Shown here one piece after another: positions 1 through 64,000 of a stretch of DNA of 64,000 nt. How positions within the stretch are numbered: position 1 is the stretch's first letter; each line of letters opens with the position of its first letter. The notes under the pieces were generated by a model. The model saw nothing but the letters and a program-made list of their open reading frames with translations. It was not told the origin of the DNA and did no database searches. The stretch covers positions 1 through 64,000 of the forward strand of contig JANQLN010000092.1 in the NCBI GenBank assembly GCA_028280575.1, written 5' to 3'. Made by a program: the position numbers and the translations under genes. The DNA comes from Clostridia bacterium (GTDB lineage Bacteria; Bacillota; Clostridia; Acetivibrionales; STF1-152).

Positions 1-48
1 CAAGAACCTATACACTAACATTTTCTAAACTCATTCCCAATGATAACT

Positions 49-97
49 GTTTCATTATACACATAAATCTTCTCATGTTAAAAATGGGGAAACTCAA
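49..97. repeat. Intergenic repeat, copy A (upstream of proS)
   Basis: About 50 bp that recurs at 1995-2046 with a few mismatches and a 2-3 base indel. Both copies share the blocks CATAAATCTTCTCA and GTTAAAAATGGGGAA. The two copies lie on either side of the complete proS transcription unit in the same orientation. No coding potential was seen. Confidence 0.7.
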
Positions 98-117
98 AAT
101 TTTTCCTTTTGAGTTCC
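88..117. terminator. Hairpin, possible terminator of an upstream gene
   Basis: ACTCAAAA (92-99) pairs with TTTTGAGT (107-114), extended by flanking GGAA/TTCC. It has no strong T-run of its own but sits between the window edge and the proS promoter, so it may end transcription coming from outside the window. Confidence 0.4.
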
Positions 118-147
118 TCAATTTGCTCCCATTTCAAGGGATAATTC

Positions 148-176
148 TTGACAACGTATGTTATCATATATATAAT
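148..176 (+). promoter_or_regulatory. Sigma-A promoter of the proS T-box transcript
   Basis: TTGACA at 148-153 and TATAAT at 171-176, separated by exactly 17 bases: a perfect consensus. The start would fall near 183, at the beginning of the T-box leader. Confidence 0.85.
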
Positions 177-189
177 AACAAAAAAAAGC

Positions 190-441
190 TGTGAAGAGGA
201 AAAGTAGGACATTGATTGTTTTAAGAGAGGCAATGCCTGAGGCTGTGAGTATTTCCATACATGACTGTTTGAATCCCACCTTGGAGCCCTGTATTAAAAA
301 AACAGCGGATAATCTCCGTTAAAGGATATATGAGAGGATCTTAAAATTTAATTTTATGATCAAATTGGGTGGTAACGCCGATAAAGCCTCGGTCCCTTTT
401 AGGAGCTATAGACAAACTCCTATAGGAGGTCGGGGTTTTAA
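190..441 (+). promoter_or_regulatory. T-box leader of proS
   Basis: The leader begins with the GTGAAGAGGAAAAGTAG-type 5' segment and carries the T-box core variant GGGTGGTAACGCCG (367-380), which pairs with uncharged tRNA acceptor ends. A competing terminator follows: the segment around 383-400 can pair with GTCGGGGTTTT (432-442), with an inner GGAG/CTCC helix. T-boxes switch on aminoacyl-tRNA synthetase genes when the cognate tRNA is uncharged; the gene downstream implies tRNA-Pro. I could not assign the specifier codon with certainty. Confidence 0.8.
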
Positions 442-497
442 TGTGGGGAAAAATTGGAAAGCGGTTTGGCTGGTTAAATGAGTCGGAGGGATAATAT

Positions 498-1931
498 ATG
501 GCAAAGAAAAAATTTGTAGAAGAAATTACATCCATGGAGGAAGATTTTGGCAGGTGGTATACGGATGTTGTCAAAAAGGCAGGTCTTATTGACTATTCAA
601 GTGTCAGGGGATGCATGATTTTAAAACCCTATGGTTATGCAATATGGGAGAACCTGCAGAGAAAGCTGGATAAAAGATTCAAAAAAAAGGGTATTCAAAA
701 TGTATACATGCCAATGTTTATTCCGGAATCTCTTTTGCAGAAGGAGAAAGACCACGTGGAAGGATTTGCGCCTGAGGTTGCCTGGGTAACCCATGGAGGA
801 CAGGAAAAGCTGGCTGAAAAGCTTTGCATCAGGCCTACGTCGGAAACCCTGTTCTGTGAGCTTTATGCCAGAGAAGTTAAATCATACAGGGATTTGCCCA
901 AATTGTATAATCAATGGTGTTCCGTAGTGAGATGGGAAAAGACTACCAGGCCTTTTTTGCGAAGCCTGGAATTCCTTTGGCAGGAAGGGCATACGGTACA
1001 TGCAACTGAAGAAGATGCCAAAAGGACTACAATAGACATGCTTAATATATATGCCGACTTTAGCAGTGAAGTACTTGCCATTCCCATGATAAAAGGGCAA
1101 AAAACTGAAAAGGAAAAATTTGCAGGTGCCAGGGAGACATATACTATTGAAAGCCTGATGCATGATGGCAAAGCTTTGCAGTCAGGTACCACCCATCATT
1201 TTGGGGACGGGTTTGCCAGGGCTTTTGACATACAGTATCTTGATGAAAACAATGAGCAGGTTTATGCGTGGCAGACCTCATGGGGAGTGAGCACCAGGCT
1301 GGTAGGTGCAATTATTATGGTTCACGGAGACAACAGGGGACTTGTGCTGCCGCCTGAAATAGCACCGGTTAAAGCTGTTATTGTTCCCGTAGCAATGCAT
1401 AAGGAGGGTGTTTTGGAAAAGGCAAAGGAAGTAAAAGAGATGCTTGGCGGCAGCATGGAGGTTTTACTGGATGATACCGACAAAAAGCCCGGCTGGAAAT
1501 TCAACGAGTATGAAATGATGGGAGTACCTTTAAGAATAGAGCTCGGGCCTAAGGATATGGAAAAAGGGCAGGTTATTCTTGTCAGGCGGGACAATGGACA
1601 AAAAATAATTGTGCCGGCTGCCGGAATTTCGGATAGGGTTCAAAAAGTTTTAAGGGACATACAAAAGTCCCTTTATGAAAAGGCTTTGAACCACAGGAAC
1701 GAAAATACGTTTTCAGTTGCCGGCTTTGAAGAGCTTGCTGAAAAAATAGAGGCCCGTCCGGGCTTCTTTAAAGCAATGTGGTGTAAGGATATGGAATGTG
1801 AAGAGAAAATAAGGGAGCAGACGGGAGCTACCATAAGATGTGTGCCATTTGAACAGGAAAAGCTTTCGGACAAGTGCCTGTGCTGTGGAAAAGAAGCCGG
1901 GGCTATGGTTTATCTTGCCAAAACCTATTAG
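498..1931 (+). CDS. proS: Proline--tRNA ligase (short, archaeal/eukaryotic-type)
   Basis: Class II aminoacyl-tRNA synthetase that charges tRNA-Pro with proline in the cytoplasm. At 477 residues it lacks the large editing insertion of the E. coli type and matches the short ProS type 3 family. Visible are RPTSET and the motif 2 region [20 protein letters not shown], the TSWGVSTR segment, the anticodon-binding region, and a C-terminal zinc-binding-like extension with CKDMEC and CLCCG, ending in KTY as is usual for this type. The start is supported by GGAGGG at 485-490. The gene is monocistronic: its own consensus promoter and T-box lie upstream and a strong terminator directly downstream. Identity is very secure. 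Confidence 0.97.
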
Positions 1932-1952
1932 ACAAAATTAACCGGTATTTAA

Positions 1953-1984
1953 AAAAAAGCTTTCATAATTGAAAGCTTTTTTGG
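1953..1984 (+). terminator. Rho-independent terminator of proS
   Basis: AAAAGCTTTC (1955-1964) pairs perfectly with GAAAGCTTTT (1971-1980) over a 6-base loop, continuing into a T-run; it begins about 20 bases after the proS stop. Confidence 0.85.
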
Positions 1985-1994
1985 TGTCCAAAAG

Positions 1995-2046
1995 GTTTCA
2001 TAATACGCATAAATCTTCTCAAATGTTAAAAATGGGGAAGCTCAAA
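1995..2046. repeat. Intergenic repeat, copy B (downstream of proS)
   Basis: Second copy of the repeat at 49-97, in the same orientation, just after the proS terminator. It ends immediately before the promoter of the PfkB-kinase gene. Confidence 0.7.
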
Positions 2047-2057
2047 CAGATTAAAAA

Positions 2058-2086
2058 TTGATTATATTTTAAATTATAAGTATAAT
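2058..2086 (+). promoter_or_regulatory. Sigma-A promoter of the PfkB kinase-tex operon
   Basis: TTGATT at 2058-2063 and TATAAT at 2081-2086 with a 17-base spacer, about 30 bases before the start codon. Confidence 0.75.
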
Positions 2087-2117
2087 ATATGGAGAAAGAA
2101 AAACAGGGAGTAGTAGG

Positions 2118-3053
2118 ATGATTACAGCTATGTGTGTAAGTCCGTGTGTGGACAGGATATATTGTGTCAATAATTTTGAAACAGGCAAAATGTACAGGGT
2201 ATCGGGTACTTTTGTTTCCGCAGGAGGTAAAGGTGTGAATGTTGCCAGGGCTGCTTCGCTTATGGGTGAACAGGTGAAATGTATTGGCTTCAAAGCAGGA
2301 TATGCGGGACAATGGCTGGAAAAACAGGTTATGGGTGAGGGTATTGAGGCCCTGTTTGTTGAAGCTGAAGGTGAAACGAGAACCAATATAAATATTATTG
2401 ACCGGGAGGGCAGGACTGAAACTGAAATACTTGAACCCGGCCCTGAGATAAAACCCGGAGATATTGATGTTTTTATGGATGTATTTGAAGGATGTCTTGA
2501 AAGCACCGGAATACTTGTCTGTTCAGGAGGACTTGCCCGGGGATTGCCGGCGGATTTTTACAGGGAAATAATAATCAGGGTCCGGAAAAAGGGTATAAAG
2601 GTTTTACTGGATTCAAGCGGACAATCGCTGGACAGGGCAATCCGTGTGGGGCCTTACATGGTAAAGCCCAATATGCGTGAACTCAAAGGTTTTGCTTCGG
2701 GTGATTTAAATACGGATGGGGACATCATTTGTGCAGGCAGGAAAATATTGAATGAAGGTGTTGAGATTGTCATAGCATCACTAGGACAGGAAGGCGCGTT
2801 TCTAATAAGCAAAGAAGCTTGTCTAAAGGCTATAGTACCCGATATCGAAGTGGTAAATACCATAGGCTCAGGCGATTGTTCGGTGGCGGGCTATGCAGTG
2901 GGAATTAAAAGAGGATATGACCTGGAAAACTGTTTCAGGCTATCTATGGCTTGTGCGCTGGCCAATACACAATTTGAGGGTATAGGACTGGTTGAACGGG
3001 CTATGGTAGACGATTTTTTTCACAGGATAAAAGTGTTAAATGCCGGAGGTTAA
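2118..3053 (+). CDS. PfkB-family sugar-phosphate kinase (1-phosphofructokinase-like)
   Basis: Cytosolic ribokinase/PfkB-fold kinase of 311 residues. Seen: the N-terminal SAGGKGVNVARAASLMG signature that binds the sugar phosphate, and the C-terminal NTIGSGDCSVAGY signature with the GxGD anion hole and catalytic Asp. The overall pattern fits the FruK/LacC branch (fructose-1-phosphate or tagatose-6-phosphate kinase). No PTS transporter or fru regulator adjoins it, so the substrate stays open. An RBS (AGGGAG, 2105-2110) precedes the ATG. The next gene, tex, starts 2 bases after the stop, so the two are co-transcribed and probably translationally coupled. Confidence 0.85.
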   Translation: MITAMCVSPCVDRIYCVNNFETGKMYRVSGTFVSAGGKGVNVARAASLMGEQVKCIGFKAGYAGQWLEKQVMGEGIEALFVEAEGETRTNINIIDREGRTETEILEPGPEIKPGDIDVFMDVFEGCLESTGILVCSGGLARGLPADFYREIIIRVRKKGIKVLLDSSGQSLDRAIRVGPYMVKPNMRELKGFASGDLNTDGDIICAGRKILNEGVEIVIASLGQEGAFLISKEACLKAIVPDIEVVNTIGSGDCSVAGYAVGIKRGYDLENCFRLSMACALANTQFEGIGLVERAMVDDFFHRIKVLNAGG

Positions 3054-3055
3054 AT

Positions 3056-5203
3056 ATGTCAGGAATTATAGAGCAGCTCACAGAGGAGTTTCAAATAAGA
3101 AAAATACAGGTTGAAAATACTATAGGGCTTATTGATGAAGGAAATACAATACCGTTTATTGCCAGATACAGGAAGGAAATGACAGGAGAGCTTAACGACC
3201 AATTGTTAAGGGAGCTTTATGAGAGGCTTGTTTATCTTAGAAATCTTGAAGAAAGAAAGAATGATGTCAGGCGGCTTATTGATGAACAGGGCATGTTAAG
3301 TGATGAAGTCGTTGCTGCTCTGGAAAAAGCGGTTACATTGCAGGAAGTTGAAGACATATACAGGCCCTATAAGCCTAAAAGAAGGACAAGGGCTTCAATT
3401 GCCAGGGAAAAAGGCTTAGAACCCATGGCAGAGCTGTTATTTGGGCAGAACGCTTCCGGAAATGATATAGATAAAACGGCTGCGTCGCTTATTAATATGG
3501 AAAAAGGCGTTAATACTGAGGAAGATGTACTTTCGGGGGCTATGGATATAATGGCTGAATGGGTATCGGATAACGCTTCTTACAGAAAGTTAATGAGGAA
3601 TATTATTTACAGGGATGGTATTATAGTAACCAAGGCCAGGAAGGATGAGGACTCCGTCTATAGTATGTATTACGACTTCAAAGAGCCTGTGAAAAAAATT
3701 GCTTCCCACAGGATACTGGCTGTTTTAAGGGGGGAAAGGGAAGAATTTCTGGATGTGATTCTGGACGTCCAGCATGAAAAAATAAAAAGAAGGCTTAAAT
3801 TGAAAGTTATTAAAAGAGAGGGTTCGCCATCCGCCGCGTATGTGGAAAAATCTGTTGAAGATGCATATGAAAGGCTTATACTTCCGTCCGTCGATAATGA
3901 GGTAAGAAATGAAATAAAGGAGAAGGCAACCGGGCAGGCAATAAAAGTTTTTGCTGAAAATTTAAGGAGTTTGCTTCTCCAGCCTCCGGTAAGAGGAAAA
4001 GTCGTACTGGGGTTTGATCCTGCTTACCGAACGGGCTGCAAGCTGGCAGTTGTTGATGAGACCGGAAAGGTTCTGGATACCGGGGTTATTTATCCGACTC
4101 CTCCCCAAAGCAAAGTTGAGCAGGCTAAAAAAGCAGTTAAGGATTTGATAAATAAATATAAAATAGATATTGTATCAATTGGAAATGGTACGGCTTCCCG
4201 TGAAGCAGAAATTTTTATTGCCGAGCTGATTAAGGAAACAGACAGGGAAGTTCTTTATATGGTTGTAAGTGAGTCCGGTGCGTCGGTATATTCCGCGTCA
4301 AAGCTGGCTGCCGAAGAATTTCCGGAATACGATGTAGCATTAAGAAGTGCTGTTTCTATTGCAAGAAGGCTCCAGGACCCTCTGGCTGAGCTTGTGAAAA
4401 TTGATCCGAAGGCAATAGGTGTAGGCCAATATCAGCATGATATGAATCAAAAACCCTTGGGGGAAGCACTTCAAGGTATTGTGGAAGATTGTGTCAACAG
4501 TGTGGGAGTTGACCTAAACACCGCGTCGCCATCACTTTTGCAATATATATCCGGTATAAGCCAGGCCGTTGCAAAAAATATTGTTGAGTTTAGAGAGGCA
4601 AACGGTAAGTTTAAAGACAGAAAACAGCTCTTAAAGGTTAAAAAGTTAGGGCCTAAAGCATTTGAGCAATGTGCGGGTTTCTTAAGGATAACAGACGGGA
4701 ATAATGCACTTGATAATACCTCCGTTCACCCTGAGTCGTATGGAGCGGTTATAAAACTTACGGATATTTGGGGAAATGGATCGGATAAAGTTAAAAATGG
4801 TATTTTTCATGTCAAGGAAATAACTGATGATAGGGAATTGAATAAAATAGCCGGGCAGCTAAACCTTGGTATTCCTACATTAAAGGATATTTTAAGTGAG
4901 CTTAAAAAGCCGGGCAGGGACCCAAGGGACGAATTACCCAAGCCCATGCTTCTTAAGGACATTATGGACATCAAGGATTTAAAACGGGATATGGTACTAA
5001 AAGGAACTGTCAGGAATGTAGCGGATTTTGGAGCATTTGTCGATGTAGGTGTGCACCATGACGGACTTGTCCATATATCCGAGATGAGCGACAGCTTTGT
5101 AAAAAACCCTATGGATATAGTGTCAGTAGGTGATATTATTAATGTAAGAGTTATTGATGTTGATTTAAAGAGGAAAAGGATATGTCTCAGTATGAAAACA
5201 TGA
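3056..5203 (+). CDS. tex: Tex family RNA-binding transcription accessory protein
   Basis: A 715-residue homologue of Tex, a conserved nucleic-acid-binding protein linked to transcription and toxin expression in several bacteria. Domains in order: N-terminal helical Tex-N region; central YqgF/RNase H-like domain starting near VLGFDPAYRTGCKLAVVD (about residues 318-335); helix-hairpin-helix region containing DLNTASPSLLQYISGIS (about 484-500); C-terminal S1 RNA-binding domain from about residue 640 (KGTVRNVADFGAFVDVGVHHDGLVHISE). The length is typical of the family. GGAGG at the end of the kinase gene serves as RBS. Confidence 0.95.
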   Translation: MSGIIEQLTEEFQIRKIQVENTIGLIDEGNTIPFIARYRKEMTGELNDQLLRELYERLVYLRNLEERKNDVRRLIDEQGMLSDEVVAALEKAVTLQEVEDIYRPYKPKRRTRASIAREKGLEPMAELLFGQNASGNDIDKTAASLINMEKGVNTEEDVLSGAMDIMAEWVSDNASYRKLMRNIIYRDGIIVTKARKDEDSVYSMYYDFKEPVKKIASHRILAVLRGEREEFLDVILDVQHEKIKRRLKLKVIKREGSPSAAYVEKSVEDAYERLILPSVDNEVRNEIKEKATGQAIKVFAENLRSLLLQPPVRGKVVLGFDPAYRTGCKLAVVDETGKVLDTGVIYPTPPQSKVEQAKKAVKDLINKYKIDIVSIGNGTASREAEIFIAELIKETDREVLYMVVSESGASVYSASKLAAEEFPEYDVALRSAVSIARRLQDPLAELVKIDPKAIGVGQYQHDMNQKPLGEALQGIVEDCVNSVGVDLNTASPSLLQYISGISQAVAKNIVEFREANGKFKDRKQLLKVKKLGPKAFEQCAGFLRITDGNNALDNTSVHPESYGAVIKLTDIWGNGSDKVKNGIFHVKEITDDRELNKIAGQLNLGIPTLKDILSELKKPGRDPRDELPKPMLLKDIMDIKDLKRDMVLKGTVRNVADFGAFVDVGVHHDGLVHISEMSDSFVKNPMDIVSVGDIINVRVIDVDLKRKRICLSMKT

Positions 5204-5228
5204 AATAAAATATAAGTTATGGTGGTAT

Positions 5229-6026
5229 ATGATTACTTTAAAAATATTATTAAGAAAACCTTTAAATATACTGTATATAGGAATTTTTTTCATTGTTATG
5301 GAAGTTATATTCAGGCTGAGCAGTATAGGAGCTATTGTTTCAGGGCTTGTTAAATTAGGTGATTCCGATATTTTAAAAAGCCTTATTTCAGTTCTTCAAT
5401 TCGTGACAAGCAGAACTGTTATTCCATACGTTGCATTATCTATTCTTGCGGTTTCCATATTTGGTGGCATATTTTTTGGCGTACTGCTTTCAGGCTATCT
5501 TTTTAAGGTTAATAACGGATTATTCGGAAAAGTTACCATTAAAAAGGAGTTTGTAAAAGGAATAATTAAGCATTTTAAGAAAATGTGGTTTCTTACGGCC
5601 AGGGTAATTTTAATAAGCTGTCTTTTTATACTTTTCCTGGCGATAGCAATGGTGCCTTTAATTGTTATCTTGAGAGCAGTCAGGCTAAGCGACCAGGGAG
5701 TAGTAGTAATTTCAACATTCATAGGTTTTTTAACTGCTGCTTTACTGTTTCTTGGCAGCATGTATTACAGGATATATATTATATTCTGGTACGCAGCAGC
5801 CATAAATAACAGAAAAAATGCATTTTCAGAAGGTAAGAAAACGGCAGATAAAAAGTTTTGGAAGCTTGTATTTGCAATGGTATTATTTGATCTGGTTTAT
5901 GCAGCCGTATATATTACATTTACCTATTTTGATGATTCAATATATCTTCTCTTTAGCAGATGGGCTTTTAATACAATGTTCTTCAGTTATTATATAACCC
6001 ATTTTTTTGCAGAGTACAAAAGGTAA
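5229..6026 (+). CDS. Integral membrane protein of unknown function
   Basis: A 265-residue protein with about six hydrophobic segments (first near residues 14-38, then about 60-85, 115-140, 150-175, 215-235 and 245-260), positively charged loops and no recognisable catalytic motif. I do not recognise the family with confidence; a DUF4013-like or general clostridial membrane protein is possible. It follows tex by 25 bases on the same strand with a weak RBS (GGTGG), so it may be the last gene of the PfkB-tex operon. Downstream it converges on the SleB gene with only 8 bases between the stop codons. Confidence 0.7.
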   Translation: MITLKILLRKPLNILYIGIFFIVMEVIFRLSSIGAIVSGLVKLGDSDILKSLISVLQFVTSRTVIPYVALSILAVSIFGGIFFGVLLSGYLFKVNNGLFGKVTIKKEFVKGIIKHFKKMWFLTARVILISCLFILFLAIAMVPLIVILRAVRLSDQGVVVISTFIGFLTAALLFLGSMYYRIYIIFWYAAAINNRKNAFSEGKKTADKKFWKLVFAMVLFDLVYAAVYITFTYFDDSIYLLFSRWAFNTMFFSYYITHFFAEYKR

Positions 6027-6034
6027 GCCTTTTT

Positions 6035-6724
6035 CTATCTGGCAAAGTTATGTTTGCCTATTTTTATAATTATTTTTCTTGACCATATCCATCTGCTGGT
6101 TGCAGTAGCAGGATTCCAGTAATAAATGCATCCATAGGTCGGGTCCCAACCGTTAAGGGCGTCTCTTGCCGCTTTGTATGCGGTATTATTGGGAGCTAAG
6201 TTGATTTGGCCGTCTGAGACGGCAGTAAAAGCTCCGGGTTGGTATATGACTCCTGCTATTGTACTTGGAAAACGGCTGTCCCTTACCCTGTTAAGCACAA
6301 CCGCACCTATTGCAACCTGTCCTGTATATGGTTCTCCCCGGGCTTCACCATGTATTATGTGGGCCATCAAATTTAAATCCTTGCTGGCAGTGGTACTTGT
6401 GGCCCGGCCGGTAGGAAGCCCTATTGCCGCCAGTGTTTGCGGACCGGCTATTCCGTCTACCTTCAAGCCATTTCTAGCCTGGAATAATCTTACTGCTTTA
6501 TATGTCTTATAACCGTAAATACCATCAACCCAACCTTCATAATACCCCCAGTTTTTAAGCCTGACTTGAATATTACGTACTTCACTGCCCCTTGAACCGT
6601 AATGGGAAAGTGTGGCAATATTCCTGTTATACAAATAATGCAGCCTGTTATTCATGCCTAAAACAGAGATTAAAACTATTGTTAGCAATATGACGGCAGT
6701 CATGTTTCTGGACGCTTTTTTCAA
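6035..6724 (-). CDS. sleB: Spore cortex-lytic enzyme SleB-like cell wall hydrolase
   Basis: Secreted lytic transglycosylase-type enzyme that degrades muramic-lactam cortex during spore germination. Seen: an N-terminal signal or anchor segment (about residues 9-24), a peptidoglycan-binding domain (about 42-100, GSRGSEVRNIQVRLKNWGYY and VDGIAGPQTLAAIG), a short TS-rich linker and the Hydrolase_2 catalytic domain from about 118, with HGEARGE carrying the conserved catalytic Glu. The length of 229 residues is normal for SleB. No ypeB partner lies next to it, whereas bacilli usually have the pair. It is one of the signs that the organism makes spores. Confidence 0.9.
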   Translation of the reverse strand: MKKASRNMTAVILLTIVLISVLGMNNRLHYLYNRNIATLSHYGSRGSEVRNIQVRLKNWGYYEGWVDGIYGYKTYKAVRLFQARNGLKVDGIAGPQTLAAIGLPTGRATSTTASKDLNLMAHIIHGEARGEPYTGQVAIGAVVLNRVRDSRFPSTIAGVIYQPGAFTAVSDGQINLAPNNTAYKAARDALNGWDPTYGCIYYWNPATATSRWIWSRKIIIKIGKHNFAR

Positions 6725-6777
6725 AATCCATTCTCCTTCCGGGGCTACTTTTTTAATTCTTGCATAAATTCCAATAA

Positions 6778-6808
6778 AAAAATGCTATACATTTATATAG
6801 CATCATTT
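6778..6808. terminator. Hairpin terminator upstream of sleB
   Basis: ATGCTATA (6782-6789) pairs with TATAGCAT (6796-6803) with A/T-rich flanks on both sides. On the minus strand it would stop read-through from the small membrane-protein operon into sleB. Confidence 0.6.
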
Positions 6809-6860
6809 TAGTTTTAATTATTCTATAAGAAAATATGCAAAACTTTGAAAAATAAACAAG

Positions 6861-6897
6861 TACTCCATACCTTAAATTTTATGAAAGCATGGAGTAT
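6861..6897 (-). terminator. Terminator of the small membrane-protein operon
   Basis: TACTCCAT (6861-6868) pairs with ATGGAGTA (6889-6896). Read on the minus strand the stem is followed by a T-rich tail (CTTGTTTATTTTT). It lies immediately after the stop of the 6898-7143 gene. Confidence 0.6.
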
Positions 6898-7143
6898 TTA
6901 GAAAAATAATATGTACAAAAGCAGTATTATAAGCAGCTGGTCTTCAATACCTTCCGTAATGAGAATGAAAATCAGGCCAACTATAAGTATTTCTTCTATC
7001 CCGATATTATTGAAAATATCCAAAAAGGGTAGATTATTTCGCTCTTTCTGTGGTGTTGCTTTTTCTTCATCCTTATTGGGCAGCGGGATTTTTTCTTCTT
7101 TTTGTGGAATCTTTTTCATATTGGAATATCTTGCATGTTGCAT
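6898..7143 (-). CDS. Small membrane protein with acidic/basic N-terminus (family unknown)
   Basis: An 81-residue protein with a lysine/glutamate/proline-rich N-terminal half (about residues 9-38) and a C-terminal hydrophobic half (about 48-81) containing GIEEILIVGLIFILITEG and then a second hydrophobic stretch. That membrane block matches in layout the segments of the neighbours at 7931-8182 and 8364-8540: acidic residues, then a hydrophobic run ending LI/LF. It is last in a minus-strand run of small genes. Function unknown; the segment pattern resembles small hydrophobic proteins common in spore formers, which is inference. Confidence 0.65.
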   Translation of the reverse strand: MQHARYSNMKKIPQKEEKIPLPNKDEEKATPQKERNNLPFLDIFNNIGIEEILIVGLIFILITEGIEDQLLIILLLYILFF

Positions 7144-7157
7144 TACCGCATCCCCTT

Positions 7158-7535
7158 TTATTCTTTTTCTTTTTCATCAAGAAGTTTTGCAACAGCCGAA
7201 AACTGCAGCAGCATGATACAGTTCTTTAATTTTTTTTGCCGTTTTTCATTTAAAAATGGCCTAACAGACTGCAGTAAATTTACCCGGGGATCACTCCTGG
7301 AACCCAGCCTATCCATCACCCCCTTTATTCTTTGCATCATTTCCATGTTTTCTATCATGTCGCTTCCGGGCATACCGGAATTATTCTCTGATTGTGCCCT
7401 TTTTTCCCCGTTGGGATTTTCCTTGCCCGATGATGAGGTAAAGGCATTTATTATGTTTTTGAGATTTTCCTGCATACCTTCTTTATTTAACATTTCCGCT
7501 ATTTGTTTTACTTTGTCGTTGAGGTCTTCACTCAT
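7158..7535 (-). CDS. Small hydrophilic hypothetical protein
   Basis: A 125-residue soluble protein, mostly helical by composition, without transmembrane segments. Residues 1-30 are amphipathic (DLNDKVKQIAEMLNKEGMQE), a low-complexity Ser/Asn/Gly/Lys stretch follows at about 34-55, then a basic helical C-terminus (RPFLNEKRQKKLKNCIMLLQ). I do not recognise the family by name. An RBS (GGGAGGA on the minus strand) stands before the start. It lies between two small membrane-protein genes and is probably part of the same operon, so a membrane-associated complex is possible but unproven. Confidence 0.7.
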   Translation of the reverse strand: MSEDLNDKVKQIAEMLNKEGMQENLKNIINAFTSSSGKENPNGEKRAQSENNSGMPGSDMIENMEMMQRIKGVMDRLGSRSDPRVNLLQSVRPFLNEKRQKKLKNCIMLLQFSAVAKLLDEKEKE

Positions 7536-7582
7536 AAAAGATCCTCCCTTAAAAAAATCGTTTAGTAATGTATATTCAAATA

Positions 7583-7903
7583 TTACTTAATAATGTCCCT
7601 GATTTTTCCTATGATCTCTTCCCCATGTTCCCCAATAAGGTTTTTCATTTTTTCAAAGTCCTCTCCGCGGACTTTCTTTTTCAAATCATCCTTATCGATT
7701 TTGAGATCATTGAGCCTGGACGGGTCAAATTCATTCAATTTCTGCATGAAATCATCCTTGTTGATTTTATTGATTTTTTTTGCAAGCTCTTCCGTATCAC
7801 CATTCTTTATTTTTTCCAGAGCACTGTTTATTTTTGCTTTCAGCATTTTTTCGTCCATTTTCCCTACCAAATCATTAAACATCTTGTTAAAGTTATTACT
7901 CAT
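7583..7903 (-). CDS. Small charged helical hypothetical protein
   Basis: A 106-residue, highly charged (Lys/Asp/Glu), predicted all-helical protein with no membrane segment. The start is placed at the ATG whose first base is 7903 (MSNNFNKMFNDL), because AAAGGAG lies at the right distance from it; an ATG 9 bases further upstream overlaps the RBS itself. The sequence contains heptad-like stretches (DTEELAKKINKINKDDFMQK) suggesting a coiled coil. No family recognised. It lies in the minus-strand run of small proteins. Confidence 0.7.
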   Translation of the reverse strand: MSNNFNKMFNDLVGKMDEKMLKAKINSALEKIKNGDTEELAKKINKINKDDFMQKLNEFDPSRLNDLKIDKDDLKKKVRGEDFEKMKNLIGEHGEEIIGKIRDIIK

Positions 7904-7930
7904 TATAAACATCTCCTTTATTGTTCTTTA

Positions 7931-8182
7931 CTATTTGGATGCTGCCTGGTCAGTATCATATTCTTCCAACTGTTCATCTTCTTTTCTTACATTGTCACAC
8001 AACAGGAATATGAAAAGGAATACTATCAGGATAATCAATATATAGTTATTTTCCAGCACATTGAACCTTGTTTTTTCTCCTGAAAACAATATAAAAAAAG
8101 TAATAATAAAAAAAATCAATTCATCATTGCCATCCCTAAACAGTCCTTCAACCCCCCTTGCAAGGTTGTTAAAAAACTCCAT
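7931..8182 (-). CDS. Small two-segment membrane protein
   Basis: An 83-residue protein with two hydrophobic segments: GNDELIFFIITFFILFSGE (about residues 18-36) and YILIILIVFLFIFLLCD (about 47-63), followed by an acidic tail (NVRKEDEQLEEYDTDQ). The first segment shares the E-L-[hydrophobic]-FF-I-[x]-F-[x]-LF layout with the two segments of the 8364-8540 gene and with the C-terminal block of the 6898-7143 gene. The RBS is GGGGGG before ATTTTC-ATG. Function unknown. Confidence 0.7.
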   Translation of the reverse strand: MEFFNNLARGVEGLFRDGNDELIFFIITFFILFSGEKTRFNVLENNYILIILIVFLFIFLLCDNVRKEDEQLEEYDTDQAASK

Positions 8183-8363
8183 GAAAATACCCCCCGGTTA
8201 TTTTTCACTGGTTCCGTATTTAAACGCATGGAAACCATTCATACTTAATATAGTATGAAACAGAAGATGTATCTGTTACAGTTTTTTTGTAATGCAGCGA
8301 AAAAAATAGTATGTAATTGTATAAATACCTTTAACTGTTTTAATCGCTATTCTTGCCCCGGTT

Positions 8364-8540
8364 TCAGTAAAACAATAATAGGAAAATAAGTATGAAGAAC
8401 AAAGCGGAACTGTTCTTTTCACAGCATAAAGCTTCATCATAATATCCTCGCAGTATTAACAGCGGCCTGTTGTCATAAAATAGCAGAAGATAGATTAATA
8501 TAAAGAACAATAATTCGCTATTACAGGATAAAGTACCCAA
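8364..8540 (-). CDS. Short hydrophobic protein with duplicated membrane segment (TTG start)
   Basis: A 58-residue frame read on the minus strand from a TTG whose first base is 8540, preceded by AAAAGGAGG at ideal spacing; stop TGA at 8366-8364. The protein is an internal duplication: SELLFFILIYLLLFY (about residues 8-22) and SALFFILIFLLLFY (about 45-58), joined by a linker rich in Tyr, Asp and Cys (RGYYDEALCCEKNSS). This is the layout of small hydrophobic repeat proteins that I recall from clostridial spore formers, but no function can be read from sequence. It is easily missed because of its size and start codon. It is upstream of, and on the same strand as, three other small proteins. Confidence 0.7.
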   Translation of the reverse strand: MGTLSCNSELLFFILIYLLLFYDNRPLLILRGYYDEALCCEKNSSALFFILIFLLLFY

Positions 8541-8838
8541 TTTCTATCCTCCTTTTCATAAATTTATAGCTTCATTAACATAATATTAATTTGGCTGTAA
8601 TATTGTTACTAAAAATCCTGAAAGCATGTGCCATGATTCTAAAAATACCAGCAAGGGGTATAAAGATGTATAGAATGCGGTGCTAAGTATAAGGGGAAGT
8701 CTATATATTTTATATTGAGGGAGATAATAACAGGGAAGCCGTAATGGATGTTTTTGGATTGTATTTTTTGGGTATATTGTAAGTAGCCCTGCTTGCGGCA
8801 AAATTAAAAATGGATTGAGCTTGATAAGGAGGATGAGA

Positions 8839-10116
8839 GTGGGTAATAACAATGTATTTGATGTTAGAGAAGGGGATTTTGAAAAGGAAGTTCTAAAGGA
8901 CAATAAGCCGGTAGCCGTATATTTTTATTCGGATGACTGTTTGCCCTGTTCCGCTTTTTCACCATTATTTGAAAGACTGTCCCAAATTTACGGTGAAAAA
9001 ATAAAATTTGTAAAGGTGTGCCTGCAGCAAGACAGGGACCTGGGAGGTAAATACAATGTAAGAAGCACTCCGACCGTAATGTTTCTAAAAGACGGTGAAG
9101 AAGTCTGTTCCAGGCTTACAGGTTATATAACCAAATCTGAATTCAGAGAATCTGTTGAAAACTTTATTGAAGGCAAATGCAAATGTAAGGAAAAATCAAA
9201 AGTTTCTGCCGATGTAGCAGTACTGGGATCAGGACCTGCCGGTTTGTCGGCCGCAATTTATACGGCCAGGGCCAAGCTTTTTACTGTTGTGGTAGACGAA
9301 GGGCTTTCAGGCGGGCAGGTTGCCACTACATACCATGTAGCCAATTACCCTGGAACCAATGGGGTAGTAAGAGGGCTGGACCTTATGGAAAATATGAAAA
9401 AACAGGCGTTGGATTTTGGTACTACAATTGACGAATTGAAGGAAATCAGTCAATTTTCGGTTAAGGGCAAATATTTTTATATCGAAAGTGATGATACGGA
9501 TTACCAGGCCAGGTCTGTGATAATTGCGACGGGAGCCACTCCCCGCAAGCTTCCTGCACAAGGCGAAGCCGAGTTCAGGGGCAGGGGTGTACATTATTGT
9601 GCTACATGTGACGGGGCAATGTACCAGGATAAGGATGTACTGGTGGTGGGCGGAGGCAATTCGGCCGTTGAAGAAGCCGTATTCCTTACGAGGTATGTAA
9701 ACCGTGTAACAATAATCCACCAACTGGATTATTTTCAGGCTGCAAAAGCCTATGCAGATGAAGCATTGAAGCATCCGAAAATAGATGTTTTATGGAATAC
9801 TGAAATCAGAAAGGTAAGTGGAGATAAATTTGTTGAAAATGTCCTTACCGAAAATATAAAAACAGGGGAAAAAAGGGACATCAACACTGACGGTGTATTT
9901 GTATACATAGGCCTTAAGCCAAGGAGCGGGCTTTTTAACGGTATATTAAAGATGGATGGGAGAGGCTATATAATAACAGACGATAATATGCAGACCAGCG
10001 TCGGGGGTATTTATGCGGCAGGCGATATCAGGAAAAAGCTTGTAAGGCAGATCGGTACTGCCGTGGGAGACGGAATCACGGCAGGGGTTTTGGCCGAAAG
10101 GTTTTTGAATGGATAG
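8839..10116 (+). CDS. Thioredoxin-thioredoxin reductase fusion (FAD flavoprotein)
   Basis: A 425-residue fusion. Residues 1-105 form a thioredoxin-like domain with active site CLPC (about Cys34/Cys37), followed by a Cys/Lys linker (GKCKCKEKSK). From about 113 it is a TrxR-type flavoprotein: GSGPAGLSAAIYTARA FAD loop, redox motif CATC (about Cys254/Cys257) and a second dinucleotide loop GGGNSAVEEAVF. The arginine pair that binds the NADPH 2'-phosphate in classical TrxR (HRRD) is replaced by IHQLDYFQA, so NADPH use is doubtful; NADH or another donor is possible. The start is placed at GTG 8839 because AAGGAGG (8826-8832) ends 6 bases before it, while TTG 8815 has no RBS. It heads a group with a second TrxR-like gene and a glutaredoxin-like gene. 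Confidence 0.85.
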   Translation: MGNNNVFDVREGDFEKEVLKDNKPVAVYFYSDDCLPCSAFSPLFERLSQIYGEKIKFVKVCLQQDRDLGGKYNVRSTPTVMFLKDGEEVCSRLTGYITKSEFRESVENFIEGKCKCKEKSKVSADVAVLGSGPAGLSAAIYTARAKLFTVVVDEGLSGGQVATTYHVANYPGTNGVVRGLDLMENMKKQALDFGTTIDELKEISQFSVKGKYFYIESDDTDYQARSVIIATGATPRKLPAQGEAEFRGRGVHYCATCDGAMYQDKDVLVVGGGNSAVEEAVFLTRYVNRVTIIHQLDYFQAAKAYADEALKHPKIDVLWNTEIRKVSGDKFVENVLTENIKTGEKRDINTDGVFVYIGLKPRSGLFNGILKMDGRGYIITDDNMQTSVGGIYAAGDIRKKLVRQIGTAVGDGITAGVLAERFLNG

Positions 10117-10218
10117 TTCCGCCAAAAGCATTTCTGTTGACGAAACGGGATGCTTTGGAATATAATTTATTTGGAATTATTAATTGTTAAAAGAGGATGA
10201 AATGGGGTATATTAAAAA

Positions 10219-11091
10219 ATGCACGATATTATTATCATAGGTAAAGGACCTGCTGGAATATCGGCAGCGTTATATACTGTAAGAGCAGGACTTGATACGC
10301 TTATTATTGCCAAAGGTGACAGCGTGCTTATAAAAGCTGATAAAATTGATAATTATTACGGATTTGAAAATTCCGTAAGCGGCAGGGAGCTTTTGAAAGC
10401 AGGTGAAAGACAGGCTGAAAGGCTTGGTGCAAGTATTGTTGATGATGAAGTTATATCGTTGAAAAAAGATGAGCATTACGTAGTTGAGTGTACTAATGGT
10501 GAGTATATGGCAAAATCCGTTCTTCTTTCAACGGGAAAGGTTTTAAAAAAGCTAAACATTACCAAACTTAAGGATTTTGAGGGAAAAGGAGTTTCATACT
10601 GCTCAACTTGTGACGGTTTTTTTTACAGGAACCTTAAAGTTGGAGTTATCGGCTACGGGGATTATGCGGTGCATGAAGCTTTAGAGCTTGAGGCATATAC
10701 AAAGAATATAACTATTTATAGCAACGGATTTGATATTAATGCTTCAGAGGGCTATTTAAAAAGAATATCCCGGTTTAAAACAAACACTAAAAAGATAGTG
10801 AAAGTAGACGGAGAAGAGTTTATTAAAAGGATATACTTTGAGGACGGCAGCAGTGAGGACATTGACGGTTTGTTTATTGCATATGAAAGTGCTTCAAGTA
10901 CGGACTTTGCCAGAAAGCTTGGAATACTTACCAAAGGTGATTCCATAGTGGTTAACGACAATCAGCATACAAACCTGCCGGGCCTGTTTGCCGCAGGAGA
11001 TTGTACGGGCGGATTCAAGCAGGTGTCAACTGCCGTAGGTGAAGGAGCCGTTGCAGGGAAGGGTATTATTGATTATGTCAGGGCACTTTGA
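10219..11091 (+). CDS. Thioredoxin reductase-like flavoprotein, possibly ferredoxin-dependent
   Basis: A 290-residue TrxR-fold protein: FAD loop GKGPAGISAALYTVRAG, redox pair CSTC (about Cys128/Cys131) and a C-terminal FAD motif GLFAAGDCTGG. Its middle domain has a degenerate dinucleotide loop (GYGDYAVHEALEL) and no HRRxxxR signature; the equivalent stretch is ITIYSNGFDINASEG. A clostridial class of TrxR-like enzymes (FFTR) takes electrons from ferredoxin and has lost pyridine-nucleotide binding; this protein fits that description, which is inference. It could also be a reductase with another donor. It lies about 100 bases after the fusion gene and about 55 bases before the glutaredoxin-like gene. 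Confidence 0.8.
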   Translation: MHDIIIIGKGPAGISAALYTVRAGLDTLIIAKGDSVLIKADKIDNYYGFENSVSGRELLKAGERQAERLGASIVDDEVISLKKDEHYVVECTNGEYMAKSVLLSTGKVLKKLNITKLKDFEGKGVSYCSTCDGFFYRNLKVGVIGYGDYAVHEALELEAYTKNITIYSNGFDINASEGYLKRISRFKTNTKKIVKVDGEEFIKRIYFEDGSSEDIDGLFIAYESASSTDFARKLGILTKGDSIVVNDNQHTNLPGLFAAGDCTGGFKQVSTAVGEGAVAGKGIIDYVRAL

Positions 11092-11147
11092 AAAAAAGGT
11101 GTTCTATTGGATTTTGCAGGTATTAATTTAAACAGGAGGAAGATAAT

Positions 11148-11375
11148 ATGTCGATTAAAATTTATACTACGCCAACTTGTCCGTATTGTACTATGGCAAA
11201 GAAGTATTTTGATTCAAAAAATATCGGGTATGAAAATGTGGACGTGACAGGTGACAAACAGGCTGCGCAGGAAATGATTGACAAATCGGGCCAAAGAGGA
11301 GTTCCGGTTGTGGAGATTGACGGGAATATAATTGTTGGCTTTGATAAGGAAAAAATTGAAAGCTATATGAAGTAA
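11148..11375 (+). CDS. Glutaredoxin-like/NrdH-type redoxin
   Basis: A 75-residue thioredoxin-fold protein with the dithiol site CPYC (residues 11-14, TTPTCPYCTMAKKYF) and the cis-Pro segment GVPVVEI. NrdH/YruB-type small redoxins of this length accept electrons from thioredoxin reductases rather than glutathione, which clostridia usually lack; the two TrxR-like genes directly upstream fit that. AGGAGGA precedes the ATG at good spacing. The exact client (for example ribonucleotide reductase) cannot be read from the context. Confidence 0.9.
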   Translation: MSIKIYTTPTCPYCTMAKKYFDSKNIGYENVDVTGDKQAAQEMIDKSGQRGVPVVEIDGNIIVGFDKEKIESYMK

Positions 11376-11650
11376 AATAATAACATAAGCAAAATATTCC
11401 ATATTATGAACCTTGATTTTATAATATTCATATGTTAATATAAAAAGAGCAAAAACATGGGACAATCGGTAAAATGACTTTGGAACTGCCGGAGTTACTA
11501 GCTCAGGAGGCTGTCAAAGTAATAAAAGAGCATGTGGATTATTATAGTTTTGAAGGGATGGGACAATTTGGGAAGAAAGCATTACCTTTATCATTTAAGC
11601 CATTATCGACACATTTATGCATATTCTTTCCACGCTGTTAATAAGTTTGT
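11376..11650 (+). other. Intergenic stretch with a doubtful 55-codon frame
   Basis: An open frame from ATG 11474 to TAA 11641 would encode MTLELPELLAQEAVKVIKEH and more, a plausible amphipathic start, ending with an odd hydrophobic tail. No RBS precedes it and codon use after about codon 30 is not convincing. It may be the remnant of a decayed gene, perhaps a UPF0175-like antitoxin; I could not confirm homology. A terminator follows at 11658. Confidence 0.25.
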
Positions 11651-11657
11651 CTTTAAG

Positions 11658-11689
11658 GCTCTGTGATCATATCACAGGGCTTTTGTTTT
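11658..11689 (+). terminator. Rho-independent terminator
   Basis: GCTCTGTGAT (11658-11667) pairs with ATCACAGGGC (11671-11680) over a 3-base loop, with one G-T pair, followed by TTTTGTTTT. It ends the redox group or the doubtful short frame before it. Confidence 0.8.
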
Positions 11690-11724
11690 AGGGTAGGCTA
11701 ATATATTTAATATCGTAATTCCAT

Positions 11725-11782
11725 GCAATATGGCTCCTTGTGTATTTCAAAAGCCATATTGTAAAAATTGAAAGGTTTTACA
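11725..11782. repeat. Dispersed imperfect palindrome, copy 1
   Basis: GCAATATGGCT (11725-11735) and AAGCCATATT (11751-11760) form inverted arms; the block continues with GTAAAAATTGAAAGG. The same pattern recurs at 15838-15912, 19792-19857 and 26595-26646, always between genes. Confidence 0.65.
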
Positions 11783-11810
11783 TATAATTTTTCAAACTAG
11801 GAGGGTAGGC

Positions 11811-12353
11811 ATGTACAAGAATGAATTGCCTGTATTTGACAAAGACACTGTATTTAAAAGCCTGAGCAAGGATTACCATACATTTGAAAAGGTGTATAAG
11901 GAGATACTGGGCTTTATTAAGGCAGACAGGAACAGCTCATATAAAATATCTGTCGGTACGGATTCCCAGGTTAAAAGCAAAACTGTTTTTGTATCCTGCA
12001 TTCATGTTCACAGGATTGGAAAGGGAGCTATAGGCTTTCTTCATAAAAGTGTCATCAACCGTCCCATAGTTAACCTTCGGGAAAAAATATATCTTGAAAC
12101 TTGTGCAAGCTTGCAAATAGCATATCTTTTCGATAATGAAATGATGAAAAGATTACGGTCCATAGTCGGCGGCGGGAATGAAAAAAAGGGAGTAACATTT
12201 GAATTTCATATTGATGTCGGCACTAAAGGCAAAACCAAAAAATTGATAAATGAGATGGTCGGAATGGTTAGAGGTCTTGAATTTGTACCTAGAATCAAAC
12301 CGGACAGCTATTGCGCCAGTTCTTTTGCGGACAGGTACACAAAAGCCATATAA
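11811..12353 (+). CDS. YkuK family ribonuclease H-like protein (DUF458)
   Basis: A 180-residue protein that matches the YkuK/DUF458 family found in Bacillus and clostridia, predicted to have an RNase H-like fold. Seen: ISVGTDSQVKSKTVFVSCI in the first strand region with an Asp in the expected position, and the late FEFHIDVGTKGKTKKLINEM block characteristic of the family. Biological role undefined. AGGAGGG precedes the ATG. It is a single gene between the palindrome copy 1 and the lipoprotein promoter. Confidence 0.85.
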   Translation: MYKNELPVFDKDTVFKSLSKDYHTFEKVYKEILGFIKADRNSSYKISVGTDSQVKSKTVFVSCIHVHRIGKGAIGFLHKSVINRPIVNLREKIYLETCASLQIAYLFDNEMMKRLRSIVGGGNEKKGVTFEFHIDVGTKGKTKKLINEMVGMVRGLEFVPRIKPDSYCASSFADRYTKAI

Positions 12354-12382
12354 GTTTAACAAAATAGTAACAAAATAGTAAT

Positions 12383-12410
12383 TTGACTTACAGTAAATAT
12401 GAAGTATAAT
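12383..12410 (+). promoter_or_regulatory. Sigma-A promoter of the lipoprotein gene
   Basis: TTGACT at 12383-12388 and TATAAT at 12405-12410, 16-base spacer, about 45 bases before the start codon. Confidence 0.65.
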
Positions 12411-12454
12411 AATAAGAATTGTACAAATCATATTTTTATGGAGGATTTATAATC

Positions 12455-13402
12455 ATGACCTTATTAAAACGAAGTACATTATTATTGATAATAGCAGTAT
12501 TTATCCTTGCCGCGGCAGGATGCAACAACAAATTGGCCCTTTATATCAATGTAAAAGAAGGGGATAGTTACAAGTATCACGTAGTTAGCGAAACCGAAAC
12601 TGAAATAGAGGCAGAAGGACAGGCCATGAAAACAGTTCAGACTATGGTGTCCGATTATTCGGTGGATGTAAATAGTGTTGATTCCAATGGTGATATTACA
12701 ATGGACTACAAATATCAGACACTTAAGGTCGATGTGGATGCCGCAGGTGTGAAGCAGTCATATGATTCGGAAAATCCGGTTGAAGGAGACCCTTTATCCG
12801 GTGTATATGACGGTATGATAGGCAAAGGCTTTACTGTTGTGATGGATAAATATGGAGTAATTAAAGAAGTGGGTGGAATTGACGAGCTTTTAAATTCCAT
12901 AATAGATTCTATTGAAGGCGATGGAAATGATGAGGAGCTGGATGCTTTGAAAGAGCAGCTTAAAGGAACACTGCAGCAGTCATTCGGCGACGAAGCAATA
13001 ACTTCTATGCTCAAACCTACCACCGAGATATTCCCGAAAGAGGAAAAAAAGGTCGGTGATTCATGGGAGAACAGTTATGATATAAAAGCCATAGTTGAAA
13101 TGAACATTACTACCAGGTACACCCTTGACAAACTGGAAGGAGATATTGCCCATATTTCAATAAGCGGGGAATTTGAAACCCAGGATTCCGAGGGGGTTAA
13201 TATGTTGGGGATAGAAATGGATACCGACTTGAAGGGTACAATGAGCGGAGCAATTAAAATTAACAAAAACAATGGCTTTTTGTCGGAAGGTGAAATAGAA
13301 CAGCTTATGGAAGGTAAAATGTCATTTGAGGTCCCGGAACAGGGAAAGATGGAAATGCCGATGAAGGTAACCTCAAAAACCAGTTATTCCTTAACAGAGT
13401 AA
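12455..13402 (+). CDS. Secreted lipoprotein, DUF6263-like
   Basis: A 315-residue lipoprotein: positively charged start, hydrophobic h-region and lipobox LAAAGC (Cys about residue 23), so it is predicted to be anchored on the outer face of the membrane. The mature part is beta-rich with repeated Lys/Glu/Asp segments and internal similarity between VSDYSVDVNSVDSNGDITMD and later strands. I place the start at ATG 12455, because GGAGG (12440-12444) lies upstream at good distance; an ATG 36 bases earlier has no RBS. The family resembles DUF6263 proteins of unknown function. It stands alone between a promoter and a strong terminator. Confidence 0.75.
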   Translation: MTLLKRSTLLLIIAVFILAAAGCNNKLALYINVKEGDSYKYHVVSETETEIEAEGQAMKTVQTMVSDYSVDVNSVDSNGDITMDYKYQTLKVDVDAAGVKQSYDSENPVEGDPLSGVYDGMIGKGFTVVMDKYGVIKEVGGIDELLNSIIDSIEGDGNDEELDALKEQLKGTLQQSFGDEAITSMLKPTTEIFPKEEKKVGDSWENSYDIKAIVEMNITTRYTLDKLEGDIAHISISGEFETQDSEGVNMLGIEMDTDLKGTMSGAIKINKNNGFLSEGEIEQLMEGKMSFEVPEQGKMEMPMKVTSKTSYSLTE

Positions 13403-13419
13403 AATTATATTATTAGGGC

Positions 13420-13477
13420 AAGGTCTTTACCTTTTGATGCAAGCAAAATGCTCAAGGTAAAGACCTTTGTTATTTTT
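13420..13477 (+). terminator. Terminator of the lipoprotein gene
   Basis: AAGGTCTTTACCTT (13420-13433) is an exact inverted match of AAGGTAAAGACCTT (13454-13467), followed by TGTTATTTTTG. Confidence 0.85.
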
Positions 13478-13565
13478 GTAATAAAAGCCCGGCCTTTAAT
13501 AAAGAACATAATGGCATGGAAGGGAGTATAATATATAAGAATAATCAAAAAAGCAGCTGGAAATA

Positions 13566-14048
13566 TTGAAAACAGTTAATTATGACAGGGAAAAAGCTGT
13601 TAAATATGCCCAAAGGTGGGCCATGGACAGAAATCCCTGTTATTATGATTTTGAACATATTGGCGGAGATTGTACCAACTTTGCATCCCAGGTTCTTTTT
13701 GCAGGATACCCGGTTATGAATTATGAGGCTGAATTCGGATGGTATTATATTGACGCCAATGACAGGACACCGTCCTGGACCGGGGTTGAGTTCCTCCACA
13801 AATTTCTTGTCAACAATAAAAGAGAAGGACCTGCAGGGATTGAAACGGGAGTGGACGGCATAAAACCCGGAGATATAATCCAACTGTCCTTTTCCGAGGG
13901 TAGATTCCACCATTCACCGGTTGTGGTAAAGTGCGGGCATCCTCCAAAGCTGGACAATATACTAATTGCGGCACATTCTTATGATAGGACAGATTACCCG
14001 GTTACAAACTATTCATGGAAAGATATAAGGTTTATCCACATTAAATAA
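13566..14048 (+). CDS. Amidase-domain protein (Amidase_6-like)
   Basis: A 160-residue protein matching the putative amidase domain (PF12671) common in Gram-positive cell wall proteins: YDREKAVKYAQRWAMDRNP, then GGDCTNFASQVLFAG with the candidate catalytic Cys (about residue 38), and later HSPVVVK and LIAAHSYDRTD with His candidates. Unlike most family members it has no signal peptide and no extra domains, so it is the bare domain. The start is taken as TTG 13566; no strong RBS is present and the true start could differ slightly. Substrate unknown; peptide cross-links or a small amide are possible. Confidence 0.8.
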   Translation: MKTVNYDREKAVKYAQRWAMDRNPCYYDFEHIGGDCTNFASQVLFAGYPVMNYEAEFGWYYIDANDRTPSWTGVEFLHKFLVNNKREGPAGIETGVDGIKPGDIIQLSFSEGRFHHSPVVVKCGHPPKLDNILIAAHSYDRTDYPVTNYSWKDIRFIHIK

Positions 14049-14075
14049 CATAAACTCATTTCATCCCGCAAACTG

Positions 14076-14507
14076 TTACACTTTCCCGCCAATAACCGCT
14101 TCCAAATCAATTAACATAACCATCCTGCCTTTCAGCACCGCAACTTTGTTTACATACTTTTTTTGAAGTGCCGTAAGCTTTTTTGGAGTATCTTCAATGC
14201 CTGATGCCGGCAGTTTAACAATTTCCCTGACGGAATCCACCTTTATTCCTACCGGACATGAATCTGCCTTGACAATGATAATTTTAGTTTCTTCGTCGTT
14301 TTCAATGTCCGGCATACCGAACCTTTTCCTTAAGTTGAATATTGTATGAACTTTTCCCCTCAAATTTATCAGCCCTTCAACATGGCCGGGTGTTTCAGGA
14401 ACTTCAAAAATTTGCAAGGGCCTTTCAATTATATCCACCTGGGAAATATTGATACCGTATTCATCGTCCCCCAATGAAAAAACTATAATCTGACTGCCGT
14501 CGTCCAT
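14076..14507 (-). CDS. cheW: Chemotaxis coupling protein CheW
   Basis: A 143-residue CheW-domain protein that normally links chemoreceptors to the CheA kinase at the membrane. Seen: QIIVFSLGDDEYGINISQV opening strand pair, the VPETPGHVEGLINLRGKVHTI core (the RG of the family) and VDSVREIVKLP. The start is placed at the ATG with first base 14507, after a GGGGG RBS; an upstream in-frame ATG would add an implausible 23 residues. No other che genes lie nearby, so it is an orphan CheW. It converges on the amidase-domain gene. Confidence 0.9.
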   Translation of the reverse strand: MDDGSQIIVFSLGDDEYGINISQVDIIERPLQIFEVPETPGHVEGLINLRGKVHTIFNLRKRFGMPDIENDEETKIIIVKADSCPVGIKVDSVREIVKLPASGIEDTPKKLTALQKKYVNKVAVLKGRMVMLIDLEAVIGGKV

Positions 14508-14581
14508 TATATTACCCCCTACTATAAAGTATTTTGAGAATAACCCGCAGCTTTTGGCTTTATACCCGGCTGCCATACTTT

Positions 14582-15790
14582 TCAGCTTCTATAGCTTCCA
14601 TTTATTTTTACATAATCATATGAAAAATCACATGTCCACATCCTATCGCAGAAGGTGCCCCCGTTAAGATTGATTTTGATTGTAATTGCTTTGTGCTCCA
14701 GTATTTTTTTAGCAATGGCTTCGTCAAAATCAAGGGCGGCTCCATCCTTGCATACCATCAGGCTTCCGATATATATATCCACTTTATCAGGGTTAAATGA
14801 TGCGCCTGAATATCCTGCGGCGGTGATAATCCTTCCCCAGTTGGCATCTTCCCCGAACAGGGTTGTTTTTACAAGGGGAGATGTGCAAACGGATGAAGCT
14901 GTTAAGTAAGCATCTTCCGGGGTTTTTGCATTTTCCACATCCACCCGGACTAGTTTTGTAGCACCTTCCCCATCCCCTGCTACCATGACGGAAAGGGTCC
15001 GGCACACAAATTCAAGGGCGTTTTGAAAATCTGTATATTCCTTATCCATGGCATTAATGGGTTCGTTTTCCGCCATTCCGTTAGCCAGCACAATGACCAT
15101 ATCACAAACACTTGTTTCCCCGTCTACCGAAATCCGGTTAAATGTTTTATTCACAGCAGTTTTAAAAGCTTTTTCCAGGAGCTTGCCGTCAATATTGGCA
15201 TCCGTGGTAATTATTCCTATCATTGTAGCCATATTGGGATGTATCATGCCTGAGCCCTTTGCCATGCCCCCAATTGTAACCGTCTTTTTGCCGGATTCAA
15301 ATTTTACCGCCGATTCCTTTGACACCAGGTCGGTGGTCATAATGGCCTCTGCCGCGTCCTTGCCTCCATTTGAGGAGAGCTGGCCGACAGCTTTATCAAT
15401 GCCTTTTTTTATTGCATCCATGTCAAGGGGTTTCCCGATAACTCCCGTTGAGCCCAATAGAACATCCCCTTTGCCTATTTTAAGCTTACCGGCGGTATAA
15501 CGTGCTATTTCTAAGGCATCACTGCTTCCGCGTGCCCCGGTGCAAGCATTTGCGTTACCGCTGTTAATAAATACGGCCCTTGTTTTTCCGCTGTTAATGT
15601 TGTTTTTTGTAAAGTCCAGGGAATGTCCCTTGACCACATTTTTTGTAAAGACGCCTTTGGCAGTGCAGCCGGCTTCGGAAAATAAAAGCGCAAGGTCCTT
15701 AACGCCTTTTTCCTTTAGGCCGCAATGTATACCGGATGCTTTAAATCCTTTTGGAGACGTAACGCCGCCGTTTTCTAAAGTTATCACCAT
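14582..15790 (-). CDS. argJ: Bifunctional ornithine acetyltransferase/N-acetylglutamate synthase
   Basis: Arginine biosynthesis enzyme that moves the acetyl group from N-acetylornithine to glutamate. The 402-residue precursor is self-cleaved before the Thr of the conserved PNMATM motif (here KGSGMIHPNMATMIG, about residues 180-194), which becomes the nucleophile of the beta subunit. Other family blocks seen: VFTKN, GNANACTG, STGVIG and the C-terminal GEDANWGRI. The gene stands alone; argB, argC and argD are not adjacent, which is unusual since argJ is often clustered. An RBS (AGGAGG on the minus strand) is present. Confidence 0.97.
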   Translation of the reverse strand: MVITLENGGVTSPKGFKASGIHCGLKEKGVKDLALLFSEAGCTAKGVFTKNVVKGHSLDFTKNNINSGKTRAVFINSGNANACTGARGSSDALEIARYTAGKLKIGKGDVLLGSTGVIGKPLDMDAIKKGIDKAVGQLSSNGGKDAAEAIMTTDLVSKESAVKFESGKKTVTIGGMAKGSGMIHPNMATMIGIITTDANIDGKLLEKAFKTAVNKTFNRISVDGETSVCDMVIVLANGMAENEPINAMDKEYTDFQNALEFVCRTLSVMVAGDGEGATKLVRVDVENAKTPEDAYLTASSVCTSPLVKTTLFGEDANWGRIITAAGYSGASFNPDKVDIYIGSLMVCKDGAALDFDEAIAKKILEHKAITIKINLNGGTFCDRMWTCDFSYDYVKINGSYRS

Positions 15791-15837
15791 AAACCTCCTG
15801 CTTTTCTATAATCAGATGTAACGCCATAATCCTATAG

Positions 15838-15912
15838 CAATATGGCTTTCGAAATTCACCGAAATCTTTGCTGCATTTCCAAAGTCATATTACAAGAATT
15901 AAAGATGCTTCA
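15838..15912. repeat. Dispersed imperfect palindrome, copy 2
   Basis: GCAATATGGCTTTCGAAA (15838-15854 region) and TTTCCAAAGTCATATT (ending 15891) form the arms; ACAAGAATTAAAGATGCTTC follows, matching the tails of copies 3 and 4. It lies upstream of argJ. Confidence 0.65.
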
Positions 15913-16185
15913 TATAGATTATATACCAATCATCTGGAGGTAACAAGAATAAGTGGTTGAGGAAAACCTTTTTTTTAACACTTTTTTTTTAAATTTGTGC
16001 AGGAATTAATGCGAAGGTTGTAGTATATATACAATATGCAATAAAATTAACAGTATTATAGGGAAAAAATTATAAAGAATTACCTGGAAAACAATTGAGA
16101 TGGCTTTTATTTGTTGTTTTCCAACACTAATCTACAAAAATTTTCCCGCATCAATAGGACATATATTATAAAAGGGGGCACCGAC
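15913..16185 (+). other. Leader/intergenic region upstream of the agr locus
   Basis: A/T-rich stretch with two T-runs (about 15970-15995) and no convincing gene. Several TA-rich -10 candidates exist around 16024-16040 (TATATATACAAT) but I could not pair one with a good -35. The agr transcript should start here. Confidence 0.3.
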
Positions 16186-16644
16186 TTGCTTGTATTCATA
16201 CTTAGGTTTATCAGGATTGTTCTTTTAGAAGGACCTGTTGTTATGCTTTCCGTTTATATACTTTCAAATACAAAGCTTGACAAAAGAAAGATAATGATTA
16301 CCGGACTGAGCCTGGGTCTTTTGATTTTTGTAGTAAGGCTGCTGCCGATTCATATGGGTGTGCACACTATTTTACTTGCAATATACATAATACTGGTAGC
16401 AACCTATTATATTAAAATGAATATTTTTAAAGCTGTCGCATCTACCATATTATTTATCGTAGTTTTGCTTATATCTGAAGGGATAAGCATGATGTTATTT
16501 GATAGTCTGTTTAAGATTGAGACAAGAGAGTTTTACAGCGATAATATCATTGGGATATTGATAATGATACCTTCATTGATAATAGCGCTGCTTTTAGCCA
16601 TTTTATTTAATTTCATAAGAAAACGGTTAAGAAAGGGAATATAA
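16186..16644 (+). CDS. AgrC-like membrane sensor half without kinase domain
   Basis: A 152-residue, five-segment membrane protein. Its layout (VRLLPIHMGVHTILLAIYIILV, then NIFKAVASTILFIVVLLISEG) resembles the N-terminal sensor half of clostridial AgrC-type GHKL histidine kinases, but the frame stops after RKRLRKGI with no histidine box or ATPase domain. The start is placed at TTG 16186 because AAAGGGGG (16171-16178) precedes it; an upstream TTG at 16111 lacks an RBS. agrB follows after 3 bases, so the two are coupled. It could receive the AgrD peptide and pass the signal to another protein, or assist AgrB; both are inference. Confidence 0.6.
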   Translation: MLVFILRFIRIVLLEGPVVMLSVYILSNTKLDKRKIMITGLSLGLLIFVVRLLPIHMGVHTILLAIYIILVATYYIKMNIFKAVASTILFIVVLLISEGISMMLFDSLFKIETREFYSDNIIGILIMIPSLIIALLLAILFNFIRKRLRKGI

Positions 16645-16647
16645 AAA

Positions 16648-17295
16648 ATGTCCACGTTGGAAAGGTTGTCACAGAGCATTGCCAGGCGTGTTTCCGCAGA
16701 GTTGAAACTGGACGAGGAAAGGGAGGAAGTCATTGCATATGGTGCTTTTGGCATCCTTCATACCGCATTGTCAGTAATTGCAGTTCTGGTTGCAGCTTTG
16801 GTATTCAAATTATTGCTTGAGGCGGTTTTAATCTTGTCAACAATTATGATGCTGAGAAAATATACAGGCGGAGCGCATGCTTCTTCTCCTACCGGTTGCA
16901 GCCTGATGAGCGGAATATTTGTTATTTCACTGGCCTTGTTGACAAGGTTTTTCCAGCATTATGCAAACCCGTGGAACTTAATTGCCGTTATATTTTTAGG
17001 ATTTACGGCTTCATTTATAGCTATTTACAGGAGGGCTCCTGTTGACTCCCCCAACAAGCCCATTTCCGAAAAGCATGCCTTAAGTCTGAGAAAGGGAGCA
17101 TTTGCCTTTTTTGCTGTCTGCTTTGCATTTGCAGTTTTTTCCGCCTATTGTTACTTCCGTTACGGCAAAGCAGTCTATTACACAATATCAATATCTTTAA
17201 CTTCAGGCTTTTTGTGGCAATCCTTCACTTTGACTAAACCGGGGCAGGCTATCATTAAGACAATAGACACATTTTTAAAAAAAATATTTTTTTAG
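16648..17295 (+). CDS. agrB: AgrB-type peptide-processing membrane endopeptidase
   Basis: A 215-residue member of the AgrB family, which cuts the AgrD propeptide and closes its thiolactone ring at the membrane. The catalytic pair is visible in RKYTGGAHASSPTGC (His about 76, Cys about 83), with the same spacing as in Staphylococcus AgrB. Five to six membrane segments follow. The RBS is AAAGGGAA. The gene is followed by a small agrD and preceded by the kinase-less sensor half; no agrA-type regulator is present in the window. Confidence 0.93.
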   Translation: MSTLERLSQSIARRVSAELKLDEEREEVIAYGAFGILHTALSVIAVLVAALVFKLLLEAVLILSTIMMLRKYTGGAHASSPTGCSLMSGIFVISLALLTRFFQHYANPWNLIAVIFLGFTASFIAIYRRAPVDSPNKPISEKHALSLRKGAFAFFAVCFAFAVFSAYCYFRYGKAVYYTISISLTSGFLWQSFTLTKPGQAIIKTIDTFLKKIFF

Positions 17296-17309
17296 GGGGA
17301 GGAGATATT

Positions 17310-17432
17310 ATGAAAAGGAAAATCTTTATGGCGGCGGCATCTTTGATGACACTGTGTGCACTGGCTATATCGTCTTCGGCTTGTTTAATCGGCCTATACC
17401 AGCCGGAAGAGCCAAAGCAGCTTCGTAAATGA
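17310..17432 (+). CDS. agrD: AgrD-like autoinducer propeptide
   Basis: A 40-residue peptide: basic amphipathic leader (MKRKIFMAAASLMTLCALA), core SSSACLIGL, then the charged tail YQPEEPKQLRK. The tail aligns with the conserved DEPEVPKEL-type recognition tail of S. aureus AgrD, which places the AgrB cut after CLIGL and predicts a five-residue thiolactone ring closed on Cys25. GGGGGAGGAG lies directly upstream and the gene starts 15 bases after agrB. Sequence and position together make the call strong; the exact ring is inference. Confidence 0.88.
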   Translation: MKRKIFMAAASLMTLCALAISSSACLIGLYQPEEPKQLRK

Positions 17433-17511
17433 GGATTGGGACCGGGGTGCGGGGAGGAGCAGATCCTCCCCCGTGCCAAATATTGAGATTGGGTTAAACA
17501 GGAGAGAATTT

Positions 17512-19221
17512 ATGCAAAGAATTGAAAAAGACAGGAAAAAGAAGCTGATTGAAATTGCAGGTGTTATTAAGCTTTTTTCCATTTTTTTATGCGGGATAAT
17601 AGTATTCAATGTTATGGGTAATCTATATCCCATTATAGGCCTAAAGGACTTAGCGAGGAAAAATTACGATATTTTTGTTATTACAGTTATAATAATATTT
17701 GTGGCCGCCTTATGCTACCAGGTGTGGGTATTTTCAGCAAGAAGGTCAAACAAGGAAGTGGAGAATGAAATAAAAAATAATATTGAGACCGTACTCTTCC
17801 TGATCCTTTATTCGGCGCTTGTTATAGCTTCCGGGGCCCATGCCAGCCCTTACAAGTTTATTTACCTTTTTATCATTATTACAACAACCATACAGCTTGG
17901 CATGGGATATGGAATGCTTGTATCCGTAGTGTCCTCCGCCATAATACTTGCCATGGACCTTGTATCTATACCGCTGGTTGGCGTCAATAGGTATTTTGAG
18001 ACTGATATTATACTGTCGGGTATTTTCATTTTAACAGCCTGGCTGTTAGGCTACTATGTCAAGATTGAAAAAGAATACAGGAACAGTGTGTCCGGCCTTG
18101 TCAGCAAGGATGAGCTTACCGGGTTATATAATCACAGGTATTTCCAGGATTCCCTCAAGGCCCAGTTTGACCATTCCCGCAAATACAACAAAAAATTCTC
18201 ACTTATCTTGATCGATATAGATAATTTCAATTATTACAACAGGATGTACGGGTATGTCGCAGGAGATGAGGTAATAAAATCAGTAGGTAATTTGATCAGG
18301 GATAATATACGGGAGATTGATGTGCTCGCCAGGTATGGAGGAGAGGAATATACCGTAATACTTCCCAACACGGACAATAATGAAGCATTGAATATAGGAG
18401 AGAGGATAAGGAAAGCGGTTGAGAATACCAGGTTTCCGGGAGAAGAGAACCAGCCCAACGGAAAGCTTACGGTTTCGGTAGGTGTTACCACGTTTCCCGA
18501 TAAGGCTAAAACGGAAACGGAAATGATAAACAGTGTGGATGATGCCCTTTTAAAGGCCAAGTACATGAAAAAAAACAGGGTTGAAATATATCATTCCATT
18601 ATGGAGGAATTAAGGCAGGATATTGATTCTGAGCATATGGACCTTGTGAATACCTTAAAAACGCTTTTAAGTATTATACACGCCAAGGATAATTATACCT
18701 ATGCCCATACGGAAAGAGTTGTAAAGTACAGTATGAAAATTGCTACTAAAATGAACCTGACCGAAATGGAATTGAAAACAGTCCGGTACGGCGCTTATTT
18801 GCACGATATAGGCAAAATAGAAATACCGGGTGACCTTTTGAATAAAAAAATGCCGCTGGATGAAAGTGAATGGGATATTTTAAAAAAGCATCCTGAAAAA
18901 GGCATTGAAATAATCAGGAATGTTGATGCCCTTATAGACGCTCTGCCCCTCATCAAGCACCATCATGAAAGATATGACGGTTCAGGCTACCCTTCCGGAT
19001 TAAGCGGGGAGGAAATACCTTTGCTGGTGAGGATTCTTACTATTGCGGACAGCTTTGATGCCATGACTACAAACAGGCCGTATAAACCGGCTATGACTTT
19101 AAATGAAGCCATAGAGGAAATTGAAAGATGTAAAAGGAGCCAGTTTGATCCCTTTATAGCTGAGGTTTTCCTGGAAATACTCAAAGAAGAATATGCCGAA
19201 TTGCAGGAAGCCCTTTTATAA
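17512..19221 (+). CDS. Membrane GGDEF/HD-GYP c-di-GMP turnover protein
   Basis: A 569-residue protein: five to six N-terminal membrane segments (about residues 15-190), a GGDEF diguanylate cyclase domain (KDELTGLYNHRYF; signature GGEEY, an accepted active variant; about 200-355) and a C-terminal HD-GYP phosphodiesterase domain (YLHDIGKIEIP and HHERYDGSGYP; about 380-565). Both catalytic signatures look intact, so it could both make and break c-di-GMP. The start is set at ATG 17512 with GGAGAG at good spacing; an upstream GTG at 17473 lacks one. It starts 79 bases after agrD with no terminator between, which suggests co-transcription with the agr genes. Confidence 0.93.
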   Translation: MQRIEKDRKKKLIEIAGVIKLFSIFLCGIIVFNVMGNLYPIIGLKDLARKNYDIFVITVIIIFVAALCYQVWVFSARRSNKEVENEIKNNIETVLFLILYSALVIASGAHASPYKFIYLFIIITTTIQLGMGYGMLVSVVSSAIILAMDLVSIPLVGVNRYFETDIILSGIFILTAWLLGYYVKIEKEYRNSVSGLVSKDELTGLYNHRYFQDSLKAQFDHSRKYNKKFSLILIDIDNFNYYNRMYGYVAGDEVIKSVGNLIRDNIREIDVLARYGGEEYTVILPNTDNNEALNIGERIRKAVENTRFPGEENQPNGKLTVSVGVTTFPDKAKTETEMINSVDDALLKAKYMKKNRVEIYHSIMEELRQDIDSEHMDLVNTLKTLLSIIHAKDNYTYAHTERVVKYSMKIATKMNLTEMELKTVRYGAYLHDIGKIEIPGDLLNKKMPLDESEWDILKKHPEKGIEIIRNVDALIDALPLIKHHHERYDGSGYPSGLSGEEIPLLVRILTIADSFDAMTTNRPYKPAMTLNEAIEEIERCKRSQFDPFIAEVFLEILKEEYAELQEALL

Positions 19222-19242
19222 GGCGAATTTTTAAATCAATCC

Positions 19243-19271
19243 TTGACAACATTTCTGTTTTAAAGTAATAT
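19243..19271 (+). promoter_or_regulatory. Sigma-A promoter of the valS T-box transcript
   Basis: TTGACA at 19243-19248; with a 17-base spacer the -10 is TAATAT (19266-19271); the overlapping TATAAT (19269-19274) would give a 20-base spacer. Confidence 0.75.
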
Positions 19272-19289
19272 AATAAAAAAGTAAAAAGG

Positions 19290-19530
19290 CAATGATTAAG
19301 AGTAGTAAGCGGAGTGCTGTCCTTATAGAGAGGATTGGCCGACGGCTGGAAGCCTTTCCGGAAACAGGCCGCTGAAGTAGCTTATAAGTTTCGCATTTGA
19401 ATTTACAAGTAGGATGCGGCGGGTATTTTCCGTTATCAGAATAAAAAGGAGCCCCTTCCGGGGGGAATTTTGGTGGTACCGCGAACATTAACCCTTTCGT
19501 CCAAAGCAGTGGATGAAGGGCTTTTTTTAT
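19290..19530 (+). promoter_or_regulatory. T-box leader upstream of the valS operon
   Basis: Canonical T-box: AATGATTAAGAGTAGTAAGC 5' segment, T-box core TGGTGGTACCGCG (19471-19483), and a terminator with stem CCCTTTCGTCC (19492-19502)/GGATGAAGGG (19511-19520) and T-run. A GTA triplet (19423-19425) in GGGTATTTTCCGTTATC is a candidate valine specifier, an assignment I make only tentatively. The regulated unit begins with a small membrane gene, not valS itself. Confidence 0.9.
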
Positions 19531-19547
19531 TGGAAAGGGTGTAATAA

Positions 19548-19790
19548 ATGGTTTTTTTACAGGTATTGAGTATATTGTTTTTTGCTATTGCCGCCTTATT
19601 GGTATATTCCGCCGGCTTAATAGTCAAAAGGTTTAAGCTTGATGAAAAAGTGGAGTGCGGTTTTGAGCATTCCATGGATGAGGGGGAACTTGCGGAATAC
19701 AAGTATAGAAAAGCTCTTGTAAGGGTAAAAATGATTGGAATGGTTTTGGCAATACCTGCAATAATCATGATTTTTCTTGTATTTAAGTAA
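19548..19790 (+). CDS. Small membrane protein between T-box and valS
   Basis: An 80-residue protein with a hydrophobic N-terminal segment (about residues 3-25), a charged middle ([31 protein letters not shown]) and a second hydrophobic segment (about 60-78), so a two-pass hairpin protein. RBS AAAGGGTG. It sits between the T-box terminator and valS, so its expression should respond to tRNA-Val charging. No family recognised and no known link to aminoacylation. Confidence 0.7.
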
Positions 19791-19791
19791 A

Positions 19792-19857
19792 GCAATCTGC
19801 TTTGAAATCCACTAAAACCTTTTTTGTATTTCAAAGACCAATGCAAGAAATAAAGCC
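19792..19857. repeat. Dispersed imperfect palindrome, copy 4 (degenerate)
   Basis: GCAATCTGCTTTGAAAT (from 19792) and GTATTTCAAAGACCAATG with tail CAAGAAATAAAG follow the same plan as copies 1-3 but with more changes. It lies in the gap before valS. Confidence 0.45.
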
Positions 19858-19894
19858 TTTTCAAATAGTTACTTGCAAAAAAAGGAGATGGATT

Positions 19895-22540
19895 ATGGAT
19901 ATTATCATTGAAAAAACGTATGACCCGCGGAAGGTTGAGGACAGACTGTATAATATATGGATGGAAAAAGGATACTTCCATGCTGAAATAAACGGGGATA
20001 AAGAGCCTTTCACCATAGTCATGCCACCCCCTAATATTACGGGATGTCTTCATATGGGGCATGCTCTTGACAATACTCTCCAGGACATATTGGCAAGGAT
20101 GAAGAGAATGCAGGGATACTCGGCTTTATGGCTGCCGGGGACAGATCATGCCAGTATTGCCACAGAGGCCAGAATAGTTGAAGCTATGAAAGAGGATGGC
20201 ATTACCAAGGAAATGGTCGGCAGGGAAAAATTCCTTGACAGGGCCTGGCAGTGGAAGGATAAATATGGGAATAAAATTGTGGAGCAGTTAAAGAAGCTGG
20301 GCAGCTCATGTGATTGGGACAGGGAAAGATTTACAATGGATGAGGGCCTTTCCGAGGCAGTTAGGGAAGTGTTCTTAAAGCTGTATGAAAAAGGGCTTAT
20401 TTACAGGGGCGAAAGGATAATAAACTGGTGTCCCGGCTGCAACACATCCATTTCCGACGCGGAGGTAGAGCATGAGGAAAGGGAAGGCAGCTTCTGGCAC
20501 ATAATGTATCCCGTAAAGGACAGCGGCGAGCACATTGTTGTAGCCACAACAAGGCCTGAAACAATGCTGGGAGACACTGCCGTTGCCGTCCATCCTGGAG
20601 ATGAAAGGTACAGGCATTTGATCGGCGAAGCTGTTATACTGCCGCTTATGAACAGGGAAATTCCTGTGATTGCCGATGAGTATGTTGAAAAGGATTTTGG
20701 GACAGGAGCCGTAAAGATAACCCCGGCACACGACCCAAATGACTTTGAGGTTGGAATGAGGCATAATTTGGAACAGATAAATGTTATGGACATGAATGCG
20801 GTAATGAATGAAAACGCCGGGCAGTATGAGGGAATGGACAGGTATGAAGCCAGAAAACAAATAATTGGCGACTTGCAGGACCTGGACCTGCTCCTGAAAA
20901 TTGAACCGCACAGGCACAGTGTAGGGGCGTGCTACAGGTGTGGCAAGGTTATTGAACCTGTCATATCAAAACAATGGTTTGTTAAAATGCAGCCTCTTGC
21001 CGGGCCTGCCGTTGAAGCCGTCAGGAACGGGACCATTAAATTTGTGCCTGAAAGGTTTTCCAAGATATATTTTAACTGGATGGAAAACGTCCGGGACTGG
21101 TGTATTTCAAGGCAGCTCTGGTGGGGGCACAGGATTCCTGCATATTACTGCCTGGATTGTGACCATATGACGGTTGACCGCAAAATGCCTGTTAAATGCC
21201 CTGTTTGCAGCAGCAGCAGGATTGAACAGGATGAAGATACCCTGGACACATGGTTTAGTTCGGCATTATGGCCTTTTTCAACACTTGGCTGGCCGGAGGA
21301 TACCGGGGAGCTTAAATACTTTTACCCTACCAGCGTAATTGTTACGGCCTACGATATTATATTTTTCTGGGTTGCAAGGATGATTTTTTCAGGTCTTGAG
21401 CATATGGGAAAGGAACCCTTCAAGCATGTTTTGATCCACGGTATTGTCAGGGACGCCCTTGGAATGAAAATGAGCAAATCACTGGACAACGGCATAGATC
21501 CGCTTGAAATAATAGAAAGGTATGGAACCGATGCATTAAGGTATGCGCTTACTATCGGCAATTCTCCCGGCAATGACCTGAGATTTTCGGATGAAAAGGT
21601 TGAAGCCGGAAGGAATTTTGCCAACAAAATCTGGAATGCTTCCAGGTTTGTGCTCATGAACTTTGATGAAAGCCTTGATTTCAGCGATGTGGATGAGTCC
21701 GAATTCAGCCTTGAGGACAGATGGATATTGTCAAGGATTAATACACTGTCAAAAGAAGTAACCGAAAATATGGAAAGGTTTGAAACAGGAGTTGCCCTTC
21801 AAAAGCTGTATGAATTTATATGGGAAGAGTTTTGCGACTGGTATATTGAACTTGTAAAGCCAAGGCTTTATGACAGGGAGAGCCAGGGAAGACTGGAAGC
21901 ACAGTATGTGCTTAATTATGTACTTTCAAATTCCATGAAGCTTTTGCACCCTTATATGCCCTTCATTACGGAGGAAATTTACCTCCACCTGGCGGACCGT
22001 GATGAAAGCATTATGATATCGTCATGGCCTGAATATAAGAAAAATTACAGCTTCCCCGAAGCTGAAAAGGATATGGAAGTTCTCATGAATGCTATAAGGA
22101 GCATCAGGAATATTCGTGCTGAGATGAATGTTCCCCCTTCAAGGAAAGCAAAAATACTTTTTGTAACTGAGAACAGTAAAATGAGCGGCATACTCAAATA
22201 TGGAGAGTTGTTTTTCCGTACACTGGCCGGTGCGTCGGGCATAGAGATAAGCAAAAGCAAAGCGGGAATTGACGATGACGCCGTTTCTGCGGTAATTGAG
22301 AGTGCGGAAATATTTATCCCGTTAGCAGAGCTTTTAGATATCGAAAAGGAGCTGGAGCGGCTTCACAAGGAAAAAGAAAACCTCCTCGAAGAGCTTAACA
22401 GGGTAAACAAAAAGCTTGCCAATAAAGGTTTTATAACCAAAGCACCTGAAAAAGTAGTAGCGGCAGAAAAAGACAAACAGGTAAAATACCAGGAAATGTT
22501 CGATAAAGTAACATCAAGAATCAAAAAACTGGGCAAGTAG
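19895..22540 (+). CDS. valS: Valine--tRNA ligase
   Basis: Class I aminoacyl-tRNA synthetase of 881 residues, normal for bacterial ValRS. Seen: the HIGH-type motif in [20 protein letters not shown] (about residues 44-62), the CP1 editing domain ([17 protein letters not shown]), the KMSKS motif ([14 protein letters not shown], about 526-539), the anticodon-binding domain and the C-terminal coiled coil (about 815-880). The start is set at ATG 19895 behind AAAGGAG; the frame is open 93 bases further upstream but without an RBS. It is controlled through the T-box at 19290-19530. Confidence 0.98.
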
Positions 22541-22583
22541 TGGTGGTTCTTGACTTGCACGCAAAGTATTTTTTATCTGCAGC

Positions 22584-22612
22584 TTACTTTTTAAACTGAA
22601 ATTGTGTATAAT
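22584..22612 (+). promoter_or_regulatory. Possible sigma-A promoter of the Rpn-family gene
   Basis: TATAAT at 22607-22612 with a weak TTACTT 17 bases upstream; the start codon follows after 19 bases, giving a very short leader. Confidence 0.5.
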
Positions 22613-22631
22613 ATATATTGGAGGAAAACAA

Positions 22632-23564
22632 ATGGCAAGGTTAAAAGCAAAAAATGACTATATATTTCAACAGATATTTGGCAAGCCTGAAAACAAGGAA
22701 CTTCTTGTAAGTTTTTTAAATGGAGTCCTTGAACTTGAAGGCAGGAGTGTCCTTACGGATATTATCATTGAAGAAAACACCAGGCTCCGTAAGGATAATC
22801 CTGAGGACAAACTTGGAATATTGGATGTCAAAGCAAGAACATTGATGGGAGAAGTTGTAAACATTGAAGTTCAACTGGTGAATCAGTACAACATGGATAA
22901 AAGAACTTTGTGGTACTGGGCAAAACTCTTTTCGGAGCAGTTGAAGGAAGGACAGCCATACAGCGAATTGAAAAAAACCATCACAATAAATATACTTGAT
23001 TTTAACTATATTGCAATAGACAAATACCACTCAGCTTTTCATTTATGGGAAGATGGAAATAAGGAGTACAAGCTGACGGATGCATTGGAAATAAGGTTTA
23101 TAGAGCTTCCAAAGTTTAGAAAGATATCGCCTGATTTTGGCAAATCTTTAGACCGGTGGTTAATATTTTTGGAAGATTCACCGGAGGAGGTGTTGGAAAT
23201 GGCAATAAATTCAGATCCGGCAATAGCAAAAGCGGAATCCATACTGGAGCAATTGGGAAGTATAGATGAGGTTAAGAGGTATTATGATTACCGTGAAAAG
23301 CTTGTAAGAGATGAAATTTCAAGACTGGAAGGTGCAAAAGCAGAAGGAAAAGCAGAAGGAAAAGCAGAAGGAAAAGCAGAAGGAAGAGCAGAAGGAAGAG
23401 CAGAAGGAAGAGCAGAAGGAAAAGCAGAAGGGGAACAGATTGGTATTGAGAAAGAAAGGCGCAATATGGCAAGGAACTTGATTGCCATGGGTCTTAGTAT
23501 AGCAGATATTGTCAAGGCAACAGGCCTTGATAAAGAAGAAATATCAAAACTCAAATTTAAGTAA
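22632..23564 (+). CDS. Rpn-family recombination-promoting nuclease (PD-(D/E)XK)
   Basis: A 310-residue member of the Rpn/PDDEXK transposase-like family, DNA nucleases that can raise recombination. Seen: N-terminal NDYIFQQIFGKPENKELLVSFLN, then the nuclease core LGILDVKA and VNIEVQL (the D ... ExQ variant of PD-(D/E)XK, about residues 68-90). Near the C-terminus is a run of AEGK/AEGR units encoded by a 12-bp tandem repeat, followed by a helical tail (GLSIADIVKATGLDKEEISKLK). The start is set at ATG 22632 behind GGAGG. No transposon ends are visible. The repeat number is likely to vary between strains. Confidence 0.9.
   Translation: MARLKAKNDYIFQQIFGKPENKELLVSFLNGVLELEGRSVLTDIIIEENTRLRKDNPEDKLGILDVKARTLMGEVVNIEVQLVNQYNMDKRTLWYWAKLFSEQLKEGQPYSELKKTITINILDFNYIAIDKYHSAFHLWEDGNKEYKLTDALEIRFIELPKFRKISPDFGKSLDRWLIFLEDSPEEVLEMAINSDPAIAKAESILEQLGSIDEVKRYYDYREKLVRDEISRLEGAKAEGKAEGKAEGKAEGRAEGRAEGRAEGKAEGEQIGIEKERRNMARNLIAMGLSIADIVKATGLDKEEISKLKFK
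23341..23430 (+). repeat. 12-bp tandem repeat inside the Rpn-family gene
   Basis: Seven units of CAGAAGGAARAG in register (23341-23424) plus a partial eighth. The unit encodes AEGK or AEGR, so unit gain or loss keeps the frame. Confidence 0.9.
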
Positions 23565-23598
23565 ATTGCCCAATATGCAAGTCAAGGCCTTACCTTTT

Positions 23599-23634
23599 TA
23601 TAACTGTTTTTTTTATTGACAGTTATATTTTTTT
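23599..23634 (+). terminator. Terminator of the Rpn-family gene
   Basis: ATAACTGT (23600-23607) pairs with ACAGTTAT (23619-23626), followed by ATTTTTTTT. Confidence 0.75.
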
Positions 23635-23660
23635 GCATTAAACTATATACATATTATAAT
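23632..23660 (+). promoter_or_regulatory. Possible promoter of the alpha-mannosidase gene
   Basis: TATAAT at 23655-23660 with TTTGCA 17 bases upstream (23632-23637); the -35 is a partial match. Confidence 0.45.
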
Positions 23661-23749
23661 GTAATTGAAATGTTATCATCAGCATAATAAATGCATAACA
23701 ATTATATTTATAAATATTGCTTTAAGCAAACAGGGGGGGCAAACTTGGA

Positions 23750-26587
23750 ATGAATAAAACTCTTTTAAAAGCTAACGAATTAAAGGACAAATGTAAAGGA
23801 TACTGGGCAAGCAGGATAATATGCCAGATTGGATATGCATTCAAGGTATCAGGTGTTAATGAATACAGGTTTAACAGCCTGATTGAAGATGCAGTCGAAT
23901 ACCTTTACAAGGGATATTGTGAAGAAGGTACAATTACCAGAAGTATGGCACAAAAAGCGGAAAGCATTATGGCTGAAATGTCAAAAGCTGCAAAGGATTT
24001 TAAAATGATTTGTGCCGCCCACGCTCACATAGACATGAACTGGATGTGGGGTTTTCCTGAAACTGTAGCCATTACACTTGATACTTTCAGGACCATGCTT
24101 GATTTAATGGAAGAGTATCCCCAATACAAATTTTCACAATCACAGGCTTCGGTTTACAGGATTGTTGAGGAATATAATCCTGCAATGCTGGAGGAGATTA
24201 AAAAAAGGATTAAGGAAGGGCGCTGGGAGGTCACGGCTTCCACATGGGTTGAGACGGACAAGAACATGCCAAATGGAGAGAGCCTTGCCAGGCATATACT
24301 ATACACAAAAAAATATCTTTCAAAGCTTCTTGGCATTAATCCTGATTCACTAAAAATAGATTTTGAGCCGGATACCTTCGGGCATAGCCTTAATGTTCCG
24401 GAGATATTGAATAAAGGCGGGGTTGAGTACTATTACCACTGCAGGGGATATGACGGGCATAATATTTACAGATGGAAATCTCCCTCGGGCAGCTCCGTAG
24501 TGGTTTACAGGGAACCTTCCTGGTACAATGCGGACATTGAACCTTCAATGGTGCTGTACGTACCTGAGTTCTGCACAAAATACGGGATTGATACGGCGCT
24601 GAAGGTTTATGGTGTGGGTGACCATGGTGGGGGACCTACCAGAAAGGATATAGAAAGGATAATCGACATGTCGGGCTGGCCTGTTTACCCTGAAATCAGC
24701 TTTGGAAGCTTTAGCCAATATTTTGATACACTTAAAAATATTAAGGATAAACTGCCTGTTGAAGATAAAGAGCTCAATTTTGTATTTACGGGCTGTTATA
24801 CCAGCCAGTCCAGGATAAAGACGGCGAACAGGATTGGTGAGGCAAAGCTTAACGAGGCTGAAAGCTTTAGCAGCATATCCGCAGCTTTTGCAGGAGGAGG
24901 CTATAAAAGTGAATGCTTTAAAGAGGCATGGGAAAATGTGCTTTTCAATCATTTTCATGATATACTTCCAGGCTCTGGAGTAATTGACACAAGGGAATAC
25001 GCAATGGGGCTTTTCCAGAAAACAGCTGCAATTGCCAATACCCAGACCGCTATGGCTCTTGGAAATATAGCTTCCAGGATTGATACGTCACAGCTTTTCA
25101 ATATAAGGGAGGATATCAGTGAAACCAGATCTGAAGGGGCCGGGGTTGGTTATGGCATCATGGATTTCAGCCTGCCTCAGACTGAAAGGGGAAGTGGTAT
25201 AAACAGGATTTTCCACCTGTTTAATCCTTCAGATTGTGAACGCAGGGAGTTGGTGGAAATAGTTGTATGGGATTGGGAAGGCAGCCCAGAGCGGATTCTT
25301 TTCAGAAACAGCAGCGGAGAAAAGGCAGAGCACCAGGTTGTTGAGAATAAAGAATTTCAGCACGGGGACAGCAGGTATTGGGGTCATAAGTATTTAAAAC
25401 TGCTGGTAGATGCTGTCGTACCTGCATATGGCTATAGTACATATACTTTATCGGAATTGGAACCGGATGGTGTATATTACGGGATGGACACTAATCCAAG
25501 GGTAGAGGTTTTAAAAAGTTATGTACTTGAAAATGAAAATTTAAGAGTTGAGTTTGATTCAAAAAATGCATCAATAATTTCCCTATATGATAAAAAGGAT
25601 GGAAATGAATTGGTTGAATCCATGCGTCCTGCAGGTGTCTTCCGGCTGGTTGAAGAAGCTGACGGGAAGAAAATGACTTCCTGGGTTGTTGGAAGGTATA
25701 TGGATGTACTGGATTTGAATTCAAATGAAAATGTAAAAATACTGGGTATAAATTCAGACGGCAAGTCATTAAGGCAGTGGATTGAATATGAGATAAAGTT
25801 TAGGGATTCGAGGCTGAAAGTAAATGTATCTCTAGCCAGGAACTGTACAAGAATCGATTTTAATGTTGAATGTGATTGGCAGGAAAGAGCAGTAAAGGGA
25901 GGGTTTGTGCCCCAGTTGAATTTTTATGTGCCCTTTGGCTATATGTGCAAAAATTATAAGTATGATATTCCTTTTGGCACTATTGAAAGACCTGGTATGG
26001 ATATGGATGTACCTGCAAACAGTTGGGCATTAGGAGTGCCCCGGGATAAAGGCAGCCGTGCCCTCATGCTTGTAACAGCTTCAAAATACGGGTTTAGAGG
26101 TAAGGATAATTCCCTTGCTGTTACATTGATTAGAAGCTCATATTACCCTGACCCATACCCTGAAAACAATATCCATAAATTCAGGTTTGCCCTGAATGCT
26201 TTGGACGGTTCTGCCAATATTATTCCGGTCAAGCAGGCATTTGACTATAATCACCCCATAAGCTTCCTCTCCGGTAAAGTGCATAAGGGGGACCTGCCCT
26301 TACAGAAAAGCTTCATTAATGCAGAAGGTGAAAATGCAGTTGTTTCCGCAGTCAAAATGCCTGAAAACGGCTCATCCGGATCATTGATAATCAGAGTATA
26401 TGAAACGGAAGGAACCAGGACGGATATGGCTGTTGCTTTTGCAAAAAAGATAAAAAAAGCCTATTATGTGGACATTAATGAAAATGCTGTCCAGAACAGC
26501 TTGAAGATAGATGTCCTGGATAAAAGAGTTAAATTTGAAATAGATGCTTTCAGCGTGGAAAATATCTGCGTGGAATTTGACTCATAA
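23750..26587 (+). CDS. Glycoside hydrolase family 38 alpha-mannosidase
   Basis: A 945-residue GH38 enzyme that releases terminal alpha-mannose. Seen: zinc-binding AHAHIDMNWMW (about residues 95-105), the nucleophile region IDFEPDTFGHSLNVPE (catalytic Asp of DTFGH, about 207), GVGDHGGGPTRKD, and FNHFHDILPGSG with further zinc ligands; beta-rich C-terminal domains follow. No signal peptide, so it is probably cytoplasmic and acts on imported or recycled mannosides. AGGGGGGG lies about 10 bases before the ATG. It converges on a glycosylation cluster that includes a PMT-type transferase, which suggests a shared mannose theme (inference). Confidence 0.93.
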   Translation: MNKTLLKANELKDKCKGYWASRIICQIGYAFKVSGVNEYRFNSLIEDAVEYLYKGYCEEGTITRSMAQKAESIMAEMSKAAKDFKMICAAHAHIDMNWMWGFPETVAITLDTFRTMLDLMEEYPQYKFSQSQASVYRIVEEYNPAMLEEIKKRIKEGRWEVTASTWVETDKNMPNGESLARHILYTKKYLSKLLGINPDSLKIDFEPDTFGHSLNVPEILNKGGVEYYYHCRGYDGHNIYRWKSPSGSSVVVYREPSWYNADIEPSMVLYVPEFCTKYGIDTALKVYGVGDHGGGPTRKDIERIIDMSGWPVYPEISFGSFSQYFDTLKNIKDKLPVEDKELNFVFTGCYTSQSRIKTANRIGEAKLNEAESFSSISAAFAGGGYKSECFKEAWENVLFNHFHDILPGSGVIDTREYAMGLFQKTAAIANTQTAMALGNIASRIDTSQLFNIREDISETRSEGAGVGYGIMDFSLPQTERGSGINRIFHLFNPSDCERRELVEIVVWDWEGSPERILFRNSSGEKAEHQVVENKEFQHGDSRYWGHKYLKLLVDAVVPAYGYSTYTLSELEPDGVYYGMDTNPRVEVLKSYVLENENLRVEFDSKNASIISLYDKKDGNELVESMRPAGVFRLVEEADGKKMTSWVVGRYMDVLDLNSNENVKILGINSDGKSLRQWIEYEIKFRDSRLKVNVSLARNCTRIDFNVECDWQERAVKGGFVPQLNFYVPFGYMCKNYKYDIPFGTIERPGMDMDVPANSWALGVPRDKGSRALMLVTASKYGFRGKDNSLAVTLIRSSYYPDPYPENNIHKFRFALNALDGSANIIPVKQAFDYNHPISFLSGKVHKGDLPLQKSFINAEGENAVVSAVKMPENGSSGSLIIRVYETEGTRTDMAVAFAKKIKKAYYVDINENAVQNSLKIDVLDKRVKFEIDAFSVENICVEFDS

Positions 26588-26594
26588 TTTAAGG

Positions 26595-26646
26595 TAATAT
26601 GGCTTTTGAAAAATCTTTTCGAGAGCCATATTACAACAATTAATGA
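26595..26646. repeat. Dispersed imperfect palindrome, copy 3
   Basis: AATATGGCTTTTGAAAA (from 26596) and AGCCATATT (26624-26632) form the arms; ACAACAATTAATGAAGG follows. It lies between two convergent genes and could serve as a bidirectional terminator. Confidence 0.65.
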
Positions 26647-26654
26647 AGGTCCGG

Positions 26655-27608
26655 TCATTTTCTTTCGTCTTCAAAGTTATTCATTTCCCTTATAATATAA
26701 AGTGGCCGGTTCTTTGCTTCATCGTATATTCTGCCGATGTATTCACCTATTATGCCAAGCATCATCAATATAATACCGTTGAATAAAAGGCTTACTGCAA
26801 GTGTTGATGTCCAGCCCGGTACTGTTCTTGCTGTGAATAATCTGAGGTAAAGTACATAAACCAGATAGATGAAGCTGAAAAAAGACAGAAGTATCCCTGC
26901 ATAGGAAGCGATTTTTAACGGCTTGTATGAAAATGATGTTATTGCATCAAAGGCAAATTTAACCATTTTTTTCAAAGGGTATTTAGTTACTCCCGCATAT
27001 CTGGGCTGCCTTTCAAATTCTACCGACGTTTGTTTAAATCCCATCCAGCTTATCAATCCCCTCACAAACCTGTTCTTTTCATGTACTTTTTTTAGTGCGT
27101 CGCATACTTTCCTGTCTATCAAACGGAAATCACCGGCATCAACCGGTATGTCAACATCGGTCATAATTTTGAGAAACCTGTAGAAAAACATGGCTGTTGC
27201 TTTTTTGAAAACTGTTTCTCCGCGGCGTTTGACCCTTTTTCCATATACTACATCATATCCTTTACGCCATTTTTCAAGCATTTCGAGCATGACTTCAGGG
27301 GGGTCCTGGAGGTCTGCGTCTATTACTATTACACATTCACCGCTGGAAAAATCCATACCTGCCGTTATTGCAACCTGATGTCCGAAATTCCTTGAAAAGT
27401 CAATAAGCCTGACGGTTTTATCCACTTCACATATCTTATTTATAATGGAAACAGTTTTGTCACGGCTGCCGTCATTTATGAATATTATCTCATAAGAAAC
27501 ACCACTTGATTCCATAACTTCTTTAAGTCGTTTGTATGACTCATTTACAACAAGTTCTTCATTAAATACGGGTACAACAATCGAACAGACTATTTTATCA
27601 TTTGCCAT
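26655..27608 (-). CDS. GT2 glycosyltransferase, polyprenyl-phosphate hexose synthase type
   Basis: A 317-residue membrane glycosyltransferase of the DPM1/GtrB kind that loads a sugar on polyprenyl phosphate. Seen: GT-A fold start CSIVVPVFNEE, the donor site VIDADLQDPPEVM (DAD metal motif, about residues 95-107) and two C-terminal membrane segments (about 232-255 and 270-290), as in GtrB. With a PMT-type transferase next to it, it plausibly makes the lipid-linked mannose donor; the sugar is inferred. It is the last gene of a minus-strand cluster. Confidence 0.88.
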   Translation of the reverse strand: MANDKIVCSIVVPVFNEELVVNESYKRLKEVMESSGVSYEIIFINDGSRDKTVSIINKICEVDKTVRLIDFSRNFGHQVAITAGMDFSSGECVIVIDADLQDPPEVMLEMLEKWRKGYDVVYGKRVKRRGETVFKKATAMFFYRFLKIMTDVDIPVDAGDFRLIDRKVCDALKKVHEKNRFVRGLISWMGFKQTSVEFERQPRYAGVTKYPLKKMVKFAFDAITSFSYKPLKIASYAGILLSFFSFIYLVYVLYLRLFTARTVPGWTSTLAVSLLFNGIILMMLGIIGEYIGRIYDEAKNRPLYIIREMNNFEDERK

Positions 27609-27681
27609 TTAAATACCTCCCAAAAATAATTTCTTTCCTGTGAGCAATCTCACAAGCATTAATAAAAATGTATTTATCACA

Positions 27682-30252
27682 TTAAAAATACCATCCCTTT
27701 CCCCACTTTAGCAATTCCACATATTTTAGGGGCACAGCCATTCCTGATAACACAGGATAAAACATTATGAAAAGCAGTGCCACAAGGGCAAGATAACAGT
27801 AAACCGTATACTTGCTGTATGGAATTTCATCCATTACATATTTAATTATATACACAATGCATATTATTATAAATGGCACTATTGAAAAGTAGTGGTATAT
27901 AAAGGCGATTCTCGGTACAAGCATCCACGGCAGATATTGTGAGGCAATGGCAATGAATATAACTATCATAGCCTTATCTTTCCGTGCCAGCGCAATAGCC
28001 AAGCTTAAAAAAAAGGCCGCTATTCCGGTCCACCAGATTGCCGGATTGCCCAGGGAGACAATTGTTGAATGCATGCCGTGAGGAACATTGCTCCCGGAAT
28101 AATACCAGATTGGCTTGGTCATAACAGGCCATTGATACCATTTTGAAGAAAAACTGTGAGTGTCCTCAAGGTTATTATGGTAATTGTACATATGCTCCTG
28201 CAGCTTAAACACATTTTCAATTTCATGGCCCGGACCCGGTACATTCATAAAAGGAATGTAGGACAATAGATATATTACAAAGGGAATTATTACGAAAAAT
28301 AATACACAGGCAGCAAAGGTTTTATTCAGGTTGGGAATAAAGTCCTTCACCCATTTTAATTTCCTGGCCTGTTTCTCTTTAAGAGCAGTATTATATTTTG
28401 CATATTCAACTATTCTTGATATGAAAAAAACCAGTGCCAGGCCTGCACCTCCGTAAAGGGCTATCCACTTTGACGCAGCTCCCAGGCCAAACATCAAGCC
28501 GCTTAAAAATAAAGGTTTAAGAGCATTTTTTAAACTGGTTTCATATGTTTTCATCATAAAGTAGTCATACATGTAATAAAACATCAGGATAACAAAAAAT
28601 GTAACATAAACATCAATAGTGGCTATTCGGGTCTGTACAAAGTGCATGAAATCAAACATTATGAGAAAGCCGCAGCAAAACGCATAAAACCTCTTCCCGA
28701 AAACCTTTTTGCCGAACATGTACATAACAGGAATCATTGCTGCTCCTACAAGTGTCCCCACTATTCTCCAGCCAAAGGGATTCATGCCAAAGATCATTAT
28801 GCCTATGGAGATAAACAGCTTCCCCAAAGGAGGATGGGTACTTTCAAAGGGTTCTATTCTATGTATGTGCTCATAGGCAGTTCTTGCATGGTAGATTTCG
28901 TCAAAATACGTTCCGTTAAGGTATGACGGGGCATATGCCGATTTGTGCTGTTCATCAAGGAGATTGGACGGAGTTCCTGTACTGCCCGGGCCGGTCTCGG
29001 AATGTAATATTGTAATATTTTCTAATGGCCTGCCGGAGCCTTTCTCATATATAGATATTTCATTAAGCTCGCCACCAGGAGTCTCTGCTGTTATCTTCAT
29101 AGTATTTGCGGCAACATTTGCACTTATGTACTTCCATATAAAAACATTGTCCTTTTGCAGGGTCGCCGTATATACCCTATTCCCATTCAAATCAAAGAGC
29201 TCCAGTTTGTATGAACCTGTTGCGCTCCAGCCTTTGCCCCTTCCACAATAATAGGATACCCTGTCAATATTGATTTCACCGCCCAGGTCAAAGGTTGCAT
29301 ATTCGCCGCTGGCAGCAGGAGTCCAGCCCTTTTCGGGAGAATTGAAGCCTCCAAGGTTGATAAGTGCCGCAACAAGGTAGACAAATGTCATTATACCCAT
29401 TATTAAAAGGTCTTTTTTGTCTGTTATATTCACACGTGTTGATTCCGATATGTTTTCCGGATTGCTTTTTTCCTGTGCATCCGGAGGATATACTTTTTCC
29501 GCTTCAGCACCTGGGCTTTCATCCTCTCCATCAAAAATACGGGGCTGCGTAAGCTTTTTATGACGGTAATGCATAAATGTCCCCGTTGCAGTAAAAAGTG
29601 CCAGGATTAAAAGCCAAAAAGGCCTTTTATATTTGACATCCTGGGAGGCTTCTTTACCTTGACTATCCGATTGCTTTTCAATAACTGCTGTCCTTGCCCC
29701 TGGAGGTATTTTTGCAGCTTTGACCAGCTCCACATCGTCAAAATAAGCCGTTCCTTTGTTAATGCTGCCATATCCTCCAAGTCCTAAGGTGAGGGTAAGA
29801 GTGTTTATTCCACTACCTGTTTTTATGTAAAGCTCTACCTGCTGCCATGTGCTGCTTGTGCCTTTAACATCAACGGAGGCCTCCAGCCTCCCTTCAATTG
29901 ATATATTGGCACCCATGTTGTTAGAGCCTGTATTTTCTGTTCTTATCCAGCAGGAATATTTGTATATTGAGTTTTCTTCTACGGGAACCTTTTGCATTAA
30001 CCGGGCATCGTTTTTTATATTATTGGTTATTGTGACATACCTTTTCCCCGTTCTGGGAAAAAGTGAGTCAATACTAAATCGTGTTGAATCTTCAGAGGTA
30101 TCCCAATACCATTTATTCCACATATCTGGTAATGCCCCGTCACCATTTTCAAAGGACGGATTTCTGATAAGGTTTTCAGGCTCTGCATATGCAGCGGAAG
30201 CTATGGACAGCAAAATTGCAATTAGGACAACATATCTTATAACACCATTCAT
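27682..30252 (-). CDS. PMT-family protein/lipid mannosyltransferase with lectin-like modules
   Basis: An 856-residue protein. A signal peptide (MNGVIRYVVLIAILLSIAS) is followed by a CBM4/9-like jelly-roll module (about residues 26-185, LIRNPSFENGDG to YFDDVELV), one membrane segment, an acidic linker, a second membrane segment, a discoidin/F5-8-like module (about 300-415) and then the PMT-type GT-C core with the catalytic region NGTYFDEIYHARTAYE (Asp-Glu pair near 448) and STHPPLGKLF, ending in many membrane segments. PMT enzymes move mannose from polyprenyl phosphate to proteins outside the membrane. The two carbohydrate-binding-like modules ahead of the core are unusual. A GT2 lipid-mannose synthase type gene follows it. 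Confidence 0.85.
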   Translation of the reverse strand: MNGVIRYVVLIAILLSIASAAYAEPENLIRNPSFENGDGALPDMWNKWYWDTSEDSTRFSIDSLFPRTGKRYVTITNNIKNDARLMQKVPVEENSIYKYSCWIRTENTGSNNMGANISIEGRLEASVDVKGTSSTWQQVELYIKTGSGINTLTLTLGLGGYGSINKGTAYFDDVELVKAAKIPPGARTAVIEKQSDSQGKEASQDVKYKRPFWLLILALFTATGTFMHYRHKKLTQPRIFDGEDESPGAEAEKVYPPDAQEKSNPENISESTRVNITDKKDLLIMGIMTFVYLVAALINLGGFNSPEKGWTPAASGEYATFDLGGEINIDRVSYYCGRGKGWSATGSYKLELFDLNGNRVYTATLQKDNVFIWKYISANVAANTMKITAETPGGELNEISIYEKGSGRPLENITILHSETGPGSTGTPSNLLDEQHKSAYAPSYLNGTYFDEIYHARTAYEHIHRIEPFESTHPPLGKLFISIGIMIFGMNPFGWRIVGTLVGAAMIPVMYMFGKKVFGKRFYAFCCGFLIMFDFMHFVQTRIATIDVYVTFFVILMFYYMYDYFMMKTYETSLKNALKPLFLSGLMFGLGAASKWIALYGGAGLALVFFISRIVEYAKYNTALKEKQARKLKWVKDFIPNLNKTFAACVLFFVIIPFVIYLLSYIPFMNVPGPGHEIENVFKLQEHMYNYHNNLEDTHSFSSKWYQWPVMTKPIWYYSGSNVPHGMHSTIVSLGNPAIWWTGIAAFFLSLAIALARKDKAMIVIFIAIASQYLPWMLVPRIAFIYHYFSIVPFIIICIVYIIKYVMDEIPYSKYTVYCYLALVALLFIMFYPVLSGMAVPLKYVELLKWGKGWYF

Positions 30253-30298
30253 AAATCTTTTCCTCCTAAGGCTCCTTAAGGCTTCAATGCTTTATTTT

Positions 30299-31615
30299 TT
30301 AAGATGTAACCGGGATGGAGTGCTTGTCTATAAATCCGGCTGCTTCTATTCCCAATTTTACCGAGTAATTCTGGCCCCTGTCTTCAGGATAAATATTTGC
30401 CATGGAAGCAGTATAAACATTTCTTATGGGTGTTTCAAAACCCGGCTTTATTTTAGAATAGCCCACAGTGACTACAGGTTGAGTATATCTGCTTTTGAAT
30501 ATTCGAACATTAATTAACCCGGAGCTATCCCATTTTGGAAATAGTTTATTAAAATACTTGATAAACTCTCTTTCAATCAATTCATTTTCTGAAATATATG
30601 GTGGTTTGAGAGCATCGGCATATTTTGAAAGATATACTATATTACAGCCATAACGGCTCTTACCGGTCATATTTGTATGCTCCACCATAAGGACAAAAGG
30701 GGCATCATTTTCTGCTACCGTAATCCAATAATATGGGGAGATGCTCTCTTTAAGCTCAAGAACGGCACATACGTTTGCCATGTATTTTATTGAATTCAAT
30801 TTTTCTTTATAATCTACCGGCAGATGTTTGTTCGCCAGTCCGGCAAATATCCCCGGGGAAGCTGTAAACAAAACACAATCATAGCTTTCAACACACTTTT
30901 CCGTCCGGATTGATACGGACCCGTCACTACCCGGTATTATTTCATCTGCCTGTGTATTTAAAAGGACTTGACCGTTCATATCAATGATTAGCCTGCACAA
31001 TTTGTCATATATAACTCCAAAGCTTTTGTCCATATACCCCAGAAGCTCACCTTTGCCGTTTTTGTTCCGTGAGCTTCCCCTGAGCTTGAATTTGTTCCAT
31101 AACCAGGCGGCAGAGATTTTTTCACAATAAACATCAAATTTAGATTTGAGCAGCGGTCCCCACAGCTTAATATATACGGCCTTGCCTGCTTTATCGGTTA
31201 ACCACTGCTTTGCAGTGATATTTTCAAGGTAATTCCAACTTTCTATTTTATTGGATTTCAATATTAAAAGGCCTAGCCTGACTCTTTGAAATAGCGGAAC
31301 CGCATCGAACATAAGCAGGTCAAATGGAGTTGTAAAAGGGTAAAATTTGTTATTTATATAAATACCGTTAGAAGGAGGATACCATTTTAAATTATCAGAA
31401 AGGCCAAGCTCATTGACAAGTAATATTAATTCACTGTCCGAAGTGAAAATATGGTGATAGTACTTTTCTATGTCCGTTCCACCGATTTGGAATGTGGACG
31501 CAAGGCCTCCTATAATACTGCTTTTTTCATATACGGTCAAAAAGTGTCCTGCTTTGGCAAGCTCATATCCTGCGGTAAGTCCGGTTGCTCCCGCTCCTAC
31601 TATAGCAATTTTCAT
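30299..31615 (-). CDS. FAD-dependent amine oxidase/UDP-galactopyranose mutase-like flavoprotein
   Basis: A 438-residue flavoprotein: AIVGAGATGLTAGYELAKAGH dinucleotide loop at the N-terminus, YEKSSIIGGLAST, and the FAD-closing motif IYPEDRGQNYSVKLGIEA at the C-terminus. Members of this protoporphyrinogen-oxidase/UGM-like group often sit in polysaccharide or glycolipid clusters. The start is set at the ATG with first base 31615, behind AAGGGA; a longer frame upstream overlaps the neighbouring gene. The substrate is unknown; a role in modifying a sugar or lipid carrier is inferred from the neighbours. Confidence 0.82.
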   Translation of the reverse strand: MKIAIVGAGATGLTAGYELAKAGHFLTVYEKSSIIGGLASTFQIGGTDIEKYYHHIFTSDSELILLVNELGLSDNLKWYPPSNGIYINNKFYPFTTPFDLLMFDAVPLFQRVRLGLLILKSNKIESWNYLENITAKQWLTDKAGKAVYIKLWGPLLKSKFDVYCEKISAAWLWNKFKLRGSSRNKNGKGELLGYMDKSFGVIYDKLCRLIIDMNGQVLLNTQADEIIPGSDGSVSIRTEKCVESYDCVLFTASPGIFAGLANKHLPVDYKEKLNSIKYMANVCAVLELKESISPYYWITVAENDAPFVLMVEHTNMTGKSRYGCNIVYLSKYADALKPPYISENELIEREFIKYFNKLFPKWDSSGLINVRIFKSRYTQPVVTVGYSKIKPGFETPIRNVYTASMANIYPEDRGQNYSVKLGIEAAGFIDKHSIPVTS

Positions 31616-31676
31616 TAAACCAAATCCCTTCAATCTTTTACTTGAACAATTTGCATTACTTGTAAACTTTGACCCG

Positions 31677-32981
31677 TTACAACTTGATAAAAATTCCCTT
31701 TTCAAATGCTTGTACATCTTCAACTGCATACCTGTATCCTTTAAAGGCGCAAAATAAAAAAACAGCTAAGGAAGCCCCGGCTGTTACAAGAGCTACGGTG
31801 TCGTATCTGGAAATCCATATGGTTCCCCTGCGCGCCATGTCATAAATATACCAGTGATTGACCAGGATGCAAAGGCTTAAAACAGACATGGGTATAAGAA
31901 GGCTTTTGTCCCATAAGGAACAAACAGTTATAAAAATAATTGCAGGCAGTAAGTACCTTTCATGCATCCTTGTTGCAAAAAGGAAAAAACCCGACAGGGT
32001 CAGGAAAGATGCAAAATATAACATGAAAGCTGTCCTTTTCTTCAGTACAAGGTATATACAATATGCCGCTACCCCGAAAGATAATAAAAGCCCCCAGGCA
32101 GAGTAGCTTATGCCTATGAACCTTTGACCGTCGAAAACAGCCTGTCCGCCAAGCAGGGTCCACAAATTAAAAGCATTGGCTGTCGCATACGGATAGTCGT
32201 CAAGACTTTTCCTATAAAGGTAATACATCCAATAAAAAACATCTCCCAAGGAGTAAAATATCTTTTCAAACAGGTATTGTGGATTTGCATCCTTGTATAA
32301 AGGAGTGGGATAATAAAAGGGTACTACTGCCATAATGTAAAGGCAAATACCTCCTATGGCTGAATAAACCAGCTTCAGCCTGTAAAGGGTATTTTTCAGG
32401 TTGAATTCCCTAAAAATCATTGCCAGCAGGATTGGAGCCAAGAGCCCGCTCTGGGGCTTTGTCAATACTGCCGATGCGAATACCAGTATTGCCAAGGTAT
32501 GCTTTTTGTTTAAAAACAAATAGATGACGGCAAGGAGCAATGTTGCAGGAATTGAATCAAACTGTCCCCAGACGGAAGAATTAAAAAAAACTCCCGGATT
32601 AAGTATATATAATATTCCAAGGATTATACCCAGGTTGTCTTTTTTATGCTTTGCTGCTATTGAGTATATCAGGCAGCCTCCAATAATATCTGAAAAAACG
32701 GCCCACATTTTAACAAGCAGCTCCAAAAGGACAGGGCCGGCTGACAGCAATAGGGATAATTTGCCTGTAATCCACAAAAGGTAAATGTATGCAGGCGCAT
32801 ATACTACATGGTATGTTCTGTAGAAGTCCTTAAAACCTTGATTTGCAAGGTATTGGCTCCATATAGTATAACCATTCATATCTATGGTATAACTGGGAAG
32901 GAGACTTAAAAGCATCCTGATTACAAGCAAACAGCCCAGGCCTGTTAACAAAACACGGCTGCCGGGCTTTGAAGGATTCAT
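31677..32981 (-). CDS. GT-C membrane glycosyltransferase (GPI mannosyltransferase-like)
   Basis: A 434-residue polytopic protein with about ten membrane segments. Near the N-terminus YTIDMNGYTIWSQYLANQGF carries the acidic pair typical of GT-C active sites. Further along are FFNSSVWGQFDSIPATLLL and MHERYLLPAI, common to the mannosyltransferase-like DUF2029/PIG-M-like families. Donor is expected to be a polyprenyl-phosphate sugar. The start codon overlaps the stop codon of the upstream GT2 gene (ATGA arrangement, 32978-32981), so the two are translationally coupled. Confidence 0.82.
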   Translation of the reverse strand: MNPSKPGSRVLLTGLGCLLVIRMLLSLLPSYTIDMNGYTIWSQYLANQGFKDFYRTYHVVYAPAYIYLLWITGKLSLLLSAGPVLLELLVKMWAVFSDIIGGCLIYSIAAKHKKDNLGIILGILYILNPGVFFNSSVWGQFDSIPATLLLAVIYLFLNKKHTLAILVFASAVLTKPQSGLLAPILLAMIFREFNLKNTLYRLKLVYSAIGGICLYIMAVVPFYYPTPLYKDANPQYLFEKIFYSLGDVFYWMYYLYRKSLDDYPYATANAFNLWTLLGGQAVFDGQRFIGISYSAWGLLLSFGVAAYCIYLVLKKRTAFMLYFASFLTLSGFFLFATRMHERYLLPAIIFITVCSLWDKSLLIPMSVLSLCILVNHWYIYDMARRGTIWISRYDTVALVTAGASLAVFLFCAFKGYRYAVEDVQAFEKGIFIKL

Positions 32982-33934
32982 TTTTCTACCACCCCGCCAT
33001 CAGTATCTTTTATATTAAGCCTTTCCGAAATTATATACCTGGGTCTTCCCTTAACTTCATCATATATTTTGGCTATATAGGTCCCAATGATTCCTAAGCT
33101 GATCATTAGAGCACTGCCAATTATAAGCTGCAGTAAAATAACCGTAGTAAAACCTGTTAAAGCTTGACCTGCAAATTTCCTGGCAAGAGTTTGCACACCC
33201 AGGATAAATGCTCCGGCTAAAAAACCTATTCCTAAAAAGGTAACAAGATGAAGAGGCAACGAAGAAAACGATGTTACGGCGTTTATGGCCAGCTTAAATA
33301 GGCCCAATATAGACCATTTTGATTCACCGCAAGCTCTTTCGGGAACAGAAAATGGAAGGCTTGTCCTGTTAAAACCAACCCATGAAGACATTCCCCGGAA
33401 GAATGTATTCTTTTCATTCATGAGCCGCCAGGCATCAACAACTTTTTTGTCAAGAAGCTTAAAATCCGATGCGTTTTCTAGGTTGTAACCCGATAGTTTT
33501 TTTAGTAATTTATAAAAAAGGTAAGCACTGGCCTTGCTGAAAAGGCTCTCTTTACCCCTATGCGTTTTTATGCACTCTACAACATGGTAACCCTCATTCC
33601 ACAGCCTTACCATACCAGGTATTAAAGACGGCGGATGCTGAAGGTCGGCATCCATTGTTATGACGGCATCTGCATTTGAGTGTTCCAGTCCTGCACAGAT
33701 TGCGGCTTCCTTTCCAAAGTTCCTGCTGAGCTTGATTGCTTTTATATGTATATTTTTTTCACATATGTTTTTAACCATATCCCAGGTTGCATCAGTCGAA
33801 CCGTCGTCTACAAGGATAAAGCCGTACCCTATTTTACTCTCCTTTAGAGTATTTTCAATAGCGGCTATGTTTTGCTCAAACTGCCTGCACTCATTATATA
33901 GAGGTATGATTATATTAATATAGTAATTATCCAT
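32978..33934 (-). CDS. GT2 glycosyltransferase, polyprenyl-phosphate hexose synthase type (second)
   Basis: A 318-residue GT2 enzyme parallel to that at 26655-27608: INIIIPLYNECRQFE, the donor loop VITMDADLQHPPSLI (DAD), and two C-terminal membrane segments. The start is set at the ATG with first base 33934 (MDNYYINII), preceded by AGAGGT; the frame extends 24 bases upstream without an RBS. It is the first gene of the minus-strand glycosylation cluster. The two GT2 proteins are similar enough in plan to be paralogues, perhaps loading different sugars for the PMT-type and GT-C enzymes. Confidence 0.88.
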   Translation of the reverse strand: MDNYYINIIIPLYNECRQFEQNIAAIENTLKESKIGYGFILVDDGSTDATWDMVKNICEKNIHIKAIKLSRNFGKEAAICAGLEHSNADAVITMDADLQHPPSLIPGMVRLWNEGYHVVECIKTHRGKESLFSKASAYLFYKLLKKLSGYNLENASDFKLLDKKVVDAWRLMNEKNTFFRGMSSWVGFNRTSLPFSVPERACGESKWSILGLFKLAINAVTSFSSLPLHLVTFLGIGFLAGAFILGVQTLARKFAGQALTGFTTVILLQLIIGSALMISLGIIGTYIAKIYDEVKGRPRYIISERLNIKDTDGGVVEK

Positions 33935-34210
33935 GACTTTTTGACCTCTTACAAACATTTATTCAGCGTATAAAATAAAACAACAAAAAACTACTGAAGA
34001 ATCATCATCCAACCAGCAAAGAAGGGCAACCCAACACCATATTTCTATAAATTGTATTACACCAACACCGTAATCATTATATCATGAAGTTAAAATCTGT
34101 GCAATATAATCATTGAATCTGTTATTTGGCCTCATTTTTTGTGACAAAAAGAATTATAATCCTTTAGAATTAATGTTATAATAATTTAATATTGAGGGAG
34201 GAATTATTAA
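33935..34210. other. Divergent intergenic region, glycosylation cluster/DEAD-box helicase
   Basis: 276 bases without a gene. It must hold both promoters. On the plus strand TATAAT-like boxes occur near 34153 and 34172, but neither has a good -35 at 17 bases. No strong hairpin seen. Confidence 0.3.
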
Positions 34211-35803
34211 ATGGAAAAAGTTAAATTCAAAGATCTTGTAATATCAGATAACATATTGAAAGCTGTAGACGATATGGGGTTTGAGGAAGCGACTGCAATT
34301 CAGACGAAAAGCATTCCGCTTGTAAAATCAGGCAGAGATGTAATCGGCCATTCACAAACCGGAACGGGAAAAACTGCCGCATTTGGGATTCCTGCATTGG
34401 AAATGGTTGATACTGAAACAAGGGGAGTCCAGGTACTGGTACTGTGCCCGACAAGGGAGCTTGCCATCCAGGTATGCGAAGAAATGAGGAAGTTTGCCAA
34501 ATATATGCATGGAATAATGATATTCCCCATATATGGAGGGCAGCCAATAGACAGGCAGATAAAAGCATTAAAAAAGGATGTAAAGGTTATTATCGGTACA
34601 CCGGGGCGTATAATGGACCATATGAGAAGAAGAACCTTAAAGCTGGATAAGGTAAAAATGGTGGTTTTGGACGAAGCCGACGAGATGTTAAGCATGGGTT
34701 TTAGAGAAGATATTGAAACCATACTTGAGGATATACGGGACGAGAGGCAGACTATTTTATTTTCAGCTACCATGTCCAAAGAGATATTAAAACTGACAAG
34801 GACATATCAAAAAGATCCGGAGGTAGTTAAGGTCGTACACAAGCAGCTTACTGTTCCGGGTATTAACCAATATTATTATGAAGTGTCTAAAGGCAACAAG
34901 CTGGAGCTTCTAAGCAGGTTGATAGATATGCACAATCCCAGGCTGTCATTGGTGTTTTGCAATACTAAAAAACAGGTTGACCAGCTTGTGGGCCAGTTAC
35001 AGTTAAGGGGATACTTTGCAGAAGGGCTGCACGGCGATATCAAGCAATCGGGAAGAACGAGAATAATGGATATGTTCAAAAAAAATATGATTGATATTTT
35101 AGTAGCTACCGATGTTGCAGCAAGAGGCATTGATGTTGAAGACATAGAGGCTGTTTTTAATTATGATGTGCCCCAGGATGAAGAGTATTACGTGCATAGA
35201 ATAGGGAGAACCGGAAGGGCGGGAAAAACAGGAAATGCCTATACATTTGTTTCAGGAAGAAAACAGATTTATGCGCTGAAGGACATACAGAGGTATACAA
35301 ACACAAAAATACACATACAACCCATACCTACTGTACGCGAAGTGGAAGAAAACAAGATAAGCAAAGTGCTGGATGATGTAAAATCAACTATTAATAATGA
35401 AAACCTGGACAAATATATAGGTCTGGTGGACCAATTGATTGAGGACGATTATACTTCTATTGATACGGCTGCCGCGCTGCTTAAGATTGTTACGGATACC
35501 AGCAAGGAAGATAAGCACCAATATGATATTGAATCTTTTGGAGACTCAGGAGCCGAATCCGGTATGGTAAGGCTTTTTATAAATGCGGGTAAAAAGGATA
35601 ATATAAGAGCCAGGGATGTGGTTGGCGCAATTGCAAATGAAACGGGAATACATGGTAAAGTCATAGGAAAAATTGATTTATACGACAACTATACATTTGT
35701 TGAAGTACCGAAGGAAAACACCGGTGAAGTTTTATCCGTAATGAAAAATTCACAGATAAAGGGCAGGAAGATCAATATTGAACCTGCAAAGGGTAAAAAG
35801 TGA
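34211..35803 (+). CDS. DEAD-box ATP-dependent RNA helicase with DbpA-type RNA-binding domain
   Basis: A 530-residue RNA helicase. All core motifs are visible: Q motif FEEATAIQTKSIP, SQTGTGKTAAF (motif I, about residues 45-55), PTRELA, VLDEADEML (DEAD, about 153-161), SATMSK, and HRIGRTGRAGKTG (motif VI). The C-terminal part (about 450-527, MVRLFINAGKKDNIRARDVV) is a DbpA-type RNA-binding domain that in B. subtilis and E. coli targets 23S rRNA, so a role in large-subunit assembly or cold-stress RNA remodelling is likely. GGGAGGA is the RBS. The CotA-like gene converges 19 bases downstream. Confidence 0.95.
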   Translation: MEKVKFKDLVISDNILKAVDDMGFEEATAIQTKSIPLVKSGRDVIGHSQTGTGKTAAFGIPALEMVDTETRGVQVLVLCPTRELAIQVCEEMRKFAKYMHGIMIFPIYGGQPIDRQIKALKKDVKVIIGTPGRIMDHMRRRTLKLDKVKMVVLDEADEMLSMGFREDIETILEDIRDERQTILFSATMSKEILKLTRTYQKDPEVVKVVHKQLTVPGINQYYYEVSKGNKLELLSRLIDMHNPRLSLVFCNTKKQVDQLVGQLQLRGYFAEGLHGDIKQSGRTRIMDMFKKNMIDILVATDVAARGIDVEDIEAVFNYDVPQDEEYYVHRIGRTGRAGKTGNAYTFVSGRKQIYALKDIQRYTNTKIHIQPIPTVREVEENKISKVLDDVKSTINNENLDKYIGLVDQLIEDDYTSIDTAAALLKIVTDTSKEDKHQYDIESFGDSGAESGMVRLFINAGKKDNIRARDVVGAIANETGIHGKVIGKIDLYDNYTFVEVPKENTGEVLSVMKNSQIKGRKINIEPAKGKK

Positions 35804-35822
35804 TTAAATCGGGGAGCCTTTG

Positions 35823-37358
35823 TTAAAAAACCACCTCAAAGGGACGCATCATCTCATGGTCCTCATGTTCCAGTATGTGGCAGTGCCATGGATAGAGACC
35901 CGTATAAGGTGCAAATCTGGCTATAATCCTGGTAATTTCACCAGGGTTTGCCTTGACGGTATCTTTCCACCCCATTTCATTTAAATCAGGCGGTGCTGTA
36001 TTTCCCGTGGCAAGGACCTTGCCCGTTTCTTCATAGTATTCGGTATCAAAGGGCTGCCTTCCCAAAATCTGAAAATTCACCAGATGCAAGTGTATGGGAT
36101 GGCTGGCTCTTGTCAGGTTTAGTATGTTCCATATTTCAATATTTCCCAGTTGAGGCTTGGTTGTGATTGGGTCGTCCCAGGTTTTATTTTCAAGAAGGTG
36201 TATGGATCTTCCATATATATCGGGTTTTGTAGACAGTGTGAGATTTCTTTGGATTATTGCTTTTTTTTCTTTCAGGTAAGTAATGGTGCTTAAACGGTAA
36301 GGGATAGTGCTATAATCTTGTTTTGAAAGAGGAAGACAAACTCTGAACTGCATAATTTGACCTGCTGTGCCCGGATCAGGCAGATTCCCTTGTGGAAATG
36401 GAGCTGGGGCATTGTTTGTGAGCAGGACATTTTGCCCCCGCAATCCGGAAAAATCAATTATCACATCTGCGCGCTCTGCCGGAGCCAGCATGATTTCCTT
36501 TGTAACCACAGGCTTTTCAAAAAGTCCGCCGTCAGTGCCTATTTGATAAAAATTTGATTTGGAAGACAGCTTCATTTTATAAAATCTTGAGTTTGAGCCG
36601 TTTATAATGCGAAACCTGTATTTTCTAGGCTCCAATTCCAGGTATGGCCATACCTTGCCGTTTACAAGTATTGTATCACCAAAAAAATCGGGAAGCACCG
36701 AAGGATTCACACCGGGCACAGGCGGATCAGGCTGGCTGGGATAATACAGGGAACCGTCTTCATTAAAAGATCTGTCCTGTATTAAAAGAGGTATTTCATA
36801 CCGTCTTTTTGGCAAATTCAGATGTTTTTGCATAGGGTCGCGGATAATATATATCCCTGCCAGTCCTGCATATACGTTAAGCCTGGTAATGCCTATGGCA
36901 TGAGCATGGTACCACAGGGTTGCCGCACGCTGCCTGTTGGGATAGGTATAGACCTTTGTTGTGAAATGAGGCCCTACCTGTTTGTAGTCTCTTGTGAACC
37001 AGGCGTCGGGATAACCGTCGCTTTCTGGGCGCACCACAGCCCCGTGCAGGTGTATGACCGTACGTACCCTGGGTTGGCCGGGTCCCGCCCCATGTACTGT
37101 CGTATCCACAGGAAGCAGATGCTTTGAGGGAAGATGGTTGATCCATTTAACCTTAATGCTCTGGTAGTTATTTGTTTCAATTGTTGGCCCTGGATATACT
37201 CCTTCAAATCCCCACACCACAGTTGCAGGAATATCTCTATGCAGTATTTGCTTGAATTGCTGCATCCTGGCTTCATAATATGGCATCCCGTCAATAATAC
37301 AATCAGGTTTTAGAATTTTTGGTATGGGTAGCTTATCAACATATTTTTTTATTAACAT
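35823..37358 (-). CDS. cotA: Multicopper oxidase, CotA laccase/spore coat type
   Basis: A 511-residue three-cupredoxin-domain oxidase close in length to B. subtilis CotA (513). Copper ligands are visible as HLHG (about 103-106), WYHAHAIG (about 150-157), HPIHLHLVNF and the type 1/3 motif WHCHILEHEDHEMM near the C-terminus, with the axial Met of type 1 copper. No signal peptide, as for CotA, which reaches the spore coat from the mother cell. The enzyme family uses O2, so its presence in a likely anaerobe is noteworthy; a role in spore-coat oxidation fits. No adjacent regulator is evident. Confidence 0.93.
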   Translation of the reverse strand: MLIKKYVDKLPIPKILKPDCIIDGMPYYEARMQQFKQILHRDIPATVVWGFEGVYPGPTIETNNYQSIKVKWINHLPSKHLLPVDTTVHGAGPGQPRVRTVIHLHGAVVRPESDGYPDAWFTRDYKQVGPHFTTKVYTYPNRQRAATLWYHAHAIGITRLNVYAGLAGIYIIRDPMQKHLNLPKRRYEIPLLIQDRSFNEDGSLYYPSQPDPPVPGVNPSVLPDFFGDTILVNGKVWPYLELEPRKYRFRIINGSNSRFYKMKLSSKSNFYQIGTDGGLFEKPVVTKEIMLAPAERADVIIDFSGLRGQNVLLTNNAPAPFPQGNLPDPGTAGQIMQFRVCLPLSKQDYSTIPYRLSTITYLKEKKAIIQRNLTLSTKPDIYGRSIHLLENKTWDDPITTKPQLGNIEIWNILNLTRASHPIHLHLVNFQILGRQPFDTEYYEETGKVLATGNTAPPDLNEMGWKDTVKANPGEITRIIARFAPYTGLYPWHCHILEHEDHEMMRPFEVVF

Positions 37359-37498
37359 ATTTAAAATTACCTAATACTGCAGGGAGAAATTTTATTAATA
37401 AGTTTTTTCCCTGTACCAATCTAAGTTTCCAGTTATATAGTATGAGATATTTTAGCCTTATGTGTATAGAATTTTCCAGGCTGGAGATGGCTTAAACG

Positions 37499-38368
37499 CT
37501 ACTTCCAGTATTTACGGTATTTATGGGGTGTTATTTCCTCCAATCTTTTAAATGTGCTGATAAAGTTGCTGGTGCTGCTGTAACCTACCCTTTGGGCAAT
37601 GTCGTCAAGTACCCTGTCTGTTTCTCTCAAGAGCTTTTTTGACTGGGTTACCCTGTATTTTACAAGGTATTCGTAGGGACTAAAGCCCGTATATTTTTTA
37701 AATTCCCTGGAAAAATGGTAAGGGCTCATGCAAGCAGCCTGTGCCAATTTTCCAATATTAATTTGATCCTGGTAATTGCCTTCAATATATTCAAGGCAGT
37801 TTTGAATGGAAGTGCAAGGGGAACTGCCGGCAGGATTTTCTTTTGTTTTTGGGGAAGCTGTTAGAATATCGGTTAGCATGGCAACAATAAGGGCCGATGA
37901 TTTTACTTCCAGATTCAGATCGTTTTCCGACAGCATGTGCAAAATTTCATCAATTATATAAGGTATTCTGTTCCGAAGATCCATTCCTATGACAGGGCCG
38001 CAGTTATTATATATGAGATTGTAATATTCCCTGCTGCTGCTCCCGTTAAAATGCAGCCATTTTATTTCCCAGAGGTCTTTTTTATCGGTATGGTATTCCT
38101 GGTATTCATAACAGTCCAGGATGAGAACGTCGCCGCTTGCAAGTGTGTATTTCCTGTCCCTGTAGATAGCGCAGCCTTTGCCCTTTACAGTATAAATAAC
38201 AAGAAAGCTTTTATAGCCTTCACGCTTTGTATAGTAGCTTCTGTCACAGTAGAAATGACCGGCACTTTGAGGGTAAAAAAAGGTTGAGCGTGCGGTAATA
38301 CTTGGTGTATGAGCTTTTGATACGCCCCTGTTTTTTTTGTAGTATGAGCTTGACCATTTCTTTTTCAT
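37499..38368 (-). CDS. AraC/XylS-family transcriptional regulator
   Basis: A 289-residue regulator: N-terminal cupin-like sensor (GKGCAIYRDRKYTLASGDVLILD, about residues 55-100) and C-terminal double HTH (INIGKLAQAACMSPYHFSREFKKY and DDIAQRVGYSSTSNFISTFKR). The start is set at the ATG with first base 38368 behind GAGAGGA. It is transcribed away from the UroD-like gene; the 185-base gap contains an 11-bp inverted repeat that may be its operator. The ligand is unknown; cupin AraC proteins often bind sugars. Confidence 0.92.
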   Translation of the reverse strand: MKKKWSSSYYKKNRGVSKAHTPSITARSTFFYPQSAGHFYCDRSYYTKREGYKSFLVIYTVKGKGCAIYRDRKYTLASGDVLILDCYEYQEYHTDKKDLWEIKWLHFNGSSSREYYNLIYNNCGPVIGMDLRNRIPYIIDEILHMLSENDLNLEVKSSALIVAMLTDILTASPKTKENPAGSSPCTSIQNCLEYIEGNYQDQINIGKLAQAACMSPYHFSREFKKYTGFSPYEYLVKYRVTQSKKLLRETDRVLDDIAQRVGYSSTSNFISTFKRLEEITPHKYRKYWK

Positions 38369-38491
38369 GTTTATCCTCTCTATCCTGATAGCAAGATATT
38401 TATATATTTCAGCAATGATTTGCATTTAATCCTTATTCAAATATTATATAATTAATTATATAAAAGAGCAAATATTTGATATGTGTAACAA

Positions 38492-38531
38492 TTTGCTTAT
38501 GTATCGGTTTAAAAATCATAACATAAGCAAA
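38492..38531. promoter_or_regulatory. Inverted repeat, candidate operator of the AraC/UroD-like pair
   Basis: TTTGCTTATGT (38492-38502) and ACATAAGCAAA (38521-38531) are exact inverted copies separated by 18 bases. They lie just before the RBS of the UroD-like gene, so binding there could repress or activate it. Further GCAAAT-like half-sites occur at about 38467. Confidence 0.5.
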
Positions 38532-38553
38532 ATGCTCATGGGGAGGAATTATT

Positions 38554-39672
38554 ATGACGGTAAAACCAATAAGAAGCAAATGGAAGTCGGGTATGACCGA
38601 CAGGGAAAGGTTTAAAAACCAGATGCACTACAAGGAGGCAGACCGCTGCTTCAACATGGAGTTCGGGTACTGGAAGGACAATTACAGGCAGTGGAGGATC
38701 TTTACCGATAACAACATAAAAAATGAGCGTGAAGCAAATATATTTTTTAATTTCGATAAAATAATGGCTGTAGGAGGAAATGTATGGCTGAGCCCTATTT
38801 TTCCGAGTACGGTTGTCGCCCAGACAGAAAAGACAAAAATACTTATGAATCGCGACGGTCTTTTGGCTGAAGTTCCCAAAGATGGTCATGAGACAATACC
38901 CCACTATATCAAGGCCAGCATTGTAACTCCCGACGACTGGGAAAAGTGTAAGGAAGAGAGGTTAAGAAGGGATGATCCGGCAAGGCTGGTAGATATTCAA
39001 GCATTAAAAAACAGGCATTCCGACAGCCGGGACTATCCCCTGGGAGTCTACTGCGGTTCCATGATAGGCAAGATAAGGGATATGCTTACATTTGAGGGGC
39101 TGGCATATGCGTGCTACGATTATCCTGATATGGTTGAGGATATGGTTGAAACAAGCTGTGTGCTTGTAGAGGATTTTCTTGATCAGGTGCTTCCTCATTT
39201 TAATTTTGACTATGCTTCAGGCTGGGAGGATATTTGCTTTAAAAACGGGCCCATAGTTTCAGTGGATTTTTTTAAAAACGTTGTAATGCCCAGGTATAAA
39301 AGAATAAGCAAAAAGCTCCATAGTGCGGGTATTGACCTATGGTACACTGATTGCGACGGTGATGTAAGGCCCATACTTCCTTATATGCTGGAGGGAGGAA
39401 TAAACTGCCTTTTTCCCTTTGAGGTTAATGGATGTGCACACCCGGGAGAGCTTCTTAGTGAATATGGAAATGAACTCAGGATCATGGGCGGCGTGGATAA
39501 AATACAACTGAAAAAGGGCAAAAAGGCGATAAAGGAATACCTTGAAACCCTGGTTCCGCTGGTGAAGCGGGGAGGGTATATACCCTTTTGTGACCATAGG
39601 TGTCCGCCTGATGTAAAGGAATCCGACTATTTATACTATCTGGATTTAAAGGAAAAAATGTTTGGGATGTAA
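38554..39672 (+). CDS. Uroporphyrinogen decarboxylase (URO-D) superfamily protein
   Basis: A 372-residue TIM-barrel protein of the URO-D/MtaA-like superfamily. Seen: MTDRERFKNQMHYKEADRCF (family opening), the YPLGVYCGSMIGKIRDMLTFEGLAYACYD region and a late HPGELLSEYGNELRIMGGVDK that matches the GGV/D region of the superfamily. There is no hem gene nearby and the protein differs from true HemE, so it is more likely a corrinoid methyltransferase-type or unknown member. It is preceded by GGGGAGGA and a putative AraC operator, and followed by a terminator. Confidence 0.85.
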   Translation: MTVKPIRSKWKSGMTDRERFKNQMHYKEADRCFNMEFGYWKDNYRQWRIFTDNNIKNEREANIFFNFDKIMAVGGNVWLSPIFPSTVVAQTEKTKILMNRDGLLAEVPKDGHETIPHYIKASIVTPDDWEKCKEERLRRDDPARLVDIQALKNRHSDSRDYPLGVYCGSMIGKIRDMLTFEGLAYACYDYPDMVEDMVETSCVLVEDFLDQVLPHFNFDYASGWEDICFKNGPIVSVDFFKNVVMPRYKRISKKLHSAGIDLWYTDCDGDVRPILPYMLEGGINCLFPFEVNGCAHPGELLSEYGNELRIMGGVDKIQLKKGKKAIKEYLETLVPLVKRGGYIPFCDHRCPPDVKESDYLYYLDLKEKMFGM

Positions 39673-39701
39673 ATGAATTTTGGAATGGTTTTATTTTTTA
39701 T

Positions 39702-39737
39702 AAAAGCCGGAAGATTTTAATAATTTTCCGGTTTTCT
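39702..39737 (+). terminator. Terminator of the UroD-like gene
   Basis: AAAGCCGGAAGATT (39703-39716 region) pairs with AATTTTCCGG (39722-39731), followed by TTTTCTT. Confidence 0.75.
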
Positions 39738-39767
39738 TATCAAATCAAAATATGTCTTCCCCTATAA

Positions 39768-39796
39768 TTGTATATATTAAATAGTTATTGTATAAT
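39768..39796 (+). promoter_or_regulatory. Sigma-A promoter of the GNAT gene
   Basis: TTGTAT at 39768-39773 and TATAAT at 39791-39796, 17-base spacer. Confidence 0.65.
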
Positions 39797-39818
39797 ACAT
39801 GAATAGGGAGGAAAGAAC

Positions 39819-40976
39819 ATGGTAAAAACAGAAGGGCTGCCGGAAAAAAATATTCCAATAACTGTTGTGAAAGCTGAAAGCAGTCATGACATAAGGGAAT
39901 TTGTAAATTTTCAATATAGACATTATAAAGGCAATAAAAATTTTGTCCCGCCTTTAAGAAAAGATATGAAAAGCATGGTTACCGGTAAAACAAACCCATT
40001 GTTTAAAAGAGGACCGGTAAGCCTGTTTATTGCAAGAAAAAATGGTCAAACCGCAGGCAGGATAGCAGCAGGCATAGATGAGGACCTAAATGCCGGGAAG
40101 AATAGCATGAATGGTTATATAACCCTGTTTGAATCCGTTGATGATTATGAAGTTGCCAAAATGCTTTTTGACAGGAGCACAGGGTGGCTAAAGGAAATGG
40201 GGATGACCATGGTTAAAGGGCCTGTTTCACCAACTGGAGGAGATGATACAAAAGGTTTGTTAATAGACTGTTTTGACCGTCCTCCTGTTTTAATGAATTC
40301 TTATAATTACTCCTATTACCCTGATTTTTTTGAAAAGTATGGATTTTGCAAGGACCTTGACTTATATGCATATTATTATGACGTTGAGAAATGTACTCAC
40401 AAAAGCAGGAAGAAGGTAGTTGAATATGCAATGAAAAGATATGAGTTCAAGGTTGACAGTATAGATCTTGATAATGTTGAAAAGGAAATTGTTGATATAA
40501 AGAGAATTCTGGATATAGCAATGCCGGAGGATTGGGATGACCTTGTCCCGCCTTCGCTTGATGAAATAAGGGGTTTTGCCGGCAGCTACAGGAAGCTGGC
40601 AGAACCGAGGATTATTTGTATTGCAAGGTCAAATGAAGGTACGCCGGTAGGTTTTCTGGTATCACTTCCTAATTTTAATGAGGTATTTATAAAAATGAAT
40701 GGAAGGCTATTTCCATTTGGATTTTTAAAATTGTTAAATTATAAAAAGCATATCAAAAGCGGAAGGACTTTTATATTGTTTGTAATACCTGAGTATAGAA
40801 AAAAAGGCGTATCGGGAGCCATGTTTTATAAGGTTATGAATGAGGCAAAAAATATGGATTATATATATGGGGAAGGTTCCACAATCGGAGAAACCAATTA
40901 TACCATGAGAAGGGATGCGGACAGGGCCGGGGGAGAGCATTATAAAACCTACAGGATATATGGGCTGGAAATATGA
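39819..40976 (+). CDS. GNAT-like acyltransferase-family protein
   Basis: A 385-residue protein of the YghO-like group of GNAT-fold proteins: an N-terminal half with NFQYRHYKGNKNFVPPLRKD and KGPVSPTGGDDTKGLLIDCF, and a C-terminal half with FILFVIPEYRKKGVSGAMFYKV, which looks like the acyl-CoA loop (R-x-x-G-x-x/A). The substrate is unknown; members of the group are found scattered in bacteria. GGGAGG precedes the ATG. proB follows after 36 bases on the same strand, so they may be co-transcribed, without an obvious metabolic link. Confidence 0.78.
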   Translation: MVKTEGLPEKNIPITVVKAESSHDIREFVNFQYRHYKGNKNFVPPLRKDMKSMVTGKTNPLFKRGPVSLFIARKNGQTAGRIAAGIDEDLNAGKNSMNGYITLFESVDDYEVAKMLFDRSTGWLKEMGMTMVKGPVSPTGGDDTKGLLIDCFDRPPVLMNSYNYSYYPDFFEKYGFCKDLDLYAYYYDVEKCTHKSRKKVVEYAMKRYEFKVDSIDLDNVEKEIVDIKRILDIAMPEDWDDLVPPSLDEIRGFAGSYRKLAEPRIICIARSNEGTPVGFLVSLPNFNEVFIKMNGRLFPFGFLKLLNYKKHIKSGRTFILFVIPEYRKKGVSGAMFYKVMNEAKNMDYIYGEGSTIGETNYTMRRDADRAGGEHYKTYRIYGLEI

Positions 40977-41012
40977 GATAGGATTTACGGGTTAAAAGGA
41001 GATGCTTGGAGA

Positions 41013-41819
41013 ATGAGGAGAAGTTTGAAAGAGGCAAAGAGGATAGTTATAAAGGTAGGGACTTCAACCCTGACTTACAATACAGGTAAAATGAATTTCA
41101 CCCTTATAGACAGGCTTTCAAGAGTAATTTCCGATCTTATGAATCAGGATAAAGAGATTATACTTGTGTCGTCCGGAGCCATTGGAGTTGGTGCGGGCAG
41201 GCTCAATTTGAAAAAAATGCCTGTTACAATAATGGAAAAACAAGCGGCTGCGGCTGTTGGACAGAGTGAATTGATGCATATTTACAGTAAATTTTTTTCC
41301 GAATACAGTCGTATAGTTGCCCAAATTCTCCTTACCCGGGATATAGTAAGCAAAAAAACTGGAAGAAAAAATGTTATAAATACTTTTGAAGCACTTATTA
41401 AAAATGGTATTTTACCGATTGTAAACGAAAACGATTCCGTATCTGTTGATGAAATCAGGGCGGGAGAGCAGGATACATTCAGTGAAAATGATACATTGTC
41501 GGCTCTGGTAAGCAAGCTGATAAAGGCTGACCTTCTTATTATACTTTCGGACATAGACGGTTTGTATGAAGGCGACCCAAGGACTAACGGAAATTCTAAA
41601 TTTATATCCACTGTTTTTGAAATTACTCCTGAAATAGTCAATGGTGCAACTGGAAATAAAACCGGCCGGGGAACCGGTGGAATGAAGACAAAATTGGATG
41701 CTGCCAATTTAGCAACATCAGCCGGGATTAATGTTGTAATTGCAAATGGAAATAACCCCAAAGCTATTGTGTCCGTACTGGAAGGCAATGATGTAGGAAC
41801 ACTGTTCGTCAAACGTTAG
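41013..41819 (+). CDS. proB: Glutamate 5-kinase
   Basis: First enzyme of proline synthesis (glutamate to glutamyl-5-phosphate). At 268 residues it is the short form, an amino-acid-kinase domain without the C-terminal PUA domain of the E. coli enzyme. Seen: IVIKVGTSTLTY (phosphate-binding start), VSSGAIGVGAGRL, PIVNENDSV, ILSDIDGLYEGDPR and TGRGTGGMKTKLDAA. The usual partner proA is not adjacent: the gene is followed directly by an inverted-repeat element and the convergent PBP gene. RBS AAAAGGAG with a second GGAG near the ATG. Confidence 0.95.
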   Translation: MRRSLKEAKRIVIKVGTSTLTYNTGKMNFTLIDRLSRVISDLMNQDKEIILVSSGAIGVGAGRLNLKKMPVTIMEKQAAAAVGQSELMHIYSKFFSEYSRIVAQILLTRDIVSKKTGRKNVINTFEALIKNGILPIVNENDSVSVDEIRAGEQDTFSENDTLSALVSKLIKADLLIILSDIDGLYEGDPRTNGNSKFISTVFEITPEIVNGATGNKTGRGTGGMKTKLDAANLATSAGINVVIANGNNPKAIVSVLEGNDVGTLFVKR

Positions 41820-41825
41820 GGTACC

Positions 41826-41986
41826 AGTACCTCATTTCACATCAAAATGCGGGTAGATTACTGCATATTTTTTCACAATGCTGCGTTGTCGTCAATCGCA
41901 ATATCCAGATATTACTCAATCCTCCGCCTTGCCTTGTGAAAAAATCTACAGCAATCTACCCGTAAGTTGACATGAAATGAGGTACT
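41826..41986. mobile_element. 161-bp MITE-like inverted-repeat element
   Basis: The two ends are inverted copies over about 50 bp (41826-41877 and 41935-41986) with about seven mismatches; both begin AGTACCTCATTTCA and contain CGGGTAGATT and ATTTTTTCACAA. The internal part has no reading frame. Its right end supplies the TAG stop codon (41987-41985, minus strand) of the PBP gene. No clear target duplication. It fits a non-autonomous mobile element; a pure bidirectional terminator is the alternative. Confidence 0.65.
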
Positions 41987-44354
41987 AGTGATTCGGACAA
42001 TACTCTGCTTCAGGTATTTCAAATTTCCAATCCAGCGGATAGGGTTCACCAGGAAATGAAGGAGTATAAGGTATTGGCCTTTTTATGAGTATTTTTTCCA
42101 GTACCGACTGCGGCGGACATGTTTCATTGGCAAGAAGAGGTCTGCCCCAGATGTCTTTACTTGCAGTGCATACCTTTGTTTTTACGTGAACATCACAAAG
42201 CTCGCCATATCCGGGTTCTGTGCCCTTGATAAAATACTCGTTCCTGACAGCACTTCCTCTTGGGTCGTTGGCACACAGACTGGTTGCTATTTTACCCGAA
42301 TATATACATATTTTCCTCTTTACAATCCCGGGAGGCTCTGTAAAATCTTTGGCAGGAAGCCCCATATGTATATCATTCATGACGGCGGTCCATATTTGCT
42401 TGGCTTTTCCGCGTTCCTCACCATATGCAATTTCAATTCTTTCATTTTTATTATCATATCCGTACCAGGTTGCAGCAACATAATATGGAGTGTATCCGAC
42501 AAACCATTTATCAATGTTGTCACTTGTGGTTCCCGTTTTTCCTGCGGTAGGTATTTCCTTTCCGTTGCCAATTACACATTCGGGAGCTGTTCCGCCGGAC
42601 CTGGTTACCTCCTTCATCATGTCTACCATAAGAAAAGCTGTAGTTGAATCATAGACAGTGTCGTATTCGGGTATGTTCTCAAGCAGCACCTTACCGTCAC
42701 TGGATTCCACCTTGGTATATGTAACCGGTTTGATATATACGCCTTTATTTGCAAACGGTATGTAGGAAGCTGCCATTTCAAGAGGGCTAACCCCCTTTTC
42801 CAGACCGCCCATAGCTATAGAAAGGTATCTTTCGTTTTCCCTGTCAATTCCAACTTTTTTAAGGTAGCTCAAGGAATTGTCAGGTCCCAATATATCCATC
42901 CAAACCCTTGCGGCAACTACATTTACTGATCTTTTCAGAGCATTGCGCACCGTTGTGAGCCCCCCATAATTATGGTCAAAGTTTGTGGGATATCGGGCCC
43001 TTTTATTTTGTGAATCCAAATAAACCGGAATATCATCAATAACAGTACCAGGTGTGATAAGCCTTAAATCAATGGCAGGAGCATAAACAGCAGTAGGTTT
43101 GATACTTGAGCCTGGCTGGCGCTCCGACTGGGTAGCCCTGTTGAATATCCTGCTTGCTTTCTTTTCACCGTATCCACCATAAAGTGCCTTGGTATGACCT
43201 GTTTGATGATCAATTACAACCATTGCCGCCTGGGGAACTTCATTGTTTTTAATTGCATTTTTGTTGTCCTTATAAAAATACTTGTCATCTGTAAATACAC
43301 TGTCCATTATACCCTGCATATTGGAATCCTGGGTTGTATATATCCTGAGGCCGTAATTGAAAAGCTTTGTAGTAGCATAATCCCTGGACATACCTGTTTC
43401 CATAAAATCATTAATTACATCTTCTATTACCTGGTCGACAAAATATGATTGTATTTTGGAACTGTCATTAAACTCACCGCGCTTTGCAAAGTGCAGGTCT
43501 TCCTTTTTAGCCTGTTCATATTCCCTTTCATCTATATGCCCGAGCTCCAGCATTTTATAAAGGATGGTTTCCTGTCTTTCCTTTGCATTTTTTTGCCCTT
43601 TTTCCGTAAAGGGATTATAGGTAAAGGGTTCATTTGTAATGCCTGCCAATAAAGCACACTCTGCTAAGGACAGCTCGGAAACATCCTTTCCGAAATAAGC
43701 CTTAGATGAAGATTGTACACCATAATAGCTGTTTCCCATATAAAGTATATTAAGGTATATTTCAAGAATCTGCCATTTTTCGAGCTCCCGTTCCAGCCTG
43801 ACAGCCCTGAACCACTCTTTTATTTTTCTATCCATACTAATGTCAAATTCACCTGTCAGATTTTTTACAACCTGTTGTGTTATAGTGCTTGCACCGTGCA
43901 TACGGCTCGAGGGATTTTTTATTTTAAGCCAGACAGCCCTGAACAAGCCTATTATATCTACTCCAAAATGATCTTCAAACCTTTCGTCCTCTATAGAGAT
44001 AATTGCCTTCTTAAGGTGTTCGGGAATATCTTTATATAATACCTGTTCCCTATTCTGGGTCTCATTTCCGATCAAGGATGCTATTTCATTTCCTTCGTCA
44101 TCATAAATATAGGTAGTTTCGATTTTAACCTGAATGTCGTCATAATTCAAAGAGCGTGTGGTTGTTGCAAATCCGTACATTATTCCTGCAACTATCCCTA
44201 CCGAAGCAAGACCTAAAATAATACCGGTAATAAGCACGAATTTTAAAAGGAATTTAATAATCCCCAATTTTTTCTTGTTTTTAGTTTTTTTTCTCACTGC
44301 TTTTTTCTTTGTAGCTGCGGTTTTTTTTACGGTTTGCCTTCTCTTTCTTTTCAT
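41985..44354 (-). CDS. Class A penicillin-binding protein (first of two)
   Basis: A 789-residue bifunctional peptidoglycan synthase anchored by one N-terminal membrane segment (about residues 25-60, after a Lys/Arg-rich tail KRKRRQTVKKTAATKKKAVR). Seen: glycosyltransferase motifs EDERFEDHFGVD (catalytic Glu) and GASTITQQVVKNLTG, and transpeptidase motifs GSSIKP (Ser nucleophile), SVN and AGKTGTT. The start is placed at the ATG with first base 44354 behind GGAGGA. The stop TAG is made by the end of the adjacent repeat element. It is a close paralogue of the gene upstream at 44482-46944. Confidence 0.93.
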   Translation of the reverse strand: MKRKRRQTVKKTAATKKKAVRKKTKNKKKLGIIKFLLKFVLITGIILGLASVGIVAGIMYGFATTTRSLNYDDIQVKIETTYIYDDEGNEIASLIGNETQNREQVLYKDIPEHLKKAIISIEDERFEDHFGVDIIGLFRAVWLKIKNPSSRMHGASTITQQVVKNLTGEFDISMDRKIKEWFRAVRLERELEKWQILEIYLNILYMGNSYYGVQSSSKAYFGKDVSELSLAECALLAGITNEPFTYNPFTEKGQKNAKERQETILYKMLELGHIDEREYEQAKKEDLHFAKRGEFNDSSKIQSYFVDQVIEDVINDFMETGMSRDYATTKLFNYGLRIYTTQDSNMQGIMDSVFTDDKYFYKDNKNAIKNNEVPQAAMVVIDHQTGHTKALYGGYGEKKASRIFNRATQSERQPGSSIKPTAVYAPAIDLRLITPGTVIDDIPVYLDSQNKRARYPTNFDHNYGGLTTVRNALKRSVNVVAARVWMDILGPDNSLSYLKKVGIDRENERYLSIAMGGLEKGVSPLEMAASYIPFANKGVYIKPVTYTKVESSDGKVLLENIPEYDTVYDSTTAFLMVDMMKEVTRSGGTAPECVIGNGKEIPTAGKTGTTSDNIDKWFVGYTPYYVAATWYGYDNKNERIEIAYGEERGKAKQIWTAVMNDIHMGLPAKDFTEPPGIVKRKICIYSGKIATSLCANDPRGSAVRNEYFIKGTEPGYGELCDVHVKTKVCTASKDIWGRPLLANETCPPQSVLEKILIKRPIPYTPSFPGEPYPLDWKFEIPEAEYCPNH

Positions 44355-44481
44355 TCCGTCCTCCATAAATTGTGGCAGGTAAAACACATTACTTTAAAAC
44401 AACTTACTTTACTGATTTTTGATATCTTCCATAATATATTATTTCCAATATTTTAATTTAAATTAATTTGGAATATGCATA

Positions 44482-46944
44482 TCAATCACTTTCTTCCATT
44501 AATTCCTGGCGATGTCCGTCACCTGATTGTTGTGACGTATCTGCGGGGGGTTCATGCTCCCCTTCCTGGCTGTGTAAGGTGCAGTACTCTGCTGCCGGCA
44601 GCTCATATATCCAATCTTGCGGATAAGGATCTCCAGGCTTTTCGGGTACATAAGGTTCTTTTCTTTGAATAAATACCTTTTCCACCACCGTAGCTCCGGG
44701 ACATTCTTCTGTTGCCAGGAGAGGACGATTCCAAATGTCGGTTGAGGCTGTACAAACCTTTGCCTTTACATGGACATCACAGAAATCATCATAATAGGGG
44801 GCGGTTCCTTTCAGGAAATATTCTACTCTGGCAGCATTTCCCCGTGGGTCCTGGCGGCATAAGTCTGTAGCTATTTTACCTGAATATTTGCAGATTGTTC
44901 TTGTGTCAAATATCCGGTCGGGAATATCAAAATCCCTGGCAGCAAGATTTTGATGTACCTTCTCCATTACTGCTCTCCATATGCGCTGGGCTTTCATCCT
45001 TTCCTCGCCTTTTTGTATTTCAATTCTCTCCACTTTGTTATCATATCCATACCATGTTGCAGCTATATAATATGGAGTATAGCCGATAAACCATTTATCT
45101 ATAAAGTCACTTGATGTTCCGGTTTTACCCCCTATGGGGATAACCCCGTCCTCAACTTCAAAATTTTCACCTATCCCACTATAGGCAGTACCTCCCGGAC
45201 TGGTAACTTCTCTCATCATATCTGTCATTAGATACGATGATGCTTCATCATAAGCAACATTATATGCGGGATTTTTCTCAAGCACGATGTTGCCGTTTTC
45301 ATCGGTAACCTTTGTATATGCAATTGGGCTGATATAAACACCCTTGTTAACAAATGCGGTATAAGACCCTGCCATGGTAAGCGGACTAACGCCTTTTGCA
45401 AGGCCGCCCAGTGCCAGGGAAACGTAGCGTTCGTTATGCCTGTCTATTCCAACTTTTTCCAAATACTCCAGGGAAATATCAGGGCCCAATATGTCTCTCC
45501 ACAGCTTTGCAGCAGTAACATTTATTGACTTTTTGAGTGCATCACGTACACTCACAAGCCCCCAATATTTCCTTGAAAAATTTAAAGGATAAAGCTCTTC
45601 CATTAATTCTTCACCGTCATATTCCGTATACATACGGACCGGGGTATCGTCTATTATTGTTGCAGAAGTAACAATTTTAGAATCAATTGCAGGAGCATAA
45701 ACAGCTATAGGCTTTATACTGGATCCGGGATGCCTTTCAAGCTGCGTAGCCCTGTTGTATGTCCTGTTACCCTTCTTTTCTCCTGCACCACCGTACATTC
45801 CGGCAATTTCGCCTGTATAAGGGTCTACAATTACCATGGCAGCCTGGGGTTTTTCACCGTATTTAATTGCTTTTGCATTCTCTATCGAAAAATGGTCATT
45901 ATTGGTAAATTCTTCATCCATATACCTTTGTACATCAGGGTCCTGTGTGGTATAAACCTTATATCCGTCATTATAAAGCTTTAAGGATGCGGTCTCCCTG
46001 GATACATCAAGCTTTTCGGCCAGGTCTTTAATAACCTGCTCAATTACATGGTCTACAAAGTATGTCTGGACGGATATTATCTTTTTATTCTCGTTCGGAT
46101 CAGAATACAAAAGGGTTTCATTTACTGCCTGTACATACTGGCGTTCATTTATATAACCTTGCTCCTTCATCAAAAGAAGTATAAGCTCCTGTCTTTCCTT
46201 TGCATTTTCGCGCCCATCTTCCGTAAAGGGATTATATAATCCCGGTTTATTTGTAATGCCGGCAAGAAGTGCACACTCTGCCAGCGAAAGCTCCCATACA
46301 TTTTTTCCAAAGTATGTCCTGGACGCCGCCTGGACGCCGTAACAGCTGTTTCCCATATATATCATGTTAAGATAGCTGCTTAGTATTTGCCATTTTTCTA
46401 TTTGTTTTTCAAGCTGTAGGGCGTTCCACTGTTCTTGAACCTTTCTTTGGGGAGTCTGGTCAAGCTTTCCCGTAAGGTTTTTTACAAGCTGTTGGGTAAT
46501 GGTGCTGCCGCCGTGCTTTGAACCTATTCCGGTAAAGTAATAGACAACTGCGCTGGTAGTTCTTTTAAGGTCAACTCCCGAGTGTTCATAAAAACGTTCA
46601 TCCTCTACCGCAACCAGCGCATATTTAAGGTTATCAGGAATTTTAGATGATTCTACCAGCTCTCTATTCTGGTTGTCACTGCCCGTAAGCTTGGCTATTA
46701 TGTTGCCTTTTCTGTCATAGATAAAAGAAGTAAGCCCTTTATTGTCTATTTTAAGCTGCTCGAAGCTTATGGGCTCCGCTGTTTTTACAAATGCATATGC
46801 AGCTCCGGCAAGTATACCTGTTATTAAAGAAATTACTATTAGAACTGCTATAAGTATGACTTTAAGACTTGCACATGCAGCTTTAACAAAAGGATATGTA
46901 TTTAATTGGTTTTTCTCGGTAATATTTATTGTTTTTCCTTTCAT
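44482..46944 (-). CDS. Class A penicillin-binding protein (second of two)
   Basis: An 820-residue paralogue of the previous gene with the same layout: one membrane segment (about residues 27-55), glycosyltransferase motifs EDERFYEHSGVD and GGSTITQQLVKNLTG, transpeptidase motifs GSSIKP and GGKTGTS, and a Glu/Ser-rich tail ending in QELMEESD. It lacks the long Lys/Arg tail of its neighbour. The start is at the ATG with first base 46944 behind GGAGG. About 130 bases separate the two genes, so a shared transcript is possible. It has a structured leader of about 190 nt. Confidence 0.93.
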   Translation of the reverse strand: MKGKTINITEKNQLNTYPFVKAACASLKVILIAVLIVISLITGILAGAAYAFVKTAEPISFEQLKIDNKGLTSFIYDRKGNIIAKLTGSDNQNRELVESSKIPDNLKYALVAVEDERFYEHSGVDLKRTTSAVVYYFTGIGSKHGGSTITQQLVKNLTGKLDQTPQRKVQEQWNALQLEKQIEKWQILSSYLNMIYMGNSCYGVQAASRTYFGKNVWELSLAECALLAGITNKPGLYNPFTEDGRENAKERQELILLLMKEQGYINERQYVQAVNETLLYSDPNENKKIISVQTYFVDHVIEQVIKDLAEKLDVSRETASLKLYNDGYKVYTTQDPDVQRYMDEEFTNNDHFSIENAKAIKYGEKPQAAMVIVDPYTGEIAGMYGGAGEKKGNRTYNRATQLERHPGSSIKPIAVYAPAIDSKIVTSATIIDDTPVRMYTEYDGEELMEELYPLNFSRKYWGLVSVRDALKKSINVTAAKLWRDILGPDISLEYLEKVGIDRHNERYVSLALGGLAKGVSPLTMAGSYTAFVNKGVYISPIAYTKVTDENGNIVLEKNPAYNVAYDEASSYLMTDMMREVTSPGGTAYSGIGENFEVEDGVIPIGGKTGTSSDFIDKWFIGYTPYYIAATWYGYDNKVERIEIQKGEERMKAQRIWRAVMEKVHQNLAARDFDIPDRIFDTRTICKYSGKIATDLCRQDPRGNAARVEYFLKGTAPYYDDFCDVHVKAKVCTASTDIWNRPLLATEECPGATVVEKVFIQRKEPYVPEKPGDPYPQDWIYELPAAEYCTLHSQEGEHEPPADTSQQSGDGHRQELMEESD

Positions 46945-47148
46945 GCCGACCTCCACAGGCTAAACTCACAAATACTGATGTAAATAGTTTTTAAGGTTAT
47001 CTTATCACAAAGTTCCACACCGAAAAGCTAAGAGTACTCAAAAAGCATGAGCGATTAAAACTCTTCGCTTTGAGAAAGCCTTAGTTTATCCAATTTATCC
47101 CACTGCTTCCATACTGCCAGCCCATAAGCAGTGGTCAAAGTTATTATA
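46945..47148 (-). promoter_or_regulatory. Extended -10 promoter and structured leader of the second PBP gene
   Basis: Read on the minus strand: TGCTATAAT (extended -10; TATAAT at 47148-47143). The start would fall near 47136. Directly after come two hairpins: CCACTGCTT (47100-47108) with AAGCAGTGG (47126-47134), and a long stem with CTAAG/CTTAG (47028-47032, 47080-47084) and CTCAAA/TTTGAG inside. The ATG is about 190 nt downstream. No known riboswitch motif recognised. Confidence 0.5.
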
Positions 47149-47289
47149 GCATAAAAAATACAATTTGAGTATAAAACAAATTGTAACAAATTTTATGTGA
47201 ATATTACATACTTGAATTTAAAATGATATACTTAGAAAGATAGTAATTTAAACCTGGTTTTTGACATCTATATGGAATGGAGAGATAAG

Positions 47290-47760
47290 ATGGAAATTAA
47301 AGTGGGTGAAATAATCAAGGCAAAAAGGGAAGAGAAGGATTATTCACTTGTCGGATTTGCTAAAAGATTGGGAATATCACCCGGGTATTTGTCTCAACTG
47401 GAAAACGGCAGAAAAAATAATCCAAAGCTTGAAATAGTTTTAAAAATAATTAAGGAGCTGGAAATAGATATTGACATGCTCCTTGGAGTAAAAAGGGGAG
47501 AAGGTAATTTTGCTGTAAAAATACCTTCACTTTTAAAGCTTGTTCTGGCTAAGGACAGAAATATAAAAGTGCTGGAAGACAAGGATGTTCTAAGGAAATT
47601 AACAGAAACCATAAACAGTATTCTTGAAAGCAGGTACTATATTGAAAATAGGGAATTATATCTGCTTTTTTTAGAAGACATATCAATACATACCGATACA
47701 ATACTCAAAAGATATATGGGGCTTCAAGTAATAGGAGAAGCCGATAAAAATAAATTGTAA
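47290..47760 (+). CDS. XRE-family HTH transcriptional regulator
   Basis: A 156-residue DNA-binding protein: HTH_3 domain at about residues 5-60 (EIIKAKREEKDYSLVGFAKRLGISPGYLSQLENGRKNNPK split over two helices and recognition helix) and a helical C-terminal part of unknown role (about 75-150). The start is set at ATG 47290 behind GGAGAG; an upstream ATG lacks spacing. It is divergent from the second PBP gene across 345 bases, and it could regulate either the PBP leader or the neighbouring small ORF. Confidence 0.88.
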   Translation: MEIKVGEIIKAKREEKDYSLVGFAKRLGISPGYLSQLENGRKNNPKLEIVLKIIKELEIDIDMLLGVKRGEGNFAVKIPSLLKLVLAKDRNIKVLEDKDVLRKLTETINSILESRYYIENRELYLLFLEDISIHTDTILKRYMGLQVIGEADKNKL

Positions 47761-47803
47761 CCAAATAAAGCTCTACTCCATATACTGTAGTGGTGGGGTT
47801 GAT

Positions 47804-47941
47804 ATGTTCAAAAGCAGTAAATTCTACCACAGGATGTGGTATGTAAAAAAAAGGAATATAAGATTCTATAACGCTCTTTTCAGATTCATCCTTATTATAT
47901 TTATATTAGGGATAATGTCATATTATATAAGGGTTTTTTAG
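47804..47941 (+). CDS. Short membrane-anchored ORF (45 aa)
   Basis: A 45-residue frame: basic N-terminus (KSSKFYHRMWYVKKRNIRFY) then one hydrophobic segment (LFRFILIIFILGIMSYYI) and RVF. A weak RBS (GGTGGGG) precedes the ATG. Its last seven codons are inside the left arm of a perfect 21-bp inverted repeat that is also the terminator. No family known; a small membrane protein is plausible, chance is the alternative. Confidence 0.5.
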   Translation: MFKSSKFYHRMWYVKKRNIRFYNALFRFILIIFILGIMSYYIRVF

Positions 47942-47979
47942 AGTTGTTCCTAAAAAACCCTTATATAATATTATTTATT
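47921..47979. terminator. Perfect 21-bp inverted-repeat terminator
   Basis: 47921-47941 and 47950-47970 are exact inverted copies around an 8-base loop, with T-rich sequence on the plus side (TTATTTATTTTT) and A-rich on the other, so it can terminate transcripts from both directions between the short ORF and the convergent bactofilin gene. Confidence 0.85.
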
Positions 47980-48379
47980 TTTCCGTTTCATTGTCTTCGT
48001 TTTCAGCAGTCACACTGCTTTTTTTATCTTGCCCGTTATCATAATCAAGCATTCGGCATTGACCCTGGAAAACAGCACCTTCATCTGCCACAAAGCTTTT
48101 GACCAGAACATCTCCCAAAAGCTTTGTTGAAGATTGTATTTTCAATATACCCGTAGCTGTTATGTTACCTTCAACAGTTCCGGATAAATGAACATTTATA
48201 GCCTTTATGTTACCGCAGACTTTACCTTCCTTGCCTATTAATATGTCACTTTCGACTTCCACATCTCCAACTATAAGGCCATCTACTCTTAATCCGCCTT
48301 TTGATTCTATATTTCCTTTAAATGTCGAGTTTTTTCCAATAACTGTATCATATCCTGTAGGTATTTTTTTCCTTCCCAT
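47975..48379 (-). CDS. Bactofilin (polymer-forming cytoskeletal protein, DUF583)
   Basis: A 134-residue bactofilin: short flexible N-terminus, then the beta-helix repeats (GKNSTFKGNIESKGGLRVDG, IGDVEVESDILIG, NIKAINVHLSG) and a short acidic tail. Bactofilins polymerise without nucleotides and often place cell-wall hydrolases. The gene lies directly downstream of an M23 peptidase gene (gap about 21 bases, same strand), a pairing seen in several bacteria where bactofilins work with M23 enzymes to shape the cell wall. Confidence 0.92.
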   Translation of the reverse strand: MGRKKIPTGYDTVIGKNSTFKGNIESKGGLRVDGLIVGDVEVESDILIGKEGKVCGNIKAINVHLSGTVEGNITATGILKIQSSTKLLGDVLVKSFVADEGAVFQGQCRMLDYDNGQDKKSSVTAENEDNETEK

Positions 48380-48400
48380 ATGTACCTCCTGTTTTTTTAA

Positions 48401-49372
48401 TTACGGTTTTTCCTCTAAAAATTCCAAAGGGTCTACGGCATTTCCGTTAATTTTTATTTCAAAGTGGCAGTGGACACCAGTGCTGACTCCTGTGTTTCCG
48501 GCTTTGGCTATGGGGTCTCCCCTTTTAACATGGGTACCTTTTTTTACAAGCAGCTTGGAATTATGGCCGTAAAGTGATACCAGGCCATGTCCGTGGTCTA
48601 TTTCTATACAGTAGCCATACCCTCCGTTGTATTTACTCACTGTTACAACACCGTCTCCTGAAGCATATACAGTTTGACCGTACTTTACGCCGATATCCAA
48701 TCCGTAGTGAAATTTACGCGTGCGTGTTATCGGATGGATCCTGTAACCATAATGGGAAGTTATTTCTCCTTCGGCAGGCCATGAGGTAGGGATGCATGCC
48801 AGGTAATTTTCAAGCTTTTCGGTGCTTTCCGACAAATCGAAAACTTCATTTGTATCATCCTTGTAAAGTGTATTCAGGTCCTTTAGCATTTCCCTCAGAC
48901 TCTTAACATCATTTGCGAATGTAGTTGTTTGACTCCTGTCAGTTCCTGAACGGCTTGCCAGGTTTGTGTCTATTCTGCCCAGAATATATTGGTTTGTGAT
49001 TTCCTTGTATTTATTCAAAACCTCATCTATTTTAGTACCTATGAATTGATCTCTTTCATCTATCTCAGATTGAAGGCTTTCTATTGACCGATTTTTATTA
49101 TCAATAATATCATTTTGTTGGAAAAGCAGGTCTTTTTGCTCAAAATTCAGTTCATAAAGTGCTGTAATATCTTCTTTCAGCTTGTGATTTTCTTCAACCG
49201 CATTTTTTATATATAAGCCAACACAGGCTGCTATGATAGTCAGTAAAAGTAATAGTGTTGAGATTTTTCCATATAAAGAAGAAACATTTATCGTCTTTAT
49301 TCTGGAAGGATAATGTGGGACAAGCATTATTGAAATAAACTTTCTTTTCTTTTTATCCTTGCCTTTAGTCAT
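48401..49372 (-). CDS. M23-family membrane-anchored peptidoglycan endopeptidase
   Basis: A 323-residue protein: basic N-terminus, one membrane segment (about residues 34-50), a long coiled coil (about 53-130, HKLKEDITALYELNFEQKDL and following) and a C-terminal LytM/M23 domain with HYGYRIHPITRTRKFHYGLDIG and HCHFEIKING (zinc-binding His and Asp). It faces the outside. The bactofilin gene follows, so the pair likely acts together on cell-wall shape. Catalytic motifs look intact. Confidence 0.93.
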   Translation of the reverse strand: MTKGKDKKKRKFISIMLVPHYPSRIKTINVSSLYGKISTLLLLLTIIAACVGLYIKNAVEENHKLKEDITALYELNFEQKDLLFQQNDIIDNKNRSIESLQSEIDERDQFIGTKIDEVLNKYKEITNQYILGRIDTNLASRSGTDRSQTTTFANDVKSLREMLKDLNTLYKDDTNEVFDLSESTEKLENYLACIPTSWPAEGEITSHYGYRIHPITRTRKFHYGLDIGVKYGQTVYASGDGVVTVSKYNGGYGYCIEIDHGHGLVSLYGHNSKLLVKKGTHVKRGDPIAKAGNTGVSTGVHCHFEIKINGNAVDPLEFLEEKP

Positions 49373-49876
49373 TAAAAATCACCCGTAATATACTTAATAA
49401 TAAACTATGTGTAAATAAATATTTAAAAATAATTTACAATTATTTTACCTTATTAAACCAATTAAAGCAACAGCATTTGCTTAACAAAAAAATAAATATA
49501 TAAAAAGCTTTTAATTCAAATAATACATAATATGCTTTATTACCAAAAAATTCTTCTCCGCCGAGCTTTTATATTATATCAAGTATTGATTTATTTTTTA
49601 AGTCCTATTTTTAAGTTATTTGAAGGTAAAATATCTGAAATTCCGGAAAAAACCGGGAAATAATACAAAAAGGGTTTATTTATATAGAAAAATATGTCAT
49701 AATAATTATAAGGCAATCTGATTCAATATTACTGTGTTCCCCCTTGAATATATGGTTCAGGGGGGATTTTTTTGAAAAAAAACCAACACTCATTAATTAA
49801 ATATGATATACTGATATGAGCAGATAATAGATAAGGTTATAAAATATGCAAAATGTTATTATAGCGGGGTAATGAG
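49373..49876 (+). other. Intergenic region with an orphan terminator/possible small RNA
   Basis: 504 bases without a convincing gene. A strong hairpin TTCCCCCTTGAA (49737-49748)/TTCAGGGGGGA (49756-49766) followed by TTTTTTT lies in the middle. No reading frame precedes it on the plus strand, so it may end a short non-coding transcript. A TA-rich -10-like box (AATTATAAGG, about 49704-49713) upstream is consistent with that but weak. Confidence 0.35.
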
Positions 49877-50983
49877 TTGACAGTAGTATTGGTATTGTTT
49901 TTGATATTTTTTCCAATGGTATTAGTTAAATTATCGGCATTATTGGATAAAAGGATTGGGATATTAAGTCCTGTATTATTGTGTTATATTACAGGCATAA
50001 TTGTTGGCAACATTAAATTTTTTAATATTGAAAAGGGAGTTTCCCTGCTTATTGCTGAAGTTTCCGTATCCTTGGCCGTCCTCCTTATTCTGTTTTCAAC
50101 CGATTTTGTAAAATGGCTGGCTCTTGCCAGAAAGACCATTCTATCCTTTGCCCTTTTGATACTTAGTGTAGTTATAAGCTCGGGTGCGGCAAAATTTATA
50201 TTTGCAAACACGGTTGAAAATTCAGATATAGTTTCCGGCATGCTTGCAGGAGTTTATATTGGAGATACGCCAAATCTTGTGGCAATAGGAACAAAGTTTA
50301 ATATACCTGGAGAAACCCTTGTATTTGTCAATACTTCTGATTCCATAATGGGAGGACTGTACTTTTTATTTTTGATAACCGCCGGAAAATGGTTATTGGG
50401 AAATATTTTGCCTGCGTATAAAAGAATTTGGTTATCTAAGACAGAATATAATGACAGTTTAGAATCTTCACCTGATAGAAAAATCATACCTGTTTTAATT
50501 ATTTCAGCTATTATTGCTGGAATTAGCATACTTGCGTCCATAATGATAACAGGTGAAATGGAAATTAGGATAGTTATGCTTCTGGTAACTGTATCCGGGA
50601 TTTTGATATCCTTTAACAAGAGGATTACAAATGTAAGAGGTACATATAAAACAGGACAATATTTAATTTGTATATTTTCACTTGCAATAGGTACACAGGC
50701 GGATTTCAACGGATTTTTCAATATAAATCCCGGAATATTTGCGTATACGGCGTTTGTTATGATGGTATCCATAGTAATCAATCTTATATTTGCCTTCGTA
50801 TTCAAAATTGACAGAGATACTGCCATAGCCATATCGGTGGCAGGAATATACGGACCGGGCTTTATTTTGCCTGTTGCAGATTTACTAAGAAACAGGGAAG
50901 TTGTATTATCAGGCTTTGTAAGCGGCCTTGCAGGTTATGCCGTTGGAAATTTTTTAGGGTATTTGATTGTATATATATTATGA
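49877..50983 (+). CDS. DUF819-family integral membrane protein
   Basis: A 368-residue protein with about ten membrane segments matching the DUF819/YjcL family, predicted transporters of unknown substrate. Family blocks: VSGMLAGVYIGDTPNLVAIG and VSVAGIYGPGFILPVADLL. The start is a TTG (49877) following GGGGTAATGAG, which is an acceptable but weak RBS. It stands alone in front of rlmD. The substrate cannot be named. Confidence 0.85.
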   Translation: MTVVLVLFLIFFPMVLVKLSALLDKRIGILSPVLLCYITGIIVGNIKFFNIEKGVSLLIAEVSVSLAVLLILFSTDFVKWLALARKTILSFALLILSVVISSGAAKFIFANTVENSDIVSGMLAGVYIGDTPNLVAIGTKFNIPGETLVFVNTSDSIMGGLYFLFLITAGKWLLGNILPAYKRIWLSKTEYNDSLESSPDRKIIPVLIISAIIAGISILASIMITGEMEIRIVMLLVTVSGILISFNKRITNVRGTYKTGQYLICIFSLAIGTQADFNGFFNINPGIFAYTAFVMMVSIVINLIFAFVFKIDRDTAIAISVAGIYGPGFILPVADLLRNREVVLSGFVSGLAGYAVGNFLGYLIVYIL

Positions 50984-51044
50984 GCAAGTATGTATAAAAT
51001 ATTATTATATCCTCCACTGTATCTTATAAGGAAGAGAGTAAAAA

Positions 51045-52406
51045 ATGGTTGTAAAAAATCAGGAATACATACTGGACATAAAAGGAATGACCCACGAAGG
51101 TTTGGGGGTCGGCAAGGTAAATGATTTTGCAGTATTTGTAAAGGATGCTATTGCCGGTGAAACCGTAAAAACAAAAATATTAGCGGTAAAAAAAAGCTAT
51201 GCCATTGGAAGGCTTGAGGAAATCATCAGGAAATCTTCAGCACGCATACAGTCGTTTTGTCCGGTTTTTAAAAGATGTGGAGGATGTACATTCCAGCACG
51301 TAGACTACAATAAGCAGCTGGAGTTCAAAGAAAATCAAGTAAGGGAAAATATTGTTCGAATTGGGGGATTGGACAGCGCAAAAATTTATCCTGTAATCGG
51401 TATGGCAAATCCCAAATCCTATAGAAACAAGGCCCAGTACCCTGTAGGACAAAATCCTCAAGGCCCTGTCATGGGATTTTATGCCCCGCGCAGCCATGAA
51501 ATAATAGATACGCCTCATTGCGGTATACAGCATGACCTCAGCGAAAAGGTTAAAAAAATTGCAATGGAGTTTATAAGGAAGTTCAATATAAGTATTTATG
51601 ATGAAAAAACAGGCAGGGGTCTTTTAAGGCATGTAGTAATAAAAGTTGGATTTAATACGGGTGAAGTTATGGTTTTGCTGGTGGTTAACGGGGAGGAAAT
51701 GCCATATTCCGTGTATCTTCTGGAAAGCTTAAAGCTCCATGTTGCAGGTTTGAAAAGTGTAATACTTAATATTAACAATAAAAAGACCAATGTAATACTG
51801 GGCAAAGAGAATAAGGTACTGTATGGCAGAAATTATATCTTTGATATACTGGACAAATACACTTTTAAAATTTCACACCTGTCATTTTATCAGGTCAATC
51901 CCGTGCAGACCAAAATATTATATGGCAAGGCAGTTGAATATGCTTCCCTTACCGGTCACGAGACTGTACTTGATATATATTGCGGTATTGGAACAATATC
52001 CGTATTCATGTCCGGAAAAGCATACAGGGTATATGGCATAGAAGAAGTACCGGAAGCCATAGAGGATGCAAGGCAGAATGCCAAGCTTAATAAAATTGCC
52101 AATACAAAATTTATTTGCGGCAAAGGGGAAGAAGTACTTCCCACGCTGGTCGAACAGGGTATAAAAGCGGATGTGATAATTATGGACCCACCTCGAAAAG
52201 GATGCGATAAAAAAGTACTTGAGGCTGCTGCAATGGCAAAGCCCAAAAGAATCGTATATATATCCTGCAACCCGGCAACACTGGCAAGAGACTTGAAAAT
52301 TCTTTCTGAGCTGGGATACAGCATTAATAAAGTACAGCCATTGGATATGTTCCCCTATACCACGCACGTTGAGTGCGTGGTATTGATGTCACTTAAAGAT
52401 AAATGA
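51045..52406 (+). CDS. rlmD: 23S rRNA (uracil-C5)-methyltransferase RlmD/RumA family
   Basis: A 453-residue RNA m5U methyltransferase. Domains: TRAM (about residues 3-60), a cluster-binding region CPVFKRCGGCTFQHV (about 72-86), and the SAM-dependent methyltransferase domain with DIYCGIGTISVFMSGKAYRV, MDPPRKGCDKKVL and the catalytic region YISCNPATLARDL. In Firmicutes the homologue can modify U747 and U1939. The 3' end of the gene, encoding YTTHVECVVL, contains a perfect 11-bp inverted repeat next to the accessory island. RumA genes are known integration targets of some streptococcal ICEs. Confidence 0.95.
   Translation: MVVKNQEYILDIKGMTHEGLGVGKVNDFAVFVKDAIAGETVKTKILAVKKSYAIGRLEEIIRKSSARIQSFCPVFKRCGGCTFQHVDYNKQLEFKENQVRENIVRIGGLDSAKIYPVIGMANPKSYRNKAQYPVGQNPQGPVMGFYAPRSHEIIDTPHCGIQHDLSEKVKKIAMEFIRKFNISIYDEKTGRGLLRHVVIKVGFNTGEVMVLLVVNGEEMPYSVYLLESLKLHVAGLKSVILNINNKKTNVILGKENKVLYGRNYIFDILDKYTFKISHLSFYQVNPVQTKILYGKAVEYASLTGHETVLDIYCGIGTISVFMSGKAYRVYGIEEVPEAIEDARQNAKLNKIANTKFICGKGEEVLPTLVEQGIKADVIIMDPPRKGCDKKVLEAAAMAKPKRIVYISCNPATLARDLKILSELGYSINKVQPLDMFPYTTHVECVVLMSLKDK
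52357..52383. repeat. Perfect inverted repeat at the 3' end of rlmD, candidate att site
   Basis: ATACCACGCAC (52357-52367) and GTGCGTGGTAT (52373-52383) are exact inverted copies around GTTGA. They code for the conserved TTHVECV motif of the protein, so the palindrome may simply be codon coincidence, but its position at the edge of an accessory island makes it a candidate integration target. Confidence 0.4.
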
Positions 52407-52432
52407 ATAGGTCCCAAGTAGCCTGAAATGAT

Positions 52433-52488
52433 AGGTTTTCAGACTTTCGGTAACAATCACCGATTGCGGGAAACCTTATTTTTTATCT
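52433..52488 (+). terminator. Terminator after rlmD
   Basis: AGGTTTTC (52433-52440) pairs with GGAAACCT (52469-52476), with an inner CGGT/ACCG helix, followed by TATTTTTTATC. Confidence 0.7.
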
Positions 52489-52653
52489 TTGAAAAGTAGA
52501 ATAGGATTTAAAAGCAGTATAGGGTTGAGGTTAGAGAACTGCTTTTTATACCGAGAGACAAGGGAACTACTGTTTTTAGGATAGGTTGAAACTAGAGAAT
52601 TGTTGTAATGATTATAAGGCGGCAGTGCCGTTGTGGAACTACCGCCGCGTTCT
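52489..52653. other. Junction between core chromosome and accessory island
   Basis: Gene-free. It holds two degenerate repeats (ATAGGGTTGAGGTTAGAGAA near 52521 and ATAGGTTGAAACTAGAGAAT near 52581) and two hairpins: AAGCAGT ... ACTGCTT near 52511-52543, and GGCGGCAG (52618-52625)/CTACCGCC (52639-52646), the latter well placed to terminate the minus-strand gene at 52654. Confidence 0.45.
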
Positions 52654-53280
52654 TTATATTCCTAAATCTTTACGACCAACATGCTGCTGGAGTATCATGC
52701 GCATACGTTTTACCATATAATTGACAGTCGTTTGTGGCTTGCCAATTAGCTCGGCTATTGTGTGCTGAGATTTCCCATCATAGAGCATCTCAAAAATGCT
52801 TGCTAAATCTGGTGCTTGCTGATGTAGCTTTTCGAGAAGGTCTTCAAAGAGCATTGCAGCTAGGATTACTTCGCACTGATTAGCGTCGGGGTCCTCGAAT
52901 TCAAGTTCTGTTTCCTCGAAGAAATATTCAAGAGAAAGAGGAGCTCCGTCCTTCATATTCTTGCAGTTCTTACAGTCCAATTCACAACGTTTGAGCTTCC
53001 CGCTACCATCACTAACCGTGCAGCGGCGGCTACGCTCCTCACGCTTTATTTCCGCCCATAGGGGTCGCATGTACGCATCGTATTGTTCTTTGGTCGCCGG
53101 AATCATGATAGCGGATACAATTTTGTTTCCGATTTTTGCTGGCACTACTTGCGAACTATCTAAGTTGAAATCTTTGATTGTTTCTACGGTGACTTCCAAT
53201 GGGATTAAGTGCTTTTGATTGATGTTGCAGTCGTCAATACATATTTTTTTGCACACCTTGTCCTTGCTTTCTTTTTCCAT
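52654..53280 (-). CDS. Sigma-factor-like regulator with Cys cluster (mobile-element type)
   Basis: A 208-residue protein. A Cys-rich stretch (RRCTVSDGSGKLKRCELDC then KNC, about residues 86-108) may bind zinc. The C-terminus (SIFEMLYDGKSQHTIAELIG, KPQTTVNYMVKRMRMIL) is a sigma region 4-like HTH. Proteins of this build occur in clostridial integrative elements. It is divergent from the NACHT gene across a 217-base gap and may regulate the island. Codon use (CGT, CGC, CGG arginines) differs from the core genes. Confidence 0.7.
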   Translation of the reverse strand: MEKESKDKVCKKICIDDCNINQKHLIPLEVTVETIKDFNLDSSQVVPAKIGNKIVSAIMIPATKEQYDAYMRPLWAEIKREERSRRCTVSDGSGKLKRCELDCKNCKNMKDGAPLSLEYFFEETELEFEDPDANQCEVILAAMLFEDLLEKLHQQAPDLASIFEMLYDGKSQHTIAELIGKPQTTVNYMVKRMRMILQQHVGRKDLGI

Positions 53281-53364
53281 TTCATTTCCTCCTTGTTTGA
53301 CATTTGTGAAGCTCCGTGTTAAGATGAATTAATAGGAATTAATAGGAACTGCTTTTATTTCAAA

Positions 53365-53408
53365 ATAAAAAAGCTGATACCAGAACTCCTGACATCAGCT
53401 TATTTCTA
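53365..53408. terminator. Hairpin between divergent island genes
   Basis: AAGCTGAT (53371-53378) pairs with ATCAGCTT (53394-53401). On the minus strand a TTTTTTATTTT run follows, so it looks like a minus-strand terminator although no minus-strand gene precedes it. It may be an attenuator or a trace of a lost gene. A tandem 10-bp repeat (AATTAATAGG) lies nearby at about 53327-53346. Confidence 0.5.
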
Positions 53409-53497
53409 AAGGGATTTGCGTCGAAATTGAGCAGAATATACTTCTCATTTGCAGTGAGTTGCATCCACTTGCTTATGAGTTGCAAGGGAGTAAAACT

Positions 53498-56338
53498 ATG
53501 ACAAAACTTTGTTTTGGGACATTTTCACAGGTTCTCCGTTTGTGCAAATTAGAGAATGTTACAGATCGTATACTTGTTGGGACGATGACACGGACGGTAG
53601 ACCCAACTTGCCAATACATACACAAAGACAATGCATCAGCCGTTTCGCGACTGTTTAGTTGTACTGGGAATCTTTCGAATGGAAATATTACAGACAGTGG
53701 AAGTGCTGCAGTAAAGAAACCTGGGGAAAGTATCAGCAATGTTGTTAATGCTTCCCAGAAAGCCAATAAAGAGGATGTAGTTCAAGAGTTCCGTAAAAAT
53801 GTGATTCCTTTATTAGATGAAGACAAAAAAGAGCTGATCGTTCTCGCGCTGCTTGATATTATTGAAAAAGATGATGTCCTTGATGATGACAAGAAACTAA
53901 GCTTTGAAAAATATATTGGACAAACAAAAAACGCCCTGCTTTCACAGGGCGATTTTGCGTTGGATGAATTTTTAGCTGGTATCTTTCTTTATACTGTTGC
54001 GGCTGGAGTGATGAATACTGTAGGGAAGGGACCCGTGAAGCAAATAACTCCTGACTATATAAATGGGTTAAAGAATACAAAAAGAGTTAATGTCGTTGAC
54101 CAAGCTACTAGAGAACTTGAAGTTCCTTCAGATATAAAAGTGCCTGGAGAAACCTATCTTGCCAAGTCACATAATTCTTTTGATCAGCAAGTTGATGACT
54201 TAGAAAATACAATGCAACTTATAGTAGATAGTTTAGGTAAGAGTGCTACGAGAAAAATTAACAAAGATGATTGGGAATCTTTTTATAACGCTCTTTTTGA
54301 AACTGTCCGTTTAGGACGGTTACAAAGTAATGCCACGGGAGAGTTAAAAACCTTTATTGATAACATCACAAGTCTCTATAAAGATTGGGAAGAGGTTATG
54401 ATAAGAAGTCGTTCAAATCTATCTGTTGATAATGCCAGTGATGTATTTGGCAAAATAGTAAAAGAAGTGGACTGTTATATTACATTTAGAGGGATTCTAG
54501 TGAGTTCAGAATCTGACTCACCTCAAGAAGTGACTAAACAAAACTTTAAAGCGTACCTTCAAAGTGCGAAAGATAAATATAGCTCTATTAAGACATTACT
54601 TTATAACGACCAGCCTAAGCCTTTTTATGATTTCTACGTGTGCAATGATATTGAACGACGAATTCCTGTACATGGAAGATTCGGTACATCATACAAGTTG
54701 TCTACAATAGGAAATGTAACAATTAATAGTCTTTCAAAATGCTCTCGTTTTGTAATTCTTGCAGGAACGGGCGGACTTGGTAAATCGATGATGATGCGGC
54801 ACCTGTTGTTAAATTCCGTGGATAATTATGAAGAGATGCATATGATCCCTGTTTTCATACCACTCAAAGATTTTGATGAGATGTTTGACACTTTATTTGA
54901 CTACGCTTATTCAAAGGTTACGAGCCTTAGCAGTGAAATCACAGAGGATCAATTTGATGAAGCATTGAATAAAGGTAAGTGTTTGTTGTTATTTGACGGA
55001 TTAGATGAAATAGGGTCATCAAGTGCAAAGCGATTTGAACGTGATTTGGAATACTTTACCGACATGTATCCTAACAATTTTTTTGTGATTTCTTCACGCC
55101 CCTATCAGTCCTTTGTTTCATATTCGCGGTTTACTGTTCTGCAATTGAAACCTTTTTCAAAGAAGCAGGCTTTAATGCTGGTTGATAACTTAGAATTCAG
55201 GCCTGATGAACCAATTATTAAAGAAAAGTTTCGAACGGAATTGGACAATAACTTACATCGAACTCATAGAGCATTTATTGAAAATCCACTTTTGTTAACT
55301 ATTATGTTGATTACATTTGAGCAGTATGCAGAGGTGCCTTCAAAAATGCATGTGTTTTATAGAGAGGCATTCGGTGCTTTAGCCGTAAAACATGATGCTA
55401 GTAAAGGTGCCTATAAACGAATATTAAAGACTGGATTAAGTGCAGATAGATTTGCTGATTATTTCGCTGAAATCTGTTCACGTTCATATCATGACGAGAA
55501 ATTTGAGTTAACAGAGGAGGAGTTTGCGAAATACTACTATGTTTTAAAAGAGAGAGAAAAGTCAGGTGATAGTACTACTATTGCAAGTGATTATGTGTAT
55601 GATCTATGCTCCAACATGTGCCTGATGTATTTTGAAAGTGGGAAATATCATTTTACACACAGATCCTTTCAAGAGTATTTTTGTGCACTATATTTCTCAA
55701 AACAAAAGGACAAGACGCTAGAAAGTATCGGGAACTTTTTTGAAAATAGGCGTAGTCGTATGTTTGGAGATAAGACTTTCAACATGCTTTACGATATGAT
55801 CCCTGATAAAGTGGAAGAATATATATTTCTCCCTTTTTTAACTAAGCTTTATGAAGAATGTGATCGTGAAGAGGGTTACTGGACATTCCTAGAAAAGCTG
55901 TATCCTACTCTGAGATATGAAAATGGGGAAACAGATGAATATGTATCTAATTCATCGGAATCTTACTTGTTTGATTTCATTCAACAAATTAATCGTCTAT
56001 GGTTTCTAAGATGTGAAAATTTTCCACATTACGATTCCATAGTTTCAAATGAGTATGTCTATGTGATAGATGAAAACGAGAGCGAAACCCTCGTTAATGC
56101 TGAAGATGTGGATTCGGATTATAAGTATGAATACGGAGATCCTAATGTAGTCGGTTGGGTATATGAGATTGATGTTGAAGAAGTACGTAGAAATCCATTG
56201 GAATACTCAGAACTAATAAATCGCCTAGATGATGATGAGTTTGATGCTAAGAAATGCTATGTGCAGATGAGAGAATATCTTAGAGAACTTCAGGTAAAGC
56301 AAAGGCCAACCGGTGATAGTCTCTTTGATTTGTTTTAG
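53498..56338 (+). CDS. NACHT-domain STAND ATPase, probable anti-phage sensor
   Basis: A 946-residue NACHT protein, kin to eukaryotic NLRs and to bacterial bNACHT defence ATPases. Layout: an N-terminal region of about 420 residues with no recognisable catalytic domain, opening with a possible separate module (KLCFGTFSQVLRLCKLENV, about 1-60); NACHT ATPase with Walker A GTGGLGKSMMM (about 423-433), Walker B LLLFDGLDE (about 496-504) and sensor SSRPYQSF; and the winged-helix end motif FTHRSFQEYFCALYFS. The C-terminus is acidic and shows no clear LRR/TPR repeats. The start is set at ATG 53498 behind AAGGGAG. It lies beside a type III R-M-like cluster. Confidence 0.85.
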   Translation: MTKLCFGTFSQVLRLCKLENVTDRILVGTMTRTVDPTCQYIHKDNASAVSRLFSCTGNLSNGNITDSGSAAVKKPGESISNVVNASQKANKEDVVQEFRKNVIPLLDEDKKELIVLALLDIIEKDDVLDDDKKLSFEKYIGQTKNALLSQGDFALDEFLAGIFLYTVAAGVMNTVGKGPVKQITPDYINGLKNTKRVNVVDQATRELEVPSDIKVPGETYLAKSHNSFDQQVDDLENTMQLIVDSLGKSATRKINKDDWESFYNALFETVRLGRLQSNATGELKTFIDNITSLYKDWEEVMIRSRSNLSVDNASDVFGKIVKEVDCYITFRGILVSSESDSPQEVTKQNFKAYLQSAKDKYSSIKTLLYNDQPKPFYDFYVCNDIERRIPVHGRFGTSYKLSTIGNVTINSLSKCSRFVILAGTGGLGKSMMMRHLLLNSVDNYEEMHMIPVFIPLKDFDEMFDTLFDYAYSKVTSLSSEITEDQFDEALNKGKCLLLFDGLDEIGSSSAKRFERDLEYFTDMYPNNFFVISSRPYQSFVSYSRFTVLQLKPFSKKQALMLVDNLEFRPDEPIIKEKFRTELDNNLHRTHRAFIENPLLLTIMLITFEQYAEVPSKMHVFYREAFGALAVKHDASKGAYKRILKTGLSADRFADYFAEICSRSYHDEKFELTEEEFAKYYYVLKEREKSGDSTTIASDYVYDLCSNMCLMYFESGKYHFTHRSFQEYFCALYFSKQKDKTLESIGNFFENRRSRMFGDKTFNMLYDMIPDKVEEYIFLPFLTKLYEECDREEGYWTFLEKLYPTLRYENGETDEYVSNSSESYLFDFIQQINRLWFLRCENFPHYDSIVSNEYVYVIDENESETLVNAEDVDSDYKYEYGDPNVVGWVYEIDVEEVRRNPLEYSELINRLDDDEFDAKKCYVQMREYLRELQVKQRPTGDSLFDLF

Positions 56339-56447
56339 AATTGCTATGATCCATAAGAGAGAACAGAACTAATTACTAAAATCTCAGAAATACTAGGAAG
56401 TGAGCATTTATGAAATTACTTGGTTATTCTAATAGGAGGAACGAAAA

Positions 56448-56639
56448 ATGACGAATGAACCTGAAAGATGGTCAAGCCTTGAAAAAATTGCTGAACATCT
56501 CGGTGTAAGCAAGGATACAATCCGAAGTTGGATTAAAAAAGAGGCCATTCCGTATAAGAAGATAGGTAGACAATACAAATTCAAAATATCTGAAGTAGAC
56601 GCTTGGGTGGAGAGTGGAAAAAGTGCGGAGATTGAGTAA
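56448..56639 (+). CDS. Excisionase-family HTH protein
   Basis: A 63-residue winged helix-turn-helix protein of the MerR-like/excisionase fold: WSSLEKIAEHLGVSKDTIRS, WIKKEAIPYKKIGRQYKF, then KISEVDAWVESGK. In mobile elements such proteins act in excision or in transcription of the operon they head. The gene is preceded by AGGAGG and is followed 35 bases later by the helicase gene, so it probably leads or controls the R-M operon. Confidence 0.88.
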   Translation: MTNEPERWSSLEKIAEHLGVSKDTIRSWIKKEAIPYKKIGRQYKFKISEVDAWVESGKSAEIE

Positions 56640-56674
56640 AGATATGTAAATCCGCATAGATAAGGGGGAAAGAT

Positions 56675-59600
56675 ATGCAAGTTCTCGATAATGTGAATAA
56701 AACAGTCAAGGATGATCTGGCCAAAACGGTTTCAAAGGGGGATAAAATTTCAATAGCTGCTGCTTGTTTTTCGATATATGCTTATGAAACTTTAAAAAAG
56801 CAATTGGACAACGTCGAAGAGCTGCGTTTTGTATTCACATCCCCTACATTTCTACAAGAGAAAGCTTCGAGAGAAAAACGGGAATTCTATATTCCGCAGC
56901 TTAATCGAGAGCGTTCTTTGTATGGAACTGAATTTGAAGTAAAGCTACGAAATGAATTGAATCAAAAGGCAATTGCTAAGGAATGTGCTGAGTGGATCAA
57001 AAAGAAAGTCTGCTTTCGTTCTAATGTTACTGGTGGGTCGATAGGAAGCTTTCTGAGCGTAGTCAAGCCAGACGAATCCATAGCTTATTCTCCACTAATC
57101 TCATTTACCACTGCAGATTTGGGGTGTGAACGCGGCAACAATATAATTAGCCTTGTCAATCGTATAGATGCACCCCTTGCTGATGAATATATAAAAATAT
57201 TTGATCAGATTTGGAATGACAAGAATCTTTTACAGGATGTTACGGACCAGGTAATTGATGGCATCACTGCTGCTTATAATGAAAACTCTCCTGAGTTTGT
57301 ATATTTTGTAGCAATTTACAATATTTTTAATGAATTTCTATCTGATATCAGTGAGGACGTGTTACCTAACGAAGCTACTGGATTTAAAGAATCCAAGATT
57401 TGGGGGAAACTCTATGATTTTCAACAGGATGCTACGCTTGCAATCATTAACAAGTTGGAAAATTTTAATGGCTGTATTCTTGCGGACAGCGTTGGTTTAG
57501 GTAAAACTTTTACAGCGCTTGCTGTTATCAAATATTACGAACTGAGAAATCGAAATGTACTTGTATTATGCCCCAAGAAGCTGGGAGATAACTGGCTGAC
57601 ATTTAAAGAGAACTATCTCAATAATCCTATTGCAGCAGATCGATTGAGATATGATGTTCTCTATCACACCGACTTGTCGCGCGAACGTGGAAAATCAGGG
57701 AACATTGATCTGGCTAAAATAAATTGGAGTAATTACGATCTAGTTGTTATTGATGAAAGTCATAATTTCCGTAATGGTGGTGATTATTCAGGGCGTGGCG
57801 AAAATAAACGTGAAAACCGTTATCTGCAATTATTAAATAAAGTAATCAGACAGGGCGTAAAAACCAAAGTGCTTATGCTTTCGGCAACGCCTGTAAATAA
57901 TGGTTTTTTTGACTTAAGACATCAGCTTGAATTAGCATACGAAGGCGATCCTTCACTTATAAATGACAAGCTGGACACTGCAAAGCCAATTGATGTTATA
58001 TTCCGAGGTGCACAAACAGCATTCAATAAATGGAGTAAACTGGACCCCGAAGAACGAACCACACAAAATCTCTTACGGTCACTTGATTTTGATTTCTTTA
58101 CAATGCTTGATAGTGTTACAATAGCTCGTTCAAGAAAGCATATAGAACAATATTATAATATCGAAGCGATAGGGAAATTCCCTGAACGGCTTAAACCACT
58201 TGCGCTACGTCCAAAGCTTACTGATTTATTAAATGCAATTGATTACGATGAAATCTACGATTTATTAATGAAGCTTAATCTTGCTGTGTACATACCGACT
58301 GACTTTTTGCTTGATAGTAAAAGATATAAGTACATTGATTCAAACGTAAACATTGATCGTGCAGGGCGTGAAATAGGGATTCGCAGGTTGATGTCTATTA
58401 ATCTCTTAAAAAGGCTTGAGAGTTCAGTTGTTTCTTTTCGTATTACACTTGATCGTGTTCGGGATATTATAAATGGAACCATTGAAGCTATTGATGCATA
58501 TGAAAAGGGAAATAGAAAAATCCTAAATACTCAAGAAATCGTAGAAACTGACTTTGACGGAGATGACCGAAATACCACTTTCTTTGGAAATAATACTAAG
58601 AAGATTGATATTGATGTAGGGGATATGGACTATGTTACATGGCGGGAAAAGCTATCAGAGGATTCTGAAATACTGCAACTCATATCATCTATGATTCATG
58701 ACATTACCCCGGATCATGATACCAAATTACAAACTCTTATTGATTTGATTGCTGAAAAGATTCAGAATCCTTTTAATGATGGAAATAAAAAAGTGCTTAT
58801 TTTTTCAGCATTCTCTGATACGGTAGATTATTTATATGCTGGGGTAGCACCAATTATTGAAGAACGATTTGGACTCCATACAGCAATGATCACAGGAACA
58901 ACTCAGGGAAGAACCACTGTGAAGCTTCCACGTAAGGACATGAATACAATCCTTACGCTGTTTTCACCTCGGTCCAAAGACAAAGAGCTATTGATGCCGA
59001 ACAAACCAGTAGAAATAGATATTTTAATTGCGACGGATTGTATATCCGAGGGTCAAAACCTGCAGGATTGTGACTATTGTGTGAACTATGATATTCACTG
59101 GAATCCTGTTCGAATTATTCAGCGTTTTGGGCGTGTTGACCGTATTGGCAGTCAAAATGAGACAATCCAGCTTGTGAATTTCTGGCCAAATATTGGACTG
59201 GATAAATATCTTGAGTTAAAAGGCCGTGTAGAAACACGTATGAAAGCCTCTGTTATGACTTCCACAGGTGATGATAATCCCATTGATTCAGATGAACTGG
59301 GGGATTTGGAATATCGTAAAATGCAGCTAGAGCGGCTTCAGAATGAGGTTGTAGATATTGAGGATATGCAGAATGGTGTTTCCATAATGGATCTAGGTTT
59401 AAATGAGTTTAGGCTGGATCTTCTCGATTATGTTAAGACGCATGATAATCTGGACAAAGTACCTTTTGGACTTCACGCAGTAGTGAATGGAAATGAGAGC
59501 GCACCAAAAGGTACAATTTTTATCCTGAAAAATATAAACACGAATATAGACCACCATAATAAAAACCAACTCCATCCATTCTATATGGTATATGTACGGG

Positions 59601-59905
59601 ATGGTTCTGTAGTTCATATTGACCATCTGCAACCGAAAAAGCTTCTTGATGTTTTTAGACAGCTATGTAAGGGAAAATCAGAACCACTGCTTGACCTTTG
59701 CAAACAGTTCAATGATGAAACGAAAGATGGAAGAAATATGAGACATTATTCAGACCTTTTATATTTTGCTGTCAAAGCAATTGTGGATCTCAATGAAGAT
59801 GATTCTATCGATAGCTTCCTATCCGGCAAGCAGATATCCTTAGCAGAGAATACAATTGATGGGTTGGATGATTTCGAATTGGTCTGCTTTGTGAATGTGA
59901 GGTGA
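56675..59905 (+). CDS. SNF2-type helicase with PLD-like N-terminus
   Basis: A 1076-residue putative defence helicase. The N-terminus (about residues 1-160) resembles PLD-like modules but lacks HxKx4D motifs, so it is probably a binding, not cutting, domain. The SNF2 core has Walker A LADSVGLGKTFTAL (about 269-282), DESH box VVIDESHNF (about 357-365), SATPVNN, and the helicase C motifs KVLIFSAFSDT and RIIQRFGRVDRIGS (motif VI). Similar proteins are seen beside type III-like Mod/Res genes. GGGGG precedes the ATG. The DUF4391 gene follows after 10 bases, so they are one operon. Confidence 0.9.
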   Translation: MQVLDNVNKTVKDDLAKTVSKGDKISIAAACFSIYAYETLKKQLDNVEELRFVFTSPTFLQEKASREKREFYIPQLNRERSLYGTEFEVKLRNELNQKAIAKECAEWIKKKVCFRSNVTGGSIGSFLSVVKPDESIAYSPLISFTTADLGCERGNNIISLVNRIDAPLADEYIKIFDQIWNDKNLLQDVTDQVIDGITAAYNENSPEFVYFVAIYNIFNEFLSDISEDVLPNEATGFKESKIWGKLYDFQQDATLAIINKLENFNGCILADSVGLGKTFTALAVIKYYELRNRNVLVLCPKKLGDNWLTFKENYLNNPIAADRLRYDVLYHTDLSRERGKSGNIDLAKINWSNYDLVVIDESHNFRNGGDYSGRGENKRENRYLQLLNKVIRQGVKTKVLMLSATPVNNGFFDLRHQLELAYEGDPSLINDKLDTAKPIDVIFRGAQTAFNKWSKLDPEERTTQNLLRSLDFDFFTMLDSVTIARSRKHIEQYYNIEAIGKFPERLKPLALRPKLTDLLNAIDYDEIYDLLMKLNLAVYIPTDFLLDSKRYKYIDSNVNIDRAGREIGIRRLMSINLLKRLESSVVSFRITLDRVRDIINGTIEAIDAYEKGNRKILNTQEIVETDFDGDDRNTTFFGNNTKKIDIDVGDMDYVTWREKLSEDSEILQLISSMIHDITPDHDTKLQTLIDLIAEKIQNPFNDGNKKVLIFSAFSDTVDYLYAGVAPIIEERFGLHTAMITGTTQGRTTVKLPRKDMNTILTLFSPRSKDKELLMPNKPVEIDILIATDCISEGQNLQDCDYCVNYDIHWNPVRIIQRFGRVDRIGSQNETIQLVNFWPNIGLDKYLELKGRVETRMKASVMTSTGDDNPIDSDELGDLEYRKMQLERLQNEVVDIEDMQNGVSIMDLGLNEFRLDLLDYVKTHDNLDKVPFGLHAVVNGNESAPKGTIFILKNINTNIDHHNKNQLHPFYMVYVRDGSVVHIDHLQPKKLLDVFRQLCKGKSEPLLDLCKQFNDETKDGRNMRHYSDLLYFAVKAIVDLNEDDSIDSFLSGKQISLAENTIDGLDDFELVCFVNVR

Positions 59906-59915
59906 GGGAAGGACA

Positions 59916-60524
59916 ATGTTTGGACTACCTAAATCTACTAAAATAAGTAAGCAATTACCCAAGAAAGCAATATTTCAGAAGTTTAAACCAAGCACCGCTG
60001 ATAGAAAATTATTTGATGAGCAAATAAACCGTCTTTCAATCGTTTCGGAGATATCTCCACAAACGGTCAGTATAGCAGCTAGTGAAGAAGTTACAGCAAT
60101 TTATATTATTTTGGTTCAGATGAAGACGGTGGAGTGTGATAAAAAGAACATCAAACTACTATCAAAGCTCATAGACCAGAATATGCTCTTTGCTTTGCAA
60201 TATGAAGACACTGTAAAGTTTGCTGTATTTTTTGCAGATAGAGTGTTGATGTCTGAAAGTAAACCTATTAGCGAGTGGGTTCTCAAATTAAAAGGTCTTG
60301 ATCTAGAAGCCACATGGGATATGCTCATTGCTGATATTTGTGGAATTGAATCTACAGATGGTAAAGACATAGATGAAATCATTATTCATAATGCATTGAA
60401 AGAGAAACTTAAGAAACAAATTGCTAGACTTGAAAAAAAAGCTATGAATGAAAGGCAGCCTAGACGTAAATGGGATCTGGCTGAACAAATAAAACAGTTG
60501 AAAGAAGAACTAAAAGGAGTGTAA
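59916..60524 (+). CDS. DUF4391-family protein
   Basis: A 202-residue protein whose position and shape fit DUF4391, a family that I recall mainly next to type III-like Mod and SNF2 helicase genes. The N-terminus opens MFGLPKSTKISKQLPKKAIF; the middle has EVTAIYIILVQMKTVECDKK and YEDTVKFAVFFADRV; the C-terminus is a basic coiled coil (KLKKQIARLEKKAMNERQPR). The final A of its TAA is the first base of the mod ATG (overlap TAATG at 60522), indicating translational coupling. Enzymatic role unknown. Confidence 0.75.
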   Translation: MFGLPKSTKISKQLPKKAIFQKFKPSTADRKLFDEQINRLSIVSEISPQTVSIAASEEVTAIYIILVQMKTVECDKKNIKLLSKLIDQNMLFALQYEDTVKFAVFFADRVLMSESKPISEWVLKLKGLDLEATWDMLIADICGIESTDGKDIDEIIIHNALKEKLKKQIARLEKKAMNERQPRRKWDLAEQIKQLKEELKGV

Positions 60525-62458
60525 TGATGGATAAACAAGAGAGATTAACAATGCATACATCGAATCTTGCAGACAATAATTTTAGTGTCCTTGCTAAAAT
60601 GTTTCCCAATGCAGTGACAGAGACAATAACAGGTTATGATGAGGATGGCGAGCCTATAGTTGAAAGAGCGATTGATGCAGATGTACTGGCCCAGGAAATA
60701 AACACACATGTAGTTTCAGGGAAAGAAGAGCGCTATCAGTTTACATGGCCGGATAAGAAAAAATCAGTCCTATTGGCAAATGCACCAATAGCTGCTAATT
60801 TACGTCCTTGTCGTGAGGAAAGTGTTGACTTTGATAAGACTGAGAACCTTTATATAGAAGGTGACAATCTTGATGTATTGAAGTTGCTCAGAGAAACATA
60901 TTTGAATCGAGTGAAAATGATCTATATAGATCCCCCATATAACACAGGAAAAGATTTTGTTTATGAGGATGATTTTGGTGAAGAAACTGGTCAGTTCCTA
61001 CGTCGTGATAATCAATATGATGAGCAAGGCAATCGTCTAACTTCAAACTTTGACAGCAACGGGCGTTTCCATACTGACTGGCTAAACATGATGTATTCAA
61101 GATTGAGAGTTGCGCGGGATTTGTTAACTGATGATGGTGTAATATTTATTAGTATAGATGATAATGAAGTTGAAAATTTGAAAAAGATATGCAACGAGAT
61201 GTTTGGGAAATCTAATTTTGAAGGACATATTCACTGGCGTAGAAGGCATAACCAGCCAAATGATAAAACTAAAATGATAGGTTTAGTAGCAGAGCATATT
61301 CTTGCCTATGCAAAAAATAGTAGATTTCTTAGAGAAAGTGGTGTAGGGAAAATTGATATTACCGGTGATTTCTCAAATCCTGATAATGACCCACGTGGAG
61401 ATTGGGCAAGTAAACCTTAGAAAGTAGGATCGGATCAATCGGGTAGCAGATATATAATTACTACACCAACTGGTATTCAACTAGATGAAGAATGGATGGG
61501 AGAAGAAACGACATATAAGTCTTTGCTTTCTGATGGTAGAATCATTTTTCCGAGAGGTAGAGATGGCATGCCTCGAAAAAAGTATTATCGATCTGAACGC
61601 GAAGAGGAAGGGCAGTGTGCAACAAATTGGTGGACACATGATATGTTTGGACACAATCAAGGAGCTAATGATTGTATTACAAGTCTTTTTGGTGTGAAAA
61701 ATGTTTTTAGCAATCCAAAACCTATAGAACTTATAAGAGGGCTTATTCAAGTAGCTAATGTAAAAGATAATGATATAGTTTTAGATTTTTTCTCTGGTGC
61801 GGCAACAACAGCCCATGCAGTTATGCAAATTAATAATGAAGATAGAAAAAATAGACGCTTTATCATGGTTCAATTACAGGAAAATTTAGATAAAACTATA
61901 TTATCGGCTGATGCTAAAACTAAAAAATCTATAAAAGTGGCCATTGACTTTTTGGACTCGATTAACAAGCCACATTACATTACTGAAATTGGTAAAGAAC
62001 GTATTCGTCGTGCTGGAGCGAAAATAAAAGAAGAAATAGGTTTGACAGCACAAAATCTTGATACGGGATTCCGTGTTCTCAAACTAGATAGCAGTAACAT
62101 GAAAGAAGTTTACTACACACCTGAAGAATATTCACAAACGGGTTTCAATTTGGAAGGATTTATGGATAACATTAAATCTGATCGTTCAGATGAAGATTTA
62201 TTGTTCCAAGTAATGTTAGATCTTGGCATTCCCCTTTCAGCTAAAATTGAACAGGATGGGAAAATATTTAAAGTTAATGATAACTACCTAATTGCTTGCT
62301 TCGATAGAGTTGATACATCTATGATTACTGAAATTGCTCAAAAACAACCTTATTATGCTGTTTTCAGAGATAGCAGCTTTGTAAACGACAGTTCTCTAGT
62401 AAATATTGAACAGATTTTCAACACATACAGTTCAAGTACCATAAGGAGGGTAGTGTAA
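60524..62458 (+). pseudogene. mod: Type III DNA methyltransferase Mod, interrupted by an in-frame amber codon
   Basis: The frame 60524-62458 would encode a 644-codon beta-class N6-adenine methyltransferase, the usual size of type III Mod. The DPPY motif (IYIDPPYNTGKDF, residues 136-139) lies before the stop and the SAM-binding motif DFFSGAATTAHA (from about residue 421) after it, in the order expected of type III Mod. Codon 299 is TAG (61418-61420) and translation would resume in the same frame with KVGSDQSGSRYIITTPTG, which reads like an uninterrupted family member; one G-to-A change (TGG to TAG) would explain it. The product as written lacks SAM binding and is probably inactive. A sequencing error or read-through are alternatives. 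The RBS is AAAAGGAG. Confidence 0.85.
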
Positions 62459-64000
62459 ATGAAGTTTAAATTTAAAATACAACCTTTCCAGTCAGAGGCT
62501 GCAGAAAGCATTGTAAAAGTATTTTCTGGTCAACCAAAACAAGGGTTCTTAAAATATCGTCGAGATATTGGTAAACGAAAAGCTCAGGCTACTATCTATG
62601 AACAGGATACTGAGTTTGTAACAGGTTACCGTAATGCCAATGTAGAGCTAAGCAAAGATCAATTACTCAAAAACATTCGTGTTGTGCAGACAGTTAACAA
62701 TATAAAGAATTCCACTGCTTTAGAAAAAGGACTTGGTCTGGTATCACTAGATGTTGAGATGGAAACTGGTACGGGTAAGACATATGTGTATATTAAGACA
62801 ATGTTTGAGCTCTATCAGGCGTACGGCTGGAGTAAATTTATTGTTGTTGTGCCAAGCATAGCTATTCGTGAAGGCGTTAAGAAATCATTTGAAATGACTC
62901 AAGAACACTTTATGGAGCTTTACGGCATGAAGGCTCGGTTCTTTGTGTATAACTCTTCAAACTTACATCAACTAGATGAATATTCACAGAGCTCCGGTAT
63001 AAATGTAATGATCATTAATACGCAAGCCTTCAATACAACGATGAATGAGAAGAAAAATGTTGAAGGCAGATTTGGAAATCAGGCGGCTCGTATCATCTAT
63101 ACCAAACGTGACGAGTTTGGGTCACGTAGACCAATTGATGTTATAAAGGCGAATCGCCCGATAATTATTTTAGATGAACCACAAAAGATGGGTGGAACAG
63201 CAACCCAGAGTGCACTAAAGAAGAATTTTAATCCCCTCTTTTCTTTGAATTATTCGGCAACCCATAAAACATCACATAATCTTGTTTATGTTCTTGATGC
63301 TCTGGATGCCTTTAAAAAGAAGCTTGTCAAGAAAATAGAGGTAAAAGGATTTGAACTCAAAAATCTAAGTGGAACCAATAGATATATGTATCTAGCTGCC
63401 ATTGTCATTGATCGCAAGAAGCCACCTCGCGCTCGCTTGGAGTTTGAAGTAAAACGCGGAAGTGGGATTAGACGAGAAATGCAGCTACTGGAAGTTGGCG
63501 ATAGCTTATATACTTCATCTAAAGGTTTGGAGGAATATAAAGGCATCTCAATTGCCGAAGTCGATCCCATATGTTCGATAGTTACTTTTTCAAATGGAGA
63601 CACTTTGGAACCTGGTGAAGCAAGCGGAAATATAAATGAAGATGATATTCGCCGTATACAAATCCATGAAACAATAGCTTCACATTTTGATAAAGAAGAA
63701 AAGTTATTCGAGCAAGGCATCAAATGTCTTTCTCTGTTCTTTATTGATGAGGTGGCCAAGTATCGTCAGTACGATGAGGATGGCAACGAAATTGTAATTG
63801 AATATGGCCGGATATTTGAAGAAGAATACACCGCTACTTTAAATGAGCGTTTGACGCTTTTTCCTACTGAATACCAAAAATATCTAAGAGAAATTGAAAC
63901 TTCAGAAACCCATCGGGGCTATTTCTCCATAGATAAAAAAGGTAGAGCGATCAATAGTAAGGTAAAACGTGGAAGCGAGTTTTCAGATGATATTACCGCT
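62459..64000 (+). CDS. res: Type III restriction endonuclease Res subunit (partial, runs off window)
   Basis: At least 514 residues of a Res-type helicase/nuclease, cut by the window end. Seen: IQPFQSEAAESIVKVF opening, Walker A METGTGKTYVYIKTM (about residues 102-116), the DEPQ box IIILDEPQKMGG typical of type III Res (about 236-247), and SATHKT. The C-terminal nuclease domain lies outside the window. AAGGAGGG (62444-62450) is at good distance and the ATG starts directly after the Mod stop. In type III systems Res needs Mod to find its site, so this subunit is likely idle if Mod is broken. Confidence 0.9.
   Translation, partial: MKFKFKIQPFQSEAAESIVKVFSGQPKQGFLKYRRDIGKRKAQATIYEQDTEFVTGYRNANVELSKDQLLKNIRVVQTVNNIKNSTALEKGLGLVSLDVEMETGTGKTYVYIKTMFELYQAYGWSKFIVVVPSIAIREGVKKSFEMTQEHFMELYGMKARFFVYNSSNLHQLDEYSQSSGINVMIINTQAFNTTMNEKKNVEGRFGNQAARIIYTKRDEFGSRRPIDVIKANRPIIILDEPQKMGGTATQSALKKNFNPLFSLNYSATHKTSHNLVYVLDALDAFKKKLVKKIEVKGFELKNLSGTNRYMYLAAIVIDRKKPPRARLEFEVKRGSGIRREMQLLEVGDSLYTSSKGLEEYKGISIAEVDPICSIVTFSNGDTLEPGEASGNINEDDIRRIQIHETIASHFDKEEKLFEQGIKCLSLFFIDEVAKYRQYDEDGNEIVIEYGRIFEEEYTATLNERLTLFPTEYQKYLREIETSETHRGYFSIDKKGRAINSKVKRGSEFSDDITA

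Follow-up and report, generated by a model that had tools for sequence, protein, structure and literature searches.

A contiguous set of five small genes preceding the spore cortex-lytic enzyme gene sleB was analyzed in silico in a 64,000-nucleotide stretch of clostridial DNA (the window; Clostridia bacterium). The two most upstream genes encode the hydrophobic proteins Q58 and Q83, paralogues in each of which a 13-residue segment (LLFFILVFLLLFY) occurs twice. Their synthesis seems to fall late in sporulation, and their destination is probably the outer envelope of the spore. Our overall reading is that these are segment microproteins with sigma-K-type late-sporulation promoters, located in the outer forespore membrane or coat, with Q109, Q125 and Q81 as their partners; we give it roughly even odds (about 0.5).

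Organization and conservation of the gene cluster

The genes are transcribed on the minus strand in the order Q58, Q83, Q109, Q125, Q81, sleB (Table 1), and none of the five small proteins has a convincing Pfam or NCBIfam match. The placement of the Q58, Q83 and Q81 frames and their common strand agree with the initial annotation, which omitted the two soluble genes between them (Q109 and Q125), the promoters and the single-segment set described below. Its description of all genes as having good ribosome-binding sites holds for Q58, Q109 and Q125; Q83 and Q81 are absent from the list filtered at a score ≥4. Similarly, the single operon it proposed is retained for the tight unit Q83-Q109-Q125-Q81, but the Q58 gene has a promoter of its own.

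Table 1. Features of the small-gene cluster and its promoters in the window.
Feature	Position	Strand	Description	Basis
Q58 promoter	8580..8609	-	sigma-K-type, GTAAC-N17-AATATTAT	pattern counts
Q58	8364..8540	-	double-segment hydrophobic protein, 58 aa	TTG start, RBS, homologues, 13-residue segments
Q83 promoter	8250..8279	-	sigma-K-type, GTAAC-N17-CATACTAT	pattern counts
Q83	7931..8182	-	double-segment hydrophobic protein, 83 aa, Q58 paralogue	hhalign, orthologues in same slot
Q109	7583..7912	-	soluble all-helical protein, 109 aa (106 aa from ATG at 7903)	homologues, AlphaFold2
Q125	7158..7535	-	soluble protein, 125 aa	C-terminal motif DPRxNLLxxxxPFLxxxRQ, homologues, alignment
Q81	6898..7143	-	81 aa; hydrophilic N-part (IPLP motif) followed by two acid-capped hydrophobic segments	homologues, alignment
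sleB	6035..6724	-	spore cortex-lytic enzyme	TIGR02869, 298 bits

The Q58, Q109, Q125 and Q81 genes are collinear on one strand in 29 of the 34 loci that were fetched from the order (Acetivibrionales). The exceptions are one locus with a divergent Q58 gene (L068) and four partial ones (L066, L089, L090, L097), where the contig is short or breaks off. Downstream of the cluster, sleB is found in 24/34 loci. In Ruminiclostridium-type genomes, the slot before Q109 is taken by a Cys/Gly-rich protein with two hydrophobic segments. Across the class, the Q109 profile matches 57 of 391 genomes (54 once the weak matches in G067, G108 and G310 are removed), and full-length Q58 is present in 18/391. Among 20 further, distant loci, the Q109-Q125-Q81 trio occurs in 17 and Q58 in two (L168, L170); sleB lies at most 2.5 kb downstream in 11, while the other nine carry Q109, mostly with the trio, without an adjacent sleB. 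Q109 and Q125 are thus a more widespread part of the cluster than the hydrophobic proteins. A search of the open-access literature by title or abstract start retrieved no paper on the cluster itself.

On the plus strand, the divergent neighbor of the cluster (8815-10116) encodes a thioredoxin-reductase-like protein with a thioredoxin domain fused to its N-terminus. Behind it come another reductase-like gene (10219-11091) and a glutaredoxin-like one (11148-11375). A divergent reductase-like gene is located near the cluster in many relatives. AT-rich hairpins were seen by eye between the Q81 gene and sleB (at about 6855-6900 and 6775-6800); as the terminator scanner called neither, they were given no weight.

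Q58 is a genuine gene with a TTG start

The TTG codon of Q58 is preceded by AGGAGG at a spacing of 7 nt. The initial annotation had considered this frame a missed gene and regarded non-conservation of the frame in related species as an argument against it; 33 of the 60 relatives, counting the genome itself, have a homologue at E ≤ 1.4e-5, and a looser tally of 47/60 at E ≤ 1 takes in short single-segment matches. In an alignment of 26 sequences, 15 columns are invariant and the linker is variable; 14 of the invariant columns fall within the two hydrophobic segments or represent the D following the first segment or the start M. The segments could be measured in 25 of the 26 proteins (the second segment of L094 was missed by the pattern), and are 84% identical within a protein and 84–86% identical between orthologues. 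At identical residues the codons agree in a fraction of only 0.38–0.40, i.e., they are saturated, and the conservation of the residues therefore points to purifying selection. The hydrophobic run comprises 13 residues in 29/50 cases (range 9–15). Taken on this comparative evidence, the Q58 frame is a real gene. Its AlphaFold2 model places helices at residues 8-22, 24-30 and 44-57, albeit with low confidence (pLDDT 63).

Segment repeats, paralogy and duplication

The near-identical segments noticed earlier within Q58, LLFFILIYLLLFY and ALFFILIFLLLFY, share 11 of 13 residues, an identity reached by 2 of 100,000 shuffles of the residue order of the second one. Profile comparison (hhalign) of the Q58 family with Q83 gave a probability of 98.2% over an alignment spanning both segments, and orthologues of Q83 occupy the same slot in the loci of relatives. 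By these profile data the two proteins are paralogues. The shared motif and common descent as membrane peptides that had been proposed for Q81 as well could not be confirmed, its comparison with Q58 and Q83 having yielded 7.4% and 8.9%, respectively; homology of Q81 to either protein is unsupported, leaving a resemblance. Homology of Q109 to Q125 is likewise unsupported.

Segment duplication, the origin put forward in the initial annotation, is supported by the repeat within Q58 and by a Q58 homologue of 93 residues in one relative (L067), which carries three segments. The linker is repeated there too, and this provides direct evidence for duplication of the whole unit. At the other end of the range are single-segment microproteins, of which the genome under study encodes at least four, 37–47 residues long with Gly/Cys/Tyr-rich flanks; none of these four matched a Pfam or NCBIfam family at E ≤ 1. 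Other relatives possess the single-segment kind with 33–41 residues.

The Q109, Q125 and Q81 proteins

Homologues of Q109, Q125 and Q81 were each detected in 53 of the 60 relatives. The named records with a homologue of Q109 comprise, among others, Acetivibrio straminisolvens, A. mesophilus, A. alkalicellulosi, Pseudobacteroides cellulosolvens, Anaerobacterium chartisolvens, Herbivorax sp. and Ruminiclostridium cellobioparum. The AlphaFold2 model of Q109 consists of helices throughout (pLDDT 72) and retrieved no PDB match below E 3 with Foldseek; neither Q109 nor Q125 matched a known Pfam or NCBIfam family above chance. Matches of Q109 among the 60 relatives to ORFs of about 360–435 residues were taken as chance helical similarity. 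Of the four stretches fetched (L177, L178, L179, L180), the two that were read, L178 and L177, by eye resemble DNA methyltransferases with a ParB-like start.

Four loci (L106, L108, L110, L113) contain a second Q109-Q125 pair without Q81, and about 2 kb downstream of it lies the gene of a small protein that is rich in Gly or Ala and has a single hydrophobic segment. In L171, a 105-residue ORF of Ser-Met and Asn-Ala-Met repeats (about 6650-6970 in locus coordinates, plus strand) lies downstream of a lone Q109 homologue.

Promoters of the sigma-K type

Six gene sets were searched with four promoter patterns, among which the sigma-K-like one, defined beforehand, stood out: in the Q83 slot it is present in 16 of 17 homologues (shuffled mean 2.5, maximum 7). 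We found that a sigma-K-type promoter (AC, 16–18 nt, [C/A]ATANNNT) precedes the double- and single-segment genes at a frequency far above that of shuffled controls. A refined GTAAC type, derived from the same Q58 and Q83 sequences as first counted, occurs before 17/30 Q58 and 14/18 Q83 genes, with a shuffled maximum of 1 for each and a background of 2/284. The single-segment genes of relatives were counted with the pattern already fixed, and 14 of 17 possess the AC type and 10 of 17 the GTAAC type. All four single-segment genes of the genome itself carry the pattern, their upstream regions having already been viewed by eye.

The strict form AC-N16-17-CATANNNT precedes 14 of 18 distant Q109 genes (shuffled maximum 4, background 14/322), a set from which L168 and L170 were left out because Q58 lies upstream there. 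It is also present in 6/6 of the Ruminiclostridium slot genes and in 0/6 of the Ruminiclostridium-type Q109 genes. An AC -35 and a CATANNNT -10 about 16–17 nt apart, the combination taken to define the sigma-K regulon, are therefore found for the Q83 slot and for distant Q109. The SigG/F pattern was detected in 1/31 Q58 and 0/17 Q83 upstream regions, no better than in shuffles, and forespore promoters for these genes were rejected on that count.

In Clostridium difficile, sigma-E and sigma-K promoters have a common -10 and differ at the -35 (ATA vs AC) (PMC3789822). On the basis of this difference, the promoters of the cluster are read as mother-cell promoters, most likely of the sigma-K type, with the reservation that the -10 of Q58 (also at its site in the window) and of the single-segment genes usually begins with A instead of C.

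Link to sporulation and proposed role

Of the 54 genomes in which Q109 matches strongly, 53 also encode SpoIVA (the exception is G266), vs 281 of 391 overall, a co-occurrence inflated by relatedness within the clade. Among the 18 genomes of the class with full-length Q58, 15 possess SpoIVA; it is missing in G111, G186 and G208, the latter two being 61% complete genomes. The guess of the initial annotation that the small proteins are spore-related is supported by the sigma-K-type promoters, this co-occurrence and the conserved adjacency of sleB, and the promoter patterns argue strongly for late mother-cell expression.

In 6 of the 11 genomes of one family (f4), SpoIVA is split (L181, i.e., G027:C1:2485000-2496500, and G018, G032, G036, G043, G046), with residues 2-405 and 399-492 encoded about 6–40 kb apart. 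The insert in L181 includes an ORF of 547 aa which by eye is large serine recombinase-like. The arrangement resembles a skin-type element located within spoIVA, which the mother cell may excise; a literature search by title found no paper on split spoIVA.

In the mechanism that we propose, Q58 and Q83 would belong to a family of late-sporulation microproteins that contain a 13-residue segment once, twice or, in one case, three times, and whose genes are read in the mother cell by an RNA polymerase carrying a sigma-K-type factor. That very hydrophobic small proteins are made there late, alongside partners that are soluble and helical, points to the outer forespore membrane and the coat. The short acid-capped hydrophobic helices may enter the mother-cell-derived outer forespore membrane or the overlying coat, where the near-invariant segments would pack against one another. 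The co-expressed Q109 and Q125, which are soluble and helical, and the half-soluble Q81 could act as partners on the mother-cell face, and the result would be a sublayer of the spore envelope.

A bolder version holds that microproteins with one to three segment copies constitute a previously undescribed sigma-K regulon and build a hydrophobic layer, either embedded in a membrane or packed on itself, in spores of Acetivibrio-type clostridia. Q109 and Q125, the conserved soluble pair encoded ahead of sleB in several clostridial families, would organize this layer. This version is tentative, and we would sooner expect it to need revision than to stand. Most of what is known about the spore envelopes of clostridia comes from a few model species. 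Five conserved sleB-adjacent genes without a curated family, together with microproteins of 33–47 residues under one promoter type, would extend the late sporulation programme of Acetivibrio-type clostridia in a compact and testable way. Being simple, the segment units also lend themselves to studying why 13 hydrophobic residues are conserved nearly letter for letter.

Alternative explanations

The main rival to an envelope role is one linked to SleB, in which the cluster is an assembly or regulation module whose trio and hydrophobic anchors place or hold SleB, or access to its substrate, in the envelope for germination. The linkage across families (24/34 and 11/20 loci) speaks for it, but the nine distant loci without a neighboring sleB do not fit. 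Furthermore, sleB itself is devoid of the mother-cell promoter pattern (GTAAC type 0/33; AC type 8/33 vs a shuffled mean of 6.2), and 57 of the 60 relatives, own genome included, encode YpeB, which usually partners SleB, so that no replacement of YpeB is needed; a role of the cluster as such a replacement was rejected. On balance, we regard the SleB module as unlikely.

Transcription of Q58 and its kin as vegetative small membrane peptides by sigma-A, with an incidental likeness to sporulation promoters, is improbable. The Q58 site in the window can also be read as a weak sigma-70-like match, GTAACA-N18-TATTAT (9/12 to the consensus). However, the -10 of Q83, of the Ruminiclostridium slot gene and of distant Q109 is CATANNNT, unlike that of sigma-A, and both the SpoIVA co-occurrence and the proximity of sleB argue against a vegetative function.

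Slightly less probable again is mother-cell lysis, with tiny holin-like membrane proteins late in sporulation and the adjoining lytic enzyme as the lysin. Such a role would suit short hydrophobic proteins with a late mother-cell promoter type beside a peptidoglycan hydrolase; yet SleB matches the model of a spore cortex enzyme (TIGR02869) rather than a mother-cell lysin, 13-residue segments are short for a membrane span, and it is the soluble Q109 and Q125 that have the wider distribution. That the ORFs are spurious or the repeats a low-complexity coincidence, as the TTG start, tiny size and lack of a database family might suggest, is already refuted by frames, order and start sites conserved in dozens of genomes with saturated codons.

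Comparison with known systems

In Bacillus, ypeB is linked to sleB, as the small genes are here. In the genome under study, however, YpeB is encoded elsewhere (G000:C59), and no curated family, not even TIGR02889, is matched by the small proteins.

YjcZ-type sporulation proteins of Bacillus are tiny and consist of one hydrophobic segment in a Gly-rich frame, a description that also fits the single-segment paralogues found here. The sequence of the segment presumably differs from that of YjcZ, the four single-segment proteins match no Pfam or NCBIfam family at E ≤ 1 and Q58 has no family match either; two- and three-segment forms exist here. A "yjcZ family sporulation protein" is listed as membrane-associated (PMC11796252) and yjcZ, a tiny B. 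subtilis gene, is placed in the sigma-K regulon (PMC517825). As a sequence pattern, the sigma-K-type promoter is present at Q58, Q83 and the single-segment genes.

The SpoVM-SpoIVA pair, a tiny membrane-inserting mother-cell peptide with a soluble scaffold, serves us as a working analogy, with no claim to a common family. SpoVM is a 26-residue peptide forming an amphipathic helix (PMC4307972). The segments described here are instead 13 uniformly hydrophobic residues in proteins of 54–84 aa, and the system differs further in its late promoter type and in the presence of SpoIVA itself alongside it.

Follow-up and report, generated by a model that had tools for sequence, protein, structure and literature searches.

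Does the amber codon within the type III methyltransferase (Mod) gene of this Clostridia bacterium mark a gene that has been lost, and if so, how recently and at what cost to the restriction system it belongs to? To answer this, we examined the divided frame, its relatives and its neighbours within the window (i.e., the whole 64-kb stretch of DNA analysed; the Mod, Res, DUF4391 and SNF2 features below lie on the + strand).

The amber codon and the divided mod frame

The TAG at 61418-61420 is codon 299 of the frame starting at 60524, and reading it as a residue yields one 644-residue Mod frame that ends with the TAA at 62456-62458. Under the standard code, the 5' part (60524..61420, 298 aa) runs from the N-terminal domain through motif IV (DPPY) into the target-recognition domain (TRD); the 3' part (61421..62458) carries the remaining TRD, the DFFSG motif and the C-terminal domain. 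An earlier note on this DNA had described two same-phase frames (60524-61420 and 61496-62458, the latter of 320 aa) with 25 open codons between them and a lone TAG, located after DPPY and before the S-adenosylmethionine (SAM) motif, all of which the sequence confirms: the TAG is the sole stop of the read-through frame, which includes no frameshift. A type III Mod is expected in a single open reading frame, which is here interrupted at codon 299. We scanned the 64 kb for stops with same-phase open frames of 109 codons or more on each side (311 and 345 for the Mod TAG), which returned three further stops, at 48401, 16642 and 40974. The first is the border between an M23 peptidase gene and a bactofilin gene, and the other two (16642-16644 and 40974-40976) have long same-phase frames on both sides to which no gene was assigned. 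The TAG at 61418 is thus the only stop in the window recognised as splitting a gene.

Both parts are recognisable as type III Mod. The upstream and downstream parts match positions 1-110 and 129-213 of the Pfam N6_N4_Mtase profile, and positions 2-285 and 317-619 of the 621 in the PADLOC MTase_III profile (PDLC03634), which they together match along its whole length. The DPPY (codons 136-139) is the expected D/NPPY form of motif IV and is invariant in our alignment (A1), and in the read-through translation the SAM motif I (DFFSG, codons 421-425) lies downstream of the TRD, i.e., in beta-class order. Since the TRD of EcoP15I Mod is inserted between the DPPY and SAM parts of the methyltransferase domain (PMC4490356), codon 299 falls inside the TRD, and the truncated product would therefore also be without most of its DNA-reading domain. 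The Mod sequence matches the structures 6k0w (E = 1.3e-66) and 4zcf (E = 7.5e-49), and the fold predicted for the read-through protein, of moderate confidence (mean pLDDT 77), matches 4zcf_B (E = 4.6e-36). Overall, the gene resembles the Mods of EcoP15I (4zcf), 6k0w and Mbo45V (7dsu) in sequence, in fold when read through, in the order DPPY, TRD, SAM motif, and in having a Res gene directly downstream (62459..64000 in the window, to 65536 on contig C99), which is intact and encodes a 1025-aa helicase-endonuclease with ResIII and RE_endonuc domains. Unlike these Mods, it has a TAG in its TRD and is accompanied by SNF2 and DUF4391 genes. To judge from sequence, we therefore regard it as a broken member of the type III Mod family.

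A mosaic Mod and its conserved tryptophan

Identity to relatives calculated for each 20-codon block suggests that this Mod has two origins. Codons 1-220 and 501-644 are mostly 70-100% and 65-95% identical, respectively, to the same three homologues (L025, L027 and L029). Across codons ~221-420 (61184..61783, edges approximate), identity to these three drops to mostly 5-45%, and another set (L022, L023, L056, L155, L005 and L006) reaches 55-100% in most blocks. In their N parts, L005 and L006 share only ~40% identity with the window Mod, and L155 sits on an IMG/VR contig. The right edge of the segment is not sharp, since codons 461-480 (61904-61963) resemble none of the nine homologues compared (≤30% identical). 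As read from these block identities, the Mod is a mosaic, with a backbone from one group of relatives and a TRD imported from another through exchange with distantly related Mods. The note's view that the gene was recently inactivated finds support below, but it overlooked this imported TRD around the stop, and the mosaic is more interesting than the nonsense codon itself.

Exchange of TRDs is known among type III mod alleles such as modA and modB of Neisseria and Haemophilus. It is also described for the allelic variants of ModS (PMC8125046). The window Mod is similar to these alleles in its kept backbone and swapped recognition region, but differs in that its TRD group spans backbones only ~40% identical as well as a viral contig.

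The import also identifies which relatives are informative about codon 299. Across all homologues the residue at this position varies; among those sharing the TRD it is Trp in 7/7, with TGG in all six codons that were read. The suggestion that the stop arose from TGG by a one-base step thus holds up in the alignment. A different frame boundary in homologues had also been considered, and none is split or stopped at this position, nor does any other Mod among the ~100 aligned have a stop within the gene body. One apparent stop, in L052, was rejected as it is located ahead of the start codon of that gene.

Age of the lesion and alternatives to gene loss

If the stop is real, it appears young. Of the 87 residues that do not vary among six relatives, the read-through TRD retains 85, a number within the spread seen for intact members, and over 149 conserved columns the window Mod departs at three, which is the median of the other family members. 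Compared with L025 and L027, the N part has a dN/dS of 0.05-0.08, and codons 400-644, which take in the recombined stretch, one of 0.16-0.18. For the C-terminal domain alone, identity between the window Mod and L025 (0.88) is not below that between L025 and L027 (0.85). The gene offers 258 one-step changes to a stop, so that ~0.035 neutral changes per site would suffice to create another stop 95% of the time (equal rates assumed), and the absence of a second stop thus argues for a young lesion. Taken with residues conserved as in intact genes and the lack of any further lesion, this suggests that the lesion is either recent or not real. An excess of window-specific changes in codons 400-644 (Tajima chi-square 5 to 10, outgroup L029) was considered as a sign of relaxed selection and rejected: it is absent when L032 serves as outgroup, and the C-terminal domain proper (codons 521-644) has no such excess, so that the recombined stretch explains it better. 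Near-perfect conservation is, however, equally expected from a base-call error or from a stop that is decoded, and both have to be weighed.

A sequencing, assembly or mixed-population artefact, with the gene in fact intact, is compatible with a draft genome of 143 contigs and a contamination estimate of 2.6%, as well as with a Mod that otherwise looks functional by its conserved residues; searches turned up no other record of this DNA. Yet the change is a clean base substitution and not a homopolymer-run indel, and no other gene was recognised as stop-split in the 64 kb (leaving aside the two same-phase pairs described above), and we consider an artefact unlikely.

Partial or full decoding of the TAG by a suppressor tRNA, pyrrolysine or leaky read-through would likewise leave a full-length Mod. 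Basal read-through of TAG does occur in bacteria, and the downstream half of Mod is still conserved. Against this, TAG is an ordinary stop here (it ends 9 of the 36 window ORFs), no homologue has a stop at the position of codon 299, and the check for amber suppression that had been called for offers the idea no support. The best score in the genome for PylS (TIGR02367) is 27.7 bits for a cut-off of 178.15, which one of 14 control genomes exceeded, and neither the whole-genome pattern scan nor the 39 tRNA places read by ARAGORN include a tRNA with a CTA anticodon, in a search that is strong but incomplete (150 of 263 candidates scored, several common tRNAs missing from the list). A tRNA-like match at C61:16398 was rejected as a suppressor, being tRNA-Arg(TCT). 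Decoding is accordingly a quite improbable explanation. Even harder to credit is a role for the TAG as a brake, in which trace amounts of full-length Mod made by low-level read-through would keep the system dormant or slow to establish.

The two halves might instead work as a split enzyme, codons 1-298 assembling with a second polypeptide started at the ATG at 61496 or at 61568. Both halves do remain open, and split methyltransferases exist in other classes. However, the first in-frame ATG past the stop (61496..61498) has weak Shine-Dalgarno pairing (-1.4 kcal/mol vs. -8.4 to -11.6 at the SNF2, DUF4391, Mod and Res starts), and the next better one (61568, -7.2) would cost a further part of the TRD. 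Moreover, the break falls inside the TRD, and no homologue is split at this position, which makes a working split Mod very unlikely.

Lastly, the stop could be one state of a reversible on/off switch, phase variation being common among type III mod genes (PMC3874151; PMC2667262). Phase-variable mod genes carry simple repeats or alternate cassettes; here we found no tandem repeats in the module and only short, weak inverted repeats, and the genome has no second copy of the window Mod or its TRD for recombination. The switch proposed in the earlier note is thus without support, and we consider it very unlikely.

Broken mod genes are not new in themselves. In type III loci of Mycoplasma agalactiae, mod homologues have premature stops (PMC9465063), which likewise remove Mod from a gene that is still recognisable, but those stops stem from changes in GA-repeat length and are thought phase-variable, whereas the window Mod has a point substitution and no repeats. 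Closer to hand, in genome G004, from the same order, Mod is disrupted at the SAM motif by an IS21-type insertion (L160, 1481-3624) that carries IstB and rve transposase ORFs and, in the Rfam search, no intron. Both flanks of that Mod are still recognisable, as they are here, but the break is an insertion rather than a nonsense codon. The event at codon 299 would be an ordinary kind of gene loss.

The surrounding module and the probable consequences of losing Mod

The Mod gene is the third of a conserved four-gene module, which begins with an intact HKD+SNF2 helicase-like protein (56675..59905, 1076 aa), followed by an intact DUF4391 protein directly upstream of Mod (59916..60524, 202 aa). The order SNF2, DUF4391, Mod, Res occurs in 55 of 99 fetched loci (a count including one reverse-strand locus and one that also has a NACHT gene), and the true share may be higher because contig ends cut some loci. 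In the literature searched, DUF4391 was named in a single paper and in none alongside “type III restriction”, and the role of the SNF2 and DUF4391 genes looks undescribed there. In relatives, other genes are found between Mod and Res: a RhuM-family gene in L045 (7898-8953), a DUF1016/YhcG nuclease gene in L079 (7899-8987) and, by eye, RhuM-like genes in L028, L037, L042, L076 and L080. In the window, the gene directly upstream of the module (53459-56338) encodes a NACHT protein whose N-terminal part is HamA-like and whose C-terminal domain is SNaCT14, and an Rfam search had no match near the locus.

With Trp in all seven same-TRD relatives, no other lesion and an intact Res, recent inactivation is the reading we favour. 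Building on what is directly observed (a unique stop, a mosaic gene, a conserved Trp and intact neighbours), we put at roughly three in four the probability that this chromosomal type III mod gene underwent a recent single-base nonsense mutation, after a TRD exchange, and that the system is silenced. The gene would have gained its TRD from distantly related Mods, and a conserved Trp codon inside the imported segment would then have become TAG through a single-base change. Translation would end at codon 299, leaving a fragment that keeps DPPY but is missing the SAM motif, the C-terminal domain and most of the TRD, and that would neither recognise sites nor methylate them.

In a model reported in a review, site recognition is the task of Mod, which then guides Res to its target, and in experiments Res became more abundant when Mod was expressed, an effect postulated to involve folding and protection from proteolysis (PMC3874151). 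Since Res would need Mod both for site recognition and for its cellular level, it should be idle here, and the cell would be neither modified nor restricted by the system, with no self-cutting. The proposal that losing Mod silences rather than poisons the system thus fits the literature.

If the stop is real, this would be a type III system at an early stage of decay, in which Mod has gone before Res, the order to be expected if Res does no harm on its own. Neither such decay nor the mosaic Mod alters the picture of type III systems; the mosaic documents TRD exchange across backbones only ~40% identical, one of which belongs to a viral contig.
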